In this document: positions 1 through 35,113 of the stretch, piece by piece
Layout: the number at the start of each line of letters is the position of its first letter
Position numbering within the stretch: position 1 is the stretch's first letter
Assembly (NCBI GenBank): GCA_001275005.1
Contig: JWZX01003250.1
Span: 1 to 35,113, forward strand
Direction of reading: 5' to 3'
DNA length: 35,113 bases
Source of the DNA: Chrysochromulina tobinii
Lineage: Eukaryota; Haptophyta; Prymnesiales; Chrysochromulinaceae
The notes under the pieces: model-generated
Databases searched by the model: none
What the model saw: only the letters and a program-made list of their open reading frames with translations
What the model was told of the DNA's origin: nothing
Program-made: the position numbers and the translations under genes

Positions 1-147
1 TACCCAAACGACTCGACGCGCCAAGCACACCTGCGCCTTCCGACAGAGGTGAGGGCCCGCCATGTGCGTCTGACGGTACTCGCGTGGCATGCGCACATCT
101 CGCTTCGCGCGGGTCTTCTCATCGCGGAGGAGCACCAGTCGAGCCAG

Positions 148-2580
148 ATGCCAAGCCACCATCCAAGCCCCCCGATGGGGATCCCGGCGATGGGAGCGAT
201 GGGCCAGATGATCGGGCAGACGGCGCAGCAGGCGATGGCCGCTCACGAGAACCTTCCCCTTCGTAGCCTCAACAGAGACGAAGCGCTGCGCGCCGGCGTC
301 AAGCTAACCTTTTTCCTGCCCAACATTGCTCCAGTGGTTGTGCGTGCGCCCGTCGAGGTGTGCGCGCCGTCGCCAGCCGAAGCGGCGGTCGTGTACAATT
401 CGAAGGAGATGGCGACGACCACGGGCCCATTCGTGCATGTGTGCATGCTGGACCCTTCCAAGATCTCATTCTCGGAGGCATATCAACAATACTCGAGGGG
501 CGTGAAGCAGAATGCTACGGGGGGCAAGTCAGTTTCGATGCGTTATGATGGTCAGCATTTTAAAGTTCGCCTTCCGAAGATGAACTACCCTTCCGGCGCC
601 GTCGTTCGCAAGGACGACAAGACTGGTAAGATCGACTATAATCTGTACGGATCACTGGCTGGATGCGATCCTTATCTGCAGGAGCGTGCAGGCGAGGAGG
701 CCGGTGACCTCGGCAAGCTGTACAACTTCATGCGCGACCTCGAAGTGAAGATGATCGAGAAGGCGGTCGTCAACAGCCCACAGTGGTTCAGCGAGGCGCG
801 TACGGAGGCTGGTGTCAGGGCAAGCTTCAACCCAATCCTCTCGTGCTCTCGCGACAAGGTATCATTTGAGGCGAACGGCAAGTTCCCACCGAGCCTCGCT
901 GTCAAGATACAGTACGACGGTCAGTTTAAGATCCGTGTCTTCAACTCCCAGGGCCATCCCGTCCACTTGACTACCGACAACATCGCCGAGGTGTTCCCGA
1001 AACATGTGGAGGCCAGTTTGGTCGTCTCTCCGAGCATCTGGGTCTGGAAATCGAGCTTTGGCATCACGTGGCGCGTCGAGCAGGCTCAGGTCTTCCATAT
1101 TTGCAAGCGTCAGGTCTTCCAGGGTGAGCAGACGTCTGCACGAAACGCCCCCACCCCAGCACACACCCCAGCCCCGCCGCCGGACGACATGGACCCCGAG
1201 CTGGAACAGATGGCGTGGGCACTGCAGCAGTCGAAACTCGAGGCGGGCGCGGCCAAGCCCGAGGCGATCCAACTGGAGGCCGAGCGGCGGCGTGCGGAGG
1301 ATCTCGCGAACGAGCTCGAGGCGACTCGGAGGGAGCTCGACATCCAAATAAAAAAGGCGAGAGAGCTCGATGCCATGCGGAGAGAGCTCGACGCGACCCA
1401 GAAGGAGCGCGACGCGTACTCCAGTCAGCTCGAGAGCCTTCAGAAAGAGATTGAGGCGTGCTCCTCCGATTCTGGTGATGTCGACGGGCGGGTGCAACTG
1501 CCCGGCCACGACGAGCACGGCGATGAGCACGATGACGAACACGACGCAGTGATCGTGCGCAATTTGGCCAGTCTCGAAGTGCCGCTCGGTGCTCTTCGGA
1601 ACCACGAACTGTCCCAGCTCGACAGCCATCAGCGCATAGCGGACGAGCTTGCCAAAGAGCGTGCGCGGCGCGAGGCAGCGGAGCTAGCCGAGCGTGAGGC
1701 GTTCTGGAGCGAGATCAAGCGCGAGGCGGCGCAGCTGGCCCTCGCGGAGGAGGCGCGGGCCGAGGCAGAGAGGGTGGCGGCGGAGGCTGCATCTCTAGCC
1801 GAGGCAGGTAGGGTGGCGGCCGAGGCCGACGCTCGAGAGGATGCTGCCACGATGGCTGCCACAGTCGCGGAGGAGGAGGCGTCGGGAGCGGAGGCAGCGA
1901 CGTTGACTGGCCCGCCCGACTACAGCGGCGTCAACTTCACCCACAAGGCGTCTACTACAGCCTCTACCACAGCGTCTACTACAGCTGCGTCTGCTACATC
2001 GTCTACGGACGACTACAGCGGCGTCTACTACATCCGCACGACAGAGCACGGCCCAGGTAAACAACCCGCTGGCTGGGGACTTGCCTGCTTCCCAACTTAC
2101 GGGGGGGGCAGGCGAAATGAAGCCTCCTCATGGGTGCACGTTCATGAGGGGCAGGACCAATGGCCGTGCAAGTGGGAGATCAAGCCAGGCAGCGTGCCCG
2201 GCACATATCGAATCATCACCTTGGGTCACGAGCTGGGCGGCCAAGCCCCTGGCTGGGGCCTCTCCGCGTGGAACAGGCCTCTCCAAGACGGCTCAACGCG
2301 AGACGACAAGTCGTCTTGGGTGGCGGTGCATGCGGGAGACCATTGGCCGATGGACTGGCACATCGTGCCGGGCAAGCAAGAAGGCACCGTTCGCATCCTC
2401 ACGACGCACCACGAAGCGGGTGCCCAGCCGGCGTCATGGGGCTTATCGGCCTGGCACGGCCAGACTGATAGCAGGCGTAACGACCTTTCGAGTCGCGTCG
2501 CCGTCCATGCAGACGAGAGATGGCAGATGGATTGGGTGCTCGCCTCGGCGAAGCCTACCGGTACTGACCTCGATTACTGA
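148..2580 (+). CDS. Chimeric protein: NCLDV-type ssDNA-binding-like domain, UIM-like motif, coiled coils, beta-trefoil-like tail
   Basis: The first ATG in frame is at 148 (810 residues). The frame is open to base 1, so upstream coding sequence or a spliced first exon (GTGAGG donor-like site at 49) is possible. Nucleotides 270-1120 encode a domain resembling the ssDNA-binding-like family of algal giant viruses (DUF5871-like): GGKSVSMRYDG, then LPKMNYPSG, an NSPQWF block, KFPPSLAVKI, and a final VWKSSFGITW before a VEQAQV strand. At 1190-1242 the core ALQQSKLE fits a ubiquitin-interacting motif. Two charged coiled coils (1243-1480 and 1630-1905) flank a His/Asp-rich stretch. A Ser/Thr-Ala linker leads to three repeats of about 55 residues (2005-2560), each with GWGLSAW, SSWVAVH and WPMDW elements, as in a beta-trefoil lectin. 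Family fits are from recalled motifs. The fusion suggests a domesticated viral domain, with nucleic-acid, ubiquitin and sugar or protein binding inferred only. Confidence 0.75.
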   Translation: MPSHHPSPPMGIPAMGAMGQMIGQTAQQAMAAHENLPLRSLNRDEALRAGVKLTFFLPNIAPVVVRAPVEVCAPSPAEAAVVYNSKEMATTTGPFVHVCMLDPSKISFSEAYQQYSRGVKQNATGGKSVSMRYDGQHFKVRLPKMNYPSGAVVRKDDKTGKIDYNLYGSLAGCDPYLQERAGEEAGDLGKLYNFMRDLEVKMIEKAVVNSPQWFSEARTEAGVRASFNPILSCSRDKVSFEANGKFPPSLAVKIQYDGQFKIRVFNSQGHPVHLTTDNIAEVFPKHVEASLVVSPSIWVWKSSFGITWRVEQAQVFHICKRQVFQGEQTSARNAPTPAHTPAPPPDDMDPELEQMAWALQQSKLEAGAAKPEAIQLEAERRRAEDLANELEATRRELDIQIKKARELDAMRRELDATQKERDAYSSQLESLQKEIEACSSDSGDVDGRVQLPGHDEHGDEHDDEHDAVIVRNLASLEVPLGALRNHELSQLDSHQRIADELAKERARREAAELAEREAFWSEIKREAAQLALAEEARAEAERVAAEAASLAEAGRVAAEADAREDAATMAATVAEEEASGAEAATLTGPPDYSGVNFTHKASTTASTTASTTAASATSSTDDYSGVYYIRTTEHGPGKQPAGWGLACFPTYGGGRRNEASSWVHVHEGQDQWPCKWEIKPGSVPGTYRIITLGHELGGQAPGWGLSAWNRPLQDGSTRDDKSSWVAVHAGDHWPMDWHIVPGKQEGTVRILTTHHEAGAQPASWGLSAWHGQTDSRRNDLSSRVAVHADERWQMDWVLASAKPTGTDLDY

Positions 2581-2614
2581 CCTCGGGTATACTGACATCG
2601 GGTCAACTGACTAG
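2561..2614 (+). repeat. Imperfect tandem repeat across a stop codon
   Basis: About four imperfect copies of a 13-16-nt unit with core ACTGACNTCG begin inside the last codons of the trefoil-tail gene, run over its TGA stop at 2578-2580 and end at about 2614. The repeat may have set the present C-terminus. Confidence 0.6.
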
Positions 2615-3257
2615 ATTGCCGACCACTCGACACCTCGAAGCCGATCCCTACGCATCTGTGATCTAGACAACCGAGGTGACGCTCTCTGTGAGAACATGCT
2701 GCGTGAGAACATGCTGTGTGAACATACCATGTGAGAATCGCCGGAGAGCGGAATGGCAAGGCACCTCTCCGCTGCCCTTCCACTGTCCTTCTGCGGCCCT
2801 TCCGCGCTGCCCTGCCGCTGCAGCCCTGCCCCTCCCCGCCGTCCGCGCGTCCCGCCGCTGTGGGCGAAGTTTGAAAAGGAGAGAGAAGATGAGTGACATA
2901 GTCATGAGAGGCAGCACACGCCACACCGTCGAATATGTAAAGTACCCCCGTCTGGACGAAACTAGTAACCCATACCGCAAAAAACCAAAGTACCAACCCA
3001 ACCCTACCGCCCAGATCGGACCGGACAAAAATACAGAGCTCAGGAGCTCGACGGCTATCGCAGCTGAACGTAAATACACAGTGTCTGGCCCTAAGATCGT
3101 TCAGTACCGGTACCATACGCCATGACCATACGCTCAGTAGCGACAGGGTCGGGTAGGGGTACGGTTAGGTTCGACGGTTAGGTGTGTACGAGTACGTGGC
3201 AAGACGCGAGTACTATCTACACTATCTACTGTAGTCGCTCGGCTACTTTAACGTCAT
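2615..3257. other. Convergent intergenic region
   Basis: The region lies between two convergent genes. It holds a short direct repeat, GTGAGAACATGCTG, twice at about 2689-2717, followed by a C-rich stretch. An open frame at 2676-3125 has atypical composition and no recognisable domain, so it is not called as a gene. Confidence 0.5.
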
Positions 3258-6200
3258 TCAACCGCCGGTTGAAAATTCTGTGCGATCTACTAAACCCGTA
3301 CGTATGGTCCATAAATTTACCTCGTCTGCGGACAGTTGCACGTCAGCCATTCCCATAGCGCCCGGGGGGGACCTAGCGGCCGTACCAGGGCCTTTCTTTG
3401 TCTGCTCGACTATGCCTTCCCGGGGTATTGACGGGTGGCTATTCTGGATGCGCCGAATGATCATGGTGAGCACGTGCTCCACGCACCGGTCGAGGGGCTG
3501 CCCCTGAGGCAGCTTGCCGAAGACGCCGCTCCGCTCACGTAGCAGGCTATTGAGCTTGGCGCCGTGTCGTGGATCGGCCGTGATCAGCGTCATGTATTGG
3601 CCTCCATCGAGCATTCCCGCGTCCGCAATCTCCGCGTCCGTCGGCGTCGCCTTGAGCATGGCCACTCTGCAGAGAGCCTCAATCCATCCCTCAAAGGGCA
3701 AGCAAGTCTCCTTGAGTCGACCTCCCCTTGTCTGGCCGTCAACTACGCACATGATCGACCATAGGAAGCAGAGAGTGCCGTCGGCTAGGCTCAGATCGGT
3801 GCCGCTGAGCCCGGCAGCGGCCAAGAAGCGCCGCCACGTGAGAAGTCCGCACAAGAGCTTATGGCCGCTCAGGAGGCACAATTGGGCGAAGAGGAGGCGG
3901 AGGGAGCTCTCGTGCTTGCACAACACTGCCGTCAGCTCGGGCGTATACGCAACCTCCCTCCGGAACTCATCAGGTGGGACGAGGACATGCCGCAGCGCGG
4001 GCCTGATGCAACTCTGAAAGAGCAACTGGACCGCCTCCGACAGGTCGTCGCAATCCCCTGGCATGATGTATTTGGCAATGGCCATACGCACCAAGCCCAC
4101 CATGAACTGAACTCGCGAAAGTGCCGGCCGCGCGTTGTGCGCCGAGTGTCCGTGGTTGCCCTTGATGTCCTCGACCGTTTGGACGCCCGCTCGGGGCGAG
4201 GAACGCGGCGCCACCACACCGGAATGACCTCTCCTGCGCTGTGCCTCAGCTTGCTGCTGTGCTTCCTCTTGAGCTCGGTTCGTTTCGGCATCAGCTCTAC
4301 GAGCCATCATACGACCCATCGCGTCGATCTCCTTGAAGATCATGCCCACGTGTTTGGGTTGGCAGTGCTTCGACTGGCGGTTGACGAGCTTGGCGTCCTC
4401 AGCAAACTGGTTCCATCCTTCAAATCCCATCTCATCCAGATTCTCGTCGCCCAGCCTTGTCGCCGAGCAGAAGAAGTTGAACGCCATCGTGCACCATTCA
4501 TGATTCATCAGCAGCACCGCGCCTACCTCATCGACCTCGTCGGGCACGCCATCGCCATCCTGATGAACGCCATCATCGCCATCCTGGCACATGATCATCT
4601 TCACGAGGCCGTGTGGCAGTGCACGCCTCCAGTCTGCACTGAACCGCTGGAATAGAATGTCCTCGTGATCGACAAAGTCCTTGGCATCACTCCACTCCTT
4701 CCGAGGGGCCCAAATGGTCTTTGTCAGATCAAAAGGCCCCTCCACCTTGGTCACCACTGGCGCATTGAGCTTGCCGGCGATTACGTACCACGGACGAATG
4801 AAGGTGCGTCTCTGCTCTTGGAACGCCTTCATCGCCGTGCTTGCGCTGGCAATGACTGCAGCCCTGGGGACAGGGTGGCAGTGGGCAACACCTGCTTCCT
4901 GCACCGTGCCCAAGCCTGCCTCGGACGAGGCCGCATGAATTGAGGGGCTGCTGGGCGAAACACGCAGTCGTCCAGGCAGTGGTTGTGGCGGGGGTGGCGC
5001 CGGCCGACGGGGAGGCGGCCTCCACGGCAGAGAAGCCTTCGACCGCTCAGCGGTCCAGATGGAAGCAGCGTGGTAGAGGTAATGGCGAACGTACTCGCCC
5101 TCAAGCTCATGCCCGACAGTCGGCACACATGGCAATGCCGCCGCAGCCGTTGCCACAGCAACCACAGGTCGCCACGTGCGTCGATCGTAATGGCTACCTG
5201 GACGCGGCGCGGGTCCCGTCTCGAGAGCCCTGGACACTGTCTCGTGCACTCGCTCGAGAGCCTCGTCCGCCGCGGCTGCTAGCTCTGGGCTCCTGGGCTC
5301 ATGGAGATGCTGTGTGTCGAGCTCGGATGGCTCATATGCAGAGGCATGAGGAGGAGGACTACGTTGGTGCCGACTGTACGCGGTTGCGTTCGCTATCCTC
5401 GTTGGCTTGCCGTCGAGGTCGGCTGCACTTATACGAGCACCATTGTGAGCGCCATCGAGGTCTGGTGCACTGCTTGCCGCCGTCGCTCTGCCTCGAAGGA
5501 GCAGCCGCCCATCGAGCAACCTGCCATCGTACAAGTGCGGCTCGATGTCCCTCATCTCCGGCCCAAAGTCGAGCTTCATGTCGGCCAGCTCGGCATGCTC
5601 CTCATAGAGCTGCTTGTACTCAAAGGTGCTCCCGAGCAGATACGCCATCGGGTCGAGCTCGTGCGGATTCGCCCTCACATGCTCCAGATAGCGCATCCTG
5701 TAATGCGGCGACTGTGGGGTCGTCGTGTAGGCGGAGCGAGGACGGTCGTGAGGCGAGGACGGCCCACTAGAGCTCGCTCCGTGGGTAATGTGCTGCGCTC
5801 GCATCGGAGCCGTACGGACCAATCCAGCCGCTTGCTCCTTGATGAGCCGCTCCTGCGAGTAACGCAGGGGGGCCTGGGCATCGTCCACGGGCACGAGCTG
5901 CGCTCGCGGCTGGTCGAGTGAACTCTGGATGCGAAACCGCCGAGTGGCTTCGATGAGCTGATCCACGTCGGGAGGGCCGGACGGGGGGGAGGCCGAGTGG
6001 GCGCCCGAGACGGCGCTCGAGTGGCGTGCGATCATCGAGTGCATGGGCTCCGAGCGCGCGAGGCGCTCGAGACGGCGCTCGGTGCTCGAGTCCACAGGAG
6101 TTGCCGGTAGTTGAGCCGCCACACGTGGGGCGCTCATGTTGCGACCCCAGTCTGATGGTGCGGCTGGGGCTGGTTGAGTAGCTCCATCTTCCATGTTGGT

Positions 6201-8819
6201 ACCGACCTCATGTGTGCTCCCGAGATGTGATCTGAGGTTGCCCACCGCACATCGTGACGACGTGGGCCTCTGCATCACTGGTGCGGACGCAGAGGGCCAC
6301 TGCTGCTCCTCCATCGCGGCTTGCATGAACACAAACTTGCCCTGCCTCAGTATCTGGCGCTCGTCCTTCTCCGACGCGGAAAATCCGCCGTCCATGTCCG
6401 CAGAGGCGTCGACTTCGGAGCGCCATTTGCGTGCAAGGGCTCTCCACTCAATCTTCGGAACGAGCTGATCCGCCTTGTTCGTGCGCCCGCTCTTGGACCA
6501 CGCTTCCGTGATGGCACGAATCCGAACGATGGATCGGCCGAAAATCTCCATCTGGAGCCTTGACCAGCCTCGAGTGCTCGACGCCTGCGTGCGGTGCAGC
6601 GCCGTGCCGAGCAGCTCCGCGTGCCCTACGGTCGATCCGGACCTCGATCCGGACCTCGATCCGGCGCTGTGGTCCTCGTTGAGGAGTGCATCATCCCCGC
6701 GCGCGAGCAGCCTGCCGCTGACAAGATAGTGAGTCGCACCCGCCGAAGCATTGCCTCCATGTCCCGTCCTCGACAGCGCCGATCCAAGCTGGGTGAGGAG
6801 GGCGCTCTCGCCGTGGAGCAGCCCGGCATTGACAGTGGCCGCCGCGCGTAGGTTGTACTGGAGTGGCTCGAGCTTGACCGTGGCGAGCGCGAGCACGGCG
6901 TCCATGTCGAAGAACCAGCGGTGCAAGGGGCGGCTAACGTCGAGGGGGTCCGACGAGAGCGAGCGCACACAGCTAAAGAAGAAGGCGCACCACACTCCCG
7001 AGGCACCGAGCAGCGCGTCGGGACGTTCACGACTCACTTGCGCGAAGGCGAGCCTGGCTACCTCGCCGACTGCGATCCGCAACGTCACGCAGCACGCTAC
7101 GAAGCGCTCGCAGCTGAGCGCCAGCTCACCGTTGAGCGCGGTGCCACTCGCGACGGCCGCGCGGTGCGCGCGCTCGTCTTGATCGCTAGCCTTGTGCAGG
7201 AGGGTGCGTGCTTGCTGGCCGTAGGTGCGAGATTGCGAGAGAACATTCGGTGCCCTCCTCGAGGGGCTTGCCCGGGACGGCGCCTCTGTGGGCTCGATGG
7301 ACTTGCCCGGGACGGCGCTCTGGCCGAAGGCGCGCTTCACTTGCACAGTGACGCCATGGTAGCGCACGATATGTGCCATGAGCGGCCGGAGAGAGTCGGG
7401 CAGCGGCGGGATACAGAGCGGAGGAGCGACGCGTACCTCGAGCGTGTACGTGGTCGTGCTCAGGTCCTCGGCAATCACCACCACACGGACCAGCAAGATC
7501 CTCTCGGGATGGGCTTGCTTCAGAGCGAGTTGCTCCTTAGCGGCGTTAGCGGCCGCGGCATCCGGTGCGCTTGCCGCGACGGCCCCTCCCTTGGACGAGC
7601 CGTTGGTGCCACCCTTGGAAGCTCCCTTGCCGCCTGCCTTGGGAGGGGAGGGTATTTGCTCCTCGAAGAGGGCCGGCTCGTACATGCTGATCCGCTGCAA
7701 GTCCGTCCGATGGAGCTCGGGCGAGGCTGCAAGCAGGTACTGGTGGAGCGACACCATCGGAAGATGACGGCCCCCCCCGAGGGCGCGGCACAGGGAGATG
7801 ATCATGGCATCCAAGTCGTCGGTCGGGTCATGAAGTGCCGATTGGAAGCCAAGGTCCCGCAAGCATGCCTTGAAGGCCTCCACCGACAGCGTGCCGTCCG
7901 CGTTCACACCCGCCGCCGCATCTCCTCCCCCAGTGCCGTCCGCTCCTCCTCCTGTTCCGCCTCGCGCACCACTCAAATGCATGTGAACCGTGAGCAAGTT
8001 GGCACGCAGGAAGTTGAGCAGCAAGGGCGGTAACGCCGCGAGCGGCCGCAACGTGGCGAACTGAACATCGCTTGGCAAGAGCACTGCCTTCGGCTCGGGT
8101 AGCGGCGCCGTCTCATCACTGAAACCTCCTTTGCCGCCTGCATTGCCCTTGGCGCGCTTGGCGGCCTTCGCAGCTGCCTTCTCCTTTCGTTTCTTGTGAG
8201 CAGCGAGCATCACCCGAGCCTCCTCCTCCCTCTGCGCCTGCTGCTGCTGATGCAGCCCGTCCACTGCCTTCCATCGAAGCTCCGCGGCGTGTCTCACTCG
8301 CTGCAGCAGCTCAGCACTATGCTTCACTGTCCACTCGGCGGCCGTCATTGTGATGTTCTCTGGAGAAGATAGATCGGCTGCAGGAGCTAAATCCGCTTCT
8401 GGTGACTTACGCACCGCAAGCCCTCGCGAGATTGCTTGGATGACAACAGCTGCCTGTTGCTCTGTCCTTGAATAGTGCTCGAGCGGCTTCTCGCACAGGG
8501 TCATGTGGAGCCGCTCGCATGCATCTCGCTCCTGGCGGCCCTCGTTGGACGTTGAAGGATCCCATCGGTAGATGCGCACTCGTGCCCTGGCGTTGCGAGC
8601 GGTCGCGCGCACGCTCACCCACAGCATGCCTGGTGGCAGGGCAGTTTTGATCGACGAGGATGGCGAGATAGGAAAGGATCCGTGCACCTGACGTGGTACG
8701 ATTGGCTCCTTGCCCCCATCGGATGCGAAGAGCTCTAGGCTTGCTAGCGCGCTGTCACACGGCACGTTTACTGGCGTGGGGCTCTTGCGCCCAGCATTGG
8801 GGCTCTTGCTTTTTCTCAT
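3258..8819 (-). CDS. Very large IQ-motif protein, conserved-type hypothetical
   Basis: A single uninterrupted frame of 1,853 codons starts with ATG at 8819. Residues 121-137 (QQAAVVIQAISRGLAVR) form a clear IQ motif, which in other proteins binds calmodulin or EF-hand light chains. Long disordered Ser/Pro/Arg-rich stretches separate globular blocks. Residues about 190-250 are a Lys/Ala-rich helix. An acidic DGD-rich segment near 4540-4600 has a DGDGVPDEVDE core resembling calcium-binding thrombospondin-3 loops. The C-terminal third (nt 3300-4800) has alternating helices of EF-hand-like style such as FEGWNQFAEDAKL and FEGWIEALCRVAML, a pattern seen in protist cytoskeletal or flagellar IQ proteins. 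No catalytic domain is recognised. A calcium-regulated cytoskeletal role is a guess. The lack of introns contrasts with the genes to the right. Confidence 0.85.
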   Translation of the reverse strand: MRKSKSPNAGRKSPTPVNVPCDSALASLELFASDGGKEPIVPRQVHGSFPISPSSSIKTALPPGMLWVSVRATARNARARVRIYRWDPSTSNEGRQERDACERLHMTLCEKPLEHYSRTEQQAAVVIQAISRGLAVRKSPEADLAPAADLSSPENITMTAAEWTVKHSAELLQRVRHAAELRWKAVDGLHQQQQAQREEEARVMLAAHKKRKEKAAAKAAKRAKGNAGGKGGFSDETAPLPEPKAVLLPSDVQFATLRPLAALPPLLLNFLRANLLTVHMHLSGARGGTGGGADGTGGGDAAAGVNADGTLSVEAFKACLRDLGFQSALHDPTDDLDAMIISLCRALGGGRHLPMVSLHQYLLAASPELHRTDLQRISMYEPALFEEQIPSPPKAGGKGASKGGTNGSSKGGAVAASAPDAAAANAAKEQLALKQAHPERILLVRVVVIAEDLSTTTYTLEVRVAPPLCIPPLPDSLRPLMAHIVRYHGVTVQVKRAFGQSAVPGKSIEPTEAPSRASPSRRAPNVLSQSRTYGQQARTLLHKASDQDERAHRAAVASGTALNGELALSCERFVACCVTLRIAVGEVARLAFAQVSRERPDALLGASGVWCAFFFSCVRSLSSDPLDVSRPLHRWFFDMDAVLALATVKLEPLQYNLRAAATVNAGLLHGESALLTQLGSALSRTGHGGNASAGATHYLVSGRLLARGDDALLNEDHSAGSRSGSRSGSTVGHAELLGTALHRTQASSTRGWSRLQMEIFGRSIVRIRAITEAWSKSGRTNKADQLVPKIEWRALARKWRSEVDASADMDGGFSASEKDERQILRQGKFVFMQAAMEEQQWPSASAPVMQRPTSSRCAVGNLRSHLGSTHEVGTNMEDGATQPAPAAPSDWGRNMSAPRVAAQLPATPVDSSTERRLERLARSEPMHSMIARHSSAVSGAHSASPPSGPPDVDQLIEATRRFRIQSSLDQPRAQLVPVDDAQAPLRYSQERLIKEQAAGLVRTAPMRAQHITHGASSSGPSSPHDRPRSAYTTTPQSPHYRMRYLEHVRANPHELDPMAYLLGSTFEYKQLYEEHAELADMKLDFGPEMRDIEPHLYDGRLLDGRLLLRGRATAASSAPDLDGAHNGARISAADLDGKPTRIANATAYSRHQRSPPPHASAYEPSELDTQHLHEPRSPELAAAADEALERVHETVSRALETGPAPRPGSHYDRRTWRPVVAVATAAAALPCVPTVGHELEGEYVRHYLYHAASIWTAERSKASLPWRPPPRRPAPPPPQPLPGRLRVSPSSPSIHAASSEAGLGTVQEAGVAHCHPVPRAAVIASASTAMKAFQEQRRTFIRPWYVIAGKLNAPVVTKVEGPFDLTKTIWAPRKEWSDAKDFVDHEDILFQRFSADWRRALPHGLVKMIMCQDGDDGVHQDGDGVPDEVDEVGAVLLMNHEWCTMAFNFFCSATRLGDENLDEMGFEGWNQFAEDAKLVNRQSKHCQPKHVGMIFKEIDAMGRMMARRADAETNRAQEEAQQQAEAQRRRGHSGVVAPRSSPRAGVQTVEDIKGNHGHSAHNARPALSRVQFMVGLVRMAIAKYIMPGDCDDLSEAVQLLFQSCIRPALRHVLVPPDEFRREVAYTPELTAVLCKHESSLRLLFAQLCLLSGHKLLCGLLTWRRFLAAAGLSGTDLSLADGTLCFLWSIMCVVDGQTRGGRLKETCLPFEGWIEALCRVAMLKATPTDAEIADAGMLDGGQYMTLITADPRHGAKLNSLLRERSGVFGKLPQGQPLDRCVEHVLTMIIRRIQNSHPSIPREGIVEQTKKGPGTAARSPPGAMGMADVQLSADEVNLWTIRTGLVDRTEFSTGG

Positions 8820-9181
8820 GCGGCCCAGACCGACGGGCTATGTCAGGGCAGCGGCTCGGCGAGGTGGGGCAGTGGCTTCGAGGCGACTTTCATGGAGCTT
8901 CGAAACGTCTGAAGCGCCGCGAGAGCGCGAGATCCGTGGGTGTTGCATGCACGTCTTTTTAATGCAAGGGTGGGTTCACGTCAATGAGTGTAACGGGCCG
9001 CCGCGCACAAAAGTTCTCGCGATGGGGTGGTTGTGCACGACGCGACGGCGGTTTCTAGGCGGTTTCGGCCATCTACAAGGGACCCAAGGACTACCGAGGC
9101 CCCTTTTCCTAGTACCTAGCTCCGCAGAGTATGCTCTCAGCGTCAGTCTCGCCTGCGGGAGAGCCTTTATACGGGGGCGCT
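8820..9181. other. Upstream region of the IQ-motif gene
   Basis: This is the presumed promoter and 5' leader of the minus-strand IQ-motif gene. Short overlapping open frames here show no recognisable protein features, and no promoter element is recognised. Confidence 0.4.
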
Positions 9182-9445
9182 CTATCCGCTGCCATGAGTC
9201 TCATGGATAAGGCCCGCGAGCGCCGCGTCGTTGAAGGAGGCATGTTTCTTCTTGGGGTCATACTTGGCGGCCAGGTCGATTGCCTTGACGCCGTGCTTCG
9301 CTACGTCCTTGGCTCCTTGCCGAACGAGAGCACGTCGTTGCAGAAGTCGCCACGCGACCTCCCCGCGCCACGCGTCCATCCCGCCCTCGGCATAGTCCGG
9401 TCGGAAAACTACAATAACATTCCAAGTGTGTGACTTGCATCTTTA
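9182..9445 (-). pseudogene. Short orphan coding fragment, possibly terminal exon or gene remnant
   Basis: The minus frame bounded by TAA just above 9445 and TAG at 9182 reads like real protein: NVIVVFRPDYAEGG, a WRLLQRRALVRQGAKDVAKHG helix, then a Lys-rich AAKYDPKKK and FNDAALAGLIHE. The only ATG in frame is internal (9379), and residues upstream of it look equally protein-like, so this is more likely a last exon or remnant than a complete gene. The AIDLAAKY element recalls the end of an ankyrin repeat, but one element is too little to name the family. No donor exon was found within the window. Confidence 0.35.
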
Positions 9446-9751
9446 TGCGAAAAAGACACATGGTTCCGTCATGCTCATGGGGTTCGTGTAAATGGATGAA
9501 GGGCGGTTCGTACGAAGGGAAACATAGGGGGCGGACGGCCTATCCTCTATCGAGAGTCGAGACGACAGAAAAGGCTGCGCTCTTCCGAGTAGGATAAGGG
9601 GCCAAAACAGCCAAAAGGTGGCGGGAGAAAAAGTCTTCAGGCCTTCATGGTGTGGTCGCCTCGGTCTACGGTCAGTCAGTCAGTTACAATTGGATGTCGC
9701 GGCCACACCCGCGCCCACCACACCTCCGTCTCAAAGGACGGCTCACGTGAA
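9446..9751. other. Region downstream of the ALG5-like gene
   Basis: This stretch lies 3' of the minus-strand glycosyltransferase. I see no supported gene, RNA or repeat in it. Confidence 0.4.
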
Positions 9752-10570
9752 TCAAATCAGCAAGGTGTATGTGCCTCGACGGGGTCGCACGCTTCCTTTT
9801 CCGTTGCTTTGCGCTCCCCGCTGCGGCAGTTCCCACATCCCAAGGCGGTAGAATGTACTGACACGTAGCACGTCGAGCAGCATCTCGACCGGCGTCCACC
9901 ACGTCACCTTGGAGCCAGGCACGTCCTCAAAGGGGACCTGCGCCGAGACGACGCCCAGCCCGAGACGCTGCGCAACGTACAGCATCTCGACGTCGTAAGC
10001 CCATCGCTCAATGTGCAGGTGCGGCAGGGTGAGAGCGGCAGCATCACGCGTCAGCAGCTTGAAGCCGCACTGAGTGTCGGTCACGCCACTCACGGCCATG
10101 GACGCGAGGGCACGGAAGGTGTAGCCCATGAGCTCCCGGTACCACGGCCGGGATGCGCAACGCTCTCCCACAACAATGCTGCAGCCGACACGGTCCATCA
10201 CGTCCTCTAGATCCTGAAGTGCTGTAAGCGGAGTGCTGCCGTCCGCGTCCATGAGGAGGATGCGCTCGCCCGCGGCGAAGCACGCACCCGCCGCGAGTGC
10301 TGCTCCCTTACCACAATTCCTCGGCGAGCGCACGACGCGTAGACGATGCGGCTCGTCTTCACGCAGGCTGCTCAATGCTGCTGCCGTCTCGTCGGTGCTG
10401 CCATCGTCCACCACAATCACCTCCCAGTCTCGCGCTTGCGTGCGCAAGTAGAGGAGCGACGCTGCGAGAGGCTTCGGCAGGCGCTCGCGCTCGTTAAACG
10501 CCGGAATCACTACCGACAGCGATGGCGTGCGAGCGATCGTGGCGCTGGCAAAATGGAGCACTTCGAGCAT
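9752..10570 (-). CDS. ALG5: Dolichyl-phosphate beta-glucosyltransferase (ALG5-type, GT2 family)
   Basis: The 272-residue product matches the ALG5 branch of family GT2, which transfers glucose from UDP-glucose to dolichyl phosphate at the ER for N-glycan assembly. Motifs in order: SVVIPAFNE (19-27), VVDDGSTDE (53-61) for nucleotide-sugar binding, NCGKGAAL (85-92), metal-binding DAD (108-110), DTQCGFKLLTRDAA (165-178) and ERWAYDVEML (188-197), followed by EDVPGSKV. DTQCGFK followed by ERWAYD is diagnostic of ALG5 compared with DPM1. Known ALG5 proteins carry an N-terminal membrane helix. None is present here before the catalytic fold, so a short upstream exon may be missing, or the protein may be a soluble variant. 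The last 20 residues are polar and not family-like. It is divergent from the MsrB-like gene. Confidence 0.85.
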   Translation of the reverse strand: MLEVLHFASATIARTPSLSVVIPAFNERERLPKPLAASLLYLRTQARDWEVIVVDDGSTDETAAALSSLREDEPHRLRVVRSPRNCGKGAALAAGACFAAGERILLMDADGSTPLTALQDLEDVMDRVGCSIVVGERCASRPWYRELMGYTFRALASMAVSGVTDTQCGFKLLTRDAAALTLPHLHIERWAYDVEMLYVAQRLGLGVVSAQVPFEDVPGSKVTWWTPVEMLLDVLRVSTFYRLGMWELPQRGAQSNGKGSVRPRRGTYTLLI

Positions 10571-11238
10571 GGATCTGTGTGAAAAGGTCAGCTCTGATGA
10601 CTATCTTCCCCGCTTGCCTTGATGGCTTTTGGACTATGTTGGAGAGGCGGACACACAGAACACATACATGTATATTGTCCGTGGTACCAAATGATGGCCT
10701 TGGGATATGCTGATGTTAAATCATGACTTGTGCTGATCTGATTCAAACTGGGGGACCTGGGGGCTGATCTGGGGCTGGTTAGTGTGTCAAGGCAGGGCCT
10801 GACGAATGCTTGGCTATGGAGCAGCTAGAAGCCGACCTCTTTCCAAATCATGCAACGTCACCACTACGTTAAAGGGTCCTCGCTCCCCGGTACATGAAAT
10901 TATGCCCGAAATTATGCTTGCGTGATTTCAGCGTCGTTCTTGTTAGACAATCGGGTTGCGGAGCACCCGACGATCACGTAGTCACCGGTGGCATTAGTCA
11001 CAACGAAGTCATGCTCGCGGATGAGGCATATGAATTCGGGTGGGGACGTAGACTGTAACAAGTGCACGTAACACGCGGGTTCAGGCCCGGGGTTGACGCC
11101 GGGACATGGCGACTCTGAACCTTGTCTGTGAGCGCGGTATGCGTTGCACCTCGTGATCATGAGAATGAACTTGAATGAAGCGAGTGTGAACGTCAACTTT
11201 TGTGTCAGAGAAAACTTCAGCGAGAAAAACCGGAGGAA
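10571..11238. other. Divergent intergenic region between ALG5-like and MsrB-like genes
   Basis: The region separates two divergent genes and should hold both promoters. A direct repeat, GAAATTATGC, occurs twice at about 10897-10918. A minus-strand open frame at 10912-11283 overlaps the start of the plus gene and has one protein-like stretch (EHDFVVTNATGDYVIVG), but no start context or family supports it. Confidence 0.4.
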
Positions 11239-11814
11239 ATGCTGTTGGCCATGTCGATCCTCTCTGCCAGCAGCGCCCTGCATGTGTTACCGAAAACCGG
11301 AGGTACTTTTGTGCGAGGCACGGACGCCCTGATGTGTCCGAAGGCGCACGGAACCACAGCGAACGCTGTCGCACCGCGAATTCGGTGGGGCTGTGATCGA
11401 GGGCTCGCCGACTGGTGCTGCTGCTTCAACCGCCACATGGCTGAGCCCGGAGGGTACTGGAAAACAGTGCAGTTCCTGAGCGATATCAGCAGCAGCTCAA
11501 CGCCAGTTATCTTCTACGATTCAGTCTCGCAACTTCCTCTGTTTGTGGCACCAGTGAACCGATCACTCACTGCGTTTCTCAAGGAGACCGAAGAGCACGG
11601 GTGGCCGTCCTTTCGGGACGATGAGGTTGTGTGGGAGAATGTGCGTATACTGCCCGATGGGGAGACCGTTTCAGTCGGTGGCACCCACCTCGGCCATCTC
11701 ATTCCCGACGAGACTGGCCGGCCGCGGTATTGTATCAACCTTGTTTGTGTTGCTGGCCTGCCACGCCCGGCGTTGAGCGAGGATGCCTTCCGCCACGCGT
11801 TGCGAGGGTTGTGA
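11239..11814 (+). CDS. MsrB-like (methionine-R-sulfoxide reductase fold) protein
   Basis: The ATG at 11239 gives 191 residues and begins with a hydrophobic MLLAMSILSASSAL stretch that may be a signal or targeting peptide. The C-terminal half carries the signature of the MsrB/SelR fold in order: GWPSF (about residue 117), THLGHLIPD and RYCINLV, where the Cys of RYCIN is at the catalytic position of MsrB enzymes that reduce methionine-R-sulfoxide. The two CxxC zinc knuckles of most MsrB proteins are not evident; a Cys cluster (WCCCF) lies upstream instead. It may be a divergent MsrB-like oxidoreductase or an algal side family without proven reductase activity. No intron is needed to read it. 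Confidence 0.6.
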   Translation: MLLAMSILSASSALHVLPKTGGTFVRGTDALMCPKAHGTTANAVAPRIRWGCDRGLADWCCCFNRHMAEPGGYWKTVQFLSDISSSSTPVIFYDSVSQLPLFVAPVNRSLTAFLKETEEHGWPSFRDDEVVWENVRILPDGETVSVGGTHLGHLIPDETGRPRYCINLVCVAGLPRPALSEDAFRHALRGL

Positions 11815-12007
11815 GATCCTAGATGAAGCCGCAGTGAACCAGCCGTCAACAACATGTTTGACTAAGACCCTGAACACAATGTTGCCTATGACAAAGAACT
11901 CGCACATACCCACACTGCTTGTACCATGGCGACCGGACTGGGACTCGACTGGAAACACATTTTTCATCTTGTAACGAAGTGCAGCGGGCCGTGCGCGCTT
12001 GTGACGC

Positions 12008-12424
12008 TCATGCAGAGAATGGTACCTCCTCTTCATGCTCCTCTCCAGATGGTACCGCCGGCTCGAGCACGGGATTTGGTCGAACGAAACATTCGCCATT
12101 CCGCAAGTAGAATTTGCCACCCGGGGAAATGCTGGTGACCCAGCCGCCGGCGTGGCCCCTTGCAGGGTCGCCCAATGCCACAAGCGCACGCTGCCCACCA
12201 CCGTCTATAGGCTGCGTCTCAAGCACGAACACGACCGTGTTGGCTGGCACCTCCGCGACGTCAACAGAGGTGATCTCGAGAGCGGCTTGTAGCACCACAT
12301 CGCACACAGTCAATGCTGTGCAGCCCTCCTCGACGCTCGTGCCTACGTCTGATCCTGCTGATGTCTTTTTGCCTCGCTTGGGTGACCTGGGCTTCTTGGG
12401 TGACTTGGGCTTCTTGCTGGGCAT
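12008..12424 (-). CDS. Small SH3-like domain protein with basic N-terminus
   Basis: The 138-residue product starts at ATG 12424. Residues 1-21 are a Lys/Ser/Pro-rich repeat (KPKSPKKPRSPKRGKK), resembling histone tails or nuclear signals. Residues about 45-112 form a beta-rich segment with VPANTVVFVLETQ, QRALVALGDP and GGWVTSISPGGKFYL, a pattern typical of SH3-like domains ending in GWVT that are widespread in protist proteins. The C-terminus is acidic (GEEHEEEV). No enzymatic residues are seen. The gene converges with the MsrB-like gene, with 193 bp between the stop codons. The function is unknown; a ligand-binding or scaffold role would be the usual guess for this fold. Confidence 0.6.
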   Translation of the reverse strand: MPSKKPKSPKKPRSPKRGKKTSAGSDVGTSVEEGCTALTVCDVVLQAALEITSVDVAEVPANTVVFVLETQPIDGGGQRALVALGDPARGHAGGWVTSISPGGKFYLRNGECFVRPNPVLEPAVPSGEEHEEEVPFSA

Positions 12425-12942
12425 CGCTGCGCGCGCCAGAGACCAGAGATGGGGCCCCCCCAGGAAGTACTTTTTTCGGTTTTCGGGTCACGTTTTTTTA
12501 GAAGTATGACGAAACTAATGTGCCGTTTGCACCAAACTGACTGTCTGAAGTGAGTCTGCCAGGATATGGATGGAGATCACCAGAACCATGCTGGGGGCAT
12601 TCTGGGATTTTCTGGTCTGGACACTCCACACCATGCGCTGCATCTTGCATGCGCGGCCACAATCGGAGCTTCAACGGTGCACTGGACGACGCCATCGTGA
12701 GCACCGAGCCGCAAGCGTTCCTCGCGTTCCTCAACAATCACCGGGTCCCGAAGCACGTGGGTAGTCAGCGCAAGGCCAGCGTTGACCGTTGAGAATCGTC
12801 GATCGACGTACATGTACACGTCAGCAACTCAAGGGCAGCAACTAGGGGCCAAGGCCCAAGCCAAGGCCGGAGTGACCCAGACTACCCACATGCCACGAAC
12901 GATGGACAGATAATGGACAGATGGAGCACAGACCTGACCTTA
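12425..12942. other. Intergenic region without supported gene
   Basis: The upstream side of the SH3-like gene carries poly-C/T and poly-T runs near 12455-12500. The small open frames are short, overlap on both strands and show no domain. Confidence 0.4.
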
Positions 12943-13518
12943 TCAGCCCCATTGCTGCGTTCCACGTCGTGCAAGTTTCGCGGCCCACCGTTCCGAGCTG
13001 CGCTGCCGAACGAGCGCATCCATCTTGTTGTAATCACGGATAGATCGCCAAGGCGGCACGACCATCAGCTCCGAGGGCGTTTCGTGACCACGCTCACTAC
13101 CGCGGAAGGCTTGCCAGCGGTACGTGATGTGAAACCCTGAGGTCGGGGGAGAAGCGACCTCAGTGGTCTTCGTGTCGCCGCTCAGCGTTGCCGACGGGGG
13201 TTCGATCATCATTGCGCCGATATTGTTGGTATTGAACCGCATGCCACTTGGCCATCCGTTGGGCGCGTCTTGCCGGCTTCTCGCGTGGCCAAAATGACCA
13301 GCGAAGGTGAGTGCGCCCTCATGCTTGACCACGTCCACGTCACGGTGCAGAAGTCTGCCGTGTTGGTGCTCGACAAAGATTTCGCGCGTCATTGACGCAT
13401 GCGGCCACTGCATTCGCTTCTGGTAATCGGGACGCATGCCACCGTCCACATCTGTCGCGTCGTGGTTGATCATCGTCGGGCTTGGGGTGAGTTTTGGGTT
13501 CAGGCTGAGGCTGACCAT
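12943..13518 (-). CDS. Hypothetical protein
   Basis: A 191-codon frame starts with ATG at 13518 and ends with TGA at 12943. Its composition is balanced, with Trp, Met and acidic residues spread throughout, unlike the Arg/Ser/Pro-rich shadow frames. No family is recognised. Visible stretches include REIFVEHQHGRLLHRDVDVV and SGMRFNTNNIGAMMIEPP, suggesting a beta-rich fold. It lacks a signal peptide and membrane segments. It could be a complete small gene or the main exon of a larger one. Confidence 0.42.
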   Translation of the reverse strand: MVSLSLNPKLTPSPTMINHDATDVDGGMRPDYQKRMQWPHASMTREIFVEHQHGRLLHRDVDVVKHEGALTFAGHFGHARSRQDAPNGWPSGMRFNTNNIGAMMIEPPSATLSGDTKTTEVASPPTSGFHITYRWQAFRGSERGHETPSELMVVPPWRSIRDYNKMDALVRQRSSERWAAKLARRGTQQWG

Positions 13519-13972
13519 CGTGGTCCGCTATCCGGATAGCACGAAAAGGGCCTTGCCCTGGCAGCCTCTCCCCACAAAATTGTGAAACGCATTTTGAACG
13601 CATGCACGGAATGAAAGCAAAAGCGCAGTGTTTTTCACCCGATTCTCTGGACTCTGCCGAACTAAATCATCGGCCATGCACTCCGCGTCACTTTAAGTGG
13701 ACTTACTGAACCTCAAGTGTACCTCGAGCTATCTCGTCGTACCAGCGAGTACGATCTGCGCGTGCGGTGCGTCCGCCCGCCCTCGCACAACGAGGGACCT
13801 CTGGTGCGAGAGGCGAGGCGACAGCCGCACACATGCACATGCCGATGTTGCACACTCTTAACACATGGGCCGCACGGATCGCCGCAGTGCACGCTGCACT
13901 TGCTCCCCCGCTCGCCTGTCCGACTGCGTTTCCTGCGCGATGCCGATGACCAGCGTTGCACTTCGAACCTTG
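13519..13972. other. Intergenic region without supported gene
   Basis: The region lies between two minus-strand genes. Open frames around 13713-14043 on both strands overlap each other and have shadow-like Arg/Ser/Pro-rich composition. Nothing else is evident. Confidence 0.4.
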
Positions 13973-16900
13973 TTAGTACGGCGGAGGATAGTAGTCTGAT
14001 CGCCCCATCTGCCTCGCCAGGCGTCGTTCCTCCGCCCCCATGAACCTGGGATCCATCTGCATGGTCTGCATGGGCGCCCCCGGCATGTTACGCATGACGT
14101 AATTCCCACGCGCCGACGGGACGGGTGCTGTCGGAACAGCCGCGTTCCCGTAGAGGCGCGCCCCAGCCTGTCTCTGCATCATCAATGGGTTCTGCATGCC
14201 CGGCGCAACGCCCGGCGTGCCCATCGGCATGCCCGGCACGCCCGGCAGCACGTAATTGCGCATCATCGGACCCCTGGAATTGGGCATCATCGGGTCATAA
14301 TTCCCCTGCGAGCCGCGAAGATAGTTACCCATGGGCACGCCGTACATAGTGCGCGCCTCGCGACGCGCATCGGCACCTCGTAACTCAAGGGCAGCAGAGG
14401 CACGAGCAGGCGCCGCAGCCGTCGCAGTAGTTGCCTGGCGCAGCTCCTTGGAGATGGGCTGCGGCGGGAAGTTGTAGCGCAGTGGTCGACCGTCAGCCAT
14501 CCGCGCCGCGCGCCGAGCGTCTGCTCCCCTCAGATCTGCATTCGGCTCGGCGCCAACGGAACCCGCCGCGCCTGCCGCAGCCGCACTCCTGGCCTGCCTC
14601 TGCATCTGCGTCAGCGTGGTGTGAACGGACGTCGAGGGGGCGGACCTGGTGGGGGCAACAAAGCTTGACCTCCCGACGGGCGTCGGCATGCGCAGACCAC
14701 CGCCAGCAGCGGCCATGCGCGCCTCCCTCCTCGCGTCCGCACCCTTTGCCTCCTCCATCGGCTCCGCCGCCGCGGCGGCGACGCTTGCAGCCGGAGCCAC
14801 TTGCATGGGTGTGCGGGCGCCGCCGCCATTGCTCCGTAGTGCTCCCCGTAGGATCGCTCGCGCCCCCGTCAGCCGTGCTCGCTGCTGCTCGACTTCGAGG
14901 CGTGTCGAGACCGCGTCGGCTTCGGTCAAACCCACGGCCTCGGTCAATCCCTCGCTCGTCCAGTCCTTCACTCGCCCGAGGCGCTGGGCGCCTGTGAGCA
15001 TCGTCTGCATCACCTCCGCCACCGCGATGAGGCTCGAGGTGGTCAACTCGGCGCGCCCGTACCCAGCCGTCTCGGCAGCCGCCATGGCCACCTGCATCAC
15101 ATCGACAGTCGCAAAGGCCAACTCGGACGCCAGCTCAGCGCCCACGCGCGCGGCTTGGTTCTTCGACTTGGCCGCTCGTAGCAGCGCCGGCACGACCGAG
15201 TCCTGCATCATGGAGGACGTCGCCGACGCCGTCTCGAGCGCTTGGAGTGCCTCACTCACGGCAGAGGGCGAGGTTCCGCTTTGGCCCATGGCGCTTCTGC
15301 TCTGCATGTCGGCAGCAAGCTTGTGGGCGGCCTCGCCCACGCCCTTGCCCGCGGCGACGGTGGCCGCCTGCAGCAGAGGCACCGCCCAAGCCACCAGCTC
15401 CGCTGCTGAGCCCGAGCCACCTGCCGGCTCCGCAAGCGCCCCTCCGCTGGCAGCACCACCCGAGGGCGCCCCGTACGGCCGCCTGAAATCGGCGACTGGC
15501 ACGTCGTAAAAGTTCTTCTGCAGGCCGGGCGAGCGGCCACGCCGCTCCTCGTCAATCGGGGGCGCCGCCATACTGGGCACCACGACGCCCCGGTCGAGAG
15601 CCATTGGCTCCGGGGGCGTGAGACTCTCGGAGACGGACTCGGGCACGTTCTTGGCCATCTCGTCCACAAGCAGCTGCATTGCCCGGACTGACACGAGCGC
15701 TGTCTCGACTGCCACGACGACTTGCCGCTGGCGTGCCTGCGCCACGTCCGACACGGTCGACTCCGCAGGTGAGCCACCATCCGAGGGCATCGGCATCATG
15801 CCCGATTGCATCACCCCGGAGGGCATCATGCCCGGCGGCATCATGCCGTCAAACCCCGACTGCATCGACCCCTGTGACGCCGCCGCGCCCTGTGATGACA
15901 TGGCGCCCTGCATGGGATGCACGTCGGCGCCGCCTGCAGGGGGCCATGCAGATGCCGAGTCCTGCATGGACGGCCACGGGGGCCACACGGGCGGCGGTGC
16001 TGGCTGCCTTTCGGATGGGACGCCGGCCTGCATCGCCTGCTGCATCGCCTGCTGCATCGAGCCTTGCATGACGCCCTGGATGGCCCCCTGAGCCGCCCCC
16101 TGCATGGCCTCGGATCCGTGCATCGCCTCCTGCATGCCGAGGTACTGTACCGTCGCGACGGCCGCGTCCAGCTCCATGCACGCCGCATGCAGCTGCGCCT
16201 CCACATGGGCAGTGTAGTTGTTCTGCTCGTCGTGGATCTCGCGCAATCTCCGGTACTCGATCTGCATGCGCTCGAGCTCCGCGCGCAGTGTGGCCTCTTC
16301 GCGCTCCGACGCCGTCGCCAGCGCCAGCGCCGCTGCCTTTTCGCGCTCCGACGCCGCCGCCTCTGCCGCCGCGGCTGCGGCCGCCTGCGCCCAAGCTGCG
16401 TCGGCCGCGGCCGCCGCCCTCTCTGCTGTGGCCTTGTTTGCCGCGGCCTTCTCAGCGGCCGACCTCTCGGCCGACGCCTTCTCGGCCATCGCCCTCTCGG
16501 CTGCCGCCCTCTCGGCCGACGCCTTCTTCGCCGCCGCCCAGTCGACAGACGCCTTCTCGGCAGCTTGGTTGTTCTTCACGGCAGCCTTCTCCGCTGCAGC
16601 CTTGTTCACGGCCGCCTTCTCGGAGGCTGCCCACTCGGCCGCGAGCTTGTCGGCCGCCGCCCGAGTGTCGGCTGCCCACTTGGACGCCAGCTTGTCAGCT
16701 GCCGCCAGCTGGTCGGCCGCTTTCGCTGCAGCGGCAGCTGCCGCCTTCGAGGCTGCCGCCTTCGAGGCTGCCGCCTTCGCAACCGCGGCCTCCGCGGCAG
16801 CCGCCTTTTCGGCTTCCGCCTTCTCAGCCTTCTCGGCGGCGATCACCCTATCGGCCGCCGATATATTGGCTCCCTCCTCCATCACCTTCTCGGCTGCCGC

Positions 16901-17146
16901 CAAATCGACCACCTTCTTTTCAATCGCCTCGGCTTCAGCCGACTTGGGCCTCACCGCTGCCTGAGCGGTGGCATTGAGCGTCGGGCCCGCAGCGGATGCG
17001 GCGGCGGAGGAGGAGGATACCACAGCGGCAGAGGATGAGGTCATCACATCGAACTTCCGCTTTTTCGAGGCGCCTGACTCCTTCCTGGTGCGTTTCTGCT
17101 CTGAGGACGTCTCAGCGGGGGCCTTTCTCATCAGACGGCACCTCAT
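13973..17146 (-). CDS. Alanine-rich coiled-coil protein with repeated GADARREAR tail motif
   Basis: The first ATG after an upstream in-frame stop is at 17146 (1,057 residues); a second lies at 17131. A basic segment, GASKKRKFDV, resembles a nuclear localisation signal. Nt about 16250-16960 encode a very long Ala-rich helix with units such as AAAEKAAVNKAAAEKAA, then a short classic coiled coil (ELERMQIEYRRLREIHDEQ). A Met/Gln/Gly/Pro-rich segment (MQGAMQ, GMMPSG) follows, then a helical domain at about nt 14850-15500, and a disordered tail in which KGADARREAR, RGADARRAAR, RGADARREAR and GAEERRLARQ recur at 40-60-residue spacing. No enzyme domain is seen. A structural or scaffold role in the nucleus is inferred only. 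Codon bias to GCC/GCG makes the opposite strand open over long distances. Confidence 0.8.
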   Translation of the reverse strand: MRCRLMRKAPAETSSEQKRTRKESGASKKRKFDVMTSSSAAVVSSSSAAASAAGPTLNATAQAAVRPKSAEAEAIEKKVVDLAAAEKVMEEGANISAADRVIAAEKAEKAEAEKAAAAEAAVAKAAASKAAASKAAAAAAAKAADQLAAADKLASKWAADTRAAADKLAAEWAASEKAAVNKAAAEKAAVKNNQAAEKASVDWAAAKKASAERAAAERAMAEKASAERSAAEKAAANKATAERAAAAADAAWAQAAAAAAAEAAASEREKAAALALATASEREEATLRAELERMQIEYRRLREIHDEQNNYTAHVEAQLHAACMELDAAVATVQYLGMQEAMHGSEAMQGAAQGAIQGVMQGSMQQAMQQAMQAGVPSERQPAPPPVWPPWPSMQDSASAWPPAGGADVHPMQGAMSSQGAAASQGSMQSGFDGMMPPGMMPSGVMQSGMMPMPSDGGSPAESTVSDVAQARQRQVVVAVETALVSVRAMQLLVDEMAKNVPESVSESLTPPEPMALDRGVVVPSMAAPPIDEERRGRSPGLQKNFYDVPVADFRRPYGAPSGGAASGGALAEPAGGSGSAAELVAWAVPLLQAATVAAGKGVGEAAHKLAADMQSRSAMGQSGTSPSAVSEALQALETASATSSMMQDSVVPALLRAAKSKNQAARVGAELASELAFATVDVMQVAMAAAETAGYGRAELTTSSLIAVAEVMQTMLTGAQRLGRVKDWTSEGLTEAVGLTEADAVSTRLEVEQQRARLTGARAILRGALRSNGGGARTPMQVAPAASVAAAAAEPMEEAKGADARREARMAAAGGGLRMPTPVGRSSFVAPTRSAPSTSVHTTLTQMQRQARSAAAAGAAGSVGAEPNADLRGADARRAARMADGRPLRYNFPPQPISKELRQATTATAAAPARASAALELRGADARREARTMYGVPMGNYLRGSQGNYDPMMPNSRGPMMRNYVLPGVPGMPMGTPGVAPGMQNPLMMQRQAGARLYGNAAVPTAPVPSARGNYVMRNMPGAPMQTMQMDPRFMGAEERRLARQMGRSDYYPPPY

Positions 17147-17282
17147 CAGCCGCAGATACAATCAGCCTCCCGATCCGCGTCACAGCTGCATGGCGTGTGA
17201 CGAGTGCGGGACGAGATGCGCTCGGGAAGCATTGGAGGTAGGACACGCTCGCACCGAGGAGCAGTGCGACGAGGGGCAGCAT
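17112..17282 (-). other. Signal-peptide-like frame upstream of the Ala-rich gene
   Basis: A 56-codon minus frame begins with a hydrophobic MLPLVALLLGASVSYLQC and continues with CFPSASRPALVTRHAAV, the look of a plastid-type bipartite presequence. It overlaps the start of the Ala-rich gene in another frame and ends within 35 bp of the ATG at 17146. I found no splice pair that joins it in phase. It may be a leader ORF, a separate exon, or chance. Confidence 0.25.
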
Positions 17283-17938
17283 GCCCCACCTCGACGAAGA
17301 GCCGGCGCGCTTCGGGATTGTTTGGGAGCCTTCGCTGGATCGACGCGAGATATATGAATGATGACGGTCGTCATCAAACGGCATGTTCCAGCATTTTTGA
17401 CGAAGCGGTGGTCGGCAAAAAAGGGATTCTTGTGGCGTCGACTTTCGACACGCACTTCAAATGGAAGATTTTTGACATTTTTGACTCATCCCTTCGGTTA
17501 GCATTGACTTTCGACATTGTTTCACACTCGGACTCGCCGCGTGCTGCTTGGATTTATGGATTAAGTGCGGATTTAGCGGATGCTCTGTCATGCTCGTTTG
17601 TCTTCGCCTGGCCGCAGGCAAGGCAGCAGCGCGCGTACGCAGGCTTGGCGTGCCCGAATCCCCGAAAAGCGAGATATGCATGCGGGCCCTGCATGGAATA
17701 AATCGTCGAAGTGGTCATTCCCGATGACTCGTTAAGACGTTACCGTTGTGAAAACGTCGCGATCTCTTCGACTTAATAATATGTGGCGTCTGCCAAGAGT
17801 CTGCCTCAGCAAAGAATGGCCTAACACACAGCGTACGCGTTGTCGTACCGAGATCAACATGTGTATTTCCATGTACTACGTAGTGCCAAAGGTGAAAGGA
17901 CCGAAACTTAGCGCACTATCAATTCTGAATTCAACCCT
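17283..17938. other. Intergenic region without supported gene
   Basis: The AT content is higher than in neighbouring genes (for example 17440-17580). Open frames are short and mutually overlapping. It probably contains the promoter of the Ala-rich gene and the 3' end of the next minus-strand gene. Confidence 0.4.
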
Positions 17939-19078
17939 TCAAGCCGAGCGCACTGTGGTCCCCTCCGCCACAGTTTTGCACATCGGCAGCCTGACCGTGG
18001 GCATCTCGGGCCAGCTCATTATCCTGGCACCAGCATTTCCTCTCTCCCCGCCTGCGTAGTGATGCCCAATATTTGGCCATGGGCCCACCTGGTCCACACC
18101 AGTCAGCGCGCAGTTGACGAATGGCAGCGAGCCGTTGCACGAGCAAGGCAGCGATGCGCCCCAGCCAGTGCGCAGTTCAGGGACGCACGAACCATTGAGC
18201 TTGTGCTCGATGCACGTTCTTTGGCAGCTGACCAGCTCGTGCACCCCTAAGCCCTCACGATTGTCGAAGATCAGCGTATCGAAGCCGTGCGAGCGCACAT
18301 GCGGGCAGAGCGGCATCGAGTCCTCGAGCCTATTGATGAAGTTGAGGTCGTCGCGGCGATGGCGCTTGCCGCGATGCACGAGGCTGATGTTTAGGCGCTC
18401 GACGAGCTCGGAGCGGTCGGCGACGCGCAACACGCGCCCAGCGCGCACGAAAACACCACTGCCACGTTGCGTCAAGAACCAGCAGCCATTCGGCCCACCC
18501 TCCTTGTCCATGGCAGTCACCGATGCCCTCCCGCCGATCCCTGTGTAAATATCCCGGCCCCGCACATACGCCGCATAGTCGATGCGAATGACCTCCACAA
18601 ACGCTTCTTCGCCGGCGCGAACCACCGGAGCATCCCAGCGTGGTTGCGCTATGGGCAGCTCCGGTGTCGCAACGCTGCCAGCACGAGTGCATGGCGGTAA
18701 GGCGACGCCGAACTTTTCGAGACGAGTGAGCCCTAGGTTTGGACTGATCATCGAAATGCCGACAGCACCCGCGGGCAGTCTAGAATGTGCTGCGCACAAT
18801 GCGGTGACATTTCTCTCCCTCGTGTGCACGCACAGTTTTGCTCGAGGCAGTGGCGCAAAGTTCCAGAGCCACTGCATGGTGCTGGTGCTGGCATTCATCA
18901 AGGCGGCATGGTCGTTGGGAATAGGCTGGCGGTACACGTGAGATAGGTATGTTGCGAGCTCCGACGCGTCTGCGGTGGGGAGCGCCCCGTCGGCCATCAT
19001 GGGACCACGAAACGCGCGGCGAATAAGAGGCACAAATGGAGCCCGAGGCGGCGCGAGAAGTGCGCGTTTTGCGCGCAT
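17939..19078 (-). CDS. Cysteine-rich hypothetical protein
   Basis: The frame continues upstream to a stop, but the first ATG is at 19078 (379 residues). A first exon further upstream is possible, since no signal peptide is seen although the product looks extracellular or luminal. Residues of the central part read GGPNGCWFLTQRGSGVFVRAG and VLRVADRSELVERLNIS. The C-terminal third is Cys-rich (CPHVRSHGFDTLIFDN, VSCQRTCIEHKLNGSC, LPCSCNGSLPFVNC) and includes several N-glycosylation sequons, which fits a disulfide-bonded secreted domain. The CWF..GSG element recalls uncharacterised algal proteins, but no name can be given. The gene reads in the same direction as its neighbours on both sides, with 235 bp to the next stop upstream. 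Confidence 0.7.
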   Translation of the reverse strand: MRAKRALLAPPRAPFVPLIRRAFRGPMMADGALPTADASELATYLSHVYRQPIPNDHAALMNASTSTMQWLWNFAPLPRAKLCVHTRERNVTALCAAHSRLPAGAVGISMISPNLGLTRLEKFGVALPPCTRAGSVATPELPIAQPRWDAPVVRAGEEAFVEVIRIDYAAYVRGRDIYTGIGGRASVTAMDKEGGPNGCWFLTQRGSGVFVRAGRVLRVADRSELVERLNISLVHRGKRHRRDDLNFINRLEDSMPLCPHVRSHGFDTLIFDNREGLGVHELVSCQRTCIEHKLNGSCVPELRTGWGASLPCSCNGSLPFVNCALTGVDQVGPWPNIGHHYAGGERGNAGARIMSWPEMPTVRLPMCKTVAEGTTVRSA

Positions 19079-19313
19079 AGGCTTCCCGCTTTTCGGATCC
19101 TTAGAGTGTGGTAGCGAGTCTTGCTTACGGGGATTCACACGGTTGTTTTTTTATGTCATAGACATATGTTGCTACATATTGTCCTCGCTCGATCGGCTCA
19201 GAGTCTGTATCCCTGATGCCTGTGGAGAGTGACACAGTCGAGGCACAGTCGCGGCCTCACGGGGCGGCGTTACGATTGGTCGAGCGCACAGCGCCGTCGC
19301 TTACGACGGCTTA

Positions 19314-19879
19314 TCAGTTGATCTTCAGCCTATCTGCGGACGGGGTGGCCCAGTGCGCGTCTATCGCATTGTTGACGAGCTGCTGTGCCGTCGAAAAGTG
19401 GAGTTGGTCGCCCGTGGCCCGCGGCCGGTTGATTCGCTCCCTCCTGCCATTCCGCATGACCATGCCCATCTCGCTCGGATTCTCGGGCACCACCATTTTC
19501 GTCGGGTCGACATACGCGCCCTTGCCCACGACATATCCGATGCCCGTGGTGGAACGCCAAGCCAGTGACTCTGACAGGAAGCCGGAGTATTTTTGATAGT
19601 CGCTCTTACCGTCCGGGGGGAAGAAGGCGCCGAGCGTTTCGCCGAGCTGATTATTAGTACGCACTTTGGGCGTCGGAGGCGGGAGGCAGCCGCCGCCACT
19701 GATCTGCGGACAAGAAAGGGTGGAGCAGCAGAGATGGCCGAGGTCACAGGCGCAGAGCACAAAAAGGGAGAATGCGCAGAAGCCTCGTATTGCGGTGGAT
19801 GCGTGCGGTGACGACGGCAAAGGCGCACCTGGGAGGCGAGAAGGGCGGCTTTTCCCAAACCACCTGGGGCCTCTGACAT
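19314..19879 (-). CDS. Two-exon hypothetical protein (146 residues)
   Basis: Exon 2 (19314-19703) codes for a protein-like sequence with GETLGAFFPPDGKSDYQKY, GIGYVVGKGAYVDPTKM and a basic NGRRERINRP stretch. It is preceded by a strong acceptor, TTTCTTGTCCGCAG. A matching short first exon at 19829-19879 starts with ATG, encodes MSEAPGGLGKAALLASQ and ends at CAG before GTGCGC. The 125-nt intron keeps phase 0. The reconstruction is mine and lacks transcript support. No family is recognised. Its start lies head-to-head with the next plus-strand gene. Confidence 0.55.
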
Positions 19880-19937
19880 CGGGAACTGGATGCCCGCGGC
19901 AGCGCTTCGGAACCGCACGGCGTCGCGACGTACAGTT

Positions 19938-21188
19938 ATGGACATACGTATGATCATGCAAAACTTGTGCTTCGTGGTTAGCGCATCCTTTTGCGTCGTC
20001 GCATTTTCAAATCGCATGATCGCTCCGACGACGATGGTCGAGGGCAAGGGAGGCAGGGGCAAGACACCCCTCGCTGAGCTCGGCATCGGCCAAGCGAACC
20101 TCGACAGCGCGCCTCCGATGGACCTGCGCCTGCACCTTGCGATGAAGCGTGCGGTGGTGGCGGCACGCGCAGATGCAGAGCAGGTGGAGCGCGCAGATAG
20201 CACGGCCGTGGAGCCTAAGCGCAAGCGCAAAGGCAAGAAGAAGAAGGCTCCGCTTCCCAGCTTCCTTCCAGACTACGTCGAGCCTGAGACGGCTCCATCG
20301 GGCATCACCCACATGTCGCGCGAAATGCTCGATGACTTGGGCATGAGCGTGTCCGAGCGTGCCGTGCTGCCGCCCTACGTCAAACCCGTTGCAGAACCCG
20401 CCGTCGAAGACGCAGTTGAACCCGTCGTCAACGCTTCGAAGGTGGCCGCGAGCCCTATCGGCGAGGCACTCTTCCAGCGCAAAATGCGCTTCCCTGACCG
20501 CCGCGCCTCGTCCGCCGTCCTCATGATGCTGATGCCGGAGGTTGAGGAGGTCGCCATCGCTGTCTTAGCTGCGCCCATGCCAGTAGAGGCCCTTGACGTG
20601 GGCCTCGAGGCGGCGTCGCCCACGGAAGCCGAGGACGAGGGCGAGCCGGAGACACAGGCGGCAGCACTCGAGCAGGTCGTGAACGCGATCGACGCGGCTA
20701 TCGAGGCGATCGACTTGGCGATCGACGTGGCAGATGCGGCGGAGGGAGGCGATGAGCCGATCGACGTGGCAGATGCGGCGGAGGGAGGCGATGAGGCGAT
20801 CGACGAGGCGGCCGAGGCGGCCGAGGCGGGTGCTCTCGCACACGACATTACGGACCTGTCGAGGTGCGTCGGATGGGAGCAGACGGAGTGCATGGTCCGC
20901 CCGCTGATCGAGGCGCTGCCCGAGTCGTCACATGCAACGGTGGCGGCGCTCGCATCGGCGCCCACAACGGCGCCCGTAACGGCGCCCGTAACGGCACCCG
21001 TAACGGCGCCCGTAACGGCGCCCGTAACGGCGCTCATTCGCACGGGGTTCTGGCCACGTGGCATGCTCGTCGGACTCGCACGTTACGTCAAACGGCTCCT
21101 CTACGGCATGCATGCAATTTCGGAGCAAATGCGGGCGCCGCGCCTCACGCTCGCGCCTGCGGACAACTCCAAGATCAAGGACGCGTGA
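19938..21188 (+). CDS. Hypothetical protein with N-terminal presequence and Ala/Glu and APVT repeats
   Basis: Two starts are possible: ATG 19890 and, preferred, ATG 19938, which puts MDIRMIMQNLCFVVSASF at the N-terminus like a signal or plastid presequence. A basic patch (PKRKRKGKKKKAP, nt about 20214-20253) follows. The middle is acidic and Ala-rich and contains two identical copies of a 13-residue unit, IDVADAAEGGDE plus one variable residue. Before the C-terminus lies a stretch of APVT units encoded by 12-nt repeats. The last 60 residues have a short hydrophobic segment (FWPRGMLVGLARYV) and a basic end. No domain is recognised. If the presequence is real, a plastid or secretory destination is likely. 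Confidence 0.65.
   Translation: MDIRMIMQNLCFVVSASFCVVAFSNRMIAPTTMVEGKGGRGKTPLAELGIGQANLDSAPPMDLRLHLAMKRAVVAARADAEQVERADSTAVEPKRKRKGKKKKAPLPSFLPDYVEPETAPSGITHMSREMLDDLGMSVSERAVLPPYVKPVAEPAVEDAVEPVVNASKVAASPIGEALFQRKMRFPDRRASSAVLMMLMPEVEEVAIAVLAAPMPVEALDVGLEAASPTEAEDEGEPETQAAALEQVVNAIDAAIEAIDLAIDVADAAEGGDEPIDVADAAEGGDEAIDEAAEAAEAGALAHDITDLSRCVGWEQTECMVRPLIEALPESSHATVAALASAPTTAPVTAPVTAPVTAPVTAPVTALIRTGFWPRGMLVGLARYVKRLLYGMHAISEQMRAPRLTLAPADNSKIKDA
20721..20798 (+). repeat. 39-nt coding tandem repeat, two copies
   Basis: Two adjacent 39-nt units (20721-20759 and 20760-20798), nearly identical, encode IDVADAAEGGDE plus one residue. The unit length is a multiple of three, so the reading frame is kept. 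Confidence 0.85.
20959..21030 (+). repeat. 12-nt coding minisatellite (APVT units)
   Basis: About six tandem copies of GCGCCCGTAACG with few substitutions encode the APVT repeats of the plus-strand protein. The unit is a multiple of three, so copy-number change would keep the frame. Confidence 0.85.
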
Positions 21189-22024
21189 GAGCGGGCTGCA
21201 GGGGAGCGTTGCGCCGTCGTGGGCGCGAGGATCCCTGATATGCCATGCGATGCGTGGGTACGGAGCACGCACGCTCGACACGGCGCTTGGCGGCTTTCGG
21301 CTCCGAGAGAGGGTGGCGCTCGCCACGGCGCTTTGAGGCTCTTCGAGAGAGGATGTGATGCAGTGGGACGCTTTCGAGTCTTGCGCAAGATGAAGGCGGC
21401 TCGGAGGTCAGGACTGCCACGGTGTCGATTCCGTCGGTGTGATGAGATGCGTTTGCGCGATTGCGGCTGGTGGCGGGCCGGTCACGGGTCACGTGCGCGG
21501 TCGGGTGCTGTGGGGACCGTGCGTCCTGTGCACGTCTGTGCGTGTGGTGTATCGTATGCCACGCCCACGACCATCCTCGAATCCGTCGTTTCTCGTTACA
21601 TAGCGCCATCCAGGCCGCCATGACGTTGAAACCCGAAATCCTGTACCTTTTCACAACACATTATTCCGGAGCTCCGACCTCCGTCACGATTCCGTTCCGA
21701 GTCGCAGAGGAGGAGCAAACGAATTACAAATAGCGGCTCAATCACCTGGTCTGCATCCGATCTCCTATGGCTGCCGCATCACCTCCCGATATTCTGTGAT
21801 GGCTTTCAGGGGCTGGTGCGCTGGTCCTGTAGCCCGTGCAGCGGTTTCTCGAGGAGCACACGTCCCAGCCTTGAAGTGCACAGGCGGTCGTGGCGTCAGC
21901 CAGGGCCTGCTTTAGACCTAAAGCGGCGTCAATGCAAGCAGGGCAGGGCTCGATGATCAGGCCGTCAACGACCTTGGCGAAGAAAGCGAATGATCCACGT
22001 GAGATTCCACCCCCCGCGCTCCTC
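21189..22024. other. Convergent intergenic region
   Basis: The region lies between the 3' ends of the APVT-repeat gene and the C69 peptidase gene. Open frames on both strands have shadow-like Arg-rich composition, and nothing is recognised. It may hold the 3' UTRs. Confidence 0.4.
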
Positions 22025-24733
22025 TCAGCCGACGACGCCACGCACCTGGAGCTTGGGCAACGGCTCGAGTCGATGGGCCGGCGCTCGCGACGGCGCTCGC
22101 GCCACGTCGTCTTCCACAGACGCTGCCACAGTGGGCGCGACTCGCCCCAAGGTGGACGGCGTATGGATGGCCGAGACGGGCGCCGAGACGGGCGCGTACC
22201 CATGCCCGAAGCCTAAACCGAAGCCCTTCGCGCCAAATCCCAGGCCCGTGCCCGGGACAGCGCCAAATCCCAGGCCCGTGCCCGGCGCTGTCGCCGCCAT
22301 CGCCGCCGACGCCGGCGTCGCCGCCAGCGTCGTCGCGGGCGGCGCCTTCGGATGGCAGTGGCCGTCCGCGTCAAGGTACGCGCAGTCCTTGGCTGGTAGC
22401 CGGTAGTGGTCGTGCGTATCGTTGACGACCTTCTCCAGCCAGGCCGCCTCGTACACAGGCGCCGTCTTGGTGCAGCCGCAGAGCAAGTCGGCGGGCTCTT
22501 CGGCGGCCGTGCTCCCATCTTGTAAGGTGACCATCAGCTTCATCCAGAGCGCCGTCCAGCGCGCCGTGGCCTCGGCGGTAGCCTCGACGGCGAGCGCGCT
22601 GAGCACCGCCGCAACGCCCGCCACGTCGCCGGAGGCCCACTTAGCCGTTGCGTTCGCCTCGGCCGCTGCCACTAGAGGGGCGAGGTGCGCCTCGAGCTGC
22701 TCGCGTGCGCGTGTCACGAGCGGCCCCGCGCGGTTGTAGTCCTGGTACACGAGGCGAGCTACCGCCGAGTTGACCCAGAACGCACTGTGTGGCACGAGAA
22801 AGGCCATCGGCCATTGCTCATCGAAGGCGATCGGTGCTCATCCATGGCAATCAGTCGCAATCAGTCGCAATCAGGTGCTCATCCATGGCAATCAGTGACA
22901 AGAACACACGCACCTGTCCCACGAGAACGCCATCATCGAACCAGGCAGGCCATTGGCCACACGGCACGCGAGGCGTGCCGAGCAGTTGGCATCGTCGTAC
23001 GAGCGATGGACGGCGGACGCGCCGCCGTACAGAGGCACCTATTCGGGGCATTCATGTCCTCATGTCAAAGGGACTGCCAATCAATCTCAACACATGCCAA
23101 TCCATATCATGCATACCAATCAACACCAATTGCCAGTCAGGTCCAATTAAATCCAATCAAGTCCTAATCCAGTCCAATCAAGTCCAATCAAATCCAATCA
23201 AATCCAATCCAGTCCTAATCCAGTCCAATTAGGTCCAATCAAGTCCTAATCCAGTCCAATCAAGTCCAATCAAATCCAATCCAGTCCAATCCAGTCCTAA
23301 TCTAGTCCAATTAGGTCCAATCAGGTCCTATTTGACGCACCTTGGGCGCCCACGCGTGGTCATCAGCGCCCCACCAAAGCAGCGCTCGCAACGGCGCGGG
23401 CGTCGCGCGCCCTCGCACGGAGGCCACAAAATGCCACGCCGTGAACTGCGTACCCACGATGCGCTCATTGACGAAGCTCTGGTTCTTGAGCTGCCACGAG
23501 AGGCCGTTGTACCGGTAGGGCGTGTGCTCCGGCCCGGCGGTCACGTCAAGCGCCGGATCGAGCCAGCTGCCCTCGTACTTGGATGAGAGGGCTGCATGCA
23601 CGTCCGCCCGCGTGAGCCCGCGTTTTGGGCGTACCTGTGGGGAACCGGCGCCGTGGTGGGCACTTGCATGCTGGGCGCTCTGCCGGTCGTACACGTACCC
23701 AGAGCGGCATCCGTCGCGTCAGATTGAAGCCCTGGGCGTACCTGTGGGGAGAGGGTGGGGAGAGGGCGCCGTGGTGGGCGCTTGCATGCTGGCATCCGTC
23801 GCGTCAGATTGAAGCCCTGGGCGGCTCACGGCAGGTAATACTCCGCATCGAAGTCGGTTGGCTCCGCCAGCTGCTGGAAGATGTACCAGACGCGAGCCTC
23901 GCAGAAGCGCGCGCCCGTGGGTGTGACCGGATCGTACCTGCAATCCATGGATCAGGGATGTCATCAGGGATGTCATCAGACCGTCAGAGATCTATTGTAG
24001 GTAAACCGCGGCAATCCGCGTACACGTCCGAGAAGGAGAAGGCGGGATCCGTCGGCGACCCCTTCCACAAGCCACGCGCGATCGCGAAGGTGGTCACGTC
24101 GGGCGCCATCATGCACGTGGACGCGTCATCGCAGGGCAGGAAGGCGGAGATGCGAGCCTGGTTCGCGTTGGCGGTGAAGTAGCCCTCGGGCACACGGAGG
24201 GCGACGTAGAGGATCCCCTTGCCGTAGTCACCCTTGCCCAGAAGCTCCATGTACCAGCACTCATCCCCGTCGGAGATCGAGAAGCCCTCCATAGTGGAGT
24301 GGTAGCCGTACGCCTCGCACAGCTCCGCCATGACCGTGATCGCCTCGCGCGCCGTGCGAGCGCGCTGGAGCGTCGTCATGATCAAGCTTCCGTAGTCGAG
24401 AATGGTGCCCTTGCCCGCCGCGAGGCTCCCGATGCCTCCGTGCGTCGTCTCGGCGATGACAACGCCATGTTCGTTGCCATGCGACATCACGTTGTACGTG
24501 TGGTTGGGCTGCGGGATGACGCCGTTCAGAGTCCCTCTTTCAAAGTCCCAGATCTCGCGGACGTCGCCGGGCGAGTGGTCTTGTGCGGGAAAGTGCGTGA
24601 CAAGGCCGTGGCGCTTGGCCGAGTCATCGTTGTCGCCGACGAGTGCCGTGCCGTCGGCGGACGCGCCTCGCGTTACGAGGATGTTCGAGCAGGCGCGAAG
24701 GCACACAGGAAGGAGGAGGAGACGAAGACGCAT
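22025..24733 (-). CDS. Peptidase family C69 (secreted dipeptidase, Ntn-hydrolase), six exons
   Basis: Exons in sense order are 24733-24024, 23937-23830, 23741-23699, 23634-23341, 23038-22914 and 22784-22025. All junctions are GT-AG and in phase and give 679 residues. The start MRLRLLLLPVCLRA is a signal peptide; cleavage exposes Cys15 (CSNILV), which in C69 enzymes is the N-terminal nucleophile. Family landmarks are DGTALVGDNDD, SHGNEHGVVIAETTHGG, SDGDECWYMELLGKG, the YDPVTPTGARFCEARVW block rebuilt across intron 1, YAQGFNLTRRMPLW (exon 3), YVNERI-like FVNERI, and YGGASAVHRSYDDA. The last exon adds an unusual Gly/Phe- and Ala-rich tail (GTGLGFG repeats) beyond the usual family end. The enzyme should hydrolyse dipeptides in the secretory pathway, lysosome-like compartment or outside the cell. 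Confidence 0.92.
22212..22297. repeat. Direct repeat encoding GTGLGFGA units
   Basis: A 30-33-nt unit containing CCAAATCCCAGGCCCGTGCC occurs twice, with a related shorter copy beside it. On the minus strand it encodes the GTGLGFG repeats in the C-terminal tail of the C69 protein. Confidence 0.75.
22785..22913 (-). other. C69 intron 5, with copies of flanking exon ends
   Basis: The 129-nt intron runs from donor GTGCGTG to acceptor CACACAG. It has several CGACTGATTGC repeats and a duplicated ATTGCCATGGATGAGCACC block. Its 3' end (22785-22807) resembles the end of exon 5, sharing ATGGCNTT and CTCGTG. Confidence 0.8.
23039..23340 (-). repeat. C69 intron 4: decamer satellite
   Basis: The 302-nt intron is dominated (about 23140-23335) by some twenty degenerate 10-11-nt units, in sense GGACTTGATT, GGACCTAATT or GGACTGGATTA. 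Each unit carries a CTNAT or TTGAT branch-point-like core. Confidence 0.9.
23635..23829 (-). repeat. Tandem duplication spanning C69 introns 2 and 3 and exon 3
   Basis: Intron 2 (23742-23829), the 43-nt exon 3 (23699-23741) and intron 3 (23635-23698) form an imperfect tandem duplication. A 32-nt stretch of exon 3 (23706-23737) is identical to 23791-23822, directly inside intron 2. The intron bodies share a 27-nt block with one mismatch and similar CCCCACAG acceptors. Confidence 0.92.
23938..24023 (-). other. C69 intron 1
   Basis: An 86-nt intron with donor GTACGC and acceptor GATTGCAG contains tandem CTGATGACATCC units. The donor GTACG matches the first bases of exon 2. Confidence 0.85.
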
Positions 24734-24931
24734 TTCAGATCGAGTGTGCTGTGAACGATTCGTCTGTGAACATATGAAAGAATTAACTCGCGACACAAGT
24801 GCTCCCTCTCAATGGACGTGCGCGCGCGCGTCTGTCAAGCCGTTCTGGCGAGGCCGTGCCGTCTCTGGACGCACCACTGACGAACCACTGACGAGGCTGT
24901 CTGACCTACTGTCGTCCTGTCGTCCTGTCGA

Positions 24932-26624
24932 TCATGAGCCGAAGCGGCTCAAAGGATCATGGCTGGCCTCCTCCTCGTTGGCCGGCCCCGCGCGCTGCTT
25001 GATGCGCTTCTGGCGCTCCTCGAGCTCCTCCTGCCTCTTGAGCCGCTTCTCGTCCATGATGTTCGACTGCTTCTTCGCGAGCTTGCGCGAGATCTTCGAT
25101 CGGCCGCGCGTCTTCTTCTTCGACTTCTTCTGGCTCTGGATCTCGGCGAGTCGCTCCTCTCGCGCGGCCTGGAACTCCTTCTGGCGCTCCGTCTGCTGCC
25201 GATCGACCGTGTTCAGCCTCGTCGGGTCCATTTGAATCGTCGCCGGGGGCAGCTTGTCGAGCAGGCTATGCACTTCGCCCTCACGCCGCTGCTTGCGGTT
25301 CTCGTAAGGATTCGCCTCGAAGGAGTCAAAGTTAGGCTCGCCCGCGCCCGGGGCGAGCATCGAGCTGAAGCCCCTCGAGTGTCCTATGCCCAGTACATCT
25401 TCATACGGGCAGAAGCGCTCCGTCGCCGCCGCACAGCCGGGCAAAAGGTGGGTCAGATATGGCCCGTTCGTGCGCTTGGAGAGCCCATCCTTGAAAACCT
25501 GCACGAAAGGGCCGTGGTGATGAGGAAGGCAATCAGCATGCACTCAGAGGCCATCATCGTAATCAGCATGCACTCAGCATGCACTCAGCATGCAATCAGC
25601 ATGCAATCAGCATGCAATCAGCATGCACACTCACCTGCACGGAGGGGCCGTGGACGGCGGCGAGCATCCCGCGATCTGAAATGTCCAGATCGCTCACTGG
25701 GCGAGGCGTGTAGTACTCATGCAGCGGCCGGTACGTCCGAATATCCCACAGCTTGAGCGCGCCGTCGCGCCCCGCCGTCGCCATGTACCGGCCACTCCGG
25801 TCGATTGCGAGCGCACTCACGCCGCCCTTGTGGCAGAGCATCTTGACCGCCGGCTCGCTCAGATTGGGCGTCCACATGGTCACGACCCCGTTGCGGTGCC
25901 CGAGCGCCACGAGAGCGTTCCACGGGTTCAGCCGCATGCAGTCGCACACTCCCAGACGGGTCGGCAAGTCCGCAACGTGCGCGCCCGTCGACACATCCAT
26001 GTACCGTAACCGCCCGGCCGATCCGATCGTCGTGAGAAGCCAATGGTAGCGCAGGAAGCCGAGGCGATGGACCTCGGGTCCATGGTCGCGGAGGCAGTGC
26101 AGCTCGGTCCCCATCCCATCGTAGATGTACAAGTTCTTATGCTGCGCCGCAGCGAACATGGTGTGGTCTCTCAAGAAGCAGACGTCTCGCACCGTCTCCC
26201 TCACATGCAGCTCACGTGTGATCTTGCACCCCTCCCAGTCGACGAGCGCGATGTGGCCCTTGTGCCCGCCCAGCAGCAGGTGGCGCCCATTTGCGGTGTA
26301 CGTCGCACGGTACGGCCCAAAGCGATCGAGCTTCATGTCGTATGCCTTTCTCTGCGTTTGCTGATCCGCGGCTTGCGCAATGGCACGCTGCGAGATCCGC
26401 GCCGTGCGCTCCATCTCTCCTTCGGTCTCAAGCATGCCCGGCTCAGATGGAAGCAGCAGCTCCGATTGCGCCGCGCTTCGCGCAGCTTGTGCCATCTTCT
26501 TCTCGTCGCGCTTGATTGCCAACTTTAGCCGATGCTTCACCACGCCCTTGGACTTGTTGGCCTGCCCACGCTCATACTTCTTGACGGCAGAAGGTTCGGT
26601 GTTGCCGCGGTTGCGCTTTCCCAT
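24932..26624 (-). CDS. UTP7: U3 snoRNP protein UTP7 / WDR46 (BING4), two exons
   Basis: Exon 1 is 26624-25635 (330 codons) and exon 2 is 25498-24932 (188 codons); the GT-AG junction in phase 0 rebuilds SVQ-VFKDGL, as in UTP7. The protein is a core factor of the nucleolar small-subunit processome needed for 18S rRNA maturation. The N-terminus is basic (KKYERGQANKSKGVVKHRLK). Residues about 95-330 form the WD-repeat propeller, with KAYDMKLDRFGPYRATYTANGR typical of the family and a clear MATAGRDGALKLWDIR blade. Exon 2 is the BING4 C-terminal domain (GPYLTHLLPG, CPYEDVLGIGHSRGFSSML, GAGEPNFDSFEANPYENRKQRRE) followed by a Lys-rich nucleolar tail. The length of 518 is normal. It lies 198 bp downstream of the C69 start on the same strand order. 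Confidence 0.95.
25499..25634 (-). repeat. UTP7 intron with 11-nt repeats and an exon-end copy
   Basis: The 136-nt intron has donor GTGAGT and acceptor CGTGCAG. It contains about seven GCATGCTGATT/GCATGCTGAGT units and a CTGATTGCCTTCCTCATCA cassette. Its last 18 nt match the last 18 nt of exon 1 at 16 positions. Confidence 0.92.
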
Positions 26625-26925
26625 TTCAAGAGTAGCACTATCGGAGTGCCTACGTTAGGACGCTCACCGGCTCGTCCGTCGCAAAACGCTGTGGCGACGT
26701 CTCCGTCCGAGCCCCGAAGCGCCGTCTCGGGCGTTCAGTTTCCGCAAAGTCTTTTTTTGAATTGACGTGCGACTCACCAGCGTCACAGGAAAGTACACAC
26801 CGAGCAGAGATAGTGCAGCCTCGCTCAGAGTTCCCCGGGGTGTAGCCCGGGGTCGGGTGTTTTGACAGCCTCGCCCGCGTCGCCCCGAGCCGTGCCCGAG
26901 CCGACGCGGACACGTGGCGAATCTC
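26625..26925. other. Spacer between helicase 3' end and UTP7 start
   Basis: This is the presumed UTP7 promoter and helicase 3' UTR. A small palindromic CCCCGGGGTGTAGCCCGGGG element lies at about 26833-26852. No gene is seen. Confidence 0.45.
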
Positions 26926-28991
26926 CTAATCGTCAGAATCAGATGCCAGAAAGTTCATGGGGTCCAAATCAGGCTCGTTCCAGCCTTCTCCCACAGGCCC
27001 TCGTGACGATGGGCGAGGCGTGGTTTGCTTCGAGGCCATACGAGCTGCCCGAAAGGATTCCCCATCAGCCCGGGACGACGCCCGAACCGATTCCCCATCA
27101 GCAGCCCGCGCCGTGGCGCGACCGCGGCCAGCCCCGCGACCTCGAGCGGGCGCCGTCCCGGGCGTCGTCCTCGTCGCGCCGCCGCGTCGAAGCGAGCGTC
27201 CGCCGGCGCTCGTGGAGCCGCCTCCATCCTTGGCACCGCCGCCGCCGCCGCGCCGCGCGCCCGTGGTGATCTCGGCGATCTCGCCGCCCTTCGATCATCA
27301 TCTGGTGCAACGGCACGCCCAACGCTTTAGCAAGTTTCGTCACGACGAATGCCTTATTCTGCGGCACGACCGAGAGCACGGTGCCCGGCGCGCCCGCGCG
27401 CCCGCACCGGCCGGCGCGGTGGACGTAGTGGCTCACGTCGGTCGGAAGTTCGAGGTTGACGACGTGGGTGAGTCCAGGCAGGTCGAGCCCTCGAGCCCCC
27501 ATCTCGGTCGTCACAGCCATCCGACACCGGCCGTCGAGGAGCTTCCGCATCACCTCCACTCGCTCCTCACGCTCTTGGTCGCCGTAGAGAGGCTCGGCGG
27601 GGATCCCATACGAATCCCACAGCTTCTCACACACGATCTTGACGCGGTGCGGCGAGTTGACGAATAGCAAGCACTTTGGGGCCGGCTGGCTGTGGTACAG
27701 CGACTTCATCGTCTCGAGCACCTGATGAGGGAGGCTCTCAGACTCAATCATTGGCACTCAGACTCAATCAGAGGCCATCAGAGGCAATCCTCGTCCGAAG
27801 CCTGATGAGGAAGGCAATCAGAGGCAATCAGAGGCAATCATTGGCACTCAGACTCAATCATAGGCAATCAGAGGCAATCATTGGCACCCGGACTCAATCA
27901 GAGGCCATCGGAGGCAATCCTCGTCCGAAACCTGATGAAGGAGGCAATCATCTGCACTCAGAGGCCATCATCGTCTCGAGCACACCTTGCGCTCCTCGAC
28001 GACGCACAGGCCGTGGGTGATGAGGAAGGCAATCAGCATGCACGCAGCATGTAATCAGCATGCACTCAGCACACACCTTGCGCTCCTCGACGACGCACAG
28101 GCCGTGGGTGATACCCTCGGGCAGCTGGGCCGCAGCGTCACTTGCGACGCCCGCGGCCGGGAGCAGACGTACGAGCATCGGCTTGCGCAGCAGCTGCGTG
28201 GCCGCGCGCCGCACCGCCGCCGTGTCCGCCGTCGCCGACGCAAAGATGAGTTGCAGAGGACGTCCGTCTTGCGCGGACTCGATCAGGCGAAGGGTAGGAT
28301 CCAGATGCGGAGGGCGGAGGGCGTCGTCGACCTCGTCGATCACGATGTGGCGCACGCGCTGAAGCTTGAGCTTCTGCCACTCGAAGGCGAGGTCATTCAC
28401 GCGGCCGGGCGTGCCCACGATCAGCTGGGGCCGATTCTTCTTGATCTTCTCGAGCTGGTTGTTGGGGTTGGCGCCTCCGACCACAGCCGCCACGCCCAGC
28501 CCGGTGCCCGCGAGCGCGAGCTCGGCCACGCGCGCAATCTGAAAGGCGAGCTCGCGCGACTGGCACAGCACAAGCGCCTGCGGCTCGCGGCTCGACGCGT
28601 CGAGCAACTCAAACAGCGGCAGCAAGAAGGCGAGCGTCTTGCCTGAGCCCGTCCACGCGTGGATGATGGCATCGCGGCCGGACGAGATCGGCCCAAAGGT
28701 GGCGCGCTGCAGCGCGTTGGGCGCCGTGATGTTGGCCGCGGCCAGATTGGCAGCCACGCCCGGCACCGACACGCCGAGCGCCTCGAAGCTCATCGCGCCC
28801 TCCGTTCGAGCCGCGTCTGTCCGCACCTCGAGCCGCTCCATGTCGCCAGAAGGCGCGTCCTCTGCGAGCGGTGCGACGGCCCGGGGAGAAGCGTGCCGTG
28901 CAGCCTGCGCGTGCGACGGCGTTTGTCCAAGGCGTAGGGCAGAGGCGGACGCGACAAGTAAGACCAGCGAGTGGACGAAGAGCATTGTCAT
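26926..28991 (-). CDS. DEAD-box-family RNA helicase (DEVD variant) with N-terminal presequence, two exons
   Basis: Exon 1 is 28991-28077 (305 codons) and exon 2 starts at 27721, joined in phase 0 over a 355-nt intron. The start MTMLFVHSLVLLVASASALR is a signal peptide, followed by an Ala/Arg/Ser-rich stretch, which suggests plastid import in an alga with complex plastids. Motifs: I AWTGSGKT (112-119), Ia SRELAFQ, TPGR (194-197), II DEVD (219-222) instead of DEAD, III SAT (252-254). In exon 2: LLFVNSP, TTEMGARGLDLP (V) and HRAGRCGRAG (VI). The annotated frame ends at 27098, but a one-base shift near 27287 opens a more natural tail (GGEIAEITTG, ending FLASDSDD) to TAG at 26926. It is probably an organellar RNA or ribosome-assembly helicase. 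Confidence 0.92.
27722..28076 (-). repeat. Helicase intron with embedded copy of the spliced exon junction
   Basis: The 355-nt intron has donor GTGTGT and acceptor CTCATCAG. At 27981-28021 it contains 41 bases identical to 28072-28112, the end of exon 1 plus the donor. Next to this, 27968-27983 has 16 bases identical to the start of exon 2. The rest is tandem CTGATTGCCT-type repeats with several internal CCTTCCTCATCAG cassettes. Confidence 0.95.
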
Positions 28992-29327
28992 CAACTCCAC
29001 GTTCGAGAGTCGTTCGAGCCATGTTTCCGAGCTCGCATCTCGAGAAATCCAACGAGACTCAATGCCGTTAAAGTTATCTCGGCGTTCACGTCCGTAACCA
29101 CGAGCGGACGATTCTTTCCTGCGCGGCCGACAGTGCCGCTGGCCGGGCCGCTTTGCAAAGCGAGAGTGCGTCCACGACCATCGATCGACTCGGAGAAGAC
29201 GGCGAGCCTCCACGCCGAGAGGAGCGAGTGCCGCCGCAGCGTCCAACTGCCAGCGACGCCGCACGCTCCAGCCACTGAACCCCAGCACGATGCAGCCGCG
29301 CGCCGCACTCTCCATGGCATAGGCACG
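28992..29327. promoter_or_regulatory. Divergent promoter region between helicase and coiled-coil gene
   Basis: 336 bp separate the head-to-head start codons at 28991 (minus) and 29328 (plus), so both promoters should lie here. No TATA-like or other core element is recognised. Confidence 0.5.
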
Positions 29328-31219
29328 ATGCTCAGCGACTCGCTCCGCGCTTCGTCGACGTGGCGCTGGCGGCCTGAGAACACAGGCGAAGCCAGCGCGA
29401 CCGTGCCTCTCGCGTGGCTCCAGTCCATCGAGGCGGGCGTGCGCCTGCTCCAGTCCGCCGCAGCACGTGAGAACGAGCTCCAAGTGCAGCTCGCCCAACT
29501 GCGCTTGCGCGCGAACGCGGCGGACGAGGAGCTTGCGCGACGGCAGGCCCAGCTGCACGCGCTCGAGGACGAGCTGGGCTTCGCGGAGGCGCGCGAGGCG
29601 TCCCTGTGTGAACGGCTGCTGCGGGAGGCCGAGGGCAGCGGCATGCGCGTGGGCGCCCATCGCGGCGCTCCCCCTCTCGAGGTGCTGATTCTTCACGAGG
29701 AGGCGGGCGCCGAGGCGGCGGCCGACGAGGACGACCGTGAGTACGACGAGGAGCGCGAGGTGGTACTGGAGGATCACGACGATGAGGAAGAGGCCGACAC
29801 GGACGAGGGAGCGGAGGCAGCGAGCAGCGGAGGCGTCGAGTAGGCGCCTTGCGAGCCTTGCGAGCCTGACGGCGCCTGATTGCCTCGGATGGTCCCTTGA
29901 TCGCGCCTCTGATTGCCTTCCTCATCAGGTACGAGCCCTACGAGCCTTTCTCTGCCGTCTCGCCCGTATCGGTCGGGGGGGATGAAGAGGCGACCATGGC
30001 TTACAAGGCAATCGAGCCGAGCGGGCACGCTGTTCATGGGGGCGGCGACGCGAGCGGCGGCGGCGGCCGCTGCGCCGGAGGAGGAGGAGGAGGAGGAGGC
30101 AGAGGAGGAGGCGGCGGCGCAGGAGGTGGCGGCGGCGACGGCGGCGGCGGAGGGGCCGCCGCAGCGGCGGCGCGATGGCAGCACGGTGGATGGCTGCACG
30201 GCCTAGCGCGCTTCACCGGCCTTGCTGAGGAGGCAAGCAGCGGCAGCGGACGAGGCCATCTGACGCAGGCGCAGCAGCCGACGACGTCGCAGCTCGCCTC
30301 ACCCGGCGCTGCGGGCACGCGCGGGCCAGGGCGCCATGGTGGGCGCATGCCGGAGGGTCCTCCCTGGACGCCCGGTACGACGCCTGGTACGCGGGTGACG
30401 GCGTACGTCCTCGTGCCCGACCTGAGCGCCGCCGAGGCTGGTTCGCTCTGCACGGAGCTGCGTCGCGCTGACCATTCCCTGAGCCTTCGACAACCAGAGG
30501 GAGCGTGGGAGGGCCGTCTGCTCGTCGAGGAGGTGCGATCTCTATTGATCTCCCTTGATTGCCTCTGATGGCGCTCCACCGCGAGGAGGAGCTCGTCGAG
30601 GAGGTGCGATCTCCCTGGACGATCTCGCTGAATGGTTTCTGATTTGCCTCTCTGACTGCCACTCTGGTTGCCTCCACACTCTGGTTGCCTCCCCCTCCTG
30701 ATTGCCTCCCCACTCTGGTTGCCTCCCACTCCGGATTGCCTCCCTCCGCAGGCGACTGAGGCGCAGCTGCGGCGGCTCGTTGAGCATGGGCGCGTCGCCG
30801 GGATCGAGACGCGCCGTCTTGAGCACCATGGGGTGAGCACGGCTACGCCCGTGCCAATGAGACGGCTCGACGCCGCCGCCCACGACGACGCTCATGACGA
30901 CGGGCTGTCCACCAGCCCAAGCCGACCAACAAGACGAAGCCCGCTCGAGGTAGTGTTGCGCAGCGCGTTTGGCTCGTCGGGCGCCGTTTCGGGCGCTGGC
31001 GTCGTGTCGGGCGAGCGCTCCTGCTCCCCGTTCACGGCCGTATTGGCGGCCGACGCACCCGTAGACGCGGCGCACGAGGAGGCGCAGGTGCAGCAGCTGA
31101 GCCAGCAGCGAGCGGTCGCTGCGGAGGCGGCGTACGCCTCTGGACAAGGTGCCGCGATGGCGCTCTTCGGCATGCTCAGAGGTGCGGGGGTGGGCGTACA
31201 AGTGGCGGGAAGCGAGTAG
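29328..31219 (+). CDS. Coiled-coil hypothetical protein, three exons
   Basis: Exons 29328-29839, 29929-30532 and 30752-31219 join in phase to 527 residues. The first ATG of the frame is used. Exon 1 encodes a Leu/Ala/Glu coiled coil (ARENELQVQLAQLRLRANA) ending in an acidic tail. The junction GA-G joins it to YEPYEPFSAVSPVSVGGDEE. Exon 2 has a Gly-rich run (nt 30040-30170), then a Pro/Gly/Thr region and RVTAYVLVPDLSAAEAGSL, with LLVEE at its end. Exon 3 continues ATEAQLRRLVEHGRVAGIE and ends VGVQVAGSE. No family is recognised. The segment spanning the exon 2-3 junction looks like a small alpha/beta domain. An 18-nt in-frame mini-exon inside intron 2 is possible. Confidence 0.65.
29840..29928 (+). 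other. Intron 1 of the coiled-coil gene, with exon-like 5' end
   Basis: An 89-nt intron with donor GTAGGC and acceptor TGATTGCCTTCCTCATCAG. Its first 22 nt match the first 22 nt of exon 2 at 17 positions. Confidence 0.75.
30533..30751 (+). repeat. Intron 2 of the coiled-coil gene, with exon-end copy and repeats
   Basis: A 219-nt intron. The 22 bases at 30521-30542 (exon 2 end plus donor) recur exactly at 30592-30613. The 3' half is tandem CTCTGGTTGCCTCC units ending in the acceptor CCCTCCGCAG. Confidence 0.85.
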
Positions 31220-31572
31220 ACGAGGTAGAATGGACCAGATCCGGCGGGCTTACGGCTTAGAGATCAGCATTGGAGATCAGCTCAAACACATATTAATAGT
31301 TTTAAGCGAAATAAGCCATGACCCACGCAGGGCGATTTTCTACGTTTTCACTGAATACCGCTCGCTGGCTCGCGCAGAACCGCAGTCGCAGCGCGCGCCG
31401 AGCACATCACACATGAGATCCAAGAGCAAAAGGCTTGGAATTATTCGCGCATCATCACCGATCCCGGCAAAATACTGCGTCAAAAAGTGCGTGTAATTCC
31501 TAATTAGCGAGAGATGTGCATCTCACGCACCCGCGCCGTTGCCTACAGGGCATAACTCACCTCACTCGCACG
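31220..31572. other. Spacer between two plus-strand genes
   Basis: This is the relatively AT-rich upstream region of the Cys-cluster gene. No gene or repeat is seen. Confidence 0.4.
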
Positions 31573-32346
31573 ATGGTCAAGGTCACGATGGAGCAGAGGA
31601 AGGCGGCAATTGCAGAGAAGGCGAAGGCGGATAAGGCGGCAAAGTATAAGGCCTTTGCAGACGCAAGCAAGGAGTGCGAGGCAATTCTCAACCATCCAGC
31701 TACCATGGCGGACACTCAAGCGTACATTGAGATGCAGAAGAAAATAGAGAAGGAATCGGCAAGAGCCGAAGAGTTCGAGCTTTTCAAGCTGCGTCTGCAG
31801 AGTGGCGTCTACCCGTACGCCGAGTGGGAGACTGAAGAGGGAAATTATGTGGGTGCGTGCTGCGTAGAGAAGTGGCCATTCTCCGTTCTTCCGTTCTTCA
31901 GCGATCTGCAGTGCTGCAAGCCGGAGTACGTTTGCCACATGAAGCCCTGCTGCTCGTGCAAGTGCAACTGCTGCAAAGATTGCTGCAAGTGCGAGGGCCC
32001 CAGCTGCTACAAGCCCTACGGTTGTGAGCTCCTCGGCCTGCATGTCCACTGCGCAAAGTATCCAGCGTGCCTGTCGGTGAGTGCTGCATCGCAGCACTTT
32101 CGCTCTCCATGATCATGCACCGAGCCCATACGAGCCCAGCGCTGTCCCTGACAAGCACGCTCAGTCAGAGCGCCTTGCCCCTATCCGGATAGCTCAGTAC
32201 TCAGAAATTCCCCTGCTTACATGTACTGATTTGCACCTTGGTGTTGTTCACAGTGCTGCTGCACGGCCGAGGTGATGGTAGACAAGGTCATCTATAAGGC
32301 GACCAACATGAACGTACCAACATCTGCTAAAATTGATCGTGAGTAA
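31573..32346 (+). CDS. Cys-cluster hypothetical protein, two exons
   Basis: Exon 1 (31573-32076, 168 codons) starts at an ATG with favourable ACG context (ACGATGG) and exon 2 (32254-32346) follows after a 177-nt intron with donor GTGAGT and acceptor TTGTTCACAG, phase 0, giving 198 residues. The N-terminal half is a Lys/Ala/Glu helix (MEQRKAAIAEKAKADKAAKYKAF). The C-terminal half is extremely Cys-rich: CCVEKW, LQCCKPEYVC, KPCCSCKCNCCKDCCKC, and a CCCTAEVMVDKV block rebuilt by splicing at CLS-CCC. The pattern suggests metal binding or multiple palmitoylation at a membrane. No family name is known to me. GTGAGTAAAG at the stop codon is itself donor-like, so a further exon cannot be excluded. Confidence 0.72.
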
Positions 32347-32452
32347 AGGACCAAGTTCATGCCAGCCATTCACCGTGCTCGTTCTCGCGGCGAACTTGCT
32401 CTGGTTGGAAGGCTGCCCCCCTCCCCGGCGATGGTGTGTACCATACCGTAAA

Positions 32453-32950
32453 GCCTGGGGTGCGGGTGGGGGGTGTCCTGGGGTCGATGGGCGGGCCGCT
32501 GTCGAATAGCTGTCGAAGAGCATGTGAGGCCGACGGGCGGACCGCGGGGGATATCTGCCATGAAACCTGGTGCGTGCGGGTGGGGGGGATGTCCTGGGGT
32601 CGATGGGCGGGCCGCTGTCGAAGAGCCTGTGTATGCCGACGGGCGGACGTCGGGGATCTACCATACAACAGCTGGAATGATGACGGGTACATGAACATGT
32701 ATGCGTCAGAGAGGGGGCTGAGTGTGGCGCTTCCCAGCAGCCAGCACCGTGGGGCCTGCAACCTGGTGTTCGCCGATGGGGTGTGTTAGGGGTGTGTCCT
32801 CGGGTGATGCGATTGCGAAGAGCCTGTGAGGCCGACGGGCGAACGGCGGGGATCTACCATACACCAGCTGGAATGATGACGGGTACATGAACATGTATGC
32901 GTCAGAGAGCAGAGGCTGAGTGTGGCGCTTCCCAGCACCGTGGGGCCTGT
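32453..32950. repeat. Three degenerate tandem copies of a 110-200-bp unit
   Basis: Shared blocks include GTCCTGGGGTCGATGGGCGG (32473 and 32591), GGCCGACGGGCG (three times), and a block of more than 60 bp with CAGCTGGAATGATGACGGGT (32669 and 32867) continuing through ATGAACATGTATGCGTCAGA to GAGTGTGGCGCTTCCCAGCA. The minus strand is open through the units, but this follows from the repeat. Confidence 0.88.
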
Positions 32951-33284
32951 GAGCGGTGACGGTCCGTCGTCCGATGAGCGGCCAGGCGAGAGTGCCAGAG
33001 TCGAGCTTCCTGTTCCTCGGTTTACGGTTACTACACTTTCGCACACACCTTTCTCTCGCTCAGAATAACCACAGCGCGGCTGCGTATGCTGTCGCTACGG
33101 CTTTACCTTGACAGATGACACCCAGCTCCCAGCATTATTTGTGCGTCCGGCAAGTAAGCGCAAAGCGGTCGACCAGCCACGCAATGGCCGACAGATAGAT
33201 GGATGACTGGATGCACCATCGGAGCCCAGGCTGCAGGCTCAAAGTGCTCTCAAAGTGCACTCAAAGTGCTCTCAAAGTCGACTC
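32951..33284. other. Convergent intergenic region
   Basis: The region lies between the Cys-cluster gene and the cyclic-nucleotide-binding gene. A short CAAAGTGCTCT-type tandem repeat (about 33239-33291) runs up to the stop codon of the minus gene. Otherwise nothing is recognised. Confidence 0.45.
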
Positions 33285-34758
33285 TCAAAGCGCCCCGCCC
33301 GGCGCCGTCTTGACGGCCGCAATCACCTGGCGCTTGTACTCGCCCCAGTTGTGCTGCTTCTGGATGCTGCGCTGCACCTTGTCGTTGTCTAGGTAGAACT
33401 TCTCGGCGTACTGTCGCATCAGCTCTTGCGTCCTCTCGTCGAAATGATGGTAGAAGTCATACCTGACGAGTGAGGCCATCAGAGGCCATCAGAGGCCATC
33501 AGAGGCCATCAGAGGCAATCTGGCTTCTTCTCGTCGAAGTGAGGGTAGAAGTCAGACGCTCCAGTCCCTGGTCCTGGACGAGGAGCTCTGATGAGGGAGG
33601 CACTCAGTCGCAATCAGTACCTGGACAGGACGAGCAGCTCGACGCGCGAGGTGGTCACCACCGAAGCCGAGTGAGGTGCCTTTTTAGTGGCTCGCTTCAT
33701 GGCCTCGAGGAGCGCCAACTCTCCAAAATATTGGGGCGCGCGCAGCTGGGCGATCTCGAGCAGCGGCCGCTCGGGCAGCCGGAAGTGTCCTCCGCCAGGC
33801 GAGCCAGCAGCGCTCGACTCGGCGCTTGAGCCAGCCTTTGAAAGCCTTGGGGAACGAGACTGGGACAGGAACGCGTCTGACCTTGGCGTCGTCACGAACG
33901 GCGCTTCGGTGCCCGTCCTGCGACTCTCATCAAGGGCCGAGAAGGTATTGAACTCAGATACACATGAGTAGATCTCCGCTAGATCTCCGCGGCACTCCGA
34001 GGCACTCCAAGGCACTCCGAGGCGATCACCTGTGGCACTCAGCGAGGGCCGAGAAGCCAGATCGCATCTCGTAGGGCGTGTGCACGAGCTGGCTCGCGAG
34101 CTCCTCAGTGAGGCCCAGCCGCATGAGGATACGGCACGTGCCCGAGAGGATGAAGTACCTGATGAGGAAGGCCATCAGAGGTGCACTCAGAGGTGCACTC
34201 AGAGGTGCACTCAGAGGTCGCAGGTGCAACCAACGATCATCAGAGGTGCACTCAGAGATGCATGCAGTGAGAGCTCCACTCAGAGGCATCTGTGGGCACG
34301 CGTTACATATTCTCCGCAATCTCGCCCTGCCGGATGACCGTTGTGTACTTCTCGAAACTGAGGAGGAGCGCAGTCAGTCAGAGTGGCGCACTCAGATGGC
34401 ACTCAGATGGCACTCAGCATCCTCCTCGTGTATACCGCCGCTCGGTGAAGAGCTTGGCGAGGCTGAGCAGCTCGTCGTCGCTATGGTCTTCGAAGAGGAA
34501 CACCTGCTTGAGGAAGGCGACGCGCTGCAATCCCTTCTCATGGTGGTGCTTGGCGCACGCCTTGTCATATTGATCCTTCTCGATGAGGAGCAGCTGGGTG
34601 GGCACCTGATGAGGAAGGTCATCCGTGGTGTGATCATCATGCAATCAAGTGGGCACCTGATCAGGTAGGTCATCCGAGAGGGCCATCAGAACCTATTCAG
34701 GAAGGCCTCCAGCCGCTGCCCAGGAACTGCCCAGGCGCAGCAAGCTGATCCTTCTGGT

Positions 34759-34826
<68 letters not shown>

Positions 34827-35113
34827 TAAGGAGCAGGCGAGCTCAGTGCGTAGGCACGCCTTGGTCACGATCGTTGCCGCGCGAGTGCCTGTGCCGAGGA
34901 GAGCGAGCTCGCCAAACGCGTCGCCAACACTGAGCTTGACCACGCATTCTCCGATCCCCTCTTTGCCACTCTTGAAGTCGTTGACGTACACCTCCACGCA
35001 GCGGATACCCCCCGAGAAGATGATGTAGAAGGTAGAGCCCTCGTCGCCCTGCTTGAACACCTGCTGCCCGGCCCCAAAGTTCTTCAGCGTGAGCGTGCGG
35101 CAAAGCTCAAGGA
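33285..35113 (-). CDS. Protein with two cyclic-nucleotide-binding domains (partial, six exons seen)
   Basis: The gene enters from the right edge. Exons are 35113-34860, 34605-34436, 34357-34307, 34158-34030, 33917-33621 and 33462-33285. Domain A has VFKQGDEGSTFYIIFSGG, the phosphate-binding cassette FGELALLGTGTRAATI with its Arg, and LLLIEKDQYDK. Domain B, after LQRVAFLKQVFLFEDHSDDELL, has IRQGEIAENMYFILSGTCRI (rebuilt across an intron) and FGELALL. Its cassette ends APHSASVV, so His stands where the cyclic-nucleotide-binding Arg is expected. A Ser-rich insert of about 60 residues splits domain B. The C-terminus (DFYHHFDERTQELMRQYAEKF, QHNWGEYKRQVIAAV) is helical. It may be a PKA/PKG regulatory-type protein; any kinase or channel part lies outside the window. 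Confidence 0.92.
33463..33620 (-). repeat. Cyclic-nucleotide gene last intron, with fossil exon junction
   Basis: A 158-nt intron. At about 33524-33591 it contains a decayed copy of the end of the upstream exon followed by the start of the downstream exon (31 of 37 bases match the latter). CTGATGGCCT units (33478-33520) lie next to the acceptor CTCGTCAG. Confidence 0.88.
33918..34029 (-). other. Cyclic-nucleotide gene intron with exon-end copy at its 3' end
   Basis: A 112-nt intron with tandem GGAGTGCCTC units. Its last 29 nt match the last 29 nt of the upstream exon at 22 positions, including the 12-nt run CTTCTCGGCCCT. Confidence 0.85.
34159..34306 (-). repeat. Cyclic-nucleotide gene intron of CTCTGAGTGCAC repeats
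   Basis: A 148-nt intron with donor GTAACG and acceptor CTGATGGCCTTCCTCATCAG. Most of it is 12-nt CTCTGAGTGCAC units, some identical and others degenerate. Confidence 0.88.
34358..34435 (-). repeat. Short cyclic-nucleotide gene intron with CTGAGTGCCAT repeats
   Basis: A 78-nt intron with donor GTATAC and acceptor CTCCTCCTCAG. It has three CTGAGTGCCAT-type units followed by CTGACTGACTG. Confidence 0.8.
34606..34859 (-). other. Cyclic-nucleotide gene intron, apparent GC-AG type
   Basis: Phase and domain alignment require the upstream exon to end at AAG (34860), which gives a GC donor (GCGTGCC), and the downstream exon to start at 34605 after the cassette ACCTTCCTCATCAG. The intron contains a long CTG tract in sense orientation. 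Confidence 0.65.
34760..34825 (+). repeat. (CAG)22 trinucleotide repeat
   Basis: 66 bases of perfect CAG repeat lie within an intron of the cyclic-nucleotide-binding gene. In the transcript it is read as (CUG)22. Confidence 0.97.

Follow-up and report, generated by a model that had tools for sequence, protein, structure and literature searches.

Introns in the haptophyte Chrysochromulina tobinii that contain second copies of their own flanking exons are probably introner-like insertions, each accompanied by a target duplication of unusual and variable length. The first-pass annotation of this DNA had attributed them to tandem duplication of an exonic segment, and it is indeed the exon that has been duplicated; a short module of repeated sequence lies between the two copies, however, and as a rule one of the two splice sites is exon-derived. 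Direct repeats on both sides of a repeated insert point to an element that duplicated its target site on insertion; they are not the mark of a simple tandem duplication. For these introns, plain tandem duplication of an AGGT-containing exon segment is not the explanation that fits best.

The window, by which we mean the whole stretch of 35,113 nucleotides that was analysed (contig JWZX01003250.1), has 14 hand-modelled introns at positions 22785-34436. They are distributed over six genes, of which G1, G2, G3 and G6 are on the minus strand and G4 and G5 on the plus strand (Table 1). For each intron, alignments were made to the 60 nt of exon on either side of it and, as a control, to the corresponding flanks of the other introns, with pairs from within G1 excluded. 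A best score of at least 12 was reached by 8 of the 14 introns against their own flanks versus 18 of 162 shuffled pairs, and a score of at least 18 by 3 of the 14 versus none of the 162. At the intermediate cut of at least 14, the earlier claim that introns carry copies of flanking exons is confirmed by 6 of 14 introns (G3.1, G1.2, G6.4, G6.3, G2.1 and G4.1) versus 5 of 162 shuffled pairs. That most introns would do so is true at the looser cut only, since 8 of the 14 pass at 12 and 6 at 14. The weaker matches are those of G4.2, whose score is equalled or exceeded by one control pair, and G1.5; in the 14-intron alignment, no own-flank copy above control was found in G1.1, G1.3, G1.4, G5.1, G6.1 or G6.2.

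Table 1. Genes, introns and copied segments in the window (positions are those of the 35,113-nt stretch)
Feature	Positions	Strand	Content
G1		-	Peptidase C69 gene
G1.5	22785..22913	-	Weak upstream-exon match, 16/20 (score 12, control maximum 11)
G1.3	23635..23698	-	Family-B module; own-flank copy not above control
G1.2	23742..23829	-	Peptidase C69 intron; downstream-exon-start copy 23791-23823 (33/33) and family-B module
G2		-	WDR46/Utp7 gene
G2.1	25499..25634	-	WDR46 intron; array of family A followed by a 19-nt repeat of the upstream exon's end, 25499-25517 (17/19)
G3		-	DEAD helicase gene
G3.1	27722..28076	-	Composite intron, DEAD-box helicase; E1, then copies of the upstream exon's end and the downstream exon's start, then more family-A units
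Copy in G3.1	27968..27983	-	Copy of the downstream exon's first 16 nt (27706-27721)
Copy in G3.1	27986..28021	-	Identical second copy of the 36-nt upstream exon end (first copy 28077-28112)
E1	28022..28076	-	Family-A insert, 55 nt; source of 5' splice site
G4.1	29840..29928	+	Decayed downstream-exon-start copy (30/44, score 14, control maximum 11); family-A 3' end
G4.2	30533..30751	+	Upstream exon end and intron start present twice, 30520-30542 = 30591-30613 (23/23)
G6		-	Cyclic-nucleotide-binding gene
G6.4	33463..33620	-	Decayed copies of both flanks (25/33, 33/39), spliced order, between family-A units
G6.3	33918..34029	-	3' end is a copy of the upstream exon end (22/27)
G6.2	34159..34306	-	Family-A units, CTCATCAG end; own-flank copy not above control

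In most cases one flank has been copied. Both flanks are present, in spliced order, in G3.1 (36/36 for the upstream exon end and 16/16 for the downstream start) and in G6.4, and such cases are best read as two nested insertions. The 3' splice site of G2.1 is supplied by the 19-nt exon copy, and that of G1.2 is carried by the family-B module. The G4.2 match is 13/13 to the exon flank and lies within an identical 23-nt direct repeat. The predicted junctions draw support from reading frames and conserved domains: with the intron removed, the exon frames agree in 34 of 44 scorable cases (chance 1/3), and a Peptidase_C69 match spans all five G1 junctions. Among six single-intron fragments, a domain crosses the junction in four (DSPc, Cation_ATPase, Gelsolin and Asparaginase_C) and the domain search gave no match in the other two. 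By eye, the G2.1 junction is consistent with proteins P0002-P0005; that of G1.2 is ungapped in 9 of 10 aligned homologues and gapped in P0180.

The modules fall into two families. Family A is made of tandem 10-11-bp units that end in CTCATCAG and contain a branch-point-like CTGAT or CTAAT, and family B follows the pattern GCATGCAAG..CACGGCGC, with a 24-nt core around CTCAC, after which there is usually a pyrimidine tract and then CACAG. Searches of the whole genome returned 3,425 matches to family A (at most 2 mismatches) and 2,283 to family B (at most 3 mismatches), with no match to the reversed-pattern control of either. Each family provides, as introners do, a shared sequence at many unrelated intron sites. 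The exact sequence TGATTGCCTYCCTCATCAG (n = 906) is followed by G in 792 cases and by GT in 607. Some family-B copies stop at GGCGC(C), without the pyrimidine tract and AG, and the ends of the module are therefore not fixed. Three long-form copies of family B (L118, L140 and L141) have a common 5' extension and differing flank copies. That such filler 5' of the core might be exon carried along from a source intron was rejected for L118, the one filler searched: it was found again, with a single mismatch, at three further sites beside a family-B core (L140, L141 and L139, the last with its core changed), for which reason we regard it as a longer form of the module.

The window has 8 family-A and 2 family-B copies where 2.3 and 1.5 would be expected, and is therefore richer than average; in eight regions selected for kinase hits (78 kb) the counts are 4 and 0, against 5.0 and 3.3 at the mean density of the genome. 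When these regions and the window were scanned for plain direct repeats, the yield was sparse and included many coding minisatellites; in the window, neither Rfam (at the gathering threshold) nor a tRNA scan gave a match. The module search found no family-A copy in viral contigs and one of family B, in the final 60 bases of a phage-like contig 4.6 kb in length, which is most likely a chimeric end and is not counted as evidence.

The association between modules and exon copies extends to a genome-wide sample, where the observation again stood when checked against shuffled exon-intron pairs, as the first-pass annotation had proposed. For family A, 46 of 92 copies have an own-flank match with a score of at least 20, versus 29 of 442 shuffled pairs, although by eye about 8 of the 46 pair one module unit with another; with module-like flanks removed, the figures are 31 of 73 versus 6 of 429, and at a score of at least 30 they are 15 of 73 versus 0 of 429. 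The match begins at the first base past CAG in 34 of 39 family-A cases (score at least 18). Among the family-B copies examined, 47 of 67 match their own flanks (the repeat itself takes in module sequence in 5 of the 47), versus 9 of 326 shuffled pairs, and these represent 37 of 50 loci. At least half of the family-A copies and 30% of the family-B copies have no own-flank match at the chosen cut. The earlier expectations that exon duplication had accompanied the birth of these introns, that their ages differ and that unrelated genes across the genome are affected were all borne out.

The exon copy typically begins right at the splice junction and gives one splice site, the module giving the other. 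An ungapped flank copy accompanies 74 of a set of 97 family-B copies (at most 3 mismatches), and an automatic AG/GT rule is passed by 32 of the 74; in these 32 introns the exon copy is 14-44 nt long, and 31 of them have an intron length of 63-92 nt. The 42 that fail the rule include, by eye, many introns with a shifted alignment and some non-introns. An exon copy of 52 nt occurs at L112. The length of the copy in family B varies inversely with that of the insert (rho -0.62), and the two lengths added together spread less than in permuted data (P 0.0016), which we read as selection for a spliceable length; the same correlation would also arise if the decayed end of a copy were booked as insert. 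Intron lengths are uneven modulo 3, with remainders of 2, 0 and 1 in 33, 22 and 18 introns, respectively. Among putative exonic copies, the distance between copies is divisible by 3 at 8 of 11 loci (P 0.009), a pattern that is suggestive only, the 11 loci having been hand-picked by eye from the 42 rule-failing copies and two of them (L010 and L087) being possible introns.

These features are probably to be accounted for as follows. A short module of either family would enter an exon where the two strands have been cut at offset positions, and fill-in of the ends would duplicate about 14-52 nt of exon, one copy on either side of the module. With an AG (or GT) at the module end and a duplicated exon that starts with GT (or ends with AG), splicing would remove the module and exactly one copy, and the protein would be unchanged. 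A later insertion at the same junction would yield nested copies in spliced order, and the 10-bp arrays could grow or shrink afterwards. The sequences themselves show the modules, the copies and where these begin and end, the spread through the genome and the restored frame; we infer the offset cuts with their fill-in, the copying of the module (by way of RNA or DNA) and the splicing itself.

Several other origins were weighed. In the Rogers model an AGGT-containing exon segment is duplicated in tandem and the repeat family grows inside the intron later. The copies do start at AG/GT or G/GT, with G preceding the donor in 43 of 54 family-A and 22 of 29 family-B introns, and fill-in at 3' overhangs by Pol alpha-primase is a cellular route to short tandem duplications, for which the available text mentions neither an inserted module nor introns (PMC8355091). 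We nevertheless judge this origin improbable: modules of the same families separate the two copies in many unrelated genes, are already present between copies that are identical over 28-48 nt (L126, L137 and L132), and provide one of the splice sites. In AGGT tandem genomic duplication as summarised for Hellsten 2011 in PMC4974935, the likeness extends to a duplicated exon with AG/GT and an unchanged peptide, but in that case the duplicated exon by itself makes up the intron and provides its two splice sites. An artefact of assembly, or a chance likeness within GC-rich DNA, is very unlikely despite the fragmentation of the assembly (2,253 contigs) and its minisatellite content, given the shuffled controls, the restoration of frame, the graded decay of the copies and a repeat-like read-through of the same intron in P0001, a protein from another data set.

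Two further proposals are each a way of supplying the inferred step of the preferred reading, insertion with target duplication, and each is rather unlikely as it stands. In target-primed reverse transcription, a reverse transcriptase would copy short transcripts or the 3' ends of excised introns into nicked exons in the manner of a SINE, and the expected products would have a constant 3' end, a 5' end that varies and long duplications of differing length. The exon copies are variable in length, as for SINE-type elements, and the genome has 26 matches to RVT_1, to which the search for a partner was confined. The 5' ends of the inserts are heterogeneous next to a constant CTCATCAG or CACAG end, and the terminal inverted match, often present in introners that an autonomous transposon mobilises, does not exceed 3 nt in seven of the eight inserts compared and reaches 5 nt in the eighth. 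However, a constant 3' end would also be expected from selection for a 3' splice site, and the family-A copies were found by way of that end; the insert ends are in fact mixed, with 3' ends variable where the module supplies the 5' splice site and some family-B copies ending at GGCGC. At L122 and L125 the opposite strand scores better as coding, and we know of no module transcript, which also counts against this route. The other proposal, that repair of offset breaks captures module DNA without a dedicated enzyme, would agree with nested events, variable duplication lengths and module pieces with different ends, and it has been put forward for Daphnia neointrons, which resemble the present introns in their repeated bouts of insertion at staggered breaks. 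The exon-intron repeats in Daphnia are 4-12 bp (33 cases), however, with no recurrent module described in the accessible account (PMC4202315), whereas here there are two families with thousands of copies.

The preferred reading, insertion with a long target duplication, has its closest parallel in introners, which are dispersed families that make introns, leave mRNA length mostly unchanged and can recruit a splice site from the target-site duplication; they have been reported from an assembly of Chrysochromulina sp. TARA (Gozashti et al. 2022, PMC9860276). Introner target-site duplications are 3-9 bp in that report, though not in every known family (4 bp in a Chrysochromulina example, 8 bp in Aureococcus), while those described here are about 14-52 nt, variable, and often one third to one half of the intron. 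Border direct repeats were likewise taken as insertion scars by Rogers and Bendich 2025 (PMC11782384), whose repeats were 4-30 bp (mean 11.4) in 213 introns from many taxa, with no module families named in the portion at hand. Similarity near both splice sites, as in introners, is replaced here by a locus-specific exon copy at one end, where a copy is present. The screen in PMC9860276, in its available description, asks for similarity that begins at most 10 intronic (or at most 5 exonic) bases from both boundaries, and introns starting with a long unique exon copy would, by our inference, fail it.

Indications that one insertion differs between close relatives come from their proteins. P0241 (labelled Chrysochromulina) reads through the G3.1 junction with 99% identity over 89%, and in P0242 (100% identical over 68%) and P0244 (97% over 67%) the exon runs into sequence resembling a site without E1 and the 36-nt copy, with a one-codon difference between P0242 and the predicted empty site. 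Two close relatives' proteins thus read as if without one insertion found here, an unoccupied G3.1 allele being suggested by protein read-through and not by DNA.

More tentatively, the making of introns might be continuing: a minimal module with a branch point, a pyrimidine tract and AG would be copied into cuts set wide apart, and the spliceosome would act as a filter that leaves insert plus exon copy near 80 nt. A splice site missing from the module would be taken from the exon copy, and inserts without a splice site would persist only as repeats within an exon that keep its frame. The birth of an intron would in that case be one result of a general process of small insertions. The origin of introns is still debated because fresh examples are few. 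The C. tobinii genome offers thousands of module copies and a sign of presence or absence between close strains; extrapolation from the fractions in the copies examined suggests hundreds of introns, of graded ages, in which both exon copies can still be recognised. As each such intron is in part unique exon sequence, a screen that demands similarity at its two ends would miss it, and introns with long exon copies may be under-counted in other genomes.

Introns of the window carry copies of the exon sequence flanking them more often than chance pairing would provide. Among 14 hand-modelled introns from six genes, similarity to their own flanks reaches a score of at least 12 in 8 (versus 18 of 162 shuffled exon-intron pairs), at least 14 in 6 (versus 5 of 162) and at least 18 in 3 (versus none of 162). 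The claim of the first-pass annotation, that these introns copy their own exon flanks, is thus borne out by the shuffled-pair comparison, with 6 of the 14 having no own-flank copy above that control. In the strongest case, an intron of the DEAD helicase gene, the copied end of the upstream exon is followed after 2 bases by a copy, identical over 16 nt, of the start of the downstream exon; two nested insertions would yield both flanks copied in spliced order.

Locations of copy-bearing introns and of neighbouring features (L, locus outside the window)
Feature	Location	Description
Helicase intron, strongest case	window 28076-27722	identical 36-nt copy of upstream exon end
Introns with module-GT polarity	for example window 25634-25499; L012, L051, L069, L096	
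302-nt intron	window 23340-23039	many TTGATTGGAC-type 10-bp units; no exon copies above control
Helicase frame shift	window ~27290-27300, - strand	near C-terminus; MMIEG, then other frame
Direct repeats	window 32468-32931	length ~18-79 nt, spacing 105-302 bases; downstream of G5, outside modelled exons
CAG run	window 34760-34825	22 CAG triplets (gene strand CTG), adjoining gene G6
Family-B module	L142:4495-4554	final 60 bases of an IMG/VR contig, phage-like

Reading frames and protein domains support the predicted junctions of these segments. Scoring required an unambiguous frame plus a donor of GT or GC, which 44 of 83 cases offered; in 34 of the 44 the best coding frames flanking the intron agree once it is removed (20/24 for module family A and 14/20 for family B, described below). 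The peptidase C69 product of gene G1 has a single unbroken Peptidase_C69 match (profile positions 1-398 of 402) that spans all five junctions, and 9 of ten homologues chosen from 120 listed are ungapped at all five, P0180 being gapped at those of introns 2 and 3. The best cNMP_binding stretch of G6 (53-92) spans the junctions of its introns 1 and 2, after residues 55 and 72, and the DSPc, Cation_ATPase, Gelsolin and Asparaginase_C matches of single-intron fragments each span the junction. Helicase_C (start 305, junction after 303) and BING4CT (start 54, junction after 41) adjoin junctions without crossing them, and two other single-intron fragments have no domain match.

Between the exon copies lie dispersed modules that are reused among introns. 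Family A usually ends in (C)TCATCAG and is built of 10-11 bp units (for example TGATTGCCTC, TGATGACCTC and TAATGACCTC) in which CTGAT or CTAAT, presumably a branch-point-like motif, is present. Its sequence TGATTGCCTYCCTCATCAGG has 792 exact occurrences genome-wide and 3,425 with at most 2 mismatches (reversed-pattern control, 0), and GCATGCAAGYGCYCACCACGGCGCC of family B has 402 exact ones and 2,283 with at most 3 (control, 0). After 906 exact family-A 19-mers ending in CAG, the next base is G in 792 and the next two are GT in 607. Module density in the window is above average, since 8 A and 2 B copies are found versus 2.3 and 1.5 expected from the genome mean; eight kinase-hit regions (78 kb) hold 4 and 0 versus 5.0 and 3.3. 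The phage-like contig bearing a family-B module codes for primase-like and terminase-like proteins; the contig end that holds the module is probably chimeric, though a genuine transfer may have occurred.

Flank copies accompany both families at loci taken non-randomly, around the first listed module hits and a few others. The 45 nt following CAG in each of 92 family-A copies, all with upstream sequence of at least 250 nt, were aligned to up to 450 nt upstream: 46 score at least 20 versus 29 of 442 shuffled, about 8 of the 46 being, by eye, matches of module unit to module unit. With module-like flanks removed, the figures are 31/73 versus 6/429, and at a score of at least 30, 15/73 versus 0/429; of the 39 matches scoring 18 or more, 34 begin with the base directly following CAG. 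Family B shows own-flank matches for 47 of 67 copies versus 9 of 326 shuffled (37 of 50 by locus), with module sequence part of the repeat in 5 of the 47. Direct repeats at a distance of 50-160 nt number 318 pairs (636 pair-strands) in a sample enriched for module loci; compatible AG/GT stands at the start of 86 and the end of 32, about 23 being expected for each from repeat interiors. In the commoner polarity the exon copy forms the intron start and gives GT while the module gives AG; in the other, the module begins with GT, and AG comes from the 3' part of the intron, which copies the end of the upstream exon.

Some copies might be recent. P0242, a relative's protein that matches 68% of the helicase with full identity, departs from the exon with ...VEERKVCSR and then ends; the window without E1 (a 55-nt family-A insert bringing the 5' splice site) and without the 36-nt copy is predicted to read ...VEERKVCSRR-stop, one codon different, and as present reads ...VEERKVCAECML. 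P0244 (97%) leaves as ...VEERKVCARSDDGLRVQMIASLIRCSR, resembling sequence beyond the second exon copy. The two relatives provide evidence, at the protein level, for presence/absence of E1 and the 36-nt copy. The helicase frame shift is an assembly error or real; the relatives P0241, P0276-P0281 and P0283 have one frame there (MMIKGGEIAE...). The assembly comprises 53.15 Mb in 2,253 contigs, and the helicase protein shows 99% identity over 89% with EukProt entry jgi/Chrpa1 'Chrysochromulina_OHIO', a label taken to denote C. parva (Haptophyta, Prymnesiales), so that the alga would be this species or one very close to it; PMC4580454 gives the C. tobin genome as 59 Mb, 63.4% GC, with introns averaging one per gene.

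An ungapped flank copy accompanies 74 of 97 family-B modules (at most 3 mismatches), and an automatic AG|GT rule accepts 32 of the 74; the duplications in the 32 measure 14-44 nt, the introns 63-92 nt in 31, and copy identity is at least 95% in 22. Copy length tends to fall as insert length rises (rho -0.62, p 1.6e-4), the longer modules of 60 nt (L140, L141) going with short copies. A minimum spliceable length would, we infer, give such a correlation, as in part would decay at one copy end counted as insert. Length modulo 3 is uneven in 73 A and B introns with GT or GC donors (remainder 2, 33; 0, 22; 1, 18). Known introners, in the available part of PMC9860276, recruit a splice site from duplications of 3-9 bp, whereas here they vary from 14 to 52 nt; titles and abstract openings in the open-licence literature yielded no introners with such variable duplications, which does not imply their absence from print.

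The data agree with insertion at offset cuts followed by fill-in. The inserted material might come from reverse transcription of short RNAs or, with similar weight, from module DNA captured in break repair; the 26 reverse-transcriptase domain matches in the genome (22 above the curated cut-off) say no more than that an enzyme of this kind may be present. At L125, L129, L135, L106, L049, L122 and L016 the family-B core lies within repeats that appear to be coding and whose spacing is a multiple of three, several reading MQVLTTAP or HASAHHGA (L122 and L125 have a better frame on the opposite strand). Among candidate exonic module copies, at loci picked by eye, the copy distance is divisible by three in 8 of 11, a hint that insertion is independent of splicing.
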